A stretch of 64,000 bases of DNA, taken from the NCBI GenBank assembly GCA_024226335.1, contig JAAELY010000238.1, forward strand, positions 1-64,000, read 5' to 3'. Of the stretch, positions 1 through 64,000 are shown in pieces. A program made the translations under genes and the position numbers. The DNA is from a bacterium. Its GTDB lineage: Bacteria > Myxococcota_A > UBA9160 > SZUA-336. The notes beneath the pieces were generated by a model. It was given only the letters and a program-made list of their open reading frames with translations, ran no database searches and was not told where the DNA came from. Within the stretch, counting starts at the first letter, position 1. Every line of letters starts with the position of its first letter.

Positions 1-994
1 GGTCGCGAATGCGTTTGGCGATGTCGGTCCAACCGTCCTTCACGAGATCCTCGTCGGTGAATCCGCCCATCTGCAGGGTGGCGAAGTTCATCAGCCACTC
101 GCTTTGCCATCCCGGCTCGAGCTGGGCGAACTCTTCAGGATCGATCGGATGGTTGTTGCGCACATCGATGGACGAGGGCGTGCGCTGTAACACGAACAAC
201 TCCCCGGCGTCGCGCGCGAGTCCGGGGATGCATTGGACCGCGGTGGCGCCGGTGCCGATGATTCCCACCCGCTTGTCGGCCAATCTCTCCATCGGAGCGC
301 CGCCCCAGTCGCCACCGGTGTAGTCGTAGTCCCAGCGCGCAGTGTGGAAGGTGTGACCCTCGAACGACTCGATCCCGGCGATGCCCGGCAACTTCGGGCG
401 AGTCATCGGCCCCGTACCCATGGCGACGAAACGCGCCCGGAAGCGGTCACCGCGGTCAGTCTCGATCTCCCAGCGTGAGGACACGTCGTCCCACTCGAGG
501 CGGGTCACCTGGGTCGAGGTCAGCACCTTGTCGGTGAGATCGAACGTCTTGGCAATGCGCTGAGCGTGTTCGAAGATCTCTTTGCCGTAGACGTACTTCT
601 TGCTGGGCATATACCCGGTCTCTTCGAGTAGGGGCAGGTAGACCATCGCCGCGGTATCGCACATTGCACCTGGATAGCGGTTCCAGTACCAGACTCCGCC
701 GACGTCGCCGGCGCCGTCAATGATGCGGACATCGGTCACGCCGAGTTTCTGCAACTGGGCTCCGGTGCAAAGGCCGGAAAAACCGCCACCGATCAGCGCC
801 ACAGTGACTTCGTCGGTCACAGGCTCGCGATCGACATCACCGACCCAGGGGTCATCGGCCAGGCCGGCGAATCGGCCGCTCGGTTCCATGTACTGGTCTG
901 CGCCGTCGGAGCGAAAGCGCTTGTCTCTTTCCGCCCGGTATTTCTCACGCAGGGCTTCTTGGTCGGACGGGCTGAGGGAATCGGTGGCTGACAT
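1..994 (-). CDS. Flavin-containing monooxygenase, Baeyer-Villiger type (3' end outside window)
   Basis: The reverse strand is open from an ATG at 994 to the window edge, giving 331 codons with no stop, so the C-terminus is missing. Visible motifs are an N-terminal FAD Rossmann loop (GGGFSG, about residue 69), the GVWYWNRYPG segment typical of class B flavoprotein monooxygenases, the Baeyer-Villiger fingerprint FEGHTFHTARWD, and a second NADPH-binding loop (GIIGTGATA). Such enzymes use NADPH and O2 to insert oxygen next to a ketone, giving esters or lactones. The start is supported by a GGGAG ribosome site about 8 nt upstream. It is divergent from a TetR gene, which probably controls it. The substrate cannot be read from sequence; a cyclic ketone or steroid-like ketone is a guess. 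Confidence 0.92.
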   Translation of the reverse strand, partial: MSATDSLSPSDQEALREKYRAERDKRFRSDGADQYMEPSGRFAGLADDPWVGDVDREPVTDEVTVALIGGGFSGLCTGAQLQKLGVTDVRIIDGAGDVGGVWYWNRYPGAMCDTAAMVYLPLLEETGYMPSKKYVYGKEIFEHAQRIAKTFDLTDKVLTSTQVTRLEWDDVSSRWEIETDRGDRFRARFVAMGTGPMTRPKLPGIAGIESFEGHTFHTARWDYDYTGGDWGGAPMERLADKRVGIIGTGATAVQCIPGLARDAGELFVLQRTPSSIDVRNNHPIDPEEFAQLEPGWQSEWLMNFATLQMGGFTDEDLVKDGWTDIAKRIRD

Positions 995-1023
995 GGAGGT
1001 CTCCCACAAAAATGTTGGTCTCT

Positions 1024-1051
1024 AATATATTCTATGTGACTAATATTGCAA
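1024..1051 (-). promoter_or_regulatory. Promoter-like AT-rich segment between monooxygenase and tetR
   Basis: On the minus strand TTGCAA (1051-1046) is followed after 16 bp by TATATT (1029-1024), a plausible sigma-70 promoter for the monooxygenase. The block is far more AT-rich than its surroundings and carries CTAATAT twice in direct orientation (1022-1028 and 1040-1046, 18 bp apart), which could be the binding site of the divergent TetR protein. This is motif reading only. Confidence 0.45.
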
Positions 1052-1070
1052 AGCCACCTACATTTCGACC

Positions 1071-1715
1071 ATGGACCACAACACTGCCCAGGCGGTTCCC
1101 TCACTTCGGGAGCGCAAGAAGGCCAAGACCCGGGCCGCCCTGATCGAGGCGTCCCAGCGACTCTTCGCGAGGCAGGGCTATACCGGAACCACGCTCGAGG
1201 ACATCTCCGCTGAGGTGGACATCACCACGCAGACCCTGCTGCGCTACTTCGATTCGAAGGCCCAGCTGGCCCTGGCCCCGTTGGCGGCCTCCCTCGAGGA
1301 GGTCGAGCGCATTCTTTTAGACGAGAACCGCTCGGTCGACACGCTGTCTGCGTGGCGTCTCTATGTGCAGCTGGAAGCTGAGGAAGCCTCGAACCCGTCT
1401 GAGTCGACGACCGTTACGTATGTTTCAAACCTACGCGCCTACGACCAATGGGTCGACAAGGATCCCCTGTTGGTCGCCACTCTCACGGGCGTAGAGCGAG
1501 AGCTCCAGGAGCTTCTGGCGACAGCCCTGGCCCGGGACGCTGGGGTCGGATCCGATGACCTGCACTCGACGTTGGTCGCAGCGCTGCTGGTCGCCGGCCG
1601 CAGGGCCATCTGGGACCGCTGGCTCGCGCGCAACTGCGAAACCGATTCCCTCGTCGAGGACCAGCTGGCCGTGGTGGACTACGCAGTCGGGAGTAGGGGT
1701 GTCGGAGACAACTAG
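1071..1715 (+). CDS. TetR/AcrR family transcriptional regulator
   Basis: This 214-residue protein has a typical TetR N-terminus: a basic stretch then a helix-turn-helix at about residues 20-65 (ALIEASQRLFARQGYTGTT, ISAEVDITTQTLLRYFDSK). The C-terminal ligand domain shows no recognisable subfamily. Family members are usually dimeric repressors released by a small molecule. It is divergent from the Baeyer-Villiger-type monooxygenase with only 76 bp between start codons, so it most likely regulates that enzyme and itself. No clear ribosome site precedes the ATG. Confidence 0.9.
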   Translation: MDHNTAQAVPSLRERKKAKTRAALIEASQRLFARQGYTGTTLEDISAEVDITTQTLLRYFDSKAQLALAPLAASLEEVERILLDENRSVDTLSAWRLYVQLEAEEASNPSESTTVTYVSNLRAYDQWVDKDPLLVATLTGVERELQELLATALARDAGVGSDDLHSTLVAALLVAGRRAIWDRWLARNCETDSLVEDQLAVVDYAVGSRGVGDN

Positions 1716-1737
1716 AGGCCCGACACCGGGTCCGAAT

Positions 1738-2871
1738 CTATGCGGCGATCTCAGGGATGTCGATGCCCATATCGCCGAGCAGCGGTAGGAACTTCGAGCG
1801 CGGGATCCGCTCGGCGAAGCCTGCGCGGCGCAGTCGGTTGAAGTACTCCTGAACCTGGCTGACCTGCAGGTGGCCGACGATTTCGATTCCCTTCTTGATC
1901 TGCTCGGGCTTCGTGCCCTTGCCCGCCAGCACGATCATCGCCTCCATGAGGGACGAGTCGAACTGCTGGATGCTGAACTCTTCGCCTGAATCGAGGCCCA
2001 GGTGAATCTGCTCCTTGCGCTCTGGCGCGTGGTCGATGACCCAGCGCAGATGTTGCAGGCCGTAGGATACGTGGCGCGCCTCGTCCTGCATGACGAGCTG
2101 GAACATTCGCTTGTCGACCGGTGTGGGCGAGATGTACTCGCTGAAGCGGAACATCGTCAGGATGTTGCCCTCGGCAAGCAGGTGCATGAACGCGCTGGCA
2201 TCGGAGTAGTTGTCGCAGTCGAGAATCGCCTTCAGCGAGTGCTCGGCCTGAGGTAGCGCGTGCATCAGGCCGACGCCGCCCGCCAGCGCTCGCTTGCGGA
2301 ATACCTCGGCATGACGCGCTTCGTCCATCGCCTGGGTGGCGATGAAGTGCTTCACTTCCTGGAACTGGTCGTTCATGCGCCAGACCCATTTTGCGGGCAG
2401 GTCGGTTGCGATCATTTCGACTTCGGTGAAGAAGGTGCAGAGCTGGGCAAAGGCGATCTCGACCTCGTTCGAGCGCTCGTACTTTTCCAGATCGCCCCAC
2501 GGTACGTCGGTGCTGGCATCCCATTGCCGGCTCATCGCTTCCTCTGTGAAGGAAGCGACCTTGTATGCCCAGACGTCGCTCTTCCGGTTCAGTTCGGGCT
2601 CGAGATCCGCCTGTCGATCCACGTCGTAGGCTGCACCTCTGGGCGCCGGTCCCCGCGCTCCGCGCGGCAGTTCGGGCAGATCGTCATAGCCATAGCTGCC
2701 CTGATTGATGTCCAGATAGGTGAAGCCCCGTTTCCCGTTTTCCGCATTGGCCTGGATCTGCTCCGTGCCCGCCTTCATCCAGCCGAGGTCCAGGTTTCCC
2801 TTGCGGATATCGCGCATGCGCAGCGCGAAGTCGTCGTTGTAGCGAAACTCGGTCGAGCCGTAGTAACTCAT
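1738..2871 (-). CDS. Ferritin-like diiron oxygenase family protein (all metal ligands present)
   Basis: This 377-residue protein has the carboxylate-bridged diiron signature of the AurF/R2-like ferritin superfamily: Glu152, then E184 and H187 in DEARH (183-187), and Glu234, then E264 and H267 in a second DEARH (263-267). Each first Glu is separated from its DEARH by 28-30 residues. Family members activate O2 for N-oxygenation, hydroxylation or desaturation, so an oxygenase is likely but the substrate is unknown. It is the second gene of a two-gene operon: the upstream paralogue stops at 2881, nine bases before this ATG, and the stop region (TAGGAA) supplies the ribosome site, suggesting translational coupling. 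There is no signal peptide, so it should be cytoplasmic. Confidence 0.82.
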   Translation of the reverse strand: MSYYGSTEFRYNDDFALRMRDIRKGNLDLGWMKAGTEQIQANAENGKRGFTYLDINQGSYGYDDLPELPRGARGPAPRGAAYDVDRQADLEPELNRKSDVWAYKVASFTEEAMSRQWDASTDVPWGDLEKYERSNEVEIAFAQLCTFFTEVEMIATDLPAKWVWRMNDQFQEVKHFIATQAMDEARHAEVFRKRALAGGVGLMHALPQAEHSLKAILDCDNYSDASAFMHLLAEGNILTMFRFSEYISPTPVDKRMFQLVMQDEARHVSYGLQHLRWVIDHAPERKEQIHLGLDSGEEFSIQQFDSSLMEAMIVLAGKGTKPEQIKKGIEIVGHLQVSQVQEYFNRLRRAGFAERIPRSKFLPLLGDMGIDIPEIAA

Positions 2872-2880
2872 GATGCGTTC

Positions 2881-3966
2881 CTAACCTTGAAGGAGTTCGA
2901 GGAAGTGGCTGAGGGGGGAGCGCTCGCGTCGATCACCCAGGCCGATCTTTTCGCAGCGCAAGAGGTACTCGTCGGTCGTGCGTTCGTAGAGTCGCGCGAC
3001 CGGATCCAACCCGCCCGAGAGCACGATCAGCGGTTCGATTACCTCGGGTGCACCGAGCGCACCCACCAGGGTGTTCTCGAGCAGGTCGAGGTGTTCGTTC
3101 AGGTGATCGGTCTCGCTCGGACGCGCTTGCAGGCTCATCCGGATGTGGTCGACGCCGTAGGCCACGAAACGCGTGGCGTCCTGCGTCAGGCGGGTACCCA
3201 GGAAGGCGTCGGCGGCGTTCGTGGCCGCCCACTCCCAATGCCGACCCAGCGCCTGAACGAACGACATCAGCGTCACGTTCATGCCGAGCGAGGTCTCTGG
3301 GTAGGTGTCACTTTCGAATACGGACTTCAGCACCTCTCCCAGGCCGAGTGAGTCGACCCCGAGCTGACCGGTCTCGCCAAACAATGCCCGCTTGCGGAAT
3401 CCCTCGGCGATGCGACACGCGTCGAACATCTGTACGCACATCAGGTATTTGATCTCGTGGAATTCCTGATTCGTGCGCCACTCCCAGTAGGCGACCGTGT
3501 CGTTGCAGACGAGACCGATCGAAACCAACGAGGTTGCGAGCTGGCGCAGGGCGCCTTCGGCCTCGTCCGAATGTCCGTGGTCGTTCAGCGCGGTCCAAGG
3601 GACGTCTTTCGCGGGCGCCCAGTGTCGCGACTTGCCCTCTTCGAAGAGTCGCCCGGAAAGATCCGACCAGACATCGCTCTTGCGATTGAGTCGGTAGCCC
3701 AGCGACGGCAGGCCTTCCGGCAGCATTGCACCGCGTGGGGCCATCGAGAAGTTGTGGCGGATGATCTCGGGGATTTGATCGGGCGAATAACCGCCCTGGT
3801 TGATGTCGTCGAGGGTGAGCCCCCGACTGGGCTGGCTGGCCGCGAAACCGGCGCTCTCGCCGGTGTTTTTCATCCAGCCCAGGTCCAGGTCACCCTGCAT
3901 CACCTTCACGACTCGCGCAAAGAGTTCGGGATCCTGGGAATAATCCTTCGGTGCGATGTACGACAC
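2881..3966 (-). CDS. Degenerate paralogue of the diiron oxygenase (metal ligands lost)
   Basis: This protein of about 361 residues aligns along its length with the downstream diiron protein (shared LNRKSDVW, FRKRAL and QD..R..YG blocks). Every expected iron ligand is replaced: Glu152 by Gly151, DEARH by DACRI (182-186), Glu234 by Met234, and the second DEARH by DATRF (263-267). The fold seems intact and there is no stop or frameshift, so it looks maintained rather than decayed. I chose the GTG at 3966 because GGAGGAGG sits just upstream (3979-3971) and the N-terminus then matches the paralogue (MSY); a GTG at 3987 is in frame but would lie at the predicted transcription start. It may be a non-catalytic partner of the active subunit. 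Confidence 0.8.
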   Translation of the reverse strand: MSYIAPKDYSQDPELFARVVKVMQGDLDLGWMKNTGESAGFAASQPSRGLTLDDINQGGYSPDQIPEIIRHNFSMAPRGAMLPEGLPSLGYRLNRKSDVWSDLSGRLFEEGKSRHWAPAKDVPWTALNDHGHSDEAEGALRQLATSLVSIGLVCNDTVAYWEWRTNQEFHEIKYLMCVQMFDACRIAEGFRKRALFGETGQLGVDSLGLGEVLKSVFESDTYPETSLGMNVTLMSFVQALGRHWEWAATNAADAFLGTRLTQDATRFVAYGVDHIRMSLQARPSETDHLNEHLDLLENTLVGALGAPEVIEPLIVLSGGLDPVARLYERTTDEYLLRCEKIGLGDRRERSPLSHFLELLQG

Positions 3967-3988
3967 GCGTTCCTCCTCCGCTTCCACA

Positions 3989-4090
3989 GAGAGTATTGGC
4001 TAGCCCGCTCCCGGAGTGCAATGAGAGTAATGGCTAGTCCGTTCACTGGGTGCAATGAGAGTAATGGCTAGTCCGCTCCGGGAGTGCAAT
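3989..4090. repeat. Three tandem 34-bp repeats upstream of the diiron operon
   Basis: Three head-to-tail copies, each exactly 34 bp, lie at 3989-4022, 4023-4056 and 4057-4090 with a few substitutions between copies. On the minus strand each copy carries TTGCAC and, 18 bp later, AATACT or ATTACT, i.e. a sigma-70-like promoter. Copies 1 and 3 also hold a small palindrome (CTCC-N-GGAG). The copy nearest the gene would place the transcription start around 3985, just ahead of the ribosome site. The array could be a multiplied promoter or an operator array. Confidence 0.85.
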
Positions 4091-4245
4091 CTGAGAATCT
4101 CGATGGCCCACGGGGATTGAGATCTGCCGGCCAGGTGTGGTAGTATCCCTTCAGAACGTTGTAAGATGCTGATTTTGTAACGAATTGCTCTGATTGAAGA
4201 TCGCTCGACGGCCCCCGAAGTGGGTGCCAGAGCTGTGGAAAAGCC

Positions 4246-4851
4246 ATGAAGATTCGCTGTGCAGGATGGGCGCTGGCCGCTCTCGTTTCGCTTTCGCTAA
4301 GCGCGCCCGAGGCGCTGGCTGGAACTCTCACGTTGCGGTTTTTCGGGGGCAGTTCCCTGGATCGCATCCTGGACGACGGAGGCGTCGAGCTACCCGCCGG
4401 TAACGCTGCGTACATCTACGGAAATAGTGGGCCGCTCGACGTGAACTCGATCATCACGATGAACCCAGGGAGCGGTTTCAGTGTGGCCCCCGCCGGCATC
4501 GTGCGGTCCCTCGCCATCGGCGATGGCATCAGTCCCCCGACCGACACCGATGGTCGCTTCCTGTTCGAGGTCAATCTGGGCAGCTTTGAATCCCCGAACT
4601 TCGCGGACGGCCTGTCATTCTTCGTGTTTGCCTTCAATGCCAGTGATCCCGCGATCGCGACAGCCTATGGCGTTTCGCCAAGCTCGTACACGGTCGACAA
4701 TTCGATCTTGCCGCTCGACGGTGACTTGACGCCGCTGCCCGTCGATTTCGTTTTCAACGGCTTCGCCACGACGACTACGCCGGAACCGGCGACCGGCGTG
4801 CTTCTCCTGGCCGCCCTCGCGGGCCTGGCCGCCGCACGGCATCGCAACTAG
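4246..4851 (+). CDS. PEP-CTERM sorting-domain surface protein
   Basis: This 201-residue protein has an N-terminal signal peptide (residues 1-25, ending in EALA) and a C-terminal PEP-CTERM signal: TTPEPATG, a hydrophobic helix, then a short basic tail (ARHRN). The middle is rich in Gly, Ser, Asp and Asn and has no domain I recognise; it resembles small beta-rich exported proteins. PEP-CTERM proteins are processed by exosortase (EpsH/Xrt) and often go to the extracellular matrix. No exosortase lies in this window. The gene converges with the secreted protease gene, leaving only 26 bp between them. Confidence 0.85.
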   Translation: MKIRCAGWALAALVSLSLSAPEALAGTLTLRFFGGSSLDRILDDGGVELPAGNAAYIYGNSGPLDVNSIITMNPGSGFSVAPAGIVRSLAIGDGISPPTDTDGRFLFEVNLGSFESPNFADGLSFFVFAFNASDPAIATAYGVSPSSYTVDNSILPLDGDLTPLPVDFVFNGFATTTTPEPATGVLLLAALAGLAAARHRN

Positions 4852-4877
4852 GCTCCGCCAGCCTCGTTCCAGATCCC

Positions 4878-5324
4878 TCAGGGAACCATCTGCGGCAGCT
4901 CGTAGGGCCGAGTCTGGTTCCAGTCCAGGTCCGACGCGCCCTGGTGACGGTAGAAGAAGCCTTCTCCGGCTTCGAGTTCGAAGTTCTCGCCAGGCGCACC
5001 GGTTTCTGGGAACCACATCTCATCGAAGCCCGGGTTCTCCCCGGAGTCGAAGAAGAACTGTCCGAAGAACAGTTGCTGGATCGGATCGAAGCGCAGGATA
5101 CGATCCGAGTCCAGCGGAGACAGACCGCCGATGGACCCCTGAGTTCCCAATAGGGTGTCGTTGAGCGCCACGCCTTCGACGCTGTAGCAGGGCGCGAACA
5201 TCGAGTAGCTCTGGGCCAGGGTCTGCGTGCGCGAGGGTGCGAAGCCGATGCGCCCGGCCAGGAAGAGCGACTGGGCCGCGCCGCGGTTGTGCACGAACAA
5301 CGCCTCGCCACAGCCGATCGTCAA
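4878..5324 (-). CDS. C-terminal part of the secreted protease, in the -1 frame
   Basis: This 148-codon open frame is the downstream continuation of the protease at 5321-7252. Its segment with LGTQ, SDRI, FDP and a WFPETG block repeats the last ~50 residues of the upstream frame (LGPQ, ADRI, FDP, RFFP). Its opening GCGEALFVHNRG matches its own later GEGFFYRHQG. The repeat unit is therefore cut in half by the frame change, showing that the two frames were once, or still are, one protein of about 791 residues. Its ATG has no ribosome site, so independent translation is unlikely. The product would be a repeated beta-rich C-terminal domain. Confidence 0.7.
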   Translation of the reverse strand: MTIGCGEALFVHNRGAAQSLFLAGRIGFAPSRTQTLAQSYSMFAPCYSVEGVALNDTLLGTQGSIGGLSPLDSDRILRFDPIQQLFFGQFFFDSGENPGFDEMWFPETGAPGENFELEAGEGFFYRHQGASDLDWNQTRPYELPQMVP

Positions 5325-7252
5325 ATCCGACTCGCCGCCGATGGAAAAAAACGTTGGTCGAAATTGGGGTCGCCGCTGCCATCGAATAGGAACGCCGTCT
5401 CGTAGAGCTGAGTTGCGGGATCGAAGGCGAAGATGCGGTCGGCGTTGAACTCATCGAGGCCGCCATCGAGTTGCGGTCCGAGTACGTTGTGTACGGACGG
5501 ATCCTCAGGAACGAAGGGCATGCCCAGGATCTGATAAGCCGCCGCAGGCAGGTCGACTCGCTGAAACCCCGCAGGTGTGCCCTGGACCGTGATGGCGGCC
5601 CGGGTTCCCGCGCGCACGGAAATGCCGGCCACCGCCGTCGTGACGCGTAGCGTGTAGAGTCGGGAGGTGATGCCCGCGGGAGAGCTGCCCGTCGCGTTGC
5701 CATCGTCGAGCAGAGTGGTCGTGGGCGCGATACCCGCAACGCTCGCAAAGGCCGACTGTGTCGGTAGCACAGCGGTCTGAGTGCCGGGATTGGCCTGCGC
5801 GAGCCCGTCGGCAAAACTCACCTCGTAGTCGAGGCCCGCGACTGCATCCCAGCTCAATTCCACCGCACCCGGCGTTTCCCTCACCACCGGTGAAACGTCC
5901 GAATTGGGGTCGAACGGGTCGGACTGGGCTACGTACTCGACCAGATCTCCATCTCCGTCTGCGTCGCTGTCGGCCAGAAACGGATCGCTGCCGAAGATGG
6001 TTTCGAAGTCGTCCGCCAGGCCATCGCTATCGCCGTCTGCGCATAATGAGATGCCTGTTTTCTGTTTCACCGCGTCCAGAAGAACCGGATTGGAGATCAA
6101 GCTTCCCTCGTTGTCTCCCTCCGTGCCGCCATTTTCACAGCCCGATAGACCGTGGATGCCGATGATTCTCCCCAGGGAGTCATAGATCGGCGAGCCGCTA
6201 TTCGACTGCTCGGTATCGGTCTGGTAACGCACCGCGAACAGGCCACTGCTACTCGCGACCGCGGGGCCGGTGTCGCTCTGAAGGACGCCATTGCGCGTGC
6301 CTTCGGTGTCGATGCCGTAACCTTCGATCGTCAAGAGCCCGCCTGCGCTGGTGGTGTCGTGTCCGCAATAGAAGACGGGGCTACAGCCTTCACCCGGACC
6401 CAGAGGTCTGTTCGGATCGGCCGGAATCTCGATCAGAGCCCAGTCGTGCCCCTGCTGTAGGGAAAACGCGAGTCCTCCGGTCGCACTGGACAGGTCCGCG
6501 AGTTCAACCTGCCACTGATCGTCGGCCGCGGCGGCCACGATCGTTCCATTGGGATCCGATGCGGGGACATTGCGTTCGACGGTCCACGGAAGTGGCAGCC
6601 CAGAGACGTTCACGGTATGCGCGGTGGTCAGCATCCAGTGCCCGTTCACCATGAAGCCGGTGAACCAGTTGGAGTTGGGGTCCGACGACACGATGCGAAC
6701 CGTGCAACTCGGACCGGCGACGGGAATGCGGTCATCGTTATTGCAGATCGTACGCGGGATCAGGCCGGAGCTGCTGCTCGCCGGTTCGCGAGGTGTGTAC
6801 GCGAGCCGGGCGATCTCGAGTGCGCGAATCGAGAACGAAGCGCCTTCGCTTGCCGGCGAAACGTGAAGCTCGATATCGATTTCGCCACCGCGGAAGACCG
6901 AACTCCACAGAAGGCCGTTGTAAATCGGCTCCCGATCGTCGACGATCTGCTCTTCGCCATCGACTCGAGACGAAATGCGGATCGAATCACCGGGTCCGAG
7001 CTGTAGATCTCCCAGCTCCAGGCGCGTCCATTCGGCGTCTTCGAGACGGATCTCGTGGAGGAAGATTCGCGCGGTCTCGGGGCCCGTATTCGACAGGAGC
7101 GAACTCTCTAGGGGATAGGGAATGCGCGAGATTTCGTACTTCAACCCATCCTGCGCGACGGCCTTCGCTCCACCAAGCAGCGCCACGATGGCGGCGAGTA
7201 GGCGAAGGGCCAGTAGGACGGGACGACTTCGGGTGGCGCAGATCGATCTCAT
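5321..7252 (-). CDS. Secreted trypsin-like serine protease with calcium-binding linker (frameshifted)
   Basis: Counting from the ATG at 7252, residues 1-33 are a signal peptide (ends in AKAVA). A chymotrypsin-fold domain spans about 160-390 with His212 (TTAHTV), Asp270 (HDWALI) and Ser352 (SNSGSP) as the triad. A thrombospondin-3-like calcium-binding stretch (DGDSDGLADDFE and DSDADGDGD) follows at about 395-440, then beta-rich repeats. The frame closes at 5321 inside a repeat, but a -1 shift at the T7 run (5351-5345) joins it to the 4878-5324 frame. An upstream TTG at 7291 is possible, but only the ATG gives a clean signal peptide. It is probably exported to digest extracellular protein. It has no PEP-CTERM signal in either frame. 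Confidence 0.8.
   Translation of the reverse strand: MRSICATRSRPVLLALRLLAAIVALLGGAKAVAQDGLKYEISRIPYPLESSLLSNTGPETARIFLHEIRLEDAEWTRLELGDLQLGPGDSIRISSRVDGEEQIVDDREPIYNGLLWSSVFRGGEIDIELHVSPASEGASFSIRALEIARLAYTPREPASSSSGLIPRTICNNDDRIPVAGPSCTVRIVSSDPNSNWFTGFMVNGHWMLTTAHTVNVSGLPLPWTVERNVPASDPNGTIVAAAADDQWQVELADLSSATGGLAFSLQQGHDWALIEIPADPNRPLGPGEGCSPVFYCGHDTTSAGGLLTIEGYGIDTEGTRNGVLQSDTGPAVASSSGLFAVRYQTDTEQSNSGSPIYDSLGRIIGIHGLSGCENGGTEGDNEGSLISNPVLLDAVKQKTGISLCADGDSDGLADDFETIFGSDPFLADSDADGDGDLVEYVAQSDPFDPNSDVSPVVRETPGAVELSWDAVAGLDYEVSFADGLAQANPGTQTAVLPTQSAFASVAGIAPTTTLLDDGNATGSSPAGITSRLYTLRVTTAVAGISVRAGTRAAITVQGTPAGFQRVDLPAAAYQILGMPFVPEDPSVHNVLGPQLDGGLDEFNADRIFAFDPATQLYETAFLFDGSGDPNFDQRFFPSAASRI
5345..5351 (-). 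other. U7 slippery heptamer at the protease frame change
   Basis: The minus-strand message reads CGU UUU UUU CCA in the zero frame, so the seven U residues sit exactly in the X_XXY_YYZ register of -1 programmed frameshift sites. Slipping back one base gives UCC AUC GGC and leads straight into the -1 frame that completes the repeat domain. A one-base sequencing or assembly error, or a phase-variable homopolymer, would give the same picture. Confidence 0.6.
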
Positions 7253-7370
7253 GGATGATTCGATGCTGCCAGAACGCAGAGGCAGAGCCAAGCACTACTG
7301 GGGCTTCAGGATTGCCGACTACGCAGAACCGCGTAAAACCCGGCGGATCGAAACGGACTTCACGACCCAA

Positions 7371-7865
7371 TCAAACCGGGTCGGGTCCGCCTTTCTGATT
7401 CGCCTCCATGACCTCGGCGAGCTCGTTGAGTTCTCGGGCGACTTCCGCAAAAGCATCGGCGCGGCGCAGGATGATTCGCGCGCTGTAATCTTGATTCTTC
7501 AGGCTTTCGATGTGGCGTCGGAAAGCGACCGTGGGACCGACCAGGCGGTGCGTGACGAGGACAGATATTCCGAGCATGAGCAGTACGTAGGCGATGGCCA
7601 GGGTCGCGGACACGACCTTGAAGTTCTCGGTCTGGGCGCTGATCACGCGCTCGAAGTACTCTGGCTGATCGGTGTGCTCCAGAGTGATCTCGAACAGACG
7701 CTCATAGGTGATGTAGCTATGGGCCCAGAACGTTCCGGCAAACGCGAACGTGAGAACGAGCAGGTAGACCGGAAGCTTCAGCTGAACCATTGGCTGAAGG
7801 ATGAGATTCAGCGTCTTTCGGCGCGGCTGTACCTTGAAAAGATCGCTGTTGTTTGAAGTCGGCAA
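7371..7865 (-). CDS. Small membrane protein with two TM helices and a HAMP domain
   Basis: This 164-residue protein has a short basic N-terminus, a TM helix at about 32-50, a periplasmic stretch of about 35 residues, a second TM helix at about 83-105, and a HAMP-like segment at 105-155 (LVGPTVAFRRHIESL, then a second amphipathic helix ending ELAEVME). It stops there, with no kinase, methyl-accepting or cyclase domain. The start is a TTG at 7865, supported by a strong GGGAGGG five bases upstream. It lies 87 bp downstream of the histidine kinase on the same strand and could modulate it or another receptor. I know no named family for a stand-alone protein of this kind. Confidence 0.7.
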   Translation of the reverse strand: MPTSNNSDLFKVQPRRKTLNLILQPMVQLKLPVYLLVLTFAFAGTFWAHSYITYERLFEITLEHTDQPEYFERVISAQTENFKVVSATLAIAYVLLMLGISVLVTHRLVGPTVAFRRHIESLKNQDYSARIILRRADAFAEVARELNELAEVMEANQKGGPDPV

Positions 7866-7952
7866 ACTGCACCCTCCCTATGTGCTTCACGGTCCTTCTT
7901 GCGAAAAACTGAAAGCAGGCCGGGGACAGCTGGAGATATTCCCGTCTCCGCG

Positions 7953-9254
7953 TCAGAGCGAGGGCTCTCGGGAATCCCGGTTCTCCCGGATTTCGCTCCG
8001 CGCGCCCGGAAGGACGACCTCGAAACAGGTTCCTCCTCCTTCCCGGGCGATGCAGCGCGCGTGGCCTTCGTGGTGACCGGCGATCTGCCGCACGAGCGAG
8101 AGGCCGAGCCCGACGCTTCCATCGATGCTCTCGCGCATTCCGGCGGGTCGATAGAAGGCTCCGAAGATGCGCTCGCGCTCGTTTTCGGGCACTCCAGGGC
8201 CGCGGTCGAGGACTCGAAGCCGGGCTTCGCCGTCGTGCGCCTCCAGTGTGACCTCGATCGGTGTGCCCGCGCCGTAGCGTTGGGCATTCTCGACCAGATT
8301 TCGCACCAGATGGCGCAACATGCGCGAGTCTCCGAGGATCCTGACCGGCTCGCCCTCGAGCGAGGCGCCCGCACGTGAGGACTCCTCCGCCACCAATGCC
8401 AGTAGATCCACTTCTTCGACCCGCTCGAGCTGGTCGAGAGCATCGAGCCGACTCGCGAGCAGGAGTTCTCCGATCAATACATCGAGTTCGCCGATGTCCT
8501 TTTCGATTCGCTCCAGCAGTTCGGGTCTCTGGCCGCTGTGAAGCAACTCCGTCGCCACGCGAATGCGAGCCAGAGGAGAGCGCAGTTCATGCGATGCGCT
8601 GGCCAGAAGCGTGCGCTGGCCGTCGACCAGGGCTTCGATGCGATCGGCGGCGCGATTGAAGCTTCGTGCCAGCGCGGCGATTTCGTCGCGGCCTTCGATC
8701 TGCACGCGTGCGCTCAGGTCGCCCGCACCCAGTTGCTCCACGCGAGCGCGCAGTCGCTCCACGCGGCGAGTCAGTCGGCGTACCAGGGGATAGGCTCCGA
8801 TTGCGCTCACCACGCCAAGGCCGGCGAGCGCAACCAGCCATTGGATACCGTGTTCGTTCCGGCGCGGGCGGCCGATCATCCAACGGTCATCGGGAAGGCG
8901 AACGACGATCACCGGACCACCGTGTCTGCGACCCTGGAACCAGCCGCTCTTCAACTGCTCGGGTGTCGGTTCAGGCAGGGGCCGGCCGATCTGCACGACG
9001 AGTTCACCGTCTGCTGAGCGCACGGCCAGATCCGCCCGCAGTTGCTCGGACAGTCTCGCCAAGGCGGAGCGCAGTTCCTCGACGGGGCGGCCCGCTGCGG
9101 GCAGTGATTCGGCGACGATCGCGCCGATTCCCTCGATGCTCGCGCGATCTTCATCAGACGGTCCGATCAACAACCAGGCGAGCGAAGCGAGCACGGCGAA
9201 GAGCACGATAATGCCGACTAGCGTCAGGTATATCTGTAGATACAGCCGGTTCAT
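7953..9254 (-). CDS. Sensor histidine kinase with HAMP domain (EnvZ-like)
   Basis: This 433-residue protein has TM1 at about 8-30, a periplasmic sensor region of about 105 residues, TM2 at about 137-157 and a HAMP domain (160-212). A HisKA domain follows with the phospho-acceptor His222 in SHELRSPLAR. The HATPase domain shows an N box (NLVENAQRYG), G1 (DRGPGVP), F box (IFGAFYR) and G2 (GLGLSLV). It autophosphorylates and passes phosphate to the response regulator encoded immediately upstream, which its ATG overlaps by 4 bp. The signal is unknown; the periplasmic region has no recognisable PAS or CHASE domain. Confidence 0.93.
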   Translation of the reverse strand: MNRLYLQIYLTLVGIIVLFAVLASLAWLLIGPSDEDRASIEGIGAIVAESLPAAGRPVEELRSALARLSEQLRADLAVRSADGELVVQIGRPLPEPTPEQLKSGWFQGRRHGGPVIVVRLPDDRWMIGRPRRNEHGIQWLVALAGLGVVSAIGAYPLVRRLTRRVERLRARVEQLGAGDLSARVQIEGRDEIAALARSFNRAADRIEALVDGQRTLLASASHELRSPLARIRVATELLHSGQRPELLERIEKDIGELDVLIGELLLASRLDALDQLERVEEVDLLALVAEESSRAGASLEGEPVRILGDSRMLRHLVRNLVENAQRYGAGTPIEVTLEAHDGEARLRVLDRGPGVPENERERIFGAFYRPAGMRESIDGSVGLGLSLVRQIAGHHEGHARCIAREGGGTCFEVVLPGARSEIRENRDSREPSL

Positions 9255-9958
9255 CGTCGGTCTGTTTCATCATCCGCGTTGCGGGCGAAAACATAGCCCG
9301 CGCCGCGCACTGTGATGACGCGACGCGGATTCTTCGGATCGTCTTCGATCGCGGCTCGGATACGCGAGATATGCACGTCGATGCTGCGGTCGAAGGCGTC
9401 GAGTGCGTGACCGCGAAGCGCGTTCATGATCGCATCTCTCGACATGACCCGTCCCGCTCGCTCAGCGAGTGCGCAAAGAAGTTCGAATTGATGGCTCGTG
9501 AGTGAACGCTCTTCGCCACCCACGCGAACGACCCTTGCGTTGCGGTCGATCTCGAGCCGGCCAAAACGCAATACTGCGCCGCGCTCAGGTCCCGATTTGT
9601 GACGGCGCAGAATCGCGCGCAGACGGGCGAGCAGTTCGCGCGGATTGAACGGCTTGGGCAGGTAGTCGTCCGCGCCGATTTCCAGGCCGACGATGCGATC
9701 CGTCTCATCACCGCGCGCAGTCAGCATCAAAATCGGAATATCCGATTCTGCCCGCACTCGTCGACAGACCTCGAAGCCGTCGAGATCGGGCAGCATCACG
9801 TCGAGGATCAACACGTCGAAGCTCTCGCTGCGCAGGAGCTCGAGTCCGCCCATCGCGTTCGGCTGGGCCGATAGCGCGAAGCCGCGCGAGCCCAGGTACT
9901 CACCGACCATCTCCGAGAGATTCTCGTCGTCCTCGATCATGAGGATGCTTTCCGACAC
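9251..9958 (-). CDS. OmpR/PhoB-family response regulator
   Basis: This 235-residue protein has an N-terminal receiver with acidic pocket E9-D10-D11, phospho-acceptor Asp53 (LILDVMLPDLDG) and a conserved Thr and Lys. A C-terminal winged helix ends in the usual RGAGYVF hairpin. The start is GTG at 9958 with AGGA about 8 nt upstream. It is the first gene of the two-component operon and overlaps the histidine kinase start (ATGA). It probably activates or represses nearby envelope genes; the target is unknown. Confidence 0.94.
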   Translation of the reverse strand: MSESILMIEDDENLSEMVGEYLGSRGFALSAQPNAMGGLELLRSESFDVLILDVMLPDLDGFEVCRRVRAESDIPILMLTARGDETDRIVGLEIGADDYLPKPFNPRELLARLRAILRRHKSGPERGAVLRFGRLEIDRNARVVRVGGEERSLTSHQFELLCALAERAGRVMSRDAIMNALRGHALDAFDRSIDVHISRIRAAIEDDPKNPRRVITVRGAGYVFARNADDETDRR

Positions 9959-10028
9959 CTCAGCATCCTAACTCCAGGGGATCTCGCTCGCATGTCGGTT
10001 TCGTAAAGAAGTGTGAAGTCCGCGCAAC

Positions 10029-10058
10029 TTGAAAACCCCAACCCCGCGTCGATAAGAT
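10029..10058 (+). promoter_or_regulatory. Putative sigma-70 promoter for the SnoaL/SDR operon
   Basis: TTGAAA (10029-10034) is followed after 18 bp by TAAGAT (10053-10058). This would start transcription near 10065, about 150 nt before the first gene. The leader between (10066-10213) contains no open frame I would support. Confidence 0.4.
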
Positions 10059-10213
10059 CGCGGTGTTCCGAAGAATGGGTTTGGCCTGGCCGAGGCCCAG
10101 GAGCACACGCGAGATGTCTGAAATGCGCCCCGCGATGTTGCCGGAAAATCCCATTCAGGGTTTTTCGGCGCCGGGCACATTCTTCGGACCACAACTGACA
10201 GGAGGAACAGAGG

Positions 10214-10693
10214 ATGGGCGGTTTCCCGCGGGAAGAGATCGAAGCCGCGTTCGAAAACTACAATCGGGCGCGCATCCAGGCTTCAACGAGCGGAGACTGG
10301 CGTATCTGGGCGGCCGTTTTCACCGAGGACGCTCACTACACCGAGCATGCCTACGGCGAGATGCACGGTCGTCAGGAGATCGAAGACTGGATCACCAAGG
10401 TCATGGCTCCCTTTCCCCATATGAGTTTTCCCCAGGACTGGGTGGCGTTCGACGACGAGCACGACGCGGTCGTGTTCCAGTGCCAGAACCGGCTCGAACA
10501 TCCGGGAGATCCAGATGGCGAGCCGTTTCAATTTCCCAGTTGGACCCGCCTGGTCTACGGTGGAAACGGGCTCTGGAAATCCGAGGAAGACGTCTACAAT
10601 CCCGCCCGCGATGCGGGGCGCACGATTTCGGCCTGGCGCAAGGCGGGCGGTGAGTTCGAGAGTCGAGAACTCGTGCAGATGACGGACCGCTGA
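10214..10693 (+). CDS. SnoaL-like / NTF2-fold protein
   Basis: This 159-residue protein has the features of the NTF2/SnoaL-like superfamily: an N-terminal helix (IEAAFENYNRARIQ), a DWRIWAAVFTEDAHYTEH motif typical of these alpha+beta cones, and GRQEIEDWI. Members act as hydrolases, isomerases or cyclases on polyketide, steroid or small cyclic substrates, or only bind ligands. A strong AGGAGG lies about 8 nt upstream. Its stop overlaps the start of the SDR gene by one base, so the two probably act on the same substrate. The reaction itself is not predictable. Confidence 0.8.
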   Translation: MGGFPREEIEAAFENYNRARIQASTSGDWRIWAAVFTEDAHYTEHAYGEMHGRQEIEDWITKVMAPFPHMSFPQDWVAFDDEHDAVVFQCQNRLEHPGDPDGEPFQFPSWTRLVYGGNGLWKSEEDVYNPARDAGRTISAWRKAGGEFESRELVQMTDR

Positions 10694-11442
10694 TGCGACG
10701 CTTTGAAGAGCGCGTTGCGCTGGTGAGTGGTGCGGCGTCGGGAATTGGTCGAGCGACTGCCGAACGCCTGGCGAGTGAGGGAGCGTCGCTGTTCTGCGTC
10801 GATGTGCAGAGCGAAGAACTCGAGGCGACCGTCGAGCAGATCACCGGTGCCGGGGGGATCGCCGATTCGCACCTCTGTGACGTGAGCGATCCCGAAGCGG
10901 TGGCCGCAACGCTTTCCGCTTGCGTCGAGCGTTACGGGAAACTGGACGCGTTGTGCAATATCGCGGGAATCTTGAAGCTCGACCACACCCATGAGCTGTC
11001 ACTGGAGGTGTGGAACAAGATCCTGGCCGTGAATCTGACGGGAACCTTGCTGATGAGTCAGGCCGCGTTGCCGCACCTGCTGGAGTCCAAAGGCGTCATC
11101 GTCAATACCTCGTCGACTTCCGCCCTGGCGGGCATGCCCTGGGGGGCGGCCTACGGAGCGTCGAAGGGGGGAGTACTCGCCCTGACCCGCACTTTTGCGG
11201 TGGAGTACGCCAAGCAGGGGCTGCGCGCGAACGCGGTCTGTCCCGGTTCGATCGTCACCAGCATGACCACGCGAGGCGTGCTGCCAGAGGGGATCGATAC
11301 TTCGCTTCTGTCCCGGGTCGTGCCCCTCGACAAGCCCCGGGGGCCCGAGTCGATCGCCGGTGTGATCGCGATGCTGGCCTCCGACGACGGCGCTCACATC
11401 AACGGGGCAGAGATTCGTGTCGACGGAGGAACCCTTTCGTAG
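10693..11442 (+). CDS. SDR family NAD(P)-dependent oxidoreductase
   Basis: This 249-residue classical short-chain dehydrogenase has a cofactor loop GAASGIG near residue 14, NIAG at about 88-91, catalytic Ser (about 138) and YGASK (Tyr/Lys at about 151/155), and a C-terminal GAEIRVDGGT. An Asp at the end of beta-2 (CVDVQ) suggests NAD preference. It is translationally coupled to the SnoaL-like gene (TGATG overlap). It likely oxidises or reduces an alcohol/ketone of a lipophilic substrate. Confidence 0.93.
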   Translation: MRRFEERVALVSGAASGIGRATAERLASEGASLFCVDVQSEELEATVEQITGAGGIADSHLCDVSDPEAVAATLSACVERYGKLDALCNIAGILKLDHTHELSLEVWNKILAVNLTGTLLMSQAALPHLLESKGVIVNTSSTSALAGMPWGAAYGASKGGVLALTRTFAVEYAKQGLRANAVCPGSIVTSMTTRGVLPEGIDTSLLSRVVPLDKPRGPESIAGVIAMLASDDGAHINGAEIRVDGGTLS

Positions 11443-11511
11443 CGGGCACTTAGCCCTTCGGCTGGGCGACCGGGAGGAATGCCTCGATCCCCGTTGGGGG
11501 CGGAGCTGTGT

Positions 11512-11526
11512 TATAACGCTGTTATA
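11512..11526. promoter_or_regulatory. 15-bp palindromic operator before tetR of the RND operon
   Basis: A perfect odd palindrome, TATAAC-GCT-GTTATA, ends 11 bp before the start codon at 11538. It is AT-rich inside GC-rich DNA and contains possible -10 hexamers. This is the usual position for an autoregulatory TetR operator controlling the gene and the efflux operon behind it. Confidence 0.65.
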
Positions 11527-11537
11527 GGGCGCTTTGA

Positions 11538-12146
11538 ATGGTCTCCCAACCCTCCAGGAGGTCGCCGCGCCGGCGCGTTGAATCCACCCGAAGGGTGATT
11601 TTGGACGCGACCGAGTCGTTGCTTTTGGAAGTCGGACCCGATCGATTGTCGATCCGACTCGTGACGAATCGCTGTGGCTATCAGGCACCGACCATCTATC
11701 ACCACTTCGGCGACAAAGCGGGCTTGATCGATGCGTGTCTGGAACGGCGTTTTCAGGACCTGCACGATGAGTTGTTGCGCGTACCGCGCAGGCTCGATCC
11801 GGCAGAGTATCTGCGCGAACTCGCCCGGGCCTTCATCCGCTTTGGCGTCGAGCATCCAGCGCATTACCGCCTGTTCTCTGTGCCTCGGCGGGTCGATGTG
11901 AGTGTGCCTTCTTCTGCGGAGCGCGGGCGTGAGTTGGTCGCCGAAGCCTTGAAAGATCTCGAGCGTGTCAAGCGCCTGCGCGGAACCGATGCCGAAACCG
12001 CTTTCCAGATCACCTGGGCGATGCTTCACGGACTGATCCTGCTGCGAATCAGCCGACCGGACTACGAATGGACAGAAGACCTTACCGAGCGAGCACTCGA
12101 CTCACTCGAACGCGGATTGTTCGAGAAGGAAAGCGGAGCGGAATGA
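11538..12146 (+). CDS. TetR/AcrR family regulator of the efflux operon
   Basis: This 202-residue protein has a helix-turn-helix at about residues 20-62 (ILDATESLLLEVGPDRLSI, then YQAPTIYHHFGDKAGL) and an alpha-helical ligand domain with VEHPAHYRLF, as in regulators of membrane-active compounds. It directly precedes the periplasmic adaptor gene, whose ATG overlaps its stop (ATGA), so it belongs to the efflux operon and should repress it. A 15-bp palindrome immediately upstream is the likely operator. Confidence 0.92.
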   Translation: MVSQPSRRSPRRRVESTRRVILDATESLLLEVGPDRLSIRLVTNRCGYQAPTIYHHFGDKAGLIDACLERRFQDLHDELLRVPRRLDPAEYLRELARAFIRFGVEHPAHYRLFSVPRRVDVSVPSSAERGRELVAEALKDLERVKRLRGTDAETAFQITWAMLHGLILLRISRPDYEWTEDLTERALDSLERGLFEKESGAE

Positions 12147-13303
12147 TGATGCGGATTCGAATGTGGAACGGGACGACAAACCTGAAGCGGTGGGCGCTGG
12201 CTCTCTGTTGTGTAGGCGCGGGACTCAGCGCCTGCGATGGAGAGCCCGAAGATGCGCTCGAAGTAACCAGACCGGTCGTGATTGCTGAGGTGCAGGCCGT
12301 CGATGTGAGCGAGCGCATCGCGGCGACCGGACAGTTGGTCGCGCCCAGTCGAGCCGAGGTCGCTGCGCAGGTTCAAGGAGAGATCACCGCCGTCCTGCGC
12401 GACGAGGGCGCGACGGTGGAAGCGGGCGAGGTCGTGCTCGAAATCGACCCCGAGAGATTCGAGCTCGAACTGGCCCGTGCGCGGGCCGGTCTTTCGGAAG
12501 CGCGGGCGAGTCTCGGCGAGCACGAACGCGATGTGAAGCGCCAGCGCGCGCTCGCACAACGCGCTGTGGCGTCCAAGGCTCAACTCGACGAGGCCGAGAC
12601 AGCCGTTCAGACCAGTCGCTCACGCGTGCAGGCGGCTCAGGCGAATCTAGGCGTGGCCGAACGCGCGTTGCGCGACTCGAAGGTGACGGCGCGTTTCTCT
12701 GGTCAGATCGGAAGGCGCTATCTGAGCGTGGGTGAGTTCGTTCAACCCGGCCAGAAGCTCTTCGAACTGGTCGCTATGGACCCGATCGAGGTCGAGTTTT
12801 TCCTGCCGGAACGAGATTCGAGTCGCGCGAGCATCGGACAGACGCTCGACGTCTTTGTGGCGCCGTATCCCGACCAGGCCTTTCGAGCGACGGTGACGGT
12901 CGTATCGCCGACCATCGATTCGCGCACCCGCACTCTACGTGTCAAGGCGGTGGTCGAGAACAAGGAAGGCAAGCTGAAACCCGGTCTGTTCGCTCGTGCA
13001 GATCTGGGCGTCGCGGATCGAAAGGGCGTAATCATCGTTCCCGAAGAAGCGGTCTTGCAACGGGCCGACGGTCCGGTTGTGTTTCGCCTCGTTGAGGACA
13101 ATCGGGTCGAACGCATCGTGGTCGAACTCGGCAAGCTGAGCGAAGGCCATGCCGAGATCATGGCCGGGTTGGCTGTGGGGGATTCCGTGATCCGACGCGG
13201 CCACGACGTGCTGATCGATGGAAGCGCCATCAGTCTTCGCAATCCCGACGGAACACCGGCGGTGGCCGCTGGTCCTGAATCCGCTCTGGAGACCACTCCG
13301 TGA
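12143..13303 (+). CDS. RND efflux periplasmic adaptor lipoprotein (MFP family)
   Basis: This is a 386-residue membrane-fusion protein. The N-terminus is a lipoprotein signal ending in the lipobox LSAC, so it should be anchored by an acylated Cys. It has the biotinyl-lipoyl half motif (AAQVQGEITAVLRDEGATV), a long coiled-coil hairpin (about 105-165), the second lipoyl half (ARFSGQIGRRYLSVGEFVQPGQ), then beta-barrel and membrane-proximal domains. The ATG at 12143 overlaps the tetR stop and has a GGAGCGGA ribosome site; the open frame extends 25 codons further upstream, but that part is not needed. It pairs with the RND transporter downstream. Confidence 0.94.
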   Translation: MMMRIRMWNGTTNLKRWALALCCVGAGLSACDGEPEDALEVTRPVVIAEVQAVDVSERIAATGQLVAPSRAEVAAQVQGEITAVLRDEGATVEAGEVVLEIDPERFELELARARAGLSEARASLGEHERDVKRQRALAQRAVASKAQLDEAETAVQTSRSRVQAAQANLGVAERALRDSKVTARFSGQIGRRYLSVGEFVQPGQKLFELVAMDPIEVEFFLPERDSSRASIGQTLDVFVAPYPDQAFRATVTVVSPTIDSRTRTLRVKAVVENKEGKLKPGLFARADLGVADRKGVIIVPEEAVLQRADGPVVFRLVEDNRVERIVVELGKLSEGHAEIMAGLAVGDSVIRRGHDVLIDGSAISLRNPDGTPAVAAGPESALETTP

Positions 13304-16300
13304 GTTTTCTCGACATCTGTATCAACCGTCCCGTGCTGACACTGATGATGACACTCTCGCTCATCGTCTTTGGCGTGATGGGGTATCTGCAGCTCGGTGT
13401 CGACCAGTTGCCGAACATGGAGTTCCCGGTCGTTACGGTCACCGCAACGCTCGAAGGCGCCACGCCGGAAGTGATGGAGGAAGACGTCACTGAGGTTCTC
13501 GAGGAGTTCATCAACACCATAGACGGTCTGCGCACACTCAAATCGACCACGTTCCACGGAGTGAGTCGCGTGGTCGCCGAGTTCGAACTCGAACGCGACA
13601 TCGACCAGGCCACACAAGACGTACGAGACAAGCTCTCTCGCGCCCGCTTCCAACTTCCTCCGGCTCTCGATCCGCCTGTTATCGAGAAGGTGAACTTCGC
13701 CGATCAACCCATCATCTGGCTGCCTGTGAACTCGGAGCGTCCGGCGACCGAGGTCACCGAGTACTTGCGCTACACGGTCAAACCCTACCTCGAAACAGTG
13801 CAAGGAATTGCATCCACTGAACTATTTGGACGTCGGAATCGCGAGATTCGCATCTGGGTGGATGGGGATGCGCTCCGCGCGCGCGGACTCTCGGCCATGG
13901 ACGTCGTCACGGCCTTGCGTCGCGAACACGTCGAGGTTCCGGGGGGGCGCGTCGAGAGTCAATCGGTCGAGTACACGCTGCGGACCGACGCCGAATTCGA
14001 GACCGTCGAAGCTCTCGCCGCTATGGTGATCGCGAGCGTGGACGGGGCCGCCGTTCGTCTGAAGGACGTGGCGCGGGTCGAGGACGGTGCAGAAGACCGG
14101 CGCTTCGTGGCACGCTTCAACGGCGGAGCGGGTGCGGGAATCGGCATCCTCAAGCAACCGCGCGCGAACACCGTGCAGATCGCCCAGGCGACGCACGATC
14201 GTATCGACGACCTGCGCGAGTACCTGCCTTCGGGAATCACCTTTGCGAACCGCGACTCGGTGATCGACTTCTCGCTATCCATTCTGGAAGCGGTCAACGA
14301 GACCCTGTTCGCGCTGCAGGTCGGTAGCTTGCTTGCAATCCTCACGGTTCTGCTCTTTCTGCGCCGCATGCGGCCTACATTGATTGTGAGTGCAGCAATT
14401 CCGCTGTCGCTGATCACGACCTTCGGATTTCTGTGGCTGTTCGGGTTCACGCTGAACACGATGACGCTCCTGGGCCTGACGCTGGCCGTGGGCGTCGTGA
14501 TCGATGACGCGATCGTGGTTCTCGAGAACATCGAACGACACCGCGAGGCCGGTGAAGCCCCGAAGGAGGCGGCGTCGAAGGGTGCACGTCAGATCGCCTT
14601 CGCCGCGACGGCCGCGACGCTATCGATTGCGGTGGTGTTCCTGCCGGTCGTGTTCGTCGACGGCATTGTCGGCAGTTTCCTGGGTGAGTTCGGACTCACC
14701 GTGGCGGCCGCAGTCATGGTTTCGCTCTTCGTTGCCTTGACGCTCACTCCGATGCTGGCGGCGCGCATGGCGCCTCCCGAGGAGAGGGCGCACGGTAGCT
14801 TCTATCATCGCCTGGAAGTCGGATTTCTTTGGCTCGAGCGGCGCTACACAAAGATTCTCCACTGGTCGCTCGCGCATCGCGGGTCGGTACTGGCGATCGG
14901 GCTAGCTTCATTCTTGATGACCTGTGGTATGGGCTACAAGCTCGACGTCGAGTTCTTTCCGCCAAGCGATGAAGGACGTCTGTTCGTGATGATGGATACG
15001 CCCCCCGGGACTTCCCTGGACGGCACCATGGAACGCGTCAAACTGGCAGAGAAGTGGATGCTGCAACAGCCCGAGGTCAACGGGCTGTTCGCGGGTATCG
15101 GCGTCAGCGGTCCCGACGGTCCCGGCGATGTGACGAATGCGGTATTCGTCGCGATTCTCAAGCCGCGAGCGGAGCGTGAGCGTACTTCGATGGAAATCAT
15201 GGAGGCTGCGCGCGACGCGTTGAAGAATATTCCCGGACTGAATTCGCGGGTGTTCGACCCCTCGTCGATGTTCAGCGCGGGTGGTGGTGAGTTCGAGTTC
15301 AGTATTCTCGCCAATCTAGAGATCGACGAGCTCGACGAGCTCACCGATCGCGTGGTTCACCGGCTCGAAGAGCGTCCGGGCTTCGTTGGGCTGCACAAGA
15401 GCCTGCGCATGGGGCTTCCGGAGATTCGCGTCACGCCAGACCGTGAGAAGGCGGCCGCGATGGGCGTGGATGCACGCTCGATTGCGACGGTGGTTCAGGC
15501 CAGCATCGGCGGTATCGACATCGGGAAATTCAAGGAAGCCGGTCATCGCTACGACATTCGCATGCGACTCGAAGAAGGGACTCGCAACGATCCCGAGTCG
15601 ATCGGCCAGCTCTATGTGCGCAACCGCGAGGGCAAGGTAGTTGAACTGCGCAATCTGGTGTCGGTAGAGACCGGTGCAGCGCCTTCGACGATCACCCGAC
15701 ACAATCGCCGTCGTAGCGTGTCGATCTCTTCGAGTCTCGAAGGCATCCCGGTCAGCGAAGCCATCGAAGAGGTCACGGCCATCGCCCGAGAGATCCTGCC
15801 GGAACAGGTTGAGATCGACTTCTCGGGAAGCGCCGAAGCCTTCCAGGAGAGCATTTCACAGTTCATGCTGGCGATAGGGCTCGCGATCCTGATCATCTAC
15901 ATGGTGCTGGCCGCCCAGTTCGAAAGCCTCTTGCATCCACTGACCGTCATGCTCGCGCTACCCCTGGCGATGTTCGGCGCGCTCGGTGGACTGCTGGCCG
16001 CCGGAATGTCGATCAATCTGTTCAGCCTGATCGGCATCATCCTGCTGTTCGGACTGGTCACCAAGAACTCGATCCTGCTGGTCGACTTTGCCAATCAACT
16101 GCGCGAAGAAGGCATGGACAAGGTCGAGGCCATGCGAACTGCAGCGCCTGTGCGCATGCGACCCGTGTTGATGACCGCGTTCTCCATGATCTTTGGCGTG
16201 CTGCCCGCGGCGATCGGAGTGGGGCCCGGATCCGAGACGCGCGCACCCATGGCTGTTGCGACGGGAGCTGGAATGTTCTCGTCCACGATTCTCACTCTCC

Positions 16301-16455
16301 TCATGGTGCCTGTGTTCTATATCGTGCTCGATGATCTGAGTGAGTGGATCCGCACCCGAGTGCGCCGCCTGCTGGGACGGGAGCCAAAGGACGGCGGTCC
16401 GGCCGCGAAGCAACCGACCGAACCCAGCAGCGAAGCGATCGCGCGCACCGGCTAG
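13300..16455 (+). CDS. RND-family efflux transporter permease (HAE1/AcrB-like)
   Basis: This 1051-residue inner-membrane proton antiporter has the standard layout: TM1 (residues 10-30), a large porter/docking domain, TM2-7 (about 335-550), a second periplasmic domain, and TM8-12 (about 860-1025). The TM4 segment GVVIDDAIVVLENIERH carries the Asp pair of the proton relay. It starts with GTG overlapping the adaptor stop (GTGA). Hydrophobic drugs, solvents or lipids are the usual substrates. No outer-membrane TolC-like factor is encoded next to it, so that partner must lie elsewhere. Confidence 0.96.
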   Translation: MSFLDICINRPVLTLMMTLSLIVFGVMGYLQLGVDQLPNMEFPVVTVTATLEGATPEVMEEDVTEVLEEFINTIDGLRTLKSTTFHGVSRVVAEFELERDIDQATQDVRDKLSRARFQLPPALDPPVIEKVNFADQPIIWLPVNSERPATEVTEYLRYTVKPYLETVQGIASTELFGRRNREIRIWVDGDALRARGLSAMDVVTALRREHVEVPGGRVESQSVEYTLRTDAEFETVEALAAMVIASVDGAAVRLKDVARVEDGAEDRRFVARFNGGAGAGIGILKQPRANTVQIAQATHDRIDDLREYLPSGITFANRDSVIDFSLSILEAVNETLFALQVGSLLAILTVLLFLRRMRPTLIVSAAIPLSLITTFGFLWLFGFTLNTMTLLGLTLAVGVVIDDAIVVLENIERHREAGEAPKEAASKGARQIAFAATAATLSIAVVFLPVVFVDGIVGSFLGEFGLTVAAAVMVSLFVALTLTPMLAARMAPPEERAHGSFYHRLEVGFLWLERRYTKILHWSLAHRGSVLAIGLASFLMTCGMGYKLDVEFFPPSDEGRLFVMMDTPPGTSLDGTMERVKLAEKWMLQQPEVNGLFAGIGVSGPDGPGDVTNAVFVAILKPRAERERTSMEIMEAARDALKNIPGLNSRVFDPSSMFSAGGGEFEFSILANLEIDELDELTDRVVHRLEERPGFVGLHKSLRMGLPEIRVTPDREKAAAMGVDARSIATVVQASIGGIDIGKFKEAGHRYDIRMRLEEGTRNDPESIGQLYVRNREGKVVELRNLVSVETGAAPSTITRHNRRRSVSISSSLEGIPVSEAIEEVTAIAREILPEQVEIDFSGSAEAFQESISQFMLAIGLAILIIYMVLAAQFESLLHPLTVMLALPLAMFGALGGLLAAGMSINLFSLIGIILLFGLVTKNSILLVDFANQLREEGMDKVEAMRTAAPVRMRPVLMTAFSMIFGVLPAAIGVGPGSETRAPMAVATGAGMFSSTILTLLMVPVFYIVLDDLSEWIRTRVRRLLGREPKDGGPAAKQPTEPSSEAIARTG

Positions 16456-16476
16456 GCTCAGAGATCCAGAACGACG

Positions 16477-16490
16477 ACACCCCGGGGTGT
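16477..16490. other. 14-bp perfect palindrome after the RND gene
   Basis: ACACCCC-GGGGTGT is a perfect even palindrome 21 bp after the RND stop codon. It has no T tract, so it is a weak terminator candidate; it may be a protein-binding site or a 3' hairpin. The rest of 16456-16567 has no other clear signal. Confidence 0.4.
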
Positions 16491-16567
16491 TCGAGGCTTG
16501 TGGGATCCTTGGCTCCTGCTCGTGAATATGCGATAGGCTCCGGAGCTACTTCAGCCGGGGGATATCG

Positions 16568-17677
<1,110 letters not shown>

Positions 17678-17690
17678 TCGTTCGACCGAT

Positions 17691-19013
17691 CTACTCGAGT
17701 GCCCACGTGACGAGTTCGGGAAAGATCACGATCAGCCCGAGCCCGATCAACTGGATCACGATGAAGGGGATCACTCCCTTGTAGATGCTCGTCGTAGAAA
17801 CTTCCGGCGGCGCAACGCCGCGCAGGTAGAACAGAGCAAAGCCGAAGGGTGGTGTGAGGAACGAGGTCTGCAGGTTCATGCCGACCATCACTCCGAACCA
17901 CACCAGGTCGATGTTCAGGACGCGAGCGGCCGGGATCAGCAGCGGTAGCAGGATGAACGCGATCTCGAAGAAATCGAGGAAGAACCCGAGCACGAAGATC
18001 GCCAGATTGGCGACGATCAGCAGACCGATCTTTCCCCCGGGCAAATTGGTGAGCAGATCCTCGATCCAGATATCTCCGTAGAGTCCGCGGAAGATCAGTG
18101 CAAAGGCCGTCGAACCGATCAGAAGAAAGACGACCATTGTCGTCAGGCGCGTGGTCTCGTCAGCGGTTTCGCGCAGCGACTTCACGCTGAGCCGTCCATT
18201 TGCGGCGGCCAGGCCCATGGCACCGATCGCGCCCAGTGCCCCGGCCTCGGTCGGCGTCGCCACACCGGTGAAGATGCTTCCGAGTACCAGCAGGATCAGC
18301 ACGAGCGGCGGGATCATCGCGCGTACGACCCGCTGACCTAATTCGCGATTCGAGATGTCGCGTTCCTCGGCGGGCAGGGCGGGAGCGCTTTCGGGTCTCA
18401 GCATCGCGATGCCCACGACGTACAGCGCGTACATTGTTGCGAGCATCAATCCGGGTACCAGTGCACCGACGAAGAGATCGCCGACCGACACTCCGAGCTG
18501 GTCTGCGAGCACTACGAGGACGACGGAGGGCGGAATGATCTGGCCGAGCGTACCCGAGGCGGTGATCACGCCCGCAGCCAGAGACGGCGAGTAGCCGTAG
18601 CGCAACATTACGGGCAAGGAGATCAAACCCATGGCCACGACCGAAGCACCGACCACGCCGGTCGCCGCCGCGAGCAGCGCACCGACCATGACCACGGCCA
18701 GGGCCAGGCCGCCGCGCAGCGGTCCGAAGAGCATTCCGATCGTCTGTAGGAGGTCTTCGGCGAGCTTTGACTTCTCGAGCATCGTTCCCATGAAGATGAA
18801 GAAGGGAACCGCGAGCAGGATGTAGTTCGACATGATCCCGAAGATCCGCTCGGGCAGGGCGTAGAGCAGATTCCAGTCGAAGTAACCCGCCTGCACACCG
18901 ATCAGTGCGAAAATCAGCGAGGTTCCTCCCAGAGAAAACGCCACGGGATAGCCGCTGAAGATCAGCCCAAAGGCGACCACGAACATCAACGGACCGAGCC
19001 AGTCGCCGCTCAC
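17691..19013 (-). CDS. TRAP transporter large permease subunit (DctM)
   Basis: This 440-residue polytopic membrane protein has about 12 TM helices and the DctM pattern (FSGYPVAFSLGGTSL, PPSVVLVVLADQLGVSVGDLF, TEAGALGAIGA, NLQTSFLTPPFGFALFYLRG). It couples Na+ entry to solute uptake. The start is GTG at 19013, overlapping the DctQ stop (GTGA); the open frame continues upstream but that part is the other frame of dctQ. It forms the transporter with DctQ and the DctP at 16568. Confidence 0.95.
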   Translation of the reverse strand: MSGDWLGPLMFVVAFGLIFSGYPVAFSLGGTSLIFALIGVQAGYFDWNLLYALPERIFGIMSNYILLAVPFFIFMGTMLEKSKLAEDLLQTIGMLFGPLRGGLALAVVMVGALLAAATGVVGASVVAMGLISLPVMLRYGYSPSLAAGVITASGTLGQIIPPSVVLVVLADQLGVSVGDLFVGALVPGLMLATMYALYVVGIAMLRPESAPALPAEERDISNRELGQRVVRAMIPPLVLILLVLGSIFTGVATPTEAGALGAIGAMGLAAANGRLSVKSLRETADETTRLTTMVVFLLIGSTAFALIFRGLYGDIWIEDLLTNLPGGKIGLLIVANLAIFVLGFFLDFFEIAFILLPLLIPAARVLNIDLVWFGVMVGMNLQTSFLTPPFGFALFYLRGVAPPEVSTTSIYKGVIPFIVIQLIGLGLIVIFPELVTWALE

Positions 19014-19549
19014 GATTTGTCTCGCGCTGCGTCGATACCGCGCAGGTAGGCGATCTTTCGGATTACATGAGAGATGCCCTGCGCGATGAGGAGTCCGAAC
19101 GCGACCAGGATGAGTGTCTTGATCGGATAGCGGGGCAGGCCGCCGGGGTCGGGTGAAACCTCGCCGATCTGCCACGAGTTGCGCACCGCGGGCCACGTCG
19201 CCAGCAGAGACATCAGACAGAACGGGAGCAGGAGCACGACGCTACCGACCAGGTCAATCCACGCGCGTGCGCGCGCACTCATACGCCCGAAGAGAACGTC
19301 CACGCGCACGTGGCCGTCACGCGCGAGCGTCGCAGCGGCCCCCAGCAGGAAGACAGCGCTGAACATATACCACTGCAATTCGATGTAGGCGTTCGAGGCC
19401 AGACTCAAGCCCAATGAGCGTCCCGCATAACGCGCCAGCGCGTTGTAGGCGCCGATCAGCACCATCGCGAAGGTGAGCCAGGAGATGCCGCGACCGATCT
19501 GCAGGTTCACCGAGTCGATGAACCCCGACAATCTGAGCCAGCGCTGCAT
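19010..19549 (-). CDS. TRAP transporter small permease subunit (DctQ)
   Basis: This 179-residue protein has four TM helices (about 20-40, 55-75, 95-115, 135-155) and the DctQ hallmark RDGHVRVDVLFGRMSARARAW between helices 2 and 3. The ATG at 19549 is supported by GGAGGGAG a few bases upstream; the longer open frame upstream lies over the divergent peptidase gene and is not coding. It is co-translated with dctM. Confidence 0.94.
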   Translation of the reverse strand: MQRWLRLSGFIDSVNLQIGRGISWLTFAMVLIGAYNALARYAGRSLGLSLASNAYIELQWYMFSAVFLLGAAATLARDGHVRVDVLFGRMSARARAWIDLVGSVVLLLPFCLMSLLATWPAVRNSWQIGEVSPDPGGLPRYPIKTLILVAFGLLIAQGISHVIRKIAYLRGIDAARDKS

Positions 19550-19660
19550 GCTCCCTCCCTCGAGCCCGATCAGCGCGTTCCTCACCGGGCGGTCTCGCCC
19601 GAGTGTAGCAGTCGCGACTCGCCGCTGGCTGACCACGCAACTCGGGGGTATCGTCAGGTC

Positions 19661-21493
19661 ATGGCGGGATCCTCTGAAATCGAAGGCGAGAAGCTCGAAC
19701 CCAACTGGGACCTGACTCCCTTTTTCCCGGAGTTTGACGGCGTCGAATATCGCAGCTTTCGCGACGAGCTGGCGGCTTCGATTGAAGGCGCACAGGCTCG
19801 AGTCGCGCGGCTCGGTGATCTGCGCTTGTCGAATGTGTCGGAATGGGTCGAGTTGCTTGTGCTGACCGAGGACATTGGAGCGCGCACATCGCATATCGGC
19901 TCGTATATCGGCTGCATGGCCGCCGCTGATTCTCTCGACGAAGCCGTGCAGCGCCAGTCCGCGGATCTCTCCAATATGCGCGCCGAGTTGCAGAAGCTCA
20001 GCGTCGGAATACGCGCCGCACTCGACGACTGCGACGACGCGACCTTCGCCGAGTTGCTGGCCGATGCGCGTCTGCGCGACGCGAGCTACTTCGTGGAGCG
20101 CCTGCGCGAGCGCGCACGCTGGAGTATGTCGACCGAACTGGAACAGCTCTCGGCCGATCTCGGGGTGAACGGTCTTTCAGCCTGGGGACGTCTCTACAGT
20201 CAGGTGACGGGCAAGCTCGAGTTTGATTTCGAAATCCCGGGGAAGGCATCCAGACGCCTGCCGGTCGCGATCGCCCGCAGTCTCATGGAAGACCCCGACC
20301 CACAGACGCGCACCGCGGCTTTTCGCGGAGCCAATGCGGCCTGGGAAGGAGTCTCTGATGTGATGGCCGCCTGCCTCAACGCGATCGCGGGAACTCGTCT
20401 CAGCCTGTACGAACGCAGGGGTGTGAGCCATTTCCTGGACCCCGCACTTTTTGATGCGGGCATCTCGCGCACCACACTCGACACGCTGATGGATGTGGTC
20501 CGTGCACGCGCCGACGTGGCCCGACGCTACCTGAAGCGAAAGGCTCGGATCCTGGGCCAGGAATCTCTGGGATTTCAGGACTTGATGGCACCGCTTCCTC
20601 TGGGCGACGCCGGTTCCATCCCCTGGGATGAAGCGTGTATCGGAGTCCAGCGAGCTTTCGAAGGATATTCCGAAGATCTGGGTGGACTTTCAGCACGGGC
20701 TTTCGAGCGGCGCTGGATCGACTACGAGTCGCGCCCGGGTAAGCGTCCCGGCGGTTTCTGCAGCACGTCACCGTTGTTGGGTGAGTCTCGCGTCTTCATG
20801 ACCTACAACGGTGCGCTCGGCGACCTGCGCACGCTAGCCCACGAACTGGGCCACGCCTACCACGGTTGGCTCATGCGCGATATGCGGCCCTGGGCGCGTC
20901 GCTACCCGATGACCCTGGCCGAGACGGCTTCCACGTTTGCCGAGCAGGTCTACACCGAGTCCGTTCTCGCGGACCCGGGAACTTCCGAAGCTCAGCGCTG
21001 CGTGATACTCGACAGTCGCCTCGCGTTCGCCGCCGTCTTCCTCGTGAACATCCCGGTGCGCTTCGAGTTCGAGAAAGCCTTCTACGAAGAGCGCGCATCT
21101 GGCGAGGTGAGTGTCACGCGCCTGTGCGAGCTGATGATCGAGGCGCAGCGTTGCTGTTACGGAGAATCGCTCGACGAAAACCAGCTGAATCCGTGGATGT
21201 GGGCCTCCACGCTGCACTTCTACATTACCGAGCTCAGCTTCTACAACTTCCCATACACATTTGGGTTTCTTTTCAGTCTGGGGCTTTTCGGTCGCGCGCA
21301 GGCCGAGGGGAAAGCGTTCCTGGAGCAGTACGACGAACTCCTGCGCCTGACGGGCAGTGATGATGCGGAGGACGTTGCGCGTCGCTGTATGGGCGTGGAT
21401 CTCGAGGCTCCCGAGTTCTGGAACTCTTCGATCGATGGCATCGAAACCGACCTCGAGCGCTTTCTGGCCGAGTCGGAAAAACTCTTCAGCTGA
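19661..21493 (+). CDS. M3B family oligoendopeptidase (PepF-like)
   Basis: This 610-residue zinc metallopeptidase has HELGHAYHG at about residues 391-399 and the third ligand Glu in LAETASTFAEQ about 25 residues later. The C-terminus (ENQLNPWMWASTLHFYITELSFYNFPYTFGFLFSLGLF) is typical of the pepF/M3 family. It cleaves cytosolic oligopeptides. No signal peptide is present. It is divergent from dctQ, and its last 8 bp overlap the convergent small membrane gene. Confidence 0.95.
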   Translation: MAGSSEIEGEKLEPNWDLTPFFPEFDGVEYRSFRDELAASIEGAQARVARLGDLRLSNVSEWVELLVLTEDIGARTSHIGSYIGCMAAADSLDEAVQRQSADLSNMRAELQKLSVGIRAALDDCDDATFAELLADARLRDASYFVERLRERARWSMSTELEQLSADLGVNGLSAWGRLYSQVTGKLEFDFEIPGKASRRLPVAIARSLMEDPDPQTRTAAFRGANAAWEGVSDVMAACLNAIAGTRLSLYERRGVSHFLDPALFDAGISRTTLDTLMDVVRARADVARRYLKRKARILGQESLGFQDLMAPLPLGDAGSIPWDEACIGVQRAFEGYSEDLGGLSARAFERRWIDYESRPGKRPGGFCSTSPLLGESRVFMTYNGALGDLRTLAHELGHAYHGWLMRDMRPWARRYPMTLAETASTFAEQVYTESVLADPGTSEAQRCVILDSRLAFAAVFLVNIPVRFEFEKAFYEERASGEVSVTRLCELMIEAQRCCYGESLDENQLNPWMWASTLHFYITELSFYNFPYTFGFLFSLGLFGRAQAEGKAFLEQYDELLRLTGSDDAEDVARRCMGVDLEAPEFWNSSIDGIETDLERFLAESEKLFS

Positions 21494-21899
21494 TCGGGTC
21501 CAGGCGCACAGGGATCGATGCATCCCCGTCGCGGATCAGCTTGATGAGCGCTTCCGCCACCGGATACTTCTTCGTCATGAGTTCGTGAATCCGGTCGCGC
21601 ATCGCGGGATCCTCGACTCCGACTGCGCGGAAGCGGTGCGTAACGCCGTCTCTTGTAAGCCAGACTTGCGGATGGGCACGCAGTCGCGCGTACCAACCCG
21701 AGTTCGGTTGACCTGCCCGCAACCACAGGGCGCCCTGATCTTCCACAATCCAGAGCCGCGTATCCGCAGCGTTCCCATCGGCCTGTACGGTGCGCAGAGT
21801 TACGACTTCTCCGCCCATTTCGGACGCGAGGCCAATTACCGCGAAGAATGTCGCCAGAACGAGTACTGCCACCCCTAGTACGGTCAGCACTGTCTTCAT
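21486..21899 (-). CDS. Small membrane-anchored protein, possible nitroreductase/F420-type split barrel
   Basis: This 137-residue protein begins with a TM helix (about 4-26). The soluble part (TLRTVQADGNAADTRLWIV, GALWLRAGQPNSGWYARLR, VWLTRDGVTHRFRAV) resembles the split beta-barrel of deazaflavin-dependent nitroreductases and PNPOx-like proteins, in which W-I-V and R-A-G line the cofactor site. This is pattern recognition without alignment, so the function is tentative. The ATG at 21899 has GGAGATCC upstream; an in-frame start at 21917 is less likely. The following 226 bp (21900-22125) hold no gene I can support. Confidence 0.6.
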   Translation of the reverse strand: MKTVLTVLGVAVLVLATFFAVIGLASEMGGEVVTLRTVQADGNAADTRLWIVEDQGALWLRAGQPNSGWYARLRAHPQVWLTRDGVTHRFRAVGVEDPAMRDRIHELMTKKYPVAEALIKLIRDGDASIPVRLDPIS

Positions 21900-22125
21900 T
21901 GGATCTCCAACTGGCAAGGCTGTTCATCGACCAGTTCTCCTGATTATGGACGAAATCCCATGTGCATGCGAGTGCAACCGCCGTAGGTCGGGTGTGTTGA
22001 TAGGCGCGCAGGAGATTCGTGCCATTCACCGCGCCTCGGGGCACGTCGATGCACACGTGCGCGCCGGCGGCGTTCTTGAAGTCAAGCTCCTCGGCCGCTC
22101 GGACGATCGAAGACCAAGGTTTGTA

Positions 22126-24306
22126 ATGGAAAACGATCCCTACAGAATCGCAAGTGAAGTCACGTCTCTGCCGTCTCCCCCCGGCATAGCCTCGCACGTA
22201 CTCGAAGTACTCTCTGCGAAGGTTCCGGATCTGAAAGCGTTGCAGCGCGTGATCGAGTGCGATCCCGTGCTCGTCGCTCGCGTATTGCGCGCGGCCAATT
22301 CGGCCGACCGTACCACCCGCCGCCCAATTTCGACGGTACTTCAGGCGATCCGTACTCTCGGAGCTCAGGAAATCCACTCGGTACTTCTGAGTTTCGAATT
22401 GCCTTCCTGGAAAGGCGCCGGAAGTCCAGGTCGTTTCGATCCCCGCTTGCACTGGCGCCACTCGCTGACTACTGCGATCGCCGCGCGCGATCTGATCGGT
22501 AACGAGCCGACCTTGCGCGACGAGGCCTACGCTGCGGGAATCCTCCAGGACATCGGTGTGCTGGCTCTGAATCAGATCGCTCCAGACCGCTATGACTCGG
22601 TCCTGAGTCGCTTGAACGAGATGGGCGAGGAACTCTGGTTGAGCGAGCGCGCGGAAATCGGGACCGATCACATGGAGGTCGGCGCCGAGTTGCTGAGAAA
22701 CTGGCGCATACCGCCCATACTTTGGGAGCCGATCAGCGTGCACCACCAGGCGAGTGGTACCGCTCTGGGCGATCCCATCGAAGCGCGCATTGCGCGGGTG
22801 CTGCGGGTCGCGGCCCAGGTGGGGAAGGTGTTCTGTCTGAGTGAGGATGCGAGCGCCCTTGTCCGGCTTCGCGAGCTGGCTTTGGACCTGTTGGGCATCG
22901 GTGGGCCGGAACTCGAAGAAATCCTGCAGCGCGTCGAGCCGCAGATGCAGTCCGCGGTCGAGGAGCTGGATCTGGATCTGGGCGAACAGCGCGCTTTCGG
23001 CGATCTCATGCGGCGCGCGAATGAACGACTTGCTGCGCTCACACTCGACATGGGTCAGAACCTGGCTCAGGCCGAGAACCGACTCGAGACGACCGATCGC
23101 GCCGCGCGCGAGCTACGCGTTCAGCGCTTCGCGGCTGAGGAAGCCAATCGTCTCAAGAGCCAGTTCCTGGCCAACATGAGCCATGAGATCCGCACGCCCA
23201 TGACTGCGATCGTGGGTTACCTGGACCTGATGGCCGATCCCGACCTGACGGCCGAGGATCACACGGACTATATCTCGGTCGTGCGGCGCAACGCGGATCA
23301 TCTCTTGAAGCTGCTCGACGGGATCCTGGATCTCTCGAAGCTCGAGGCAGGGCACATGCAGGTGGAGCGCACGCGAACTTCAGCGTGTCAGATGGTCACC
23401 GATGTGGCATCGCTGATGCGCGCGCGGGCGATTGCCAAAGGTCTCGCCTTTGAGATCGAGTACCTGGGCGCGATCCCCGAAACGATCGAGACCGATCCGA
23501 CGCGCTTGCGCCAGATCCTGCTGAACCTGGCCGGCAACGCGATCAAGTTCACCGACACGGGCGAAGTTCGCGTGATCGTCGAGTTGCTCGAATCCGTGGA
23601 TCGCGAACAACCGCGTATGCGCTTCGTGGTGGCCGATACGGGTGTTGGAATATCAGGGGGTGCACAGGCGAAGATCTTCGAGCCCTTCATGCAGGTCGAT
23701 ATGTCGACGACCCGCGAGCACGGCGGTACGGGTCTGGGTCTGGCGATCAGCAAGCGCCTGGTCGGTCTGCTCGGTGGAGATATTTCGCTCGAGAGCGAAC
23801 CCGGAAGCGGGACGCGCGTGAGCTTGACGATCGAAGTGGGTTCGCTCAAGAACGTTCGCATGATCGAAAACCCGGCCGAAGCCATCGCGGAAGAGGTTGC
23901 GGCTGAGACCGTCGCTCCGTGTCACCTCGAGGGGTCCGTGCTCCTGGCGGATGATGGAGCGGACAATCGGCGCCTGATCTCGCTGATCTTGTTGAAGTCC
24001 GGACTCCGTGTGGACACCACCGAGAACGGCAGAATCGCGGTCGAGAAGGCGCTTCGAGCCGAGTCGGCCGGTGAACCCTACGACTTGATCCTGATGGACG
24101 TCCAGATGCCCGAACTCGACGGTCTGAGCGCGACCGTGCAGCTGCGCCAATCCGGCTACAATGGCCAGATCGTGGCCTTGACCGCCCACGCCATGTCGCA
24201 TGAGCGCGACGCCTGTCTGCGAGCCGGTTGCGACGGTTTTGCGAGCAAGCCGATCGACCGCCCAGCCCTTCTGGCTGTGGTCGCTGAGCACATCGAGGGA
24301 AAATAG
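22126..24306 (+). CDS. HDOD-histidine kinase-receiver hybrid signalling protein
   Basis: Starting at the ATG of MENDPYRI, this 726-residue soluble protein has an N-terminal HDOD domain (about 1-205; SLPSPPGIASHVLEVL, CDPVLVARVLRAANS, GILQDIGVLALNQ), a helical linker, and HisKA with His353 (SHEIRTPMTAIVGYLDLM). An HATPase domain (NLAGNAIKFTDTGE, DTGVGIS, GTGLGLAI) precedes a C-terminal receiver with Asp658 (LILMDVQMPELDG). There are no TM helices, so it senses a cytoplasmic cue, presumably through HDOD. No Hpt protein is adjacent. The open frame extends upstream but shows no domain and no ribosome site. Confidence 0.92.
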   Translation: MENDPYRIASEVTSLPSPPGIASHVLEVLSAKVPDLKALQRVIECDPVLVARVLRAANSADRTTRRPISTVLQAIRTLGAQEIHSVLLSFELPSWKGAGSPGRFDPRLHWRHSLTTAIAARDLIGNEPTLRDEAYAAGILQDIGVLALNQIAPDRYDSVLSRLNEMGEELWLSERAEIGTDHMEVGAELLRNWRIPPILWEPISVHHQASGTALGDPIEARIARVLRVAAQVGKVFCLSEDASALVRLRELALDLLGIGGPELEEILQRVEPQMQSAVEELDLDLGEQRAFGDLMRRANERLAALTLDMGQNLAQAENRLETTDRAARELRVQRFAAEEANRLKSQFLANMSHEIRTPMTAIVGYLDLMADPDLTAEDHTDYISVVRRNADHLLKLLDGILDLSKLEAGHMQVERTRTSACQMVTDVASLMRARAIAKGLAFEIEYLGAIPETIETDPTRLRQILLNLAGNAIKFTDTGEVRVIVELLESVDREQPRMRFVVADTGVGISGGAQAKIFEPFMQVDMSTTREHGGTGLGLAISKRLVGLLGGDISLESEPGSGTRVSLTIEVGSLKNVRMIENPAEAIAEEVAAETVAPCHLEGSVLLADDGADNRRLISLILLKSGLRVDTTENGRIAVEKALRAESAGEPYDLILMDVQMPELDGLSATVQLRQSGYNGQIVALTAHAMSHERDACLRAGCDGFASKPIDRPALLAVVAEHIEGK

Positions 24307-24368
24307 CTCCCCGCCTGCTCGTGCTGGGCCGCGCGCGCTTGGACGCGGTTCGCTATGCTGCGCCGGCT

Positions 24369-25655
24369 ATGGAATTGAGCGTCGAAGAAACCGGTCCGGT
24401 CGAGCGAAAACTCAAGATCGAGATTCCGACCACGGATGTCGATCGAGCTTTTGATCAAGTCTTCAAGCAGTTCGGCAAGTCCGCGCACATCAAGGGCTTT
24501 CGAAAGGGCAAAGCACCCCGGTCCGTGATCGAAAAGTACTATTCGGATCAGGCTCGAGGAGAGGTTCTCGAGCGCCTGGTCCGCGAAACCCTGTTCAAGG
24601 CGATCGAAGAGCAGGATCTCGATGTACTGGGTGAGCCCCGCCTGGATCCGGGCGAGCGGCCCCAGCAGGGTTCGGTGTTCGTCTACGTGGCTGCGGTCGA
24701 GATCCGGCCCGAGATCGAGCTCAAATCGACGAAGGGCCTGAAAGTGGTCCGACCTGTTCTGCCGGAACCCGAAAAGGATCCGATCGATGCTCACCTGGAG
24801 CAGCTTCGCGAGCAGCACGCGCAGATTCTGGATACCGAAGATGGCACGACCTCGGCGCGCGGCCACCTGGCCGTTCTCGATTACGAAGGTTTCCTGGACG
24901 GCGAACCCTTCGAGGGCGGCAAGGCCGAAGAGGCCCAGATCGATATCGGAGCGGGCCGTACCATCCCGGGGTTCGAGGACAATCTGGTCGGATTGGTGGT
25001 GGGCGACGAACGCGAGTTCCAGGTCACCTTTCCCGACGATTACCCGGCGGAGCACCTGACTGGCAAAGAAGCCACGTTCAAGGTCAAGCTGCACGGGCTC
25101 AAGCGCCGCGAGCTTCCGGAACTCGACGATGAATTTGCGAAAGACGTTTCTGAGCACGAGACGCTCGCCGAGTTCCGTGCCGAGATGCAGACGCGCGTCG
25201 ACGAGGGCCGGGCGCAGGACGAAAAGCGTCAGCTACGCGAGGCGGTGGTCGATGCGCTCGTCGCAGCAAATCCGTTCCCCGTACCGCCGACCCTGATCGA
25301 GATGCAGCTCAGCAATCGCATCCAGCGCGCGATGCAGCAATTCGGCGGTCAGCTTCCGGAAGAGCAGGCGCGGGAGATGATCGGAACCTGGACCGAGGAG
25401 TGGCGACCGCAGGTCGAACGGGACCTCAGTCTCGCTCTGCTCGTTCCTGAGATCGCCAAGGAGCAGGAATTGGAGGTCTCACCGGAGGAAATCGACGCGC
25501 GACTTGCCGAAATCGCTGCCCAGCAGGGGAAGCCGCTGGCCGAGGTCCGAAAAGCCTCCAGGGAAGACGGGATGATCCACGCAGTCGCCGGTGGATTGCT
25601 CGAAGAGAAGGTCGTGGAACTTCTGGTGTCGGAAGCTACGCTTTCTGACGCGTAA
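24369..25655 (+). CDS. tig: Trigger factor, ribosome-associated chaperone and prolyl isomerase
   Basis: This 428-residue protein has the N-terminal ribosome-binding domain with signature GFRKGKAPRSVI (about 44-55), a FKBP-type PPIase domain (about 150-235; LDYEGFLDG, AGRTIPGFEDNLVG) and the C-terminal cradle domain. It binds nascent chains at the exit tunnel. The ATG at 24369 gives the family N-terminus MELSVEE; upstream in-frame codons are not conserved in style. It heads the tig-clpP-clpX-lon block. Confidence 0.96.
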   Translation: MELSVEETGPVERKLKIEIPTTDVDRAFDQVFKQFGKSAHIKGFRKGKAPRSVIEKYYSDQARGEVLERLVRETLFKAIEEQDLDVLGEPRLDPGERPQQGSVFVYVAAVEIRPEIELKSTKGLKVVRPVLPEPEKDPIDAHLEQLREQHAQILDTEDGTTSARGHLAVLDYEGFLDGEPFEGGKAEEAQIDIGAGRTIPGFEDNLVGLVVGDEREFQVTFPDDYPAEHLTGKEATFKVKLHGLKRRELPELDDEFAKDVSEHETLAEFRAEMQTRVDEGRAQDEKRQLREAVVDALVAANPFPVPPTLIEMQLSNRIQRAMQQFGGQLPEEQAREMIGTWTEEWRPQVERDLSLALLVPEIAKEQELEVSPEEIDARLAEIAAQQGKPLAEVRKASREDGMIHAVAGGLLEEKVVELLVSEATLSDA

Positions 25656-25702
25656 CGCACTGAAACAGAAAGCGAAATACGCGCTGTTGTGCATCTGTGT
25701 CT

Positions 25703-25732
25703 CTGACGCACCCCGTTCGGATCCGTTAGAAT
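25703..25732 (+). promoter_or_regulatory. Putative clpP promoter with no room for a leader
   Basis: CTGACG (25703-25708) and TAGAAT (25727-25732) are 18 bp apart. The -10 ends only 6 bp before the clpP ATG at 25739, and no Shine-Dalgarno sequence is visible, so the transcript may be leaderless. Confidence 0.45.
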
Positions 25733-25738
25733 AGAACC

Positions 25739-26358
25739 ATGTCGATGATGATTCCGATGGTGGTCGAACAAACGCACCGGGGCGAGCGGGCCTACGATAT
25801 CTACTCGCGCTTGCTCCTGGATCGAATTGTCGTGCTCGGCAGTCCGATCAGTGAAGACGTCGCGAACGTGATCATTGCCCAACTCCTCTTTCTGGAGGCA
25901 GATGATCCCGAGAAAGACATTCACATGTACATCAGCTCGCCCGGAGGCGAGGTCAATGCCGGACTCGGCATCTACGATGTGATGCAATATGTGAATCCCG
26001 CGGTGCAGACCACCTGTATGGGTCAGGCCGCGAGTATGGCCACTTTGCTTCTGGCCGCGGGCGCTCCCGGCAAGCGGAGTGTTCTCCCCAATTCACGAGT
26101 GATGATCCACCAGCCCTGGGGTGGGGCTCAAGGCCAGGCCAGCGACATCCAGATCGCCGCCGAAGAGATTTTGAAGCTGCGCGAGCGCATGAACGAAATT
26201 CTCGCACAGCACACCGGCCAGGCGGTCGAAACCGTTTCCAAGGACACGGAGCGAGATCGCTTCATGAATGCCGAGGAAGCGGTCGAGTACGGGATCGTCG
26301 ATCAGATCATTACGCGACACAAGTCCGGTGCCGATAACGGTGCTGGGGGAGACAAGCG

Positions 26359-26362
<4 letters not shown>
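25739..26362 (+). CDS. clpP: ATP-dependent Clp protease proteolytic subunit
   Basis: This 207-residue serine peptidase has the catalytic Ser in [10 protein letters not shown], His in [10 protein letters not shown] and a downstream Asp. The [10 protein letters not shown] and [13 protein letters not shown] motifs are typical. Fourteen subunits form the chamber fed by ClpX, whose gene overlaps its stop by GTGA. It degrades ssrA-tagged and regulatory proteins. Confidence 0.98.
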
Positions 26363-27600
<1,238 letters not shown>

Positions 27601-27627
27601 CAAATCCACAGCAGCGACGGGACGGGA

Positions 27628-30087
27628 ATGGCCTTTTTCAAGGGTGATAGCGACTCCGAGGAAACGGAAGACGAGGGAATCGCGGGCGAAGACGTCCTGG
27701 TTCCACTGCTTCCACTACGCGACATCGTCGTGTTTCCTCATATGGTGGTTCCACTGTTCGTGGGCCGAGAGAAGTCCGTTGCCGCCCTGGAAGAGGCCAT
27801 GCGCGGGGATCGCATGCTGATGCTTTCGGCTCAGCGCGATGCCAAGGCTGACGACCCCAACGCCGACGAGATCTACGAAATCGGAACTCTGGGCGCGATC
27901 GTCCAGCTCGTGAAGCTGCCCGACGGCACGGTCAAGGTTCTGGTCGAAGGCAAGCAACGTGCGTGCATCGACTCGTTCATTCCCAAGGATGATTTCTTCC
28001 TGGTGCGAGCCGAGGTGCTCGAGTCCGACGAAGAGATCACGGTCGAGGTCGAAGCCCTGATGCGAAGCGTCGCGTCGGCGTTCGAAACCTACGTCAAGTT
28101 CAACAAGAAGGTTCCGCCCGAAATGGTGGCCAGTGTGCAGAGCATCACCGATCCTGCGCGCCTGTCCGACACGATCGTGGCCCACCTGAACCTCAACGTC
28201 GAAGAAAAGCAGCGCATTCTCGAAGTCACGAGTCCGCACCAGGCACTCGAAGAGATCTATTCGCTGATGCAGAGCGAGATCGACGTTCTGCAGGTCGAAA
28301 ACCGCATCCGCTCGCGGGTCAAAAAGCAGATGGAGCGCTCCCAGAAGGAGTACTACCTGAACGAGCAGATGCGCGCGATCCAGAAGGAACTGGGCGAGCG
28401 CGACGAGTTCAAGAACGAGATGCAGGAACTCGAGGAGAAGCTCGAAGAGCACAAGCTTCCGGAGCACGCCGCCGAGCGCTGCAAGAAGGAAATCAAGAAG
28501 CTCAAGATGATGTCGCCGATGTCCGCCGAGGCGGCCGTCGTGCGCAACTACATCGACTGGATTCTGTCGCTACCCTGGGGCAACTACAAAGAAGACTCGG
28601 TCGACGTCGAAGAAGCCGAGCGCATTCTCGATGCCGACCACTTCGGTCTCGACAAACCCAAGGAGCGCATTCTCGAGTATCTGGCGGTCCAGTCGCTGGT
28701 CGGCGAACTCAGGGGACCCATCCTGTGTCTCGTGGGTCCCCCGGGCGTCGGCAAGACGTCCCTCGGGCGCTCGATCGCGCACGCGACGGATCGCAGTTTC
28801 GTGCGGGTGAGTCTGGGCGGTGTGCGCGACGAAGCCGAGATCCACGGCCACCGCCGCACCTATATCGGCGCGCTGCCGGGCAAGATCATCCAGGGCCTGA
28901 AGAAGGCGGGAAGTGGCAACCCGGTGTTCCTGTTGGACGAGGTCGACAAGATGTCGACCGATTTCCGCGGCGATCCCAGTTCCGCGATGCTCGAGGTGCT
29001 CGATCCCGAGCAGAACAAGACCTTCGACGACCACTACCTGGATCTCGAATACGATCTTTCGAAGATCATGTTCGTGACGACCGCGAACAGCCTTTCCTCG
29101 ATCCCGCGACCGCTTCAAGATCGCATGGAGATCATTCACATTCCGGGGTACATCGAGGAAGAGAAGCTCGAGATCGCAAAAGACTTCCTGATTCCCAAGC
29201 AGATCAAGGAACACGGTCTGACGGAAGAGAACCTCGAGTTTGGCGAAGCGGGCGTCTACGAAGTAATCCGCCGCTACACCAAGGAGTCCGGCGTACGCGG
29301 TCTGGAGCGCGAACTGGCGAGCATCTGCCGCAAGGTCGCGCGCGAGGTCGTGACCAGCAAGGATCCGGTGCGCGTGAAGGTCGGACCCAAGCAGGTTCGC
29401 AAGTATCTCGGCGTTGAGAAGCACCGCTTTGGCAAACGCGAAGAAACCGATCAGGTCGGCATCGCGACGGGACTCGCGTTCACCGAGGTCGGCGGCGAGC
29501 TGCTGACGATCGAAGCACTGGTCACTCAGGGCAAGGGTCGTATCCAGGTCAGTGGTCATCTCGGCGATGTGATGAAGGAATCGGCCCAGGCGGCGCTGTC
29601 CTATGTGCGGCGTCGCGCCAAGCAACTCGGCCTGTCACGCGATTTCTACCAGAAGGTAGATGTGCATCTGCACGTCCCCGAAGGCGGCGTTCCCAAGGAC
29701 GGACCCTCGGCGGGCATCACGATGGCCGTTGCGCTCACTTCTGCACTCACGGGTATTCCGGTGCATTCGAACATCGCCATGACGGGTGAGATCACCCTGC
29801 GCGGTCGCGTCCTGCCGATCGGCGGGCTCAAAGAGAAGCTGATTGCGGCGCTTCGCGGTGGTATCGAAACCGTGCTGATTCCGAAGGAAAACGAGCGCGA
29901 CCTGAAAGAAGTGCCTCCCAAGGTCAAACGTCGCCTGAAGATCCTCTTCGTGGAACACATGGACGAAGTTCTGCAGCACGCGCTGGCCATGGAGCACCCG
30001 GAGCGTTTTGAGGACGTGACGGAATACGCTCTCGAGGAGATCTTCGACATCGAGCCGACGGTCGAAGCACCGGGCGGCTTGAACTAG
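27628..30087 (+). CDS. lon: Lon protease (endopeptidase La)
   Basis: This 819-residue protein has an N-terminal LAN domain ([20 protein letters not shown]), a coiled coil, an AAA+ domain with Walker [11 protein letters not shown] and Walker [10 protein letters not shown], and a C-terminal protease domain with the Ser in KDGPSAGI and Lys in [13 protein letters not shown] (Ser-Lys dyad). It removes misfolded and short-lived proteins. It follows clpX by 27 bp in the same direction. Confidence 0.98.
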
Positions 30088-30117
30088 AGGGATTCGAACT
30101 CTGGTCGAAGACTGTCT

Positions 30118-30192
30118 GGGCGGGTAGCTCAGTGGTAGAGCGACGCCCTTACAAGGCGTTGGTCGGAGGTTCAAATCCTCTCCCGCCCACCA
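30118..30192 (+). tRNA. tRNA-Val (anticodon TAC)
   Basis: This 75-nt cloverleaf has a GGGCGGG/CCCGCCC acceptor stem, a D arm (GCTCAGTGGTAGAGC), an anticodon loop CTTACAA giving TAC, and a T arm (GGTTCAAATCC). The 3' CCA is encoded. It lies directly after lon. No integrase or att duplication is seen beside it. Confidence 0.96.
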
Positions 30193-30354
30193 TTTCGATC
30201 GATCGCAAGAGCGGCCCTGGGCGGAGTGGCGCGAGGGCGTTCTGCTGGACGGTGATCGACACTCCTGGCAACGATTGTAGGAGGCTCGCTTGTTGCGGGT
30301 CCGGGCGGAAGCGAATCTAGCTGGGCTACCGCGCTACTGGTGGCGGGAATCGGC

Positions 30355-31617
30355 GTGCGCATTCTCACCTACACCGCTCCAGGGGCCGTGCTGCCCCACA
30401 CTCTGAACGACATCCGCGATGCACTCGTCGGCATGGGCCACGAGGTCTACGTTCAGGATCTGGTGGAGATCGCGGCTGCGGGCAGTGGCGCTCACGCTCT
30501 CGACGTTGCGATTTGCGACGGGCTTGCGGTGCTGACTCCGGATCTCGTCCTCACCGTCGATACGGCGGGATTGGTGCCCGCGTATCTCGCTACGACCTCA
30601 CCAGAGAGCCTCGTCGCATCCTGGTTCTACGACGACCCCGTCGAGATTCTCGACGCCAAGGGGATGCGGTTTTCACTGCTCGGGCAGCGCTACCACGTCT
30701 TCAGCTGGGACCATGCCTATCTTCCCGAGTTGCGTCGACGCGGCTTCGTCCACTGTCACTACCTTCCGTTCGCGACCAATCCGCACGTGCACTATCCCCG
30801 AGAGCCTGCCGGGTTCGATTTCGATGTGTCCTTCGTCGGTCATGCGACCGAAACGCGCGCTCAATTGCTTATCGAGATCGCCGCGGCCGGTTTTGAAGTG
30901 GATGTATTTGGAGACGAAGCATGGGCTGGCCTGAAGCATCCGCGATTGCATTTTCACGGAGCGGCCAACAACCGCCACGGCTGCCCGCGCGTCTACAGTG
31001 GTTCGCGCGTCAATCTGAACGTGACCAACGCGCAGTTGCACACGTCGCTGCCCGTGCGCGTCTTCGATGTCCTGGCCTGTGAGGGTTTCCTGCTGACCGA
31101 CGCGAGAGGCGACACTGAGCGCCTCTTTCGAGATGGCGAGCATCTGGCGATCTACAACGGCCGTGCGGATCTTCTGGAAAAACTCGAGCATTACCTGGGA
31201 AATCCCGAGGAGCGACGACGCATCGCTTCGTTGGGTCGGCGCCGCGTACTCGAGCGTCACACCTTCAGTCATCAATTGCGAGAACTCCTGGGTCTGGTAG
31301 CCGAGGCACCAGCGGCGCCTTTGATCGCTGAACCGGAGGGTGGCGACGCGGCACTCGGCCTCTGGCTCGGATGTCTGGCCAAACTCAAACTCGGTCGACT
31401 CGACGAGTCCCAGGCGTGTCTGGATCGAGTTCTGAAGCTGCTGCCTAGTGACGAAAATGTGAAACTCGCGCAGGAGGCTCTCTGCGAGGCCGGGCGCGGC
31501 GACTGGATTTCAGAGGACTGGTCGCAGCTCTACCGGGGACTCGATGTCGATCTCGACGACGATGGCCGCGTTTTCGGCTGGCAGCCGCTTCGCTACGGCG
31601 ATCGAGAGTCTCGCTAG
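30355..31617 (+). CDS. CgeB-like glycosyltransferase with helical C-terminal tail
   Basis: This protein of about 420 residues has an N-terminal Rossmann half (VRILTYTAPG) and a C-terminal half carrying the spore-maturation CgeB / GT1-like pattern: NLNVTNAQLHTSLPVRVFD, ACEGFLLTDARGDTERLF and HLAIYNGRADLLEKL. The last ~100 residues (LGCLAKLKLGRLDESQACLDRVLKL) look like a short TPR unit. It probably transfers a sugar from a nucleotide donor to an unknown cytoplasmic or lipid acceptor. The GTG at 30355 is preceded by GGCGGGAA; GTG at 30340 is also in frame. 30193-30354 shows no gene. Confidence 0.82.
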   Translation: MRILTYTAPGAVLPHTLNDIRDALVGMGHEVYVQDLVEIAAAGSGAHALDVAICDGLAVLTPDLVLTVDTAGLVPAYLATTSPESLVASWFYDDPVEILDAKGMRFSLLGQRYHVFSWDHAYLPELRRRGFVHCHYLPFATNPHVHYPREPAGFDFDVSFVGHATETRAQLLIEIAAAGFEVDVFGDEAWAGLKHPRLHFHGAANNRHGCPRVYSGSRVNLNVTNAQLHTSLPVRVFDVLACEGFLLTDARGDTERLFRDGEHLAIYNGRADLLEKLEHYLGNPEERRRIASLGRRRVLERHTFSHQLRELLGLVAEAPAAPLIAEPEGGDAALGLWLGCLAKLKLGRLDESQACLDRVLKLLPSDENVKLAQEALCEAGRGDWISEDWSQLYRGLDVDLDDDGRVFGWQPLRYGDRESR

Positions 31618-31696
31618 GTTTTGCGTCAGACCTCTGCGCGGATTCGCGTCCCACGCGATCGCTCCAAGATCGTCGAGCTATGCAACAATCTCCCCA

Positions 31697-32575
31697 ATGA
31701 TCGAAAAGACTCCTTTTGGCACAACGGGTCACGACAGCACGCGAATCATCTTCGGCGCTGCGGCACTGGGTGGGATGCGACAGGACAAGGCAGATACCGT
31801 GCTCGAACTGCTCTTCGAGCGAGGCATCAACCATCTCGACACCGCGGCGGCCTATGGGGAAAGCGAGCTTCGTATCGGACCCTGGATGTCGCGGCATCGG
31901 AGTGAGTTCTTCCTGGCCACCAAAGCAACGGCCCGCGATCGAGTCGGGGCGTTCGAGAGTATTCAGCGATCCCTCGATCGGCTGCAGACCGATCACCTCG
32001 ACCTGATCCAGTTCCACAATCTGGTCGACGAAGAGGGCTGGCAGACAGCCATGGGTCCCGATGGCGCGCTGGAAGCGGCGATCGACGCGCGAGACCAGGG
32101 CCTGGTTCGCTTCATCGGTGTGACCGGGCACGGTACGAGAACGGCGGCCATGCATCTGCGCAGTCTCGAACGCTTTCCCTTCGATTCAGTGCTCTTGCCC
32201 TATAACTACTCCATGATGGCGCAACCCCAGTACGCGGCCGACTTCGAGGCATTGTACGGTGTCTGTCGGGAGCGCGGCGTTGCGGTGCAGACGATCAAAG
32301 GGATCGCCCGTCGGCGCTGGTCCGATACGTACAGCGGCCCGAGGTTCAGCTGGTACGAGCCACTACGTGATTCGGGGGCGCTCGCGCGCGGCGTGCGCTG
32401 GGTGTTGAGCCGTCCCGGTGTCTTCCTCAACAGCTCGAGCGACGCGACTCTGCTGCCACAGGTTCTGGATGCGGCGAGTGGCGCAGGTGAGGCGCCATCC
32501 AATGAAAAGATGGAAGCGGACGTCGCCGCTCACGGGATCGAAGCTCTATTCGAACCGGGGTTCGACGACGTCTGA
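31697..32575 (+). CDS. Aldo/keto reductase
   Basis: This 292-residue protein has an NADPH-dependent TIM-barrel signature: FGAAALGG near the start, catalytic Asp/Tyr in LDTAAAYGESEL, Lys in FLATKATARD and the QFHN element. The ATG at 31697 gives the usual short N-terminus (IEKTPFGTTG); the frame is open further upstream across the previous gene's tail but that is not coding. It reduces aldehydes or ketones; the substrate is not predictable and no operon partner is evident. Confidence 0.9.
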   Translation: MIEKTPFGTTGHDSTRIIFGAAALGGMRQDKADTVLELLFERGINHLDTAAAYGESELRIGPWMSRHRSEFFLATKATARDRVGAFESIQRSLDRLQTDHLDLIQFHNLVDEEGWQTAMGPDGALEAAIDARDQGLVRFIGVTGHGTRTAAMHLRSLERFPFDSVLLPYNYSMMAQPQYAADFEALYGVCRERGVAVQTIKGIARRRWSDTYSGPRFSWYEPLRDSGALARGVRWVLSRPGVFLNSSSDATLLPQVLDAASGAGEAPSNEKMEADVAAHGIEALFEPGFDDV

Positions 32576-32683
32576 GTCGTCTTGCAAGGCGAACACACGA
32601 CGGCGAATCCGCTGTTCATGTCGAACCGGCGCGCAACGCTCAGCAGTCCTCGTAGTCTTCGTTCGCAGCGCGGCGCGTCGGGA

Positions 32684-33694
32684 TCAGAGCCGGTTGAACT
32701 CCCTGGCCAGATCGCGTTCCTGCTCGGGCGTGGACTGGATGTAGCCGCACGCCGTGCGGGTCAGCAGGTCGCCGAAGCGATCGTTCACGGCCTTGGCGAT
32801 CTGTGATGGTTTTTCAGCGACGATCGCGAACGCATCGACGATGTCATCGTCGATCAGTTGACCCATCTCGACCCACTTACCCCGCTTGGACAAGGCGTTG
32901 AGTTCGCTTTGCAACGCGCCCCAGCCGTGGCTCTCGAGAACGCCCTTGTAGGCGGGCGTCGATCCGTAGAAGCCGATCTGCTGAGTCACCATCGCACGCG
33001 ACCTCATGTACTGCTCTTCGTTCTCGCCGCTGATCACGAATACGGGGCAGGAAATCTCGAAGCCTTCGCGTTGGCGGCCCGCCTTGGCGAGTCCGGCCTC
33101 GACCTTGGGAATCGTTACCTCGCGCATGTACTTTTCGGTGGTGAAGGCGTGGCAGATGATGCCGTCGGCCACTTCACCGGCCACCTCGGTCATCAACGGA
33201 CCGACGGCCGCGAGCCAGACCTTGGGCGCTCCGAACTCTGTGTTGGTCGGGATGAAAAACGGAGTCATGAGCGAGTGGGTGTAGAACTCGCCGCGGAATT
33301 CCAGTTTTTCACCGTCGTGCCAGGAGGCCCAGATCGCACGCATGGCCAGGATGAACTCGCGCATCCGCGCAGCGGGGGAGGACCAGGGCATGCTGAAGCG
33401 CTTGGTGATGTGCGGTCGAATCTGTGAACCGAGTCCCAGGACGAAGCGACCCTTCGAGAATGCGTTCAGGTCGTGTCCGATGTTCGCAAGAGTCATCGGA
33501 GAGCGTGCGAATGCGACGGCGATCGAGGTCCCGATCTGGATCTTCTCGGTGTGCTCTGCGGCGATTGTCAGGGGTAGAAACGGGTCGTGCGCCGTTTCTG
33601 CCGTGAACATGCCGTCGTAACCCGCTTCTTCGAGCGTGCGTGCGCGCGCGGGCATCTGGCTCAGGTCGGAACTGGCTCCACCATCGATTTTCAT
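32684..33694 (-). CDS. LLM-class F420-dependent oxidoreductase (TIGR03617-like)
   Basis: This 336-residue luciferase-like TIM barrel has DGMFTAETAHDPFLPL, GTSIAVAFARSPMTLAN, GRFVLGLGSQIRPHI and FRGEFYTHSLMTPFF, matching my memory of the TIGR03617 subgroup seen in actinobacteria and deltaproteobacteria. Members use reduced F420 or FMN. The ATG at 33694 has an excellent GGAGGTCCT ribosome site; the open frame upstream overlaps the divergent kinase gene and is ignored. It is divergent from the APH-like gene, with 81 bp between starts, so the two are probably co-regulated. Confidence 0.9.
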   Translation of the reverse strand: MKIDGGASSDLSQMPARARTLEEAGYDGMFTAETAHDPFLPLTIAAEHTEKIQIGTSIAVAFARSPMTLANIGHDLNAFSKGRFVLGLGSQIRPHITKRFSMPWSSPAARMREFILAMRAIWASWHDGEKLEFRGEFYTHSLMTPFFIPTNTEFGAPKVWLAAVGPLMTEVAGEVADGIICHAFTTEKYMREVTIPKVEAGLAKAGRQREGFEISCPVFVISGENEEQYMRSRAMVTQQIGFYGSTPAYKGVLESHGWGALQSELNALSKRGKWVEMGQLIDDDIVDAFAIVAEKPSQIAKAVNDRFGDLLTRTACGYIQSTPEQERDLAREFNRL

Positions 33695-33775
33695 AGGACC
33701 TCCAGGAATTGGACCGAGGCTGAATTGTACACCCCTGAACGGGTGGCTTGCGCGAAGGTCCCGCCCGGTACCAAG

Positions 33776-34828
33776 ATGCACCTCATCATGAGTTCTTCGC
33801 CTGAGATCAAGGGAATCGAGATCGACCGAGTCAGCGAGTGGTTCCTCGAGCACGTACCGGGCATTCGCACGCCCTTGCGTTTCGAGCCGATCGTGGGAGG
33901 TCATTCCAACCTCACCTACAAGGTCAGCGCCAGCGATGGGGAACTCTATGTTCTGCGCCGCCCGCCACTGGGAGCGGTACTGGCGACGGCCCACGACATG
34001 GCGCGCGAGCATCGCATCGTTTCGGCCGTCGAAGCGACCGATGTTCCCGTGCCCGAGACGATCGGTTTGTGCGGGGACGAAGCGGTCAACGGCGCGCCGT
34101 TCTACGTCATGAAATTCGTTCACGGACACGTGCTGACGGATCGCTCGATGGCGGAAAAGCACTTCGATCCCGCGCAGCGCGGGCGGATTGGACGCTCGAT
34201 GGCCGAAGTCCTGGCGCGTCTGCACCGTGTGGATCCCGTCGAGATCGGCCTGGGCAATCTCGCACGCACCGATAGCTACCTGGCGCGTCAACTCAAGCGC
34301 TGGAGTACCCAGTGGGCCAACTCCAAGACCCGCGACCTGCCCGATATGGAGGAAGCTTACGAGTTGCTCGTGTCGAACATCCCCGAGCAGAAAGGAGTGG
34401 CGATCGCCCACGGCGACTATCGGCTCGGGAACTGTCTCATCGGAGAAGATGCGCGGATTGCGGCGGTCCTCGACTGGGAATTGTGCACGCTGGGAGATCC
34501 GCTGGCGGATGTCGGATATCTGATGAATGACTGGCGTGCTCCGGGTGAGATCGATCGCATAGGGCAGATCGCGACCAGCGCGTCGACGTCCTCGGGGTTT
34601 CCGGATCGCGAAGAAATGCTCCGCATCTATTCGGAGACCAGTGGGATCGAAGTGGGCGATGTGTCCTATTACCGTGCCTTCCAGTACTGGCGTTCGGGTG
34701 CCATCGTCGAGGGCGTGCTGGCACGCTATCTGAAGGGCGTGATGGGCAACGAGGCCGACACGGCGGCATTTCGTCTACAGGTCGACGGCGTGGCGGCCGC
34801 GGCGGTCGAACTACTGCGCGCTCGTTGA
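33776..34828 (+). CDS. APH-like phosphotransferase (ACAD10/11 kinase-domain family)
   Basis: This 350-residue aminoglycoside-phosphotransferase fold protein has a P-loop-like VGGHSNLTYKV, catalytic HGDYRLGNCLI and metal-binding VLDWELCTLGDPLADVGYLM. The style matches the kinase domains of ACAD10/ACAD11, which phosphorylate hydroxyacyl-CoA intermediates. A role in hydroxy-acid or lipid catabolism with a nearby oxidoreductase is more likely than drug resistance. ATG 33776 and ATG 33788 are both possible. Its last 18 bp overlap the convergent mutarotase gene. Confidence 0.87.
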   Translation: MHLIMSSSPEIKGIEIDRVSEWFLEHVPGIRTPLRFEPIVGGHSNLTYKVSASDGELYVLRRPPLGAVLATAHDMAREHRIVSAVEATDVPVPETIGLCGDEAVNGAPFYVMKFVHGHVLTDRSMAEKHFDPAQRGRIGRSMAEVLARLHRVDPVEIGLGNLARTDSYLARQLKRWSTQWANSKTRDLPDMEEAYELLVSNIPEQKGVAIAHGDYRLGNCLIGEDARIAAVLDWELCTLGDPLADVGYLMNDWRAPGEIDRIGQIATSASTSSGFPDREEMLRIYSETSGIEVGDVSYYRAFQYWRSGAIVEGVLARYLKGVMGNEADTAAFRLQVDGVAAAAVELLRAR

Positions 34829-35884
34829 ATCTGATTTCGGCGTGCCGAACCGGTAGGTCGTGGTCTCGGCGTAGATCTCTCCGGGCCGCAGAATGATCGA
34901 TGGAAACCCCGGGTGATGAACCGCGTCGGTCGGGTGCTGGGTTTCCAGGCACACGGCGCAGCGCGCCGGATAGCGCCGGCCGTTCTTGCCGCGTTGGCCG
35001 CGCAAGAGGTTCCCGCTGTAGAGCTGCAGGCTGGGTTGTGTGGTCCAGACTTCCATCTGACGACCGCTGGTCGGATCGCGCAATCGGGCGGCTCTCCTCA
35101 ACTGGCCGGGTTCGCCGTCGATCATCAGACCGTGGTCGAAACCCCGTGTCGGACCTGTTTCCAGTTCCGCGATGCGCGTGCCCAGCGCCGTCGCCACCCG
35201 GAAGTCGAGTGGTGTCTCCGCGACCGGCTCAAGGGAACCGTCGGGAATCAACTCCTCGTCTGCAGGGGTGAAATGCGTCGCATCCAGTTTCAGTTCGTGG
35301 TCCAGAACGCTCGGAGTTCCGGCACCGGATAGATTGAAGTAACTGTGGTTCGCCAGATTCACGATCGTCGCTGCATCGCAGTGCGCGCGTGCGTCCATGC
35401 GAAGCTCGTCCGATTCGCTCAGGCTGTAGGTGACCTCGACACGCAGACAGCCGGGATAGCCCTGATCGCCGTCGGGGCTGATCAGGTGGAAGCGAACGGC
35501 ACACGCCTCGTCGCTGATCTGCTCACCGGTCCACACCAGCTTGCCGAATCCGCTTTCGCCGCCGTGAATGTGATGAGGTCCATGGTTTGCGCTCAACTCG
35601 AAAGTGCGCCCGTCCAGTTCGAAGCGCGCTCTGGCGATGCGGTTCGCCACCCGACCGACCACGCAGCCCATGTACGGATTGTCTTCGGATTCGTACGACG
35701 ATAGTTCAGCGAATCCGAGTACGATATCGGCCAGTTCTCCGTTCGCATCCGCAATCCAGAGTTCGTTCAGGGTGGCCCCGTATTCGCTCACAACCGCATG
35801 TGTGCCGCGTCGATTGCGCAAGCTGAAACGATCGACTCGCTGACCTCCGCGGCTCGTTCCGAACAGACTGCGTTCGACGCTCAC
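34811..35884 (-). CDS. Aldose 1-epimerase (galactose mutarotase family)
   Basis: This 357-residue beta-sandwich enzyme has the first His in NHGPHHIHGG, the second catalytic His in NLANHSYFNLSG and the catalytic Glu in ILRPGEIYAETTTYRF. It interconverts alpha and beta anomers of aldoses. It starts at a GTG (35884) overlapping the SDR stop (GTGA); the open frame extends far upstream but only as the shadow of the SDR gene. It is the third gene of a tightly packed sugar operon, so it probably supplies the right anomer to the dehydrogenases. Confidence 0.93.
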   Translation of the reverse strand: MSVERSLFGTSRGGQRVDRFSLRNRRGTHAVVSEYGATLNELWIADANGELADIVLGFAELSSYESEDNPYMGCVVGRVANRIARARFELDGRTFELSANHGPHHIHGGESGFGKLVWTGEQISDEACAVRFHLISPDGDQGYPGCLRVEVTYSLSESDELRMDARAHCDAATIVNLANHSYFNLSGAGTPSVLDHELKLDATHFTPADEELIPDGSLEPVAETPLDFRVATALGTRIAELETGPTRGFDHGLMIDGEPGQLRRAARLRDPTSGRQMEVWTTQPSLQLYSGNLLRGQRGKNGRRYPARCAVCLETQHPTDAVHHPGFPSIILRPGEIYAETTTYRFGTPKSDSTSAQ

Positions 35885-36630
35885 GCCGCGGAGAAACCTC
35901 CGTCGACGGGAAGTGTCTGGCCCGTGATGAAACCCGCTGCAGGGCTGGCCAGGAACAGCACGACGGGGGCGATGTCTTTCGGCGTCCCCCAGCGTCGCAT
36001 GGGAGTGCGCGCGATCTGCGGGTCTTCCAGGGCCGCAACGCCTTTCATCGGTGCGGTCATGCTCGACTCGATCAAGCCGGGCGCAACGGCGTTCACGCGA
36101 AGTGGCTGATCCGCCCAGGCCACCGCCAGATTCTTGGTCATCTGCACGATCCCCGCTTTGGCCGCTCCGTAACCCGGAACGAAAGGGACTGCGAAAAACG
36201 AGGACATCGAAGCCAGGTTGATGATCGAGCCGCCGCCTTTGAGAGCGCTTGCCCCCAATTGCTTCTGGCAGCCGACCGCCATGCGGAACGCGCCGAACAG
36301 ATTGATCGCCACCGATTCCTCGAAGACCTCGGGAATGTACTCGCTCTTTCCACCGGGCAGGTTCGCACCCGCGTTGTTGACCAGCACGTCGAGTTCGGGC
36401 AGGGATGCGCACAAGGCCTTGATCGCCTCAGCGTCGGTCATTTCGAGTTTTCGGTACTCGAATCCGGACAGATCCGTGTCGTAGTCAGCGGCCGAGTCCC
36501 GTCGGCCGGTCACCGTTACCTGCGCGTCGGCGTCGGCAAAAGCGCGTGCGATGCCGCCTCCGATCCCGCTCGTTCCCCCGGTGACCAGAACCTTGCAACC
36601 GGAGAAGTCGAATCTGACCCGCGAACTCAC
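35881..36630 (-). CDS. SDR family oxidoreductase of the sugar operon
   Basis: This 249-residue classical SDR has TGGTSGIGGG, NNAG at about 88-91, catalytic Ser (LASMSS) and YGAAK, and GQTLPVDGGF. TGRR after beta-2 favours NADP. It starts with GTG overlapping the stop of the Gfo/Idh/MocA gene and ends overlapping the mutarotase start. By context it is a sugar or sugar-acid dehydrogenase. Confidence 0.93.
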   Translation of the reverse strand: MSSRVRFDFSGCKVLVTGGTSGIGGGIARAFADADAQVTVTGRRDSAADYDTDLSGFEYRKLEMTDAEAIKALCASLPELDVLVNNAGANLPGGKSEYIPEVFEESVAINLFGAFRMAVGCQKQLGASALKGGGSIINLASMSSFFAVPFVPGYGAAKAGIVQMTKNLAVAWADQPLRVNAVAPGLIESSMTAPMKGVAALEDPQIARTPMRRWGTPKDIAPVVLFLASPAAGFITGQTLPVDGGFSAA

Positions 36631-37637
36631 GCCCAGACCTTTTCCCAGCGACCCGTCTCGGCGGAGCGGTACATCGCGAGTGCAGCGCGAAGTTCTCCGA
36701 GCGCGTACTCGGCGCTCGCATCCGGCGTCTTGCCGTCGAGTACTGCGGCTTCGAAGTCGGCAAACTCACCCGGATAGGACGACATATAGCCTCCGCGTTC
36801 GCCGACGCGTTCGCCTTTGCGATGATCTGCGTCGTAGAGCATGACGTCACCGATGCCCTCGATGGCGATTTCACCCTCGGAACCTGTGATGCGAAACAGG
36901 GGTTGCGGACCGAGCGGCGCGTTGGTCAGCATGCCATCGAATACCGAAACCGAACCCGATTCGTGTCGCATGAGCGCCCGTACCAGCGACTCGCCCTGCA
37001 TCTGTTCGAAAGGCGTGCCGAGTGCTGCAACGACCTCGTCGATTTCGCCCATGAGCATGCGCAGAGGGCGGATCCAGTGCGATCCGGTGTCCAGGGCGAT
37101 GCCGCCTCCGGCTTCATCGAGTTTCAGTCGCCAGGGATCGGAACCGCCGTAGTAACTCGAAAGCGCGGGAGTGAAAAAACAACCGCGCGCCGAGATCGGC
37201 TCGCCGATCGCTCCGGCTTCGATCAGGGAGCGCGCCTGGAGCACGTCCGGCCAGTACTGCGCATTCTCCGCCACCATGAAGACGGTGCCGGCGCGCCTGG
37301 CCGCAGCGATGATGCGATCGCATGCGGCAAGATCCGGCGCCATGGGCTTTTCGAGTAGTACGTGCTTTCCCGCCTCGAAGGCGCGGGTCGCGAACTCCTC
37401 GTGCAGATGGTGCGGGAGCATCAGGTCGACAGCGTCGAACTCGGCGTTCTGCAGGGCCTCTTCGAAGGACTCGAATACCGCCGCGCCGGTTTCCTTCCCG
37501 ACGGCCTCCGCGCTCTCTCGTCTCGGGTCGACGGCGGCGCAGATCTCGATCCGCGGCGCGCCCTGTCGGATTCCCATGACGTGGAACGAAGAAATCGCAC
37601 CGCATCCGACGAAAGCGAGTCTGAGGGGCTCGGGCAT
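36627..37637 (-). CDS. Gfo/Idh/MocA family oxidoreductase
   Basis: This 336-residue protein has an N-terminal NAD(P) fold (AFVGCGAIS), the conserved EKP motif (VLLEKPMAPD) and the C-terminal alpha/beta domain with GGGIALDTGSHWIRPL, containing the putative catalytic His. Family members oxidise sugars, inositols or their derivatives. It is the first gene of the operon with SDR and mutarotase, all joined by GTGA overlaps. The substrate is unknown. Confidence 0.93.
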   Translation of the reverse strand: MPEPLRLAFVGCGAISSFHVMGIRQGAPRIEICAAVDPRRESAEAVGKETGAAVFESFEEALQNAEFDAVDLMLPHHLHEEFATRAFEAGKHVLLEKPMAPDLAACDRIIAAARRAGTVFMVAENAQYWPDVLQARSLIEAGAIGEPISARGCFFTPALSSYYGGSDPWRLKLDEAGGGIALDTGSHWIRPLRMLMGEIDEVVAALGTPFEQMQGESLVRALMRHESGSVSVFDGMLTNAPLGPQPLFRITGSEGEIAIEGIGDVMLYDADHRKGERVGERGGYMSSYPGEFADFEAAVLDGKTPDASAEYALGELRAALAMYRSAETGRWEKVWA

Positions 37638-37677
37638 GGAGCCGTTTATATCATGTGCCGCCGCACAGTCGGAGACG

Positions 37678-38469
37678 TCAGAAGACGGAGACGACGTCCT
37701 TCATGCGAACCTGGAGTTCCTCGCGGATATCATGGATATCGCGTTCGTCGAGCCCCAGATCTTTCAGGAGTACGCCCCCAGAAGGTGCCGCATCCCGCCA
37801 TCCGGCCAGCGGATTCTCGATCAGCGCGTGCGAGGCGTAGAGCAATTGCGCCAGTGGCTTTCCGAGGGGCGAGGCCTTTTCGGGCGTATCGTGGTGTTCA
37901 ACTGCTTCTTTCAGAATGTCCGGGAAGTCCCATGCATCAGCTCGACTTGCCAGGCGTTGCCCGTGTGTTTCGGAGAAGCGGCTCTGTTCGAGTCCCGTCA
38001 GCATCACGTCTTCGTCGACCGACTTCCGAACGATCTCGGCGTACGCGTCTCCGTATTCCGCGAAGAGGTCGACGACGCCAATATCGTGAATCAGACCACC
38101 GAGATAGGCTTCGGACTCGAAAGGCAGGCCAAGCCAGCGCGCCAGGAGTTGTGCGCACACTCCCGTTTCCAGGCTGTGCATCCACAGCGCATCGCTGCTC
38201 ACTCCGCCGATTTCGACTCCGCGCATGACGTCTGCAACCAACAAGGTGGAAGCGATCTGCGAAACGGTGCGGATCCCGAGGATCAACACGGCCCGTTCGA
38301 GTTGGTTGATCTTGCCTTCCATCCCGTAGAGCGCGGAGTTGGCGATCTTTACGACCTCGGTCGCGAGCTTGGGCGAACGCGCGACCAGATCGCGGAACTC
38401 CTCGAGATTCACGTCCGGATCTCGGGCCAGATTCAGAATCTCGCCCAGAAGGCTGAGCTCCAGGGTCAT
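37678..38469 (-). CDS. HDOD domain signalling protein
   Basis: This 263-residue protein is essentially one HDOD domain: PDVNLEEFRDLVARSPKLATEVVKIANSA, ILGIRTVSQIAS, SLETGVCAQLLA, YLGGLIHDIG and AVEHHDTPEKA. HDOD proteins resemble HD phosphohydrolases but usually lack the complete metal site and act in signalling. The ATG at 38469 overlaps the stop of the HD-GYP gene (ATGA), so the two products probably work together. A TTG at 38490 is in frame but redundant. Confidence 0.9.
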   Translation of the reverse strand: MTLELSLLGEILNLARDPDVNLEEFRDLVARSPKLATEVVKIANSALYGMEGKINQLERAVLILGIRTVSQIASTLLVADVMRGVEIGGVSSDALWMHSLETGVCAQLLARWLGLPFESEAYLGGLIHDIGVVDLFAEYGDAYAEIVRKSVDEDVMLTGLEQSRFSETHGQRLASRADAWDFPDILKEAVEHHDTPEKASPLGKPLAQLLYASHALIENPLAGWRDAAPSGGVLLKDLGLDERDIHDIREELQVRMKDVVSVF

Positions 38470-39635
38470 TCCGTTCTCGCTCGGTGGCAACCTTCGAGTG
38501 CCATCTGGAAGCTGAGAGAGTCCGACCCCAGTTCTGCAAGCTGATTCCAGAGCGACTCGGGTCTGGAGACGAAGAGAGCGACGAGCTCGGGATCCAGGTG
38601 CGAGCCCGCGCCCTGTTCCAGGCGGGAAATGGCTTCGGAGTGGGGCAGGGCCTTCTTGTACGGACGATCGGAACGAATGGCGTCGTACGCGTCGACGATC
38701 GCGAAGATGCGCGCGTGCAATGGAATGTCCTCTCCGGCCAGCCGCTCCGGATACCCGCTGCCATCCCAGGCTTCGTGATGCGAGGCGGGGATTGAACTAG
38801 CAGGTGCAAGGAAACTGATCTTGGACAGGATCTGTCTGCCCATCTGGGTGTGCTGACGCATCACCTCCCGTTCCCGATCCGTAAACGAGCCGGGCTTGAG
38901 CAATACGGCATCGGGGATTCCGATCTTGCCGATGTCGTGCAACAAGGCTCCGCGATACAGGTTTTCTGCTTCCTCGCCTTCGATTCCCAGTTCGATGCCC
39001 ATGAGTGTCGAGTACAGGGCAACGCGTTGCGAATGACAGGCCGTTTCCTGTTCGCGAAGGTCGAGTGCGGACACGAGTGCGGAGAGTGTCTCGTCGTAGT
39101 TGTGGCGCAACCGTATCAATGCGGCACCCAGGTCCCGTGTATTGCGCCCGTAGTCCGCAACCAGCTGGGCATCATCGTCCGCCTGTTCGCGTCGCGACGA
39201 ATGCCGGGCCAGCGCGCGCTCCAGGGTGTGGATCAATTCGACTTCGAGGGCGCTCTCGAATACCAGATCGTCTGCCTGCTCACGCCAGCAATCCCGCACC
39301 AGGACCGGATCGCTGTCATCTGCGGCGATCACAACCAGCGGGATCTCCGGAGTGCGCATGCGGTGGCGCCGCAGCACGCGAAGACCTTGGGCGAGTTCGC
39401 TCGATCCGATCAGCCGAATGGCGCAGTCATCGACCGCCTCCAGCGCCAATTCGAAGCGGCCCGCGACGACCATATCGATGCGTTGCTGGAGCGCCTCGTC
39501 CTTGCCTACGCCCAGTCGGGGCAGGCTTTCGGGCGATCCGGGGCCTTTAGACAGGTCATCCATCCTTTTTTGGATCGACGCGAGAGCCCATTTGCTGAAG
39601 GACGCGGGAACTCGGAGTCCCGGATCGGTTTGCAC
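38466..39635 (-). CDS. HD-GYP domain phosphodiesterase with degenerate receiver domain
   Basis: The C-terminal half (about 175-370) is a canonical HD-GYP domain: HSQRV, LLHDIGKIGIPD, HTQMG, HHEAWDGSGYPERLAG and ARIFAIVDAYDA, expected to hydrolyse cyclic di-GMP. The N-terminal ~150 residues look like a receiver fold (IPLVVIAADDSDP, then REQADDLVFE where a true receiver has GA.DYL.KP), but the phospho-acceptor Asp strand is replaced by CAIRLIGSS, so it is probably not phosphorylated. The start is uncertain: GTG 39635 (used) or ATG 39563. It is coupled to the HDOD gene. Confidence 0.88.
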   Translation of the reverse strand: MQTDPGLRVPASFSKWALASIQKRMDDLSKGPGSPESLPRLGVGKDEALQQRIDMVVAGRFELALEAVDDCAIRLIGSSELAQGLRVLRRHRMRTPEIPLVVIAADDSDPVLVRDCWREQADDLVFESALEVELIHTLERALARHSSRREQADDDAQLVADYGRNTRDLGAALIRLRHNYDETLSALVSALDLREQETACHSQRVALYSTLMGIELGIEGEEAENLYRGALLHDIGKIGIPDAVLLKPGSFTDREREVMRQHTQMGRQILSKISFLAPASSIPASHHEAWDGSGYPERLAGEDIPLHARIFAIVDAYDAIRSDRPYKKALPHSEAISRLEQGAGSHLDPELVALFVSRPESLWNQLAELGSDSLSFQMALEGCHRARTE

Positions 39636-39670
39636 CGACGCGGCACCTGGGGTATCAAACTCGCCTCCGT

Positions 39671-39747
39671 GGGGCGGTAGTTCAACCGGCTAGAGCACCG
39701 GCCTGTCACGCCGGAAGTTGCGGGTTCGAATCCCGTCCGCCCCGCCA
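39671..39747 (+). tRNA. tRNA-Asp (anticodon GTC)
   Basis: This 77-nt cloverleaf has a GGGGCGG/CCGCCCC acceptor stem, a D arm, an anticodon stem CCGGC/GCCGG around CTGTCAC (anticodon GTC), a T arm GGGTTCGAATCCC, G73 and an encoded CCA. It lies on the plus strand upstream of the minus-strand HD-GYP gene. Confidence 0.97.
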
Positions 39748-39873
39748 CGGATTCCGGGATCACTCCGGCTTCCGTCCCGCGTGTGTCCGCCGCAGAGCCT
39801 GCGCGAATTCCCTCTGAGTGGGTTTTTCCCATCAGGCGGCTGCAAGTCACGTCCGCTCCATATTTCTGAGAGA

Positions 39874-39902
39874 TTGATAATATGATCACTTAGGAATATG
39901 AT
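39874..39902 (+). promoter_or_regulatory. Near-consensus promoter and candidate operator of the arsR gene
   Basis: TTGATA (39874-39879) and TATGAT (39897-39902) are 17 bp apart, each matching 5 of 6 consensus bases. AATATGAT occurs twice (39879-39886 and 39895-39902), overlapping the promoter, as expected for a self-repressing ArsR protein. The -10 ends 6 bp before the ATG and no ribosome site is present, suggesting a leaderless message. Confidence 0.65.
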
Positions 39903-39908
39903 TGAGCC

Positions 39909-40280
39909 ATGACTCCTCGAAAAGCGAAGCACCCTCTGTTGAGCGATGAGGCCCTGCAGCTCGTGGCCTCGAGGTTTCGGGCGCTCGGCGACCCGACCCG
40001 ACTGCGAATTCTCAACACCCTGATGCAGGGCGAGAGTTCGGTGCAGGGGCTGGTGGAAGCGACCGAACTGGAGCAGCCCAACGTCTCCCGCCATCTGGCC
40101 GTGCTTCGGCGCGAGGGCATCGTCGAACGGCGCTCGGAAGGCAATCGAGCTCTTTACGACATCCACGACACGAGCGTCGTGGAGGTGTGTCGCATCGTCT
40201 GTGCCGGGCTCTCCGGGCAACTGGTGGAGACACTCGACGCTCTGCCGAAAGAGCGGATGTGGAAGGGCGATGGCATCTAA
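39909..40280 (+). CDS. ArsR family winged-helix repressor
   Basis: This 123-residue protein has the ArsR fold: RALGDPTRLRILNTLMQGES, recognition helix QPNVSRHLAVLRREGIV, and wing ERRSEGNRALYDI. Its only Cys residues are C94 and C98 in the last helix (VCRIVCAG). The paired-helix Cys arrangement of BigR/SqrR persulfide sensors is therefore not complete, but a CxxxC thiol or metal site is possible. It precedes a YeiH transporter and two rhodaneses, suggesting it senses sulfane sulfur, sulfite or a related thiophilic signal. Confidence 0.93.
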   Translation: MTPRKAKHPLLSDEALQLVASRFRALGDPTRLRILNTLMQGESSVQGLVEATELEQPNVSRHLAVLRREGIVERRSEGNRALYDIHDTSVVEVCRIVCAGLSGQLVETLDALPKERMWKGDGI

Positions 40281-40297
40281 CCGCTCGGCTCCAGCCA

Positions 40298-40319
40298 CTC
40301 ACGGTTTCGACCCCGTGAG
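40298..40319 (+). other. Hairpin between arsR and the yeiH-like gene
   Basis: A perfect 7-bp stem (CTCACGG / CCGTGAG) with an 8-nt loop lies 18 bp after the arsR stop. There is no T tract. It could attenuate read-through or protect the upstream message. An exact 11-bp tandem duplication (TGACGGTTCGA, 40325-40346) follows and spans the next start codon. Confidence 0.4.
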
Positions 40320-40334
40320 ACTCGTGACGGTTCG

Positions 40335-41570
40335 ATGACGGTTCGAAGGCCCGTTTTCGAAGACCCCGAGTTGTACCGCTGGGCGGGCAGCATGGAGGGG
40401 ATTCCCGAATGGGGCGATCCCGCCGAGACCCACGAGGAACGCGCGAGTTGGAGCGCATGGCAGGTGCGGGGCAACCGCCTGTTCGAACTGACCGGAGCCC
40501 TCATGCCGGGTCTGGTCATCGCAAGCGCACTCGCCTTTCTGGGTGGTGCCGCTTCCAAGTTCCTGGGCTCGTCGATCTTCGGACTGGAAAAAAGCCCCAT
40601 CAGTCCGATTCTGGTTGCCATTGCGGCAGGCCTCACAGTTCGAAACGCCATCGGCCTTCCCGCGGTCTACGAGGCCGGTCTCCACCTGTGTCTGAAACGC
40701 ATCCTTCGCATCGGAGTCGCGCTTCTCGGAATCCGCATGAGCCTCGGCGCTGTCGGCGCAATCGGTCTCGGAGCGCTTCCTATCGTGATTGCGTGCATCG
40801 CTTCGGCGCTCCTGCTGGTCAGCTGGATCAGTCGCGCGGTCGGGCTACCGCCTCGGCTGGGAACACTGATCGCCGTGGGCACCGCCATCTGCGGCAATAC
40901 CGCGATCGTCGCGACGGCACCCGCGATCGGCGCGGATGAGGACGAGACCAGCTATGCGGTGGGTACGATCACGATCTTCGGATTGCTGGCTCTCTTGACC
41001 TATCCCTTCGTCTCGCACTTTGTCTTCGCGGGTGATGCCAGGCTTGCTGGCTATTTCCTGGGTACGGCGATTCACGATACCGCCCAGGTCGCGGGTGCGG
41101 GCATGCTCTACGCACAACAATTCGGTGAGCCGGAAGCGCTCGATATTGCAACGGTGACCAAACTCGTGAGAAACGTCTTCATGATCGCCGTCATCCCGCT
41201 GATGGCATTTCTATACCACCGTTCTGATCGAAGCGCGGCGATGCAACGCCCGGATTTCAAACAGGTCGTTCCTATCTTCGTTTTCGGTTTCGTGGGCCTT
41301 GCGCTCTTTCGAACGCTCGGCGACCTCGGAAACGCTCCCTTCGGTGGACTGTTGACGTCGGAGCAGTGGAGCGACCTGATTGCCACCGCATCGACTCTGG
41401 CCACGTGGTGCCTCACTGTGGCGATGGCTTCGGTCGGGCTCAGTACGAACCTGAAGAGGCTGCGAGCGCTCGGTGTGAAGCCTCTCGCCGTGGGGATTGC
41501 GGCCGCGCTCACGGTGGGTTTTGTGAGTTCTGGGCTGATCCACGCGCTCGCACCGTGGATCGGACGCTAG
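40335..41570 (+). CDS. YeiH/UPF0324 family putative sulfate exporter
   Basis: This 411-residue polytopic protein has a soluble N-terminal ~50 residues followed by about 10-11 TM helices. Diagnostic segments are ICGNTAIVATAPAIGAD, YAVGTITIFGLLALLTYP and AIHDTAQVAGAG, with VGLSTNLKRL near the end. The family is linked to export of sulfate or sulfite-type anions and is often next to sulfur genes; transport has been shown for few members. Here it sits between an ArsR regulator and rhodaneses. The extended N-terminus is longer than in Escherichia coli YeiH. Confidence 0.88.
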   Translation: MTVRRPVFEDPELYRWAGSMEGIPEWGDPAETHEERASWSAWQVRGNRLFELTGALMPGLVIASALAFLGGAASKFLGSSIFGLEKSPISPILVAIAAGLTVRNAIGLPAVYEAGLHLCLKRILRIGVALLGIRMSLGAVGAIGLGALPIVIACIASALLLVSWISRAVGLPPRLGTLIAVGTAICGNTAIVATAPAIGADEDETSYAVGTITIFGLLALLTYPFVSHFVFAGDARLAGYFLGTAIHDTAQVAGAGMLYAQQFGEPEALDIATVTKLVRNVFMIAVIPLMAFLYHRSDRSAAMQRPDFKQVVPIFVFGFVGLALFRTLGDLGNAPFGGLLTSEQWSDLIATASTLATWCLTVAMASVGLSTNLKRLRALGVKPLAVGIAAALTVGFVSSGLIHALAPWIGR

Positions 41571-41618
41571 GCTAGCTGGTAGGTCCGATCTCGGTCGGAA
41601 AAACGGAGGAGAAACATC

Positions 41619-41972
41619 GTGTCCAAGACCCCGCTTGATCTGGTCGCTGAGGCCAAGGCGCGCATCTCGACCTGTACCTGTCTGGAGGCGGCTGCGCGTC
41701 TTGCGAAGAATTCCGGGACTCTGTTGATTGACGTGCGCGAGCCCGGGGAGCACGCGGCGGGTGCGATTCCGCACTCGCTAAACGTCCCTCGGGGTGTTCT
41801 CGAATTCAAGATTGGCGAGGTGTGTTCGGATACTGACGCACCTGTCCTCGTCCATTGTGCCGGAGGCGGGCGGGCCGCTCTCGCTGTAGATGCGCTGCGC
41901 AAACTGGGTTACGCGAACGCAACCGCGATCGACGGTGGCTTCGCCGATCTCCTCGAGTCGGTCAAGGGATGA
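41619..41972 (+). CDS. Rhodanese-like domain protein (cytoplasmic)
   Basis: This 117-residue single rhodanese domain has DVREPGEHAAGAIPHSLNVPRG and the active loop VHCAGGGRAA with the catalytic Cys that carries persulfide. It starts with GTG, with GGAGGAG about 9 nt upstream. It also has an N-terminal CTC pair (ISTCTCLE) that could bind metal or accept sulfur. It follows the YeiH-like gene in the same direction and precedes a lipoprotein rhodanese by one base. Confidence 0.92.
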   Translation: MSKTPLDLVAEAKARISTCTCLEAAARLAKNSGTLLIDVREPGEHAAGAIPHSLNVPRGVLEFKIGEVCSDTDAPVLVHCAGGGRAALAVDALRKLGYANATAIDGGFADLLESVKG

Positions 41973-41973
41973 C

Positions 41974-42357
41974 ATGAGGTTGACCACACTATGTCTGCTG
42001 GCGGTTGGCTTGATCGGGTGCAGCTCGCAGCTCGTCGGGACCGGAGATATCTCGCAGGAAGAACTCCTCTCTCGCCTGAACGCGGCTCAGACACCGCTGA
42101 TTCTCGACGTTCGAAGCGATGCCGAGTTCGCCCAGAGCCACGTTCCCGGAGCCTTGAATATTCCCCATGATCAGATGAGTAGCCGCCTCAGCGAAATCGA
42201 TTCCCATCGCGATCGCGAAGTCGTCGTCTATTGCGAGAGCGGGCGGCGTGCGGGAAGGGTCACGGAGATCTTGAACGCTGCTGGCTTTTCCAATCTTCGC
42301 CATCTTGCGGGGGATATGTCCGGATGGCGCAACGCGGAGCTGCCTGTCGACAGGTAG
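41974..42357 (+). CDS. Rhodanese-like lipoprotein (periplasmic)
   Basis: This 127-residue protein begins with a lipoprotein signal ending in LIGC. The mature part is a rhodanese domain (LDVRSDAEFAQSHVPGALNIP) with active loop VYCESGRRAG. It should sit in the periplasm on a lipid anchor, complementing the cytoplasmic rhodanese encoded one base upstream. The pair suggests sulfur handling on both sides of the membrane. The frame is open further upstream, but that part is the shadow of the preceding gene. Confidence 0.92.
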   Translation: MRLTTLCLLAVGLIGCSSQLVGTGDISQEELLSRLNAAQTPLILDVRSDAEFAQSHVPGALNIPHDQMSSRLSEIDSHRDREVVVYCESGRRAGRVTEILNAAGFSNLRHLAGDMSGWRNAELPVDR

Positions 42358-42472
42358 CCCCGCTGCGGCTCAGGAACCCATCGCTGCGGAACTGCTTCGA
42401 CCGTCATCAGCCGACACGTTCGCCGGAGCCACGCTAAAGTCGTTTGCATAAACGGACCGAGCCGAAGGGTGG

Positions 42473-43513
42473 ATGTCGAAGTCGAGTGTCAAGAAGCTAT
42501 TGCAGGCCGCGCTGGGGATCGGTCTGGTCGTGCTGCTCGTCTTTCTGGTGGAACTGGGCGAGACGCTCGCCATCTTGCGCAATGCTCGGCCGGGTTGGAT
42601 TGCGGCAGGCCTTTCCATCACCGTCGTGAGTCGCATACTCATGGCCTACAAGTGGAATCTCCTGCTGAGGGCGCGGTCGGTCTGGATTCCGCAGCTCGAA
42701 ATCCTGCGCATCTACTACATCTCCAATTTTCTGGGCATTTTTCTTCCGGCCACAGTGGGCATGGATGTCATTCGCGCGATCTTCACCAAGCGCGACGACA
42801 ATAGCTATCCCGAAATCATCTCGTCGATCATCGTCGAGCGCCTGCTCGGGATGGTGATGATCGCGCTGACGGCCGTAGTCGGGTCGTTGATGCTGATCCA
42901 GTTCCTGATCGAAGTGGATCTCCCGATCACCAATGTCGTAACGCTTGCGGGAGGCGTGGTCAGCACCGCGATCCTGATGATCTTCGTGTCGTTTACGACC
43001 GGCTTTCGAATCCTGGTCGAACGCATTGCGAGTGCTTCTGGACGGGTGTCGTGGCTGGCGGGAGTTGCGGAGCAACTCAACAAGGTCTTCGGGTCGTACT
43101 GGGGCTATCGCTACCATCGAGTGGCCTTGCTCTCCTTCTGCGCCCTGACCGGACTGGAGATCGTCACGCTGATATTGTGGAATCACTGTCTGGGCCTGGC
43201 GTTGAACATCGATATCGACTTCATGCTCTTCGTTCTCGTGGTGCCCGTCGTCACACTGCTCTTGCGTCTTCCGATCAGCATTTCGGGTTTGGGTATTCAC
43301 GAAGGAGCCTTCGTGTTCTTTCTCGCGCTCGTCGGCGTACCGAGGGAGGAGGGCTTTGCTCTCGGTATCCTGGCTCACGCGGTCGCAGTCACGGCCCTGC
43401 TTCCCGGCGGTCTCCTGTACCTGTTCCTGCCGCGCTATCGAGTGCAGCGAAACCGACCCGCGCCCGATGAACTCCTGGTGTCGGCCGCACAACCGAGAAC
43501 AGAGGCTCCGTGA
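42473..43513 (+). CDS. Flippase-like / lysylphosphatidylglycerol synthase TM-region protein (UPF0104)
   Basis: This 346-residue membrane protein has about 8-9 TM helices and family motifs YYISNFLGIFLPATVGMDVIRA, SSIIVERLLGM and LPISISGLGIHEGAFVFFLALVG. The family covers the flippase half of MprF and many stand-alone proteins that probably move lipid-linked substrates. No synthase domain follows, so it is not a complete MprF. It starts a run of surface-biogenesis-like genes up to 47832. Confidence 0.88.
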   Translation: MSKSSVKKLLQAALGIGLVVLLVFLVELGETLAILRNARPGWIAAGLSITVVSRILMAYKWNLLLRARSVWIPQLEILRIYYISNFLGIFLPATVGMDVIRAIFTKRDDNSYPEIISSIIVERLLGMVMIALTAVVGSLMLIQFLIEVDLPITNVVTLAGGVVSTAILMIFVSFTTGFRILVERIASASGRVSWLAGVAEQLNKVFGSYWGYRYHRVALLSFCALTGLEIVTLILWNHCLGLALNIDIDFMLFVLVVPVVTLLLRLPISISGLGIHEGAFVFFLALVGVPREEGFALGILAHAVAVTALLPGGLLYLFLPRYRVQRNRPAPDELLVSAAQPRTEAP

Positions 43514-43654
43514 TGCACTGGAAACGCTCAATATGTGAGGGCTCTCCGGTCGGAGCGCGATGCTCTATTGCACTGCGATCCTGGACGAGTTACCGACTCC
43601 CAGCTTCACGGCTGCGCGCGGTGGCTCGATTCCTAGCGAGGTGATGGCAAGAGA

Positions 43655-44743
43655 ATGCGGAAATCCGACACAATCGATCCCGAAAACCTGATCCGCGAGC
43701 GTCTTTACGGAGGTGAAGTCAGCGTCTGGCGCAGGTATGCGCAACTGGTGAACGGAAACACCTCGATCTGGAACCTGATCAAATACGAGTTGATCATCTT
43801 CCTGTTCGGGCCCGTCCCCGGTGCGTTGGGTCTGGCTCTGCGCGGCGTGTTCTACCCGCTTCTTTTCAAGGAGGTTGGGCGAGGCGCTGTTTTCGGGCGC
43901 AATCTGGTCGTTCGCCACGCATCACAAATCACGATCGGGGCTCGAACGCTACTGGATGACGAGGTGCTGATCGACGCGCACGGTGGGGGCCCCGATGGCA
44001 TCGTCCTCGGGGATGAGGTCGTGGTGAATCGCGATGTGCTCCTGATCGCGAAGTCGGGTCCAATCCGAATCGGCTCGAAGAGTGATGTGGGTGCGAGAGC
44101 CATGGTCATCTCGACCGGTGGGATCCGGATCGGCAGCAGTGTTGCATTGGCGGGTGACTGCAAGATCGGGGGCAGTGCGATCAGGCTCGAAGGGGATCCT
44201 CTGGATCGCGAAAAGACCACCGATGGCCCGGTCGAGATAGAAGACGGCTGTACGGTCTTCACGAATGCGATCGTTCTGGATGGAGTTCGGGTGGGGCGCG
44301 GATCGGTCGTGGGGGCGGGTGTGATCGTGCGGGACGACATCCCGGAACAGACGATTCTCGCTGCGCATCAAAAACTCGTCCGTCTCGGTCGCGGTACGAA
44401 AGCAGACCGTCGAAAAACCGAAGAGGAGCGGCGGTTCCAGGCCGATGAACCGGCGACCGACCGTCGCGCCTCGATCGTCAATGCAGTGTTCGCCGCGATC
44501 GATGAGGTCAATCTCATGAGCGCCTCGAGTACCGCTCTAGGCAAGTCCCTGGATACGGAACTCACGGAGGTCGATTCCATGGATCTCGTGAACCTGGTCG
44601 TGGAGACCGAGCAAAGGCTCTCAACGTCGCTGGGAATCGAGGTCAACCTCAGTAGTTCTGGGGTGCTAGGTGGTGACGATGACGTTCCCTGGACACTGAG
44701 CGCCTTCGTGGATCGTATCGAAGCGCTCCTGTCGGGTTCGTGA
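43655..44743 (+). CDS. Hexapeptide-repeat acyltransferase fused to an acyl carrier-like domain
   Basis: This 362-residue protein has an N-terminal amphipathic region (about 38-72), then a left-handed beta-helix of hexapeptide repeats (about 78-235; IRIGS, VEIEDG, VRVGRGSVVGAGVIV) like LpxA/WcaF-type acyltransferases. A charged linker leads to a C-terminal four-helix carrier-like domain (about 272-360) with TEVDSMDLVNLVVETEQ. Ser308 in the DSM motif fits a phosphopantetheine site. Most O- or N-acyltransferases of this fold take acyl-CoA or free ACP; here the carrier appears built in. The gene overlaps the next by GTGA. Confidence 0.78.
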   Translation: MRKSDTIDPENLIRERLYGGEVSVWRRYAQLVNGNTSIWNLIKYELIIFLFGPVPGALGLALRGVFYPLLFKEVGRGAVFGRNLVVRHASQITIGARTLLDDEVLIDAHGGGPDGIVLGDEVVVNRDVLLIAKSGPIRIGSKSDVGARAMVISTGGIRIGSSVALAGDCKIGGSAIRLEGDPLDREKTTDGPVEIEDGCTVFTNAIVLDGVRVGRGSVVGAGVIVRDDIPEQTILAAHQKLVRLGRGTKADRRKTEEERRFQADEPATDRRASIVNAVFAAIDEVNLMSASSTALGKSLDTELTEVDSMDLVNLVVETEQRLSTSLGIEVNLSSSGVLGGDDDVPWTLSAFVDRIEALLSGS

Positions 44744-45855
44744 AGATCGCGGTGCTCATGTTTTCTCTGATCGCCCTGGTGGGCGCGGCTGGCTGTGGGC
44801 AACGGAATAACGCCGAGGAGATCGACGCTCCTTTGGCCCCCAGTTCGTCCATCGCTGGCGTAGCGTTCGACTTCTCGACCCACCGGAAGCTGGCTCCCGG
44901 GAGCGACAACTGGCCCATGACCTGGTCGGATGACGATCACCAGTATTCTGCATGGGGCGACGGAGGCGGCTTTGACGGGACCAATAGCAAAGGGCGAGTC
45001 AGCCTGGGTTTCGCGCGCATCGAGGGACCTCCCAGCGACTACAGAGGCTTCAATCAGTGGGGCGGTGCAAACGCGGCCAGCAGTGCCGAGTTCGACGGCA
45101 AGTCGTATGGGATACTCAGCGTCGGCGGTGTGCTCTACGCCTGGATTGGTCCGGGATCCGGAGCCGATAGTTATCGCGAGGCTCGACTGCATCGTTCGAC
45201 CGACAAGGCTCGCACCTGGACGGCCGCGGATTGGAGTTACGTTGCAGCGGACGGCGTCATTCTTCCCGCGATCTTGAACTACGGAAAGGACAACGCGGCT
45301 GCGCGCGACGAATTCGTCTACCACTACTTCATCGGACTTCAGAGGTTCTCGGAGGAGTCGAAGCTCGGGGTTCAGCGTCCCGGAGAGATCTTCCTGGCGC
45401 GTGTTCCCGAAACTCGAATTTTCGATGCTGCTTCACACTACGAGTGGTTCACCGGAACGGATGCCGACGGAGCGCCGAAGTGGAGTTCCCGTATGTCGGA
45501 GAAGCGGCACGTCTTTTTCGATCGCAACGGCGTGGGCTTCTCGCTGAGCGTCAGCTACAACTCGGGTTTGAAGCGCTACATCCTGTGCACGGAACATACG
45601 AGCAGCTTTGAAGGCAATCTCGGGATGTTCGATGCACCCGAGCCCTGGGGGCCATGGACGACAGTTGCGTATCTGAACCGGCGCAATGGCACGGAGTTCG
45701 GCGCGGGAAGCAAGATCGCCCGCCAGACTTTCTTCTGGAACTTCGCGCCCAAGTGGGTCACAGACGATGGGAAATCCTTCACGCTCGTGTTCACGGGCAT
45801 AGGGGAAAGCGATGCCTGGAACACGCTCCAGGGTTCGTTCTCCCTGGTCGACTGA
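44740..45855 (+). CDS. Lipoprotein of unknown function, DUF4185-like beta-propeller
   Basis: This 371-residue protein starts with GTG and a lipoprotein signal (lipobox AAGC). The mature part has repeated blocks such as DNWPMTWSDDDHQYSAWGDGGG, ARLHRSTDKARTWTAADW and FNYSGLKRY-like strands ending in EPWGPWTTVAYL, resembling DUF4185 and five-bladed glycoside-acting propellers. No catalytic residues can be assigned. It probably sits in the outer membrane or periplasm and binds or trims a glycan. It overlaps the acyltransferase-ACP gene. Confidence 0.7.
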   Translation: MKIAVLMFSLIALVGAAGCGQRNNAEEIDAPLAPSSSIAGVAFDFSTHRKLAPGSDNWPMTWSDDDHQYSAWGDGGGFDGTNSKGRVSLGFARIEGPPSDYRGFNQWGGANAASSAEFDGKSYGILSVGGVLYAWIGPGSGADSYREARLHRSTDKARTWTAADWSYVAADGVILPAILNYGKDNAAARDEFVYHYFIGLQRFSEESKLGVQRPGEIFLARVPETRIFDAASHYEWFTGTDADGAPKWSSRMSEKRHVFFDRNGVGFSLSVSYNSGLKRYILCTEHTSSFEGNLGMFDAPEPWGPWTTVAYLNRRNGTEFGAGSKIARQTFFWNFAPKWVTDDGKSFTLVFTGIGESDAWNTLQGSFSLVD

Positions 45856-45900
45856 TGTCGGCGATGAGTTGCTCGGTTCCGGGAATGGAAGACTAGTCGC

Positions 45901-47832
45901 ATGTGTGGAATCGCAGGTATCGTGGACCCACAGGGAGTTTCTCGAGACGCATTACAGGGCATGATGCAGGTGTTGAGGCACCGGGGGCCCGACGACGAGG
46001 GAATGCTCTTGAAGGGCTGCGTGGGGTTCGGTCATCGGCGGTTGTCGATCATCGATCCCGAAACCGGGCAGCAACCGATGTCGAATGCGGACGGCACCGT
46101 CTGGATCTGCTTTAACGGCGAAATCTATAACTACCGAGAGCTCAGGGCAGAATTGGAACCTCACTGCTCTTTCGCGACCAATAGCGATACGGAGGTGATA
46201 CTGCGCCTCTACGAGCGATACGGTGAGGCGTGCGTAACCCGGTTGAGGGGGATGTTCGCGTTTGCGATCTACGATCACGCCCGCAGGAAACTTTTTGCCG
46301 CCCGCGACCATCTGGGTCAGAAACCCTTCTACTATCACCACGATGCTGACACTTTGCTGTTTGCGTCGGAGATCAAGGGTCTCCTGGCAGCCAAGCCAGC
46401 GCTTCGCGAGATGGATCCGAACGCGCTCTACGAATACCTGACCGTTCGCATCGTCGCGCCGCCCCGCTCGATGTTTCGGGCAGTTCGCAAGTTGCCGCCC
46501 GCGCATACGCTGACCTTCGAGAACGGCCAGGTCGAGGTGAAGCGTTTCTGGAGTCTGGACTTCAATCGGAAACTCTCTCTCTCGTTTGATGAAGCAACGG
46601 ATGAGCTGGAGAGGCGCTTTCTCGAGTCCGTGAAGTACCACATGGTCAGTGATGTCGAGGTGGGTGCGTTTCTCAGTGGCGGTCTCGACTCGAGTCTGAT
46701 CGTGGCCATGATGAGCAAGGTCTCTGAAAACCCGATCACGACGTTTTCCGGAGATGTTCCCTATGAGCGGTACAGCGAACTGCCCTACGCGAATCTTGTT
46801 TCGCAGCGCTTTGGAACCAACCACCATCCTCTGACCATCGAGCCTTCGCTCGTGCGCATGTTGCCGAAGCAGGTCTGGCATCTCGATGAGCCCTCGGACC
46901 CGCTTTCCCTGTGCGTCTATCACCTGTCCGAACTGGCGAGCAAACACCTGAAGGTGGTTCTCGGAGGTGATGGCGGAGACGAACTCTTCGGAGGCTACGA
47001 TCGCTACTACGGCAACTCCTATGCCTCCTATCTCGCACTCTTGCCGCAAGCGGTTCGCAAGCGCGTGTTGGAACCGCTGCTCGGTCTCATGCCAGCGGGA
47101 TTCTGGTATCGGAGCGTGAGTCACAAACTGCGCTGGATCCTCGATATGTCCTACCACCGGGACGGCTCCAGATACGCCAAGAGCCTCAGCTACTTCTATT
47201 TTTCCGATCGCTATCGCGACTCTCTATACACCGAAAAGTTCAGGAGCGAGGTGGCGGCGTTCGATCCCGAGGGGTCCATCAAGCAGTATTTCGATACGGA
47301 CAACGCCAGCGAACTGGTCGATCGTATGCTTCATTCCGACAGCATGATCCGCATGCCCGATCATCCGGTGATGATTCAGGACCGAATGACAATGGCTCAC
47401 GGGTTGGAGGCTCGGGCTCCGTTTCTCGATCACAAACTGGCCGAGTTCTGCGCTCAGCTACCGCCCCGCTTCAAGGTCAAGAGGAACAAGCTTCGCCGCA
47501 TTGAGCAGGAACTCGGACGTCGCCACCTGCCCGCGGAGTTGTCTCGGCGCAAGAAGCAGGGCTTCTCGTCGGCATTGCCGTATCTGCTCGCCGACGAATT
47601 TCGCACCCTGTACGACGTGCTGCTGTCCCAATCTCGTCTGGTTGCCGAGGGCATCTTGCACAAGGCGGCGATCGACGAACTTCTGAAGGCTCATCTCGAG
47701 CATCGGGCAGATCACGGCAATCGGCTCTGGCTGCTGTGCAATTCCGAGATCTGGTATCGGATGTTCATCGACGGCGAGTCTGTCGACGCGTTGCAGGAGA
47801 CCCTGATGCGAGGATCCGCAGACCGATCCTAG
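45901..47832 (+). CDS. asnB: Asparagine synthetase (glutamine-hydrolysing) / exopolysaccharide-type amidotransferase
   Basis: This 643-residue class II amidotransferase has the nucleophile Cys2 exposed after Met removal (MCGIAGIV), glutaminase motifs RHRGPDDEG and FNGEIYNYREL, and the synthetase domain with PP-loop SGGLDSSLIVAMM, GGDGGDELFGGYDRY and APFLDH. It makes asparagine from aspartate and glutamine, or amidates another acid. In PEP-CTERM and exopolysaccharide loci close homologues amidate surface polymers, which fits the neighbours here better than primary metabolism. The exact substrate is open. Confidence 0.93.
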   Translation: MCGIAGIVDPQGVSRDALQGMMQVLRHRGPDDEGMLLKGCVGFGHRRLSIIDPETGQQPMSNADGTVWICFNGEIYNYRELRAELEPHCSFATNSDTEVILRLYERYGEACVTRLRGMFAFAIYDHARRKLFAARDHLGQKPFYYHHDADTLLFASEIKGLLAAKPALREMDPNALYEYLTVRIVAPPRSMFRAVRKLPPAHTLTFENGQVEVKRFWSLDFNRKLSLSFDEATDELERRFLESVKYHMVSDVEVGAFLSGGLDSSLIVAMMSKVSENPITTFSGDVPYERYSELPYANLVSQRFGTNHHPLTIEPSLVRMLPKQVWHLDEPSDPLSLCVYHLSELASKHLKVVLGGDGGDELFGGYDRYYGNSYASYLALLPQAVRKRVLEPLLGLMPAGFWYRSVSHKLRWILDMSYHRDGSRYAKSLSYFYFSDRYRDSLYTEKFRSEVAAFDPEGSIKQYFDTDNASELVDRMLHSDSMIRMPDHPVMIQDRMTMAHGLEARAPFLDHKLAEFCAQLPPRFKVKRNKLRRIEQELGRRHLPAELSRRKKQGFSSALPYLLADEFRTLYDVLLSQSRLVAEGILHKAAIDELLKAHLEHRADHGNRLWLLCNSEIWYRMFIDGESVDALQETLMRGSADRS

Positions 47833-49221
47833 TCACCCGTCCTTCGAGTGACGGCTTGCCTGGGACTCGCCCGGATTCCGGTCGTCATCCCAGCGTTTTC
47901 TCTGTCGTTCGGCGATAGGGGCTTCAGCGCCTTCTTCGGATGGTTCGTAGTAGCGAGCCTTCGTCAGTCGATCCGGCAGGTACTGTTCGCGCACGAAGTG
48001 TGCGGGGTGATCGTGCGGGTACTGGTAGCCTTTTCCGTAGCCCTCTCGCTTCATCAATTCGGTGGGCGCATTGCGCAGGGGCATGGGCACCGGAAGGGCG
48101 CCGTGTTCGCTCACGTCTCCGGTGGCGCGATCGAGTGCGAGCTTGCTCGCGTTGCTCTTGGGCGCCGAGGCCAGGTAGGTCGCGCACTGCGAAAAGATCA
48201 AACGACCTTCCGGCAGGCCTACGCGATCGAAGGCTTCGGTCGTGGCGACTGCGAGCGAGAGCGCCTGCGGATCGGCGTTGCCGATGTCTTCCGCGGCGAA
48301 GATCAGCATGCGACGTGCGATGAAGCGCGGATCCTCGCCCCCTTCGAGCATGCGTACGAGCCAGTAGACCGCGGCATTGGGGTCGCTGCCTCGCATGCTC
48401 TTGATGAACGCGCTGATCACGTCGTAGTGCATATCGCCGGACTTGTCGTAGTCGGGCAGTCGCGCCTCGACGGCGGCTTCGATCGAGGCGCGATCGATAC
48501 GCTTCTCGACACGATCGGCCGCGGTGTCGAGCAGGCTCAACGCACGTCGCGCGTCGCCCTGTGAAAGACGGCCCAGCAATTCGAGGGCTGCGTCGTCGAT
48601 CGCGAGTTCGCGCTCGCCGAGTCCGCGCTCTACATCCTTCAACGCGCGCGCGACGATGCGTTCGAGCGCCGCATCGTCGAGGGCCTTGAGAGTGAATACC
48701 TGACAACGCGAACGAAGCGCCGGGATCACCTCGAAGCCGGGATTTTCGGTGGTCGCACCGATCAGCGTGAAGACGCCGCGCTCGACGTAAGGCAGTAGAG
48801 CGTCCTGCTGCACCTTGTTGAAGCGATGGATCTCGTCGATCAGAAGGGCTGTTCGGCGCCCGGCCGCCTGAGCCTGCTCGGCTCGAGCGATGGCTTCGCG
48901 CAGTTCTTTGACGCCCGAGAGCACCGCCGATACCGCTTCGAAGCGCAGATCGGCGCGCTCGGCGAGCAGGCGAGCCAGGGTGGTCTTGCCCGAACCCGGG
49001 GGGCCCCAGAAAATCGCCGAAGGCAGTCGCCCCTGGCCGTGGAGCACCGGAGCCAGCGGTTTTCCCTCGCCGAGCAGGTGTTGCTGACCCTCGAAATCCT
49101 CGAGTCGGTTCGGCCGCATGCGTTCCGCAAGCGGCGCATCGGCGGCCCTCGCGTCGGAGTTCGGGCCGGTGCTGGCGGTCAGGCCAGGTTTTGAAGAATC
49201 CTTGCGAGGGAATAGTTCCAC
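47833..49221 (-). CDS. rarA: Replication-associated recombination protein A (AAA+ ATPase)
   Basis: This 462-residue protein has Walker A WGPPGSGKTTLARLLA, Walker B LLIDEIHRFNKVQQDALLP, sensor 1 (GATTENPGFEV), and the C-terminal MgsA region (KSMRGSDPNAAVYWLVRMLEGGEDP and MPLRNAPTELMK). It works at stalled replication forks with SSB and RecA. The GTG start at 49221 is divergent from recN, so two DNA-repair genes share one intergenic region. Confidence 0.96.
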   Translation of the reverse strand: MELFPRKDSSKPGLTASTGPNSDARAADAPLAERMRPNRLEDFEGQQHLLGEGKPLAPVLHGQGRLPSAIFWGPPGSGKTTLARLLAERADLRFEAVSAVLSGVKELREAIARAEQAQAAGRRTALLIDEIHRFNKVQQDALLPYVERGVFTLIGATTENPGFEVIPALRSRCQVFTLKALDDAALERIVARALKDVERGLGERELAIDDAALELLGRLSQGDARRALSLLDTAADRVEKRIDRASIEAAVEARLPDYDKSGDMHYDVISAFIKSMRGSDPNAAVYWLVRMLEGGEDPRFIARRMLIFAAEDIGNADPQALSLAVATTEAFDRVGLPEGRLIFSQCATYLASAPKSNASKLALDRATGDVSEHGALPVPMPLRNAPTELMKREGYGKGYQYPHDHPAHFVREQYLPDRLTKARYYEPSEEGAEAPIAERQRKRWDDDRNPGESQASRHSKDG

Positions 49222-49322
49222 GCGCCCAGTCTACTCCCGTGAGGCCCGTCGGGGGAGCCCGTCGCTTGCTCGACGCGAGGCCGGGTGGCACTGTTGCGCT
49301 GTGGTCAAGGTGGGGGAACGCG

Positions 49323-51002
49323 TTGATCCAGACGCTCCGTGTGCGAAATCTCGCGACGATTGAAGAACTCGACCTGGAACTCGGCGACGGTCTCAACGTG
49401 TTGACCGGGGAGACGGGTGCCGGTAAGTCGGTGCTCTTTGGAGCCATCGGCATGCTCTCGGGCCGTCGCGTGTCGAGTGAGGTCGTGCGCACCGGTGCTG
49501 CTGAAGCTCGGGTCGAGGCGGTCTTCGACGCCGTCGCTCTGCTCGAGCGCGCGCGCGAACTGGGACTCGCTGGCGATGAGGACGATCAGTTACTGGTCGC
49601 GCGCAGCGTTTCGCGCGAGGGGCGAGGCAAAGTCCACGTGAACGGGCGGCTCGCCACGGTCGCGATGCTCTCGGATCTCCTCGGCGACGCACTGGAGATC
49701 GTCGGCCAGGGGGAGCACCAGCGCCTTCTGCGTCCCGAGGTCCAGGCGGAGTTGCTCGACGGCTACGGTGAACTCGAAGCACCCGCCGCCGAAGTTCGCG
49801 AGCTCTACGCGCGCTGGCGAGTGATCGCAATCGAGTTGCAGGAAAGACGCGCCCGCGCGGCTGAACTCGCACGTCGCGAGGACCAGTTGCGTTTCGAGAT
49901 CGAGCAGATCGACCAGTTGGATCCTCAGCCCGGTGAGCTTGCAGCGCTGGACGAGGAGCTGGCCCGCCTGGGCCATGTCGATCGTCTGGGGCAGGCGAGT
50001 GCGTCGGCTTCGAGTGCACTCGAAGCCGACGACGGCGCGCGAGCGCGGATCGGCGCGGCCCGAGCGGCCCTGCGACAGGTTTCGGAACTGGACCGGTCGC
50101 TGGGCGAGATCATCGATGGGCTGCAAAGGGCGGCATTGGAACTCGAGGAAAGCGTCGGCGCTCTCGAGCGCTATTCGGCTTCGCTGGAATCCGATCCGGC
50201 CAGGCTGGCTCGGGTGGAAGATCGCCTGGCAGAGCTGCGGCGTCTGCAGACCCGCTACGGACCCGACGAAGTCGCCATCCTGGCCTATCGCGACAATGCC
50301 CGGGCAGAACTCGATGCGATCGGCGGGGGCGAGGCGCGCAACGCCGAGCTGGAGGCCGAACAGGCCGAGCTTGCCGAGCAGATCGACGCTTCTGCGCGCA
50401 ACCTCACGCGATTGCGGCGCGCGGTGGGGGATGACCTCGAGAAGAAGATCGGGAAAGAGTTGAAGGCGCTGGATCTCCAACGCGCCCACTTCGGCGTCGC
50501 GCTCGAGGTCGTTTCGGCGAAAACGCCCGACGGACTCGAAGCCCCGTCAGGTCCCGGTGGGCGCGAGCGCGCCTGCTTCATGCTGGCGGCAAACCCCGGA
50601 GAAGAGCCCAAGCGTCTGCGCGATGCCGCATCTGGCGGTGAGTTGTCGCGTCTGCTCCTGGCCCTGCGCAATGTCTTGCGCGATGCGGACCGCGAGCGTG
50701 TCCTGCTCTTTGACGAAATCGATGCCGGCCTGGGCGGGGCGACTGCCAGCCGGGTAGGGGAGCGGCTCCGGGCTCTGGCCTCCCGGCATCAGATCGTCTC
50801 GATCACCCATCTGCCACAGGTGGCCGCTTTGGGCAGCACGCATTTCCGCGTGGTCAAGCAGGTGCGGGGAAAACGCACCCTGACCGGTGTCGAGACTCTC
50901 CAGGGGTCCGAGCGTGTCGACGAGATCGCGCGTATGGCCGGAGATGGCAAGCTCAGCAAAGTCGCGCGTGCGCATGCGCGGGAACTTCTGGCGCAAGCCT
51001 GA
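49323..51002 (+). CDS. recN: DNA repair protein RecN
   Basis: This 559-residue SMC-like ATPase has an N-terminal IQTLRVRNLATIEEL and Walker A TGETGAGKSVL, a long coiled coil (about 150-390), and C-terminal signature ASGGELSRLLLALRNV with Walker B VLLFDEIDAGLGG. It organises broken ends during double-strand-break repair. The start is TTG at 49323, chosen because the family begins at this residue and GGGGGA lies 7 nt upstream; the open frame continues farther but is not conserved. Confidence 0.95.
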   Translation: MIQTLRVRNLATIEELDLELGDGLNVLTGETGAGKSVLFGAIGMLSGRRVSSEVVRTGAAEARVEAVFDAVALLERARELGLAGDEDDQLLVARSVSREGRGKVHVNGRLATVAMLSDLLGDALEIVGQGEHQRLLRPEVQAELLDGYGELEAPAAEVRELYARWRVIAIELQERRARAAELARREDQLRFEIEQIDQLDPQPGELAALDEELARLGHVDRLGQASASASSALEADDGARARIGAARAALRQVSELDRSLGEIIDGLQRAALELEESVGALERYSASLESDPARLARVEDRLAELRRLQTRYGPDEVAILAYRDNARAELDAIGGGEARNAELEAEQAELAEQIDASARNLTRLRRAVGDDLEKKIGKELKALDLQRAHFGVALEVVSAKTPDGLEAPSGPGGRERACFMLAANPGEEPKRLRDAASGGELSRLLLALRNVLRDADRERVLLFDEIDAGLGGATASRVGERLRALASRHQIVSITHLPQVAALGSTHFRVVKQVRGKRTLTGVETLQGSERVDEIARMAGDGKLSKVARAHARELLAQA

Positions 51003-51113
51003 CGCACCTCCCGGGTCGGTGTGTGACCTGAATCCTCAAGTTTCTGGGTCCGCAGCCGATTTCTAGAATCTGAGTACTGGTTTGCGCCGGTTTGTGCACG
51101 CAGAAGGAATCCC

Positions 51114-51485
51114 ATGGCCCAGGGAGAAGTCGGCTCTACGAGTGAACTCGCCCCACCATCGGCGGCGACATGCGCGATTGTTCGCGTGGAAAGTGGCTTC
51201 TACGAAGGACTCGAGTGGTCTCTGCACCGTTCCAGCACGGTGATCGGACGTGGACGACACGCGGATCTCCTCTTGAACGAAGCGACGATCTCTCGAGCCC
51301 ACGCACTGCTGGGGCGAGATGGAGAACGCGTTTTCGTGCAAGACCTGGGCAGTACGAATGGCACGCTCGTCAACGGAACACGAGCGGAGCGCCAGGAACT
51401 CGAAGACGGGGATGAGCTGACCATGGGTCGGCTCATCCTGCGAGTGCGAATTTCAAATGCAGAAGAGGTTGCGGTCGGTGTCTAA
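51114..51485 (+). CDS. FHA domain protein
   Basis: This 123-residue protein is almost entirely one forkhead-associated domain: TVIGRGRHADLLLNEATISRAHA (phosphothreonine-contacting Arg and SRxH), then VQDLGSTNGTLVNG. It binds phosphothreonine peptides, so a Ser/Thr kinase partner elsewhere is implied. A ribosome site AAGGAA precedes the ATG. Its end overlaps the M23 peptidase gene by 8 bp, suggesting that phospho-signalling bears on envelope or cell-wall remodelling. Confidence 0.93.
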   Translation: MAQGEVGSTSELAPPSAATCAIVRVESGFYEGLEWSLHRSSTVIGRGRHADLLLNEATISRAHALLGRDGERVFVQDLGSTNGTLVNGTRAERQELEDGDELTMGRLILRVRISNAEEVAVGV

Positions 51486-52401
51486 GCGCTCGACAGACAG
51501 GAACGAGGTCGTCACGTTCATGTACGTGCCGGACCAGACGGCCGCGATCAAACGCTTCAGCATCAGACGAACGACGATCCAACGCGCATTGATCGCACTT
51601 TCGGTCGCCGCCGCGGCGTTTCTGATCATGTCGATCGACTACGTGATCGCGCGTATCGAGTTGAGCGAACTCGACGACCTTCGCGCCGAAACGGTCGATC
51701 AGCGCAATGAGATCCAGGATTACGTAGACCGGGTCGACCGCATCAAGGAACGCCTGGCCAAGATCAACGGCATGGAGCGCAAACTGCGCGTGATCACGAA
51801 CCTCGATCCGGCCGATCCACGACCGCTTCCGGGGATCGGCGGAACGGACGGCGAGCTGCTGGGAACGGAGGATCTGGCCTGGCTCTCGCGTACCAAACGG
51901 CACCAGCAACTCAAGGACAGTCTCGATCACCTGACCCAGGCTGCTGGGGTTCAGGAAGAAAGCCTGTCCAATCTGATCATCCACCTCGAAGGCCAGACGG
52001 CGAGGCTTCTACACACTCCCTCGATTACTCCGACGACGGGCTGGATTACTTCCTCTTACGGCTATCGATCGTCTCCGTTTACCAGCAATCGCGAGTTTCA
52101 TCGCGGTCTCGATATTGCCGGACGTCAGGGCACGCCGATTCTCGCACCGGCCGATGGCAAGGTGCGATTTGCGGGTCAGAAGCGCGCACTCGGCAATGCG
52201 GTGCGCCTGCAGCACGGCTACGGCATAGAGACCATCTATGGCCACCTGTCGGAACTGCTGGTCAAGCCCGGCGAGAAGGTCAAACGCGGTCAGAAGATCG
52301 CGCTCATGGGTACGACGGGTCGCAGTACCGGGCCTCATCTTCACTATCAGGTGATGCTGAATTCCAAGCCCGTAAACCCGCGAAACTACATGCTTGACTG
52401 A
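51478..52401 (+). CDS. M23 family peptidoglycan metallopeptidase
   Basis: This protein of about 307 residues has a short basic cytoplasmic N-terminus, one TM helix (about 38-58), a coiled coil (about 60-105) and a C-terminal LytM/M23 domain with zinc ligands in HRGLDIAGRQGTPI and HLHYQVMLN. The GTG at 51478 has AGAGG nine bases upstream; the ATG at 51457 is also in frame but lacks one. The coiled coil plus M23 layout resembles EnvC/NlpD-like and Geobacter secA-linked peptidases. It cuts peptide cross-links or activates amidases. Confidence 0.93.
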   Translation: MSKRSTDRNEVVTFMYVPDQTAAIKRFSIRRTTIQRALIALSVAAAAFLIMSIDYVIARIELSELDDLRAETVDQRNEIQDYVDRVDRIKERLAKINGMERKLRVITNLDPADPRPLPGIGGTDGELLGTEDLAWLSRTKRHQQLKDSLDHLTQAAGVQEESLSNLIIHLEGQTARLLHTPSITPTTGWITSSYGYRSSPFTSNREFHRGLDIAGRQGTPILAPADGKVRFAGQKRALGNAVRLQHGYGIETIYGHLSELLVKPGEKVKRGQKIALMGTTGRSTGPHLHYQVMLNSKPVNPRNYMLD

Positions 52402-52427
52402 TTCTGGCTGAGCGCAGGGCCCTGCCG

Positions 52428-52460
52428 TATACTCCAGCGCCTGCCATTCCACAGTGACGT

Positions 52461-52475
<15 letters not shown>
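52428..52475 (+). promoter_or_regulatory. secA -10 element, ribosome site and ATC initiation context
   Basis: TATACT (52428-52433) is a good -10 with a weak -35 (CTGGCT, 52404-52409). GGAGG at 52463-52467 is followed after 5 nt by ATC at 52473, exactly where SecA homologues begin (AGFLKKIFGS). No ATG or GTG is in frame; the only canonical start is TTG at 52461, which overlaps the ribosome site. Confidence 0.5.
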
Positions 52476-55172
<2,697 letters not shown>

Positions 55173-55187
55173 CCCTGGAAAAAACAC

Positions 55188-56366
55188 ATGGCCGTACGCA
55201 TTCCGGGCTTCCGGGCGTCGGGAATCAGCTGTGGGATCAAGCCGAGCGGAGCGCTCGATCTCGCGATCATCGAATCGGACCGGCCGGCTAACGTCGCGGC
55301 CGTCTTTACGCGCAGTCGCGTTCCCGGTGCGCCGGTCGTCATTTCGCGACAGCGCGCTCGCCGGGGAGTGGCCCGGGCCATCGTCGTGAACAGCGGTATC
55401 TCCAACGTCGCCATGGGCGAGCAGGGTTTGCGCGACGCGCGAGAGATGACGATTTTGACCGCGCGCGAACTGGCTGTACCGGTCTCGCAAGTGCTGGTGG
55501 CCTCGACCGGAGTGATCGGTCAGCCGCTGCCGATGAACAAACTGCGCGAGGGGATTCCCCGGGCCGCACGGGGTCTGTCGGAGGCCGGTTTTTCAAGGGC
55601 CGCGCGCGCCATACTGACGACGGATCTCAAGTCGAAACTCGTCACGTCGAAGAGGCGAGGTTTTTCGCTGCTCGGCTTCGCCAAGGGTTCGGGCATGATC
55701 CAACCCGACATGGCCACGATGCTGGCCTACGTGGTGACCGATCTTGCAGTCGAGACTTCGTTTCTGCGCGAGGCTCTCAAAGAAGCCGTGGGCCCATCCC
55801 TCAACTCGCTGACGATCGATGGAGAGACGAGCACCAGCGATACGCTCGTGGTCATGGCCAATGGCGCAGCGGGCAATCGACCGCTGACGGCGCGCTCGAC
55901 CCGCGCGCGCGAGTTTCAGCGCGCGCTCGGCGACGTCTGTTCCGAACTTGCCGAGAAACTCGCGCTAGACGGCGAGGGAGCGACACGCATCGCCACCGTC
56001 GAGGTGACCGGCGCTCGGAGTCATCCGGCCGCCGATCGGGTCGCACGCAGCATCGCCAACTCGGCTCTGGTCAAGACGGCGTTGTTTGGCGCAGACCCGA
56101 ACTGGGGACGCATCGTGCAGGCGGCGGGTGCCGCCGGTGTTCCGTTCAGACAGTCGCAGCTCGCGGTTCGAATTGGCGGTGTGCAGATGCTGAACAAGGG
56201 CGAGCCCTGCGGTGGCGCACGAGCGCTGCATCGGGCAGAACGAGCCGTCAAGCGCAAGCGGGTCGCGATCGAGGTTTCGCTCGGTACTGGACCGGGGCGC
56301 GCTCGCATCCTGACGACGGACCTCAGCTACGAGTACGTGCGCATCAACGCGGAGTACACCACGTGA
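55188..56366 (+). CDS. argJ: Bifunctional ornithine/glutamate N-acetyltransferase
   Basis: This 392-residue self-cleaving enzyme has the autoprocessing site in KGSGMIQPDMATML, with the Thr that becomes the beta-subunit nucleophile, and GADPNWGRI near the end. It moves acetyl from N-acetylornithine to glutamate in arginine synthesis and may also use acetyl-CoA. The loop NSGISNVAMGEQG differs from the more common NSGNANACTG form, so the acetyl-CoA activity is uncertain. It follows secA by 15 bp. Confidence 0.95.
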   Translation: MAVRIPGFRASGISCGIKPSGALDLAIIESDRPANVAAVFTRSRVPGAPVVISRQRARRGVARAIVVNSGISNVAMGEQGLRDAREMTILTARELAVPVSQVLVASTGVIGQPLPMNKLREGIPRAARGLSEAGFSRAARAILTTDLKSKLVTSKRRGFSLLGFAKGSGMIQPDMATMLAYVVTDLAVETSFLREALKEAVGPSLNSLTIDGETSTSDTLVVMANGAAGNRPLTARSTRAREFQRALGDVCSELAEKLALDGEGATRIATVEVTGARSHPAADRVARSIANSALVKTALFGADPNWGRIVQAAGAAGVPFRQSQLAVRIGGVQMLNKGEPCGGARALHRAERAVKRKRVAIEVSLGTGPGRARILTTDLSYEYVRINAEYTT

Positions 56367-57070
56367 TCGAACTCGTGCTCGTACGTCACGGTCAACCCGA
56401 CTGGGAGCCCGAGGGTCGTGCCGTCGACGAACCAGAACTCACTTCTCTGGGCCACCAGCAGGCGGAGTCGGTCGCAGAAGCGCTGGCCGGAGAGCATTTC
56501 GACTCCTTGCACGTGAGTCCGCTGCTTCGTACACAGCAGACCATGGAACCGATCGCCCGGCGGCTGGGCATGGAGCCGGTGAGCGAATCCTGGCTGGCCG
56601 AGCTGCGCCTGCCGCCGCTGGAGGGCAGTACCTCCAAGGAAGTCCAGGAGTTCTTTGCCCACGCGAATGCGCGCGAACTTGAGCACTGGTGGGATGGCCT
56701 GCCGGGCGGGGAGAGCTTCCGGCACTTCTATGAACGCGTGACCGGCGGCGTGGAGAATTGGCTGGACGCCAGTTGTGCTGCCCGGATCCATGAGGACACG
56801 GCCCATCGTCTGTGGACGCCCGCAGAGCCGCAGAAACTGCTGATCGTTGCCCACGAAGGGACCAATGCCGTGTTGATTTCCCACCTACTGGGAATCGAAC
56901 CGGTTCCCTGGGCCTGGCTGCGCTTTCGCACCGCCTGGTGCGGAATCAACCGAATCCAGATGGCCGAGGTCGCAGGTGGCTGTGTGTGGACCCTGCGCAG
57001 TTTCAACAGGATCGACCACCAGGCGCATCTGCCGCCGGAGCACGGCTTGCCGATTCCGCTCCAGCCCTGA
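56363..57070 (+). CDS. Histidine phosphatase family protein (phosphoglycerate mutase-like)
   Basis: This 235-residue protein has LVRHGQPDW with the phospho-accepting His, RTQQTMEP, the acid residue region (LRLPPLEG) and the second catalytic His in VAHEGTNAVLISHLLG. It starts with GTG overlapping the argJ stop (GTGA). It could be a phosphatase of small metabolites; the substrate is unknown. It is the last gene before the rpsB promoter region. Confidence 0.9.
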   Translation: MIELVLVRHGQPDWEPEGRAVDEPELTSLGHQQAESVAEALAGEHFDSLHVSPLLRTQQTMEPIARRLGMEPVSESWLAELRLPPLEGSTSKEVQEFFAHANARELEHWWDGLPGGESFRHFYERVTGGVENWLDASCAARIHEDTAHRLWTPAEPQKLLIVAHEGTNAVLISHLLGIEPVPWAWLRFRTAWCGINRIQMAEVAGGCVWTLRSFNRIDHQAHLPPEHGLPIPLQP

Positions 57071-57097
57071 TTTTCCTGCTAATTCGGGACCTTAGAC

Positions 57098-57126
57098 TTG
57101 AGCCCCTGCGCTGGCTCTGCTATATC
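57098..57126 (+). promoter_or_regulatory. Putative sigma-70 promoter of the rpsB operon
   Basis: TTGAGC (57098-57103) is followed after exactly 17 bp by TATATC (57121-57126). Transcription from about 57133 would give a ~185-nt leader before rpsB. No open frame within the leader is convincing; it could hold an S2 autoregulatory structure, which I could not establish by eye. Confidence 0.5.
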
Positions 57127-57317
57127 AGCCCAGTTCGCAATTCACACGCCCCGTCCGTTTTCGGGTTCTGCGATCCCACCGCGGAGGAAGACGGCGGTCA
57201 CCTCTGAGGAAGAAGCACCGCCGCCAGGCGTCGGTGTTCCAGGCCGAGGGGCGGAGGCAAAAAACCCGAGTCGCAACGGACCGCGAGTTCGTGCGGCACA
57301 CTTCGGAGAAATTCTCG

Positions 57318-58289
57318 ATGTCGACTTCCCCGGAAACACCCGCTGCAACACATGCCGTCACGATGAGGGAATTGCTCGAGGCGGGTGTCCATTTTGGACA
57401 CCAGACCCGCCGCTGGCATCCCGCCATGAAGCCGTTCCTTTACGGGGAACGCAACGGCATTCACATCATCAACCTGCAGCTGACACTGCCGCGCTTCCGC
57501 GAAGCACTCGACTACGTGCGCGATACCGTCGCGTCTGGTGGCAAGGTGCTGTTCGTTGCGACGAAGCGTCAGGCGCAAGACATCATTGCCGAGAAAGCTC
57601 GCACCTGCGGTATGCCATTCGTCCACCGACGTTGGCTAGGCGGCATGCTGACCAATTTTCGCACGATTCGAAAAGGAATCGATCGCTACAAGGAATTGAA
57701 CGCGCTGCTCGCCGACGAGGAAAACTCGGCGGGTCTGAGCAAGAAGGCGCGCTCTCGACTCGCCCGTGAGCAGCTCAAGCTGCACAAGGCCTTCGAGGGC
57801 ATCGCGGATATGGAGCGCCTGCCTGATGCCATCTTCATCATCGACGTGAAGCGCGAGGCGATCGCGTTACAGGAGGCGCTGCGACTGCAGATTCCCGTAA
57901 TGGCCATCGTCGATTCGAATTGCGACCCGCTCGGCGTCGACATGACGATTCCCGGAAACGACGACGCGCTGCGTGCGATCTCGCTGTACTGCGAGAAGGT
58001 CGCAGAGGCCTGCAATGAGGGCGCGGAGGCGTTCAACCAGCGCGTGCTCGAAGAAGACAAGGCCACCGCGGTTCAGGAAGAGGAAGAGGCTCCGAAGGCG
58101 GGCAAGCGCGTGGTCGAGATTACGCAGCCGGCACGGCGCCCCGCGCGCATGGAACGCATGGCGGAAGAGCGCAAGAAGGAGGAAGAGGCTGCAGTCGCCC
58201 CTGAGGCGGCCCAGCCCGAAGGTGAGGCCGCCGCAGTGGGCGCGGCACCCACGGAGCCCGAAGCAGAGCCCGAAGCGAGCGCAGACTGA
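57318..58289 (+). CDS. rpsB: Small ribosomal subunit protein uS2 with long acidic C-terminal extension
   Basis: The first ~250 residues are canonical S2: LLEAGVHFGHQTRRWHPAMKPFLYG, VHRRWLGGMLTNFRTI, PDAIFIIDVKREAIALQEA and GNDDALRAI. A further ~70 residues rich in Ala, Glu and Pro follow (EEEEAPKAGKR, EPEAEPEAS), making it 323 residues against about 240-255 usually. The ATG at 57318 has GGAGAA 8 nt upstream; the open frame upstream is not conserved. It begins the translation/isoprenoid/site-2-protease operon. Confidence 0.96.
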   Translation: MSTSPETPAATHAVTMRELLEAGVHFGHQTRRWHPAMKPFLYGERNGIHIINLQLTLPRFREALDYVRDTVASGGKVLFVATKRQAQDIIAEKARTCGMPFVHRRWLGGMLTNFRTIRKGIDRYKELNALLADEENSAGLSKKARSRLAREQLKLHKAFEGIADMERLPDAIFIIDVKREAIALQEALRLQIPVMAIVDSNCDPLGVDMTIPGNDDALRAISLYCEKVAEACNEGAEAFNQRVLEEDKATAVQEEEEAPKAGKRVVEITQPARRPARMERMAEERKKEEEAAVAPEAAQPEGEAAAVGAAPTEPEAEPEASAD

Positions 58290-58325
58290 TCCACGTTTGG
58301 CGCACGGGAACAGGAGACAAGAGCA

Positions 58326-59180
58326 GTGGCGGAGATAACGGCAGGACTGGTCAAGGAACTGCGCGAAAAAACGGGCGCGGGCATGATGGATTGCAAGAGA
58401 GTGCTCGTCGAAGCCGAGGGTGACCTCAAGAAGGCCGGCGCTCTATTGCGCGAGCGCGGTATTGCCAAGGCGGGCAAACGGGCCGGGCGCGCGACGTCAG
58501 AAGGTCGCGTGATTGCCAGGGTGAGTTCGGACGGCAAGGTCGGTGCACTCGTCGAGCTGAATTGCGAGACGGATTTCGTGGCGAAGACCGATGACTTCGA
58601 AAAGCTCGGCGAGGATCTCGTGCAGCGAGTTCTGGCCGACGCCCCCACCGATAACGATGCCCTGTCGGCGTTGCCTGGCGACGCCGGAACGATCGGCGAC
58701 CAGATGGTCGCTGCGATCGCAAAAATAGGTGAGAACATCCAGATGCGACGCTTTACACGTCTCGAAGCGGAGGCTGGCGCCGTTTCTGCGTACATCCACG
58801 CGGGCGGAAAGATCGGAACTCTCGTGTCCGTATCTGCGGACGATGCCAAAGCGGCTCCGGTCGCGGCACTGGCGCATAACGTGTGTATGCACGTCGCCGC
58901 AATTGCGCCTTCGGGCCTTTCGCGGGACAGCCTTTCTAAAGAATTCGTCGATCGAGAGCGCGAGGTCTTGACCAAGCAGGCTGAAGCGGAAGGAAAACCG
59001 GCCAATATCATCGAAAAGATGATCGATGGTCGTCTCAACAAGTTCTTCAAGGAGGTCGTCCTCCTGGAACAGCCACTGGTCATGGATGCGGACAAAACCG
59101 TGGGTGCTGCGGCCAAGGAAGCCGGAGCCACGGTGGACGCCTTCGAACGCTTCCAGTTGGGGGAAGAGATCGAGGAATGA
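58326..59180 (+). CDS. tsf: Translation elongation factor Ts
   Basis: This 284-residue protein has a UBA-like N-terminus ([20 protein letters not shown]) and the core with [15 protein letters not shown]. It is the nucleotide exchange factor for EF-Tu. It starts with GTG, with AGGAGA about 10 nt upstream. Its stop overlaps the pyrH start (ATGA). Confidence 0.97.
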
Positions 59181-59890
59181 AGCCCGTCTACAAGCGCGTT
59201 TTACTGAAGATATCGGGGCAGAGTCTCGCAGGCGACGAGAGCTTTGGTATCAGCACAAACGCCATCATGCAGACCGCCCAGGAGATCTACGAGGTCAGCC
59301 AGCTCGGCGTCGAAATCGGCGTGGTCTGCGGCGGCGGCAACATCATCCGAGGGGTCACGGCTTCGGCCGAAGGCCTGAACCGCACGGCGGCCGATTACAT
59401 GGGCATGCTGGCGGGCGTGATGAACGCACTTGCCCTTCAGGATGCGCTCGAGAAGTGCGGCGTTCCCACTCGGGTAATGTCGGCGATCGAAATCAAGCAG
59501 GTGGCCGAGCCGCATATTCGGCGCAAGGCCATCCGGCACATCGAAAAGGGCCGCGTGGTGATCTTCGCGGCGGGGACCGGCAATCCGTTTTTTACCACCG
59601 ATACCGGAGCCGCCCTGCGAGCCATGGAGATCGGGGCGGAAGTTCTTTTGAAGGGAACACGGGTCGACGGCATCTATGACTCGGACCCCGAGAAATTTCC
59701 CGACGCGGTGTTCTATTCGACGGTCACGTATCGGGACTTCATCGAACGCAACCTCGGCGTCATGGACAGCACCGCGATTACTCTGTGCCAGGAGCACAAG
59801 ATGCCGATCGTGGTGTTCAACATGAGCGTCCCTGGAAATATCCTCAAGGTGGTCGGCGGCAACGATCTGGGCACCTCGGTGAGGGCGTGA
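59177..59890 (+). CDS. pyrH: Uridylate kinase
   Basis: This 237-residue hexameric UMP kinase has [33 protein letters not shown] and TVTYRDFI. It phosphorylates UMP with ATP. Position between tsf and frr is the common bacterial order. Confidence 0.97.
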
Positions 59891-59906
59891 TCAAGGAGAA
59901 GGGAAG

Positions 59907-60476
59907 ATGGCAGAAGAGGATCTAGAACTCGTCGACGCCGAAGCACGAGAAGGCATGCAGAAGAGCCTGGACGGACTTCATCACGAACTCAGCAAGGTTC
60001 GGACAGGCCGTGCAAATCCCATTCTGCTCGAAGGTCTGCAAGTCGAGTACTACGGTGCTTCGACGCCGATCAAGCAACTGGCCACGATCTCCGCGCCAGA
60101 GCCCCGTCTACTGACGATCCAGCCCTTTGATACGACTGCGATCAACGAGATCGAACGCTCGATCCTGAAAGCGGATATCGGCCTGACTCCCTCGAACGAC
60201 GGCAAGATCGTTCGCGTGCCGATTCCCGAGCTGACCGAAGAGCGCCGCAAAGACATGGTGAAGCAGCTCAAGAAGATCGGTGAAGAACACAAGGTCGGTG
60301 TGCGCAGCGCCCGGCGAGATGCGATCGCCATGCTCAAGGATCTCCAGAAAGACAAGACGATCAGCGAAGACGACGCCAAGAAGGCGCAGAAAAAGACCCA
60401 GGCGATGACGGACGAGTTCGTCGCGGAGATCGACAAGGCGATGGAGATCAAAGAGGAAGAGATCCTCCAGATCTGA
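59907..60476 (+). CDS. frr: Ribosome recycling factor
   Basis: This 189-residue protein has GLHHELSKVRTGRANPILLEG, the RLLTIQPFDTTAINEIERSI hinge region and EERRKDMVKQLKKIGEEHKV. It splits post-termination ribosomes with EF-G. A strong AAGGAGAAGGGA precedes the ATG. Confidence 0.97.
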   Translation: MAEEDLELVDAEAREGMQKSLDGLHHELSKVRTGRANPILLEGLQVEYYGASTPIKQLATISAPEPRLLTIQPFDTTAINEIERSILKADIGLTPSNDGKIVRVPIPELTEERRKDMVKQLKKIGEEHKVGVRSARRDAIAMLKDLQKDKTISEDDAKKAQKKTQAMTDEFVAEIDKAMEIKEEEILQI

Positions 60477-60481
60477 CCCCC

Positions 60482-61222
60482 ATGCAGGCGATCGATCCCG
60501 ACAAGATTCCCGGCCATATCGCACTCATTCTGGATGGCAACGGGCGCTGGGCGCAGAGTCGCGGTCTTCCCCGCGAAGCAGGGCACAGACGCGGCCCCGA
60601 AGTGGTCAAGGAAACCGTGCGATCAGCGCGCGATCTCGGCGTGAAGATGTTGACCATGTTCGCGTTCTCGACCGAAAACTGGAATCGGCCGCCCGGCGAA
60701 GTCGAGGCGATCATGACGGTCTTCGATCACTACCTGAAAGACGATCCCGAAGAGTTGATGAAAAACGGTATTCGCGTACAGGCCATTGGCCGGCGCGAGA
60801 TGCTCGCTCCGCAGATTCAGGACGCAATTGCGAAGCTCGAAGACCAGACCGAAAAAAACGAGCAGATGCGACTCACCTTCGCGCTTTCCTATAGCGGCCG
60901 AACCGAACTGGTCGACGCCGCCCGGAAGATTGCTCGCAAGGTGAAGACTGGAAGCCTCGATCCCGAGGCGATCGACGAAAAGTGCATCGAACAGCACTTG
61001 TATGCGCCAGATCTCGCCCCTCCCGATCTATTGATTCGCACCGGTGGGGAATATCGGATTTCGAACTTCTTGTTATGGGAACTCGCGTACACCGAACTCT
61101 ACGTCACCGAAACCCTCTGGCCCGATTTCAAGAAGGATGACCTCGAGGAGGCGATCTGCGCGTATCAACAACGCGAACGCCGCTTCGGTCGCACGGGCGA
61201 GCAGATCCGGACCCAAGAGTGA
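60482..61222 (+). CDS. uppS: Undecaprenyl diphosphate synthase (cis-prenyltransferase)
   Basis: This 246-residue enzyme has HIALILDGNGRWAQSRGLPR with the catalytic Asp, TMFAFSTENWNRP, and DLLIRTGGEYRISNFLLWE. It makes the C55 lipid carrier for cell-wall and surface glycans. It begins 5 bp after frr and overlaps dxr by GTGA; the cdsA gene that often separates the two is absent here. Confidence 0.96.
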   Translation: MQAIDPDKIPGHIALILDGNGRWAQSRGLPREAGHRRGPEVVKETVRSARDLGVKMLTMFAFSTENWNRPPGEVEAIMTVFDHYLKDDPEELMKNGIRVQAIGRREMLAPQIQDAIAKLEDQTEKNEQMRLTFALSYSGRTELVDAARKIARKVKTGSLDPEAIDEKCIEQHLYAPDLAPPDLLIRTGGEYRISNFLLWELAYTELYVTETLWPDFKKDDLEEAICAYQQRERRFGRTGEQIRTQE

Positions 61223-62379
61223 CGCGTCTTTCGATCCTCGGATCTACGGGCTCCATCGGAACCCAGACCCTGCAAGTCGTCGATCAGTTTCCCGACAGGC
61301 TTCAGGTCGTGGCGCTATCGGCGGGTCGCAACGTCGACCTGTTGATTCAGCAGATCAAGCAGTACCGTCCGTCGTGTGTTGCCGTGGGATTGCCCGATGA
61401 TGCCGCACGGGTTCGGACCGCGCTGGCCGACGAACGGATCCGGGTCCACTGTGGCGCCGAAGGCCTGCTCGAAGTCGCGACCGAACCCTCCGATCTGGTA
61501 ATCGGCGCACTCGTGGGAAGCGTCGGGCTCGAACCGATCGTCGCGGCCTTGCGCGCGGGTACGGACGTGGCCCTTGCCAACAAAGAGGTCCTCGTCTCCG
61601 CGGGCCGGTTGGTCATGGAGGAGGCCCGTCGCCACGGAGCGCGTTTGCGTCCACTCGATTCTGAGCACGTGGCGATTCATCAGTGCATCGCCGGCCACCC
61701 GGAGCAGGCGGTGAGCAAGATCTGGCTGACGGCTTCCGGAGGGCCGTTTCGCTGTGCGGATCTCTCCGAGATGGAAGCCGCAACCCCCGAACGAGCCCTC
61801 GCGCATCCCAATTGGGATATGGGACCCAAGATCTCGATCGATTCGGCCACACTGATGAACAAGGGTTTCGAGCTGATCGAAGCTCGCTGGCTGTTTGATC
61901 TTCCGCCCGAACGCATCGGGGTGTTGGTTCACCCGGAGAGCGTCATCCACTCATTGGTCGAATACTGCGATGGGAGCTGGCTCGCGCAGCTCGGCGTCCC
62001 CGATATGCGGATCCCAATCGCCTACACTCTGGGCATGCCCGATCGCCTGCCGCTTGCGAATCTGTCGCCATTGGACCTCGTGTCGATCGGCAGCCTGAAC
62101 TTCGAAGCGCCCGACGCGGAGCGTTTTCCCGCTCTGCGCCTCGCGACGCAAGTGCTCGAAGACGGCGGCACCGCGCCAGCGGTGCTCAACGCGGCCAATG
62201 AGGTCGCAGTGGAAGCCTTCCTGGCCGGGCGGATTTCGTTCACGGCGATCGCGCAGATTGCCGAAAAGGTACTGGCAGTCGAGGCCGTGCGTCCTGGTCT
62301 CGACCTCGAAGAAATTCGCGACAGTGATCGTCAATCACGGCAGCGCGCACGCGAAATGGTCGAGGAGTGGAGCGCATGA
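61219..62379 (+). CDS. dxr: 1-deoxy-D-xylulose-5-phosphate reductoisomerase
   Basis: This 386-residue MEP-pathway enzyme has the NADPH loop ILGSTGSIGTQTL, NKEVLVSAGRL, metal/substrate region PLDSEHVAIHQCI, ASGGPFR and SIDSATLMNKGFELIEA. It supplies isoprenoid precursors, matching the adjacent uppS. It starts with GTG. Its stop overlaps the ATG of the site-2 protease. Confidence 0.97.
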   Translation: MTRLSILGSTGSIGTQTLQVVDQFPDRLQVVALSAGRNVDLLIQQIKQYRPSCVAVGLPDDAARVRTALADERIRVHCGAEGLLEVATEPSDLVIGALVGSVGLEPIVAALRAGTDVALANKEVLVSAGRLVMEEARRHGARLRPLDSEHVAIHQCIAGHPEQAVSKIWLTASGGPFRCADLSEMEAATPERALAHPNWDMGPKISIDSATLMNKGFELIEARWLFDLPPERIGVLVHPESVIHSLVEYCDGSWLAQLGVPDMRIPIAYTLGMPDRLPLANLSPLDLVSIGSLNFEAPDAERFPALRLATQVLEDGGTAPAVLNAANEVAVEAFLAGRISFTAIAQIAEKVLAVEAVRPGLDLEEIRDSDRQSRQRAREMVEEWSA

Positions 62380-64000
62380 GCCTGGCCGGATTCTCCGACG
62401 TCGTATTGCCCTTCATTCTCTTGCTGGGCGTTCTCATCTTCATTCACGAACTCGGGCACTTCCTGGTCGCGAAGTACTTCAATGTGAAGTGCGAACGCTT
62501 CTCTCTCGGTTTCGGCCCGTCGCTTCTGGCGCGCACCGTCGGTGAGACGGAGTACGTGATCGGCGTGCTGCCCCTCGGTGGCTACGTGAAGATGCTCGGG
62601 GAAATTCCGGGCGAAGAACTGGCCGAAGAGGAGCGAGATCGGGCGTTCAATCTCAAGCCGGTCCACCAGCGCATGGCGATTTCGGTGGCCGGTCCGGCGA
62701 TGAACATCGTCCTGCCCATCGTATTGATCGCGGGAATGCTGATGGCCGGAGTTCCCACTCTGACTTCGCTGGTTGGCGCGGTCGCACCGGATTCGGCTGC
62801 GGAACGCGCGGGTCTGCAGGGAGGCGACCGGATCGTTGCGATCGACGGCGAAGCGATCTGGCGCTGGAGCGACCTGATCACGCATCTTCGCGAGACTGCG
62901 AGTCCCACCGTTCTGCTCGAGATCGAGCGCGATTCCCAGCGCACGAACGTTTCCGTAACTCGTGAAACGCTAGACGACGGCCGTTTCGGCCCGATTGGCG
63001 CCGAGCCCAGCCCGCCCTCCGCGGTATTTGCCGTTTCGGGCCCGCAAAGCGCTGCGGCGCGAGCCGGGATGCTCACTGGAGACGTGATCCGCTCGGTCGA
63101 TGGTACGGCGGTAGCGAATCGCTACGACGTGGAAAGGTTATTCCAGACGGCCTCCGGAGAACTCGAGCTCGAGGTGGAACGCACGCGTGGCGACGCCCGT
63201 GAAACCCTGATCGTGACGATTCCCGACGCGGGCTCCCGAACGAGTGAAAGTCTCGGACTCCAGCCGGTCGACTTTGCCGTCAACTTCGTGGATCCGGCAA
63301 GTCCGGCCAGCGAGGCCGGCATCGAGCCGGGCGATATCTTCCTGAGAGCGAATTCCAAACCGATCCAGTCCTGGAACCAACTGGTCGTCGCGATCCGTGG
63401 AAGCGAAGGCGATCCCATCGAGATGACGCTGCTTCGCGCTGGCCTCGAAGTAGACCTGAAGGTTTCGCCGATCAGGCGCGCGGTTCAGGTCGGCGAAGAA
63501 ATGGAGACCCACTTCGCGATCGGCATCGGCGGAGGTACTCCGCGCAACGGGGGCGAGATGCTCGACGACGTGGTCAGCAATCCCTTCGTCGCACTCTGGC
63601 GCGCGGTGCAGCGCACCGTCGAGATCTTCAACATGATTCTGGGCGGTGTCTTCCAGCTGTTTACCGGCAAGGTCGGCTTGAACAATCTGGCTGGACCCAT
63701 CGGCATCGGAGAAATCGCCGCAGACTCTTTCCAGACCTCGTGGTTGCAGTTTCTGTCGTTCATGGCCGTGATCAGTGTGAATCTGGCCATCTTGAATCTG
63801 CTGCCGATCCCGATTCTCGACGGAGGGCAGATCCTGCTGGCCGCCGCCGAGGGCATCAAGGGAAGCCCGCTACCGAATCGCGCCCGGGAGATCGCCCAGA
63901 CGGTCGGACTCTCCCTGATTCTGGCCCTGATGGGGCTGGCCTTCTGGAATGATCTGGCGCGCAAATGGGCCGGGATCGTCGACTTTCTGAAAGGTCTCGT
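62376..64000 (+). CDS. rseP: RseP-like site-2 protease with three PDZ domains (3' end outside window)
   Basis: An ATG overlapping the dxr stop opens a frame that runs to the window edge without a stop (541 codons). TM1 carries the zinc motif IHELGHF (His24, Glu25, His28), and a later helix carries NLLPIPILDGGQ with Asp482. Between them are three PDZ-like units, at about 125-195 (ERAGLQGGDRIVAIDG), 210-285 (ARAGMLTGDVIRSVDG) and 290-365 (SEAGIEPGDIFLRANS). Escherichia coli RseP has two PDZ domains and 450 residues. It cuts TM anchors such as anti-sigma factors after a first periplasmic cleavage. Confidence 0.93.
   Translation, partial: MSLAGFSDVVLPFILLLGVLIFIHELGHFLVAKYFNVKCERFSLGFGPSLLARTVGETEYVIGVLPLGGYVKMLGEIPGEELAEEERDRAFNLKPVHQRMAISVAGPAMNIVLPIVLIAGMLMAGVPTLTSLVGAVAPDSAAERAGLQGGDRIVAIDGEAIWRWSDLITHLRETASPTVLLEIERDSQRTNVSVTRETLDDGRFGPIGAEPSPPSAVFAVSGPQSAAARAGMLTGDVIRSVDGTAVANRYDVERLFQTASGELELEVERTRGDARETLIVTIPDAGSRTSESLGLQPVDFAVNFVDPASPASEAGIEPGDIFLRANSKPIQSWNQLVVAIRGSEGDPIEMTLLRAGLEVDLKVSPIRRAVQVGEEMETHFAIGIGGGTPRNGGEMLDDVVSNPFVALWRAVQRTVEIFNMILGGVFQLFTGKVGLNNLAGPIGIGEIAADSFQTSWLQFLSFMAVISVNLAILNLLPIPILDGGQILLAAAEGIKGSPLPNRAREIAQTVGLSLILALMGLAFWNDLARKWAGIVDFLKGL

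Follow-up and report, generated by a model that had tools for sequence, protein, structure and literature searches.

Organization of the locus

In the window, the whole stretch of 64,000 nucleotides that was analysed, two adjacent genes on the minus strand code for ferritin-like proteins. One of them contains all six ligands expected for a diiron site and is referred to as the active protein, and the other one is a paralogue devoid of these ligands, referred to as the dead protein. The features of the locus are the following.

1071 to 1715, plus strand: TetR/MftR-like regulator in convergent orientation to the pair; a context gene, without conservation alongside the pair
1738 to 2871, minus strand: type A active protein of 377 aa, a ferritin-like diiron protein with the full set of six ligands
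2881 to 3966, minus strand: ligand-less paralogue, type a, 361 aa, GTG start
3989 to 4095, no strand: three tandem units of about 34 nt, 85-87% alike, directly upstream of the dead gene

Both open reading frames are intact at these coordinates, and the stop codon of the dead gene is located 9 nt upstream of the ATG of the active gene. The three tandem 34-nt units occupy the spot that is held in relatives by a third gene, coding for a protein with a predicted SCP2 fold; they are possibly operator or regulatory sites, or the scar of a loss of this gene. No SCP2-like gene or remnant was identified in the window, relaxed thresholds included, and two copies of the SCP2-fold gene are present elsewhere in the same genome, at C522 and C518. 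This genome, a 556-contig assembly, contains three active/dead pairs.

Two further genes were identified close to the pair. Positions 1-1009 on the minus strand code for a Baeyer-Villiger-type flavin monooxygenase (PtlE-like; the part lying within the window scores 423 bits), which is divergent from the TetR/MftR-like gene; similar flavin monooxygenase (FMO) genes are found near several related loci. Positions 4246-4851 on the plus strand code for a short secreted-looking protein with a PEP-CTERM-like C-terminal tail (TPEPATGVLLLAALAGLAAARHRN).

Metal ligands of the two proteins

The dead and the active protein of the window align end to end, as had been noticed in the preliminary description of this DNA, and are 33% identical (E 9e-61). 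There, the replacement of all six ligands had been judged by eye; the alignment exactly confirmed each of the substitutions, which are E152G, E184A, H187I, E234M, E264A and H267F. The first motif, D183-E184-A-R-H187 in the active protein, thus reads D-A-C-R-I in the dead one, and the second motif, D263-E264-A-R-H267, reads D-A-T-R-F. The frame of the upstream gene, likewise described as intact, is open over 2881-3966 on the minus strand. The aligned positions are located as follows.

2416 to 2418, minus strand: codon of E152, which is ligand 1 of the active protein (from the alignment; coordinates counted from the start of the ORF)
2311 to 2322, minus strand: E184-A-R-H187, ligands 2 and 3 of the active protein (alignment)
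2170 to 2172, minus strand: E234, ligand 4 of the active protein (alignment)
2071 to 2082, minus strand: E264-A-R-H267, ligands 5 and 6 of the active protein (alignment)
3514 to 3516, minus strand: Gly replacing E152 in the dead paralogue (alignment)
3409 to 3420, minus strand: A-C-R-I replacing E-A-R-H of the first motif in the dead paralogue (alignment)
3265 to 3267, minus strand: Met replacing E234 in the dead paralogue (alignment)
3166 to 3177, minus strand: A-T-R-F replacing E-A-R-H of the second motif in the dead paralogue (alignment)

E152, E184, H187, E234, E264 and H267 are present in all intact type A, B and C relatives that extend far enough to cover them, some intact rows being cut by contig ends, and the same six positions are kept in nearly all outgroup rows. 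Since the intact types A, B and C keep these residues, they represent the right ligand positions. D183, D263 and R266 are fixed across the family in the class. The Asp and Arg of both motifs had been reported as retained, which is correct for the window but not classwide, since the Arg of the first motif is a Gln in most type b copies. At 42 positions, one same residue is present in at least 95% of both the dead and the active rows. N-terminal Trp, Arg and Gly positions are common to dead and active proteins, and the fold is conserved over the full length.

Relation to named diiron families

The active protein contains the E..ExxH..E..ExxH ligands in a helical core, with the helices and the fold being taken from a low-confidence model and the profile matches being weak. 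An assignment to an AurF/R2-like family had been proposed earlier. For AurF (PF11583), the score was 11.4 bits with a Pfam gathering cut-off of 29.6, for ribonucleotide reductase R2 (PF00268) 14.9 bits with a gathering cut-off of 33.6, and for R2lox (NCBIfam NF006200), still the best NCBIfam match, 29.1 bits with a curated cut-off of 194. DUF455 was matched by the active protein with 22 bits, also below the cut-off, and neither protein matched the Pfam families of PaaA/PaaC or of the hydroxylases of bacterial multicomponent monooxygenases (BMM) at E up to 1. The best single PDB match by sequence was to VlmB-like proteins (6d9f, 8wvr; E 0.02).

The active and the dead protein were modelled with AlphaFold as one fused chain of 742 aa, in which the in-frame TAG separating the genes was not treated as a stop. 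The model is of low confidence (pLDDT 60, pTM 0.43, with 11 aligned rows only); its best fold match in foldseek was VlmB (E 2e-4), PaaAC and R2lox were also matched, and weak matches were obtained to the BMM hydroxylase MMOH and to a class Ie R2 structure. A natural fusion by stop-codon readthrough was considered and rejected, since frame, spacing and stop codon differ between the pairs. Of the earlier assignment, the superfamily fold is thus retained on the basis of the foldseek matches, but membership in AurF, R2 or R2lox is not. The active protein is a member of the ferritin-like diiron superfamily outside every named family tested. None of the Pfam or NCBIfam models covers the two ferritin-like proteins, and no curated family model was found for the SCP2-fold protein.

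Conservation of the pair in the class

In a sample of 91 genomes of the same class, mostly MAGs in which several active genes are cut by contig ends, members of the family were identified in 31. The dead genes extracted from the class comprise 16 type a and 15 type b genes, one of the latter coming from a public record. All 31 are devoid of the six ligands, with the same positions lost, and none is broken by a stop codon. The preliminary description had proposed a count of how often the two genes are adjacent: each of the 31 dead genes adjoins an intact partner on the same strand, at a distance of -1 to 68 nt. Type a precedes its own active gene, and type b follows its own. Because the loss of the six ligands is combined with an open frame and an active neighbour in all 31 cases, the ligand loss is more than chance. 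A restriction of the dead paralogue to this genome, which had been named earlier as an outcome that would speak against the proposal, was looked for and not found.

Two irregular loci were noted in this sample. At L107:10435-11488 (G014:C65), a type A active gene has an apparent frameshift after residue ~285, representing either a sequencing error or a pseudogene. At L018:3627-3943 (G003:C59), the SCP2-fold gene is distributed over two reading frames, and ~17 residues are deleted in the adjacent dead gene; this may be an assembly error.

In the maximum-likelihood tree, types A, B, a and b are each monophyletic; the dead genes a and b form one clade (100/100) and the active genes A and B another one (100/98), with the roots resting on distant outgroups. 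The pair of the class therefore arose once, was copied as a unit and was co-inherited. In this tree, the history of the pair in the class is one of a single duplication with ligand loss, followed by a duplication of the pair into two types and a swap of the gene order. The distances of the partners correlate (r 0.59 and 0.89, 0/2000 permutations), with a contribution of shared species history.

Median pairwise omega values (NG86), which are rough since some pairs have a high dS, were 0.26 for type a, 0.14 for type b, 0.15 for type A and 0.08 for type B. Judged by these values, the dead genes are under purifying selection and about twofold less constrained than their active partners. This agrees with the earlier view that selection keeps the metal-less fold; a high dN/dS, which would have argued against it, was sought and not found, with the omega of the dead genes being 0.14-0.26.

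A third gene coding for an SCP2-fold protein

A gene of about 140-150 aa is the immediate neighbour of 15 of the 16 type A pairs and of all type B and type C loci (17 of 17 and 10 of 10, respectively; type C is described below). Its stop codon overlaps the start of the dead gene in most of the type A units checked, and the pair of the window is the sole exception among the type A pairs. The protein matched no Pfam family at E up to 1. The PDB entries closest to its model (pLDDT 91.4) were 2cx7 and 1wfr, with an E of about 6e-5 and a TM of 0.67; further SCP2 entries came next, and UbiJ was matched more weakly. An SCP2 (sterol-carrier-like) fold is thus predicted for the third protein.

SCP2 domains hold hydrophobic ligands. 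For the SCP2 protein UbiJ, it has been described that ubiquinone intermediates are held for oxygenases (PMC6747719). The third protein resembles UbiJ in its predicted SCP2 fold and possibly in serving oxygenases; however, UbiJ serves a complex of the ubiquinone pathway, and its gene has no diiron pair with a dead twin as neighbour. Among the papers searched, none described an SCP2-linked diiron pair.

The only recurring neighbours of the pair are the SCP2-fold gene and, for type B, a TetR gene; no reductase or ferredoxin gene recurs. Other nearby genes are not conserved in place and are mostly lipid- or CoA-related or oxidative, for example those for acyl-CoA dehydrogenase, FMO/BVMO, CoA transferase, AMP-binding and WS/DGAT proteins. 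As weak evidence, this lipid/CoA-type neighbourhood fits a hydrophobic substrate.

Single-subunit relatives and repeated origin of the dead twin

Type C proteins are mostly 43-45% identical to the active protein of the window. They contain all ligands and are encoded with an SCP2-fold gene, and no dead neighbour is present. When six genomes containing only type C were searched with a 14-row profile of the dead proteins, no dead twin was identified, the only matches being type C itself and weak partial ferritin-like ones. Since type C exists without a dead twin, the dead subunit is an addition and not a core part. At L113:6408-8126 (G057:C381), a type C gene with its own SCP2 gene is located ~4 kb from a complete type A triplet, so that both forms occur at one locus. 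At L140:11922-12332 (G069:C39), another SCP2-fold paralogue, diverged to 35% identity, follows ~1 kb after a type C pair and has no ferritin-like gene of its own.

A contig labelled Caldilineales was found to carry a type B gene, and therefore 301 genomes of that phylum, the Chloroflexota, were searched. Relatives were identified in 10 of them, with adjacent pairs consisting of an intact gene (EEHEEH) and a degenerate one; the ligand states of the latter include AAHGKH, ALHDRL, GAKKSH, GAMDLH and QQHTLH, among others. The dead genes of the Chloroflexota form one clade, whose sister are the active genes of the same phylum. The half-dead pair of G004 and G438 (EYHNCH, QYHNTH) represents a third origin in the tree, and the SCP2-fold gene also adjoins the pair of G004. 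In some Chloroflexota, the dead and SCP2 genes are set away from lone active genes (in G607, C10 versus C6; in G593, C47 versus C26 and C59). From these lone active genes together with type C, it follows that the dead subunit is dispensable for some members of the family.

The tree requires at least three origins of dead twins. A single clade of all dead genes was rejected (AU test, p 0.0013), and one clade of the Myxococcota a/b and the Chloroflexota dead genes was rejected less firmly (p 0.023). The repeated origin of dead twins points to an undescribed multi-part oxygenase. The chances are about even that the Myxococcota-like class and the Chloroflexota contain an undescribed SCP2-linked ferritin-like oxygenase system whose catalytic subunit acquired a pseudo-subunit devoid of metal on at least three independent occasions, from a single-subunit ancestor (active and SCP2) whose like persists. 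Neither the SCP2-fold gene nor the recurrence of dead twins in another phylum had been noticed in the preliminary description.

Proposed function of the pair

The two genes probably code for the partner subunits of a heteromeric diiron oxygenase of the ferritin-like type, in which the active half binds the metals, the dead twin replaces the second protomer and, in most relatives, the SCP2-fold protein carries the substrate. The active protein would bind two metals (Fe/Fe or Mn/Fe) and activate O2. The ligand-less twin would keep the fold and stand in for one of the protomers of an ancestral homodimer; its role would be structural or regulatory, and it may stabilise the active one, shape the substrate channel or dock partners. 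In most relatives, the role of the SCP2-fold protein would presumably be to take up a hydrophobic substrate, lipid- or steroid-like, and to hand it to the complex, in the way UbiJ serves the ubiquinone hydroxylases. We infer the oxygenase activity and the heteromer, as well as the type of substrate and the electron source; since no reductase gene recurs, the electrons would come from an unlinked system if the enzyme is an oxygenase. Several observations count against this reading: the fused model yielded no interface, neither a reductase nor a ferredoxin gene recurs at the pair, the window's pair has no SCP2-fold gene in cis, and both lone active genes and type C exist.

It is unlikely that the dead protein, instead of being a stable subunit, acts on the active enzyme transiently as an independent partner, for example as a metallochaperone, as an assembly factor or as a stand-alone carrier of the substrate. 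The separate location of the dead and SCP2 genes from the active gene in G607 and G593 and the existence of type C without a dead twin would fit such a role, but the same tight gene pair in all 31 class cases and the fold conserved over its full length, including the N-terminal Trp, Arg and Gly positions common with the active protein, argue for a subunit. Still less probable is the coexistence of separate homodimers, with the dead copy being a duplicate in slow decay or with a new function, linked to the active gene by co-transcription only. The roughly twofold faster evolution of the dead genes and the putative nature of the dead/active association are consistent with this; however, omega is far below 1, all 31 dead copies are free of stops, the two genes have remained neighbours through a duplication and a change of order, and dead twins have evolved next to active genes more than once. 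Metal-free redox chemistry of the dead protein, as in the metal-free class Ie ribonucleotide reductase R2, is very improbable: ligand loss alone is no proof of inactivity, the Lys and Ser replacing ligands in some Chloroflexota dead forms (GAKKSH) recall class Ie R2, and a structure of this class is among the weak fold matches, but the sites of the window type are filled by small or hydrophobic residues (G, A, I, M, A, F) varying between copies, and the replacement pattern is not common to the three origins.

Comparison to known systems

For the preferred reading of a heteromeric oxygenase, the PaaA-PaaC heterodimer of phenylacetyl-CoA epoxidase, with the iron site in PaaA only (PMC4498308), is one of the closest parallels. 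Here, too, a ferritin-like, presumably catalytic subunit is encoded beside a structural paralogue of the same fold, and PaaAC is among the fold matches. However, no PaaB- or PaaE-like genes are present, the SCP2-fold protein is the third component, and the partners are 33% identical, compared to 17% for PaaA/PaaC. The best reading, by analogy, is that the pair would work like PaaA/PaaC, outside that family.

In BMM (MMOH), a diiron alpha subunit is combined with an iron-free beta paralogue, and the retention of a catalytic subunit together with a metal-free paralogue is common to BMM, PaaA/PaaC and the present pair. In the gene unit described here, however, no gamma subunit, effector or reductase gene is present, and no BMM Pfam match was obtained. 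Where the known systems have PaaE or MmoC as reductase, none recurs beside the pair. An iron-free partner like BMM beta had been suggested for the window; as an analogy PaaC or BMM beta is still the best one, but membership in BMM is not supported by a Pfam match. In yeast, the R2-type diiron subunit Rnr2 forms a heterodimer with the ligand-deficient paralogue Rnr4, in which only part of the ligands is lost; this system is eukaryotic, catalyses an unrelated reaction, and the present pair is far below the R2 Pfam cut-off.

The VlmB/aldehyde-deformylating-oxygenase-like proteins (6d9f, 8wvr) are matched in fold at about 20% identity or less. VlmB-like enzymes are encoded by a single gene with all ligands, and we know of no dead twin or SCP2 gene for them. 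R2lox, which binds a fatty acid in a channel (PMC6399176), has the same type of ligand pattern but is encoded by one gene.

Iron-free partners are known from PaaC, BMM beta and yeast Rnr4, and each is usually taken as one old event. In the present family, a single-subunit form, a full twin pair and a half-degenerate pair, with at least three origins, are found side by side. The SCP2-fold partner suggests a delivery route for hydrophobic substrates to soluble diiron enzymes. With these forms side by side in one family, the question why diiron oxygenases acquire pseudo-subunits becomes testable within that family.
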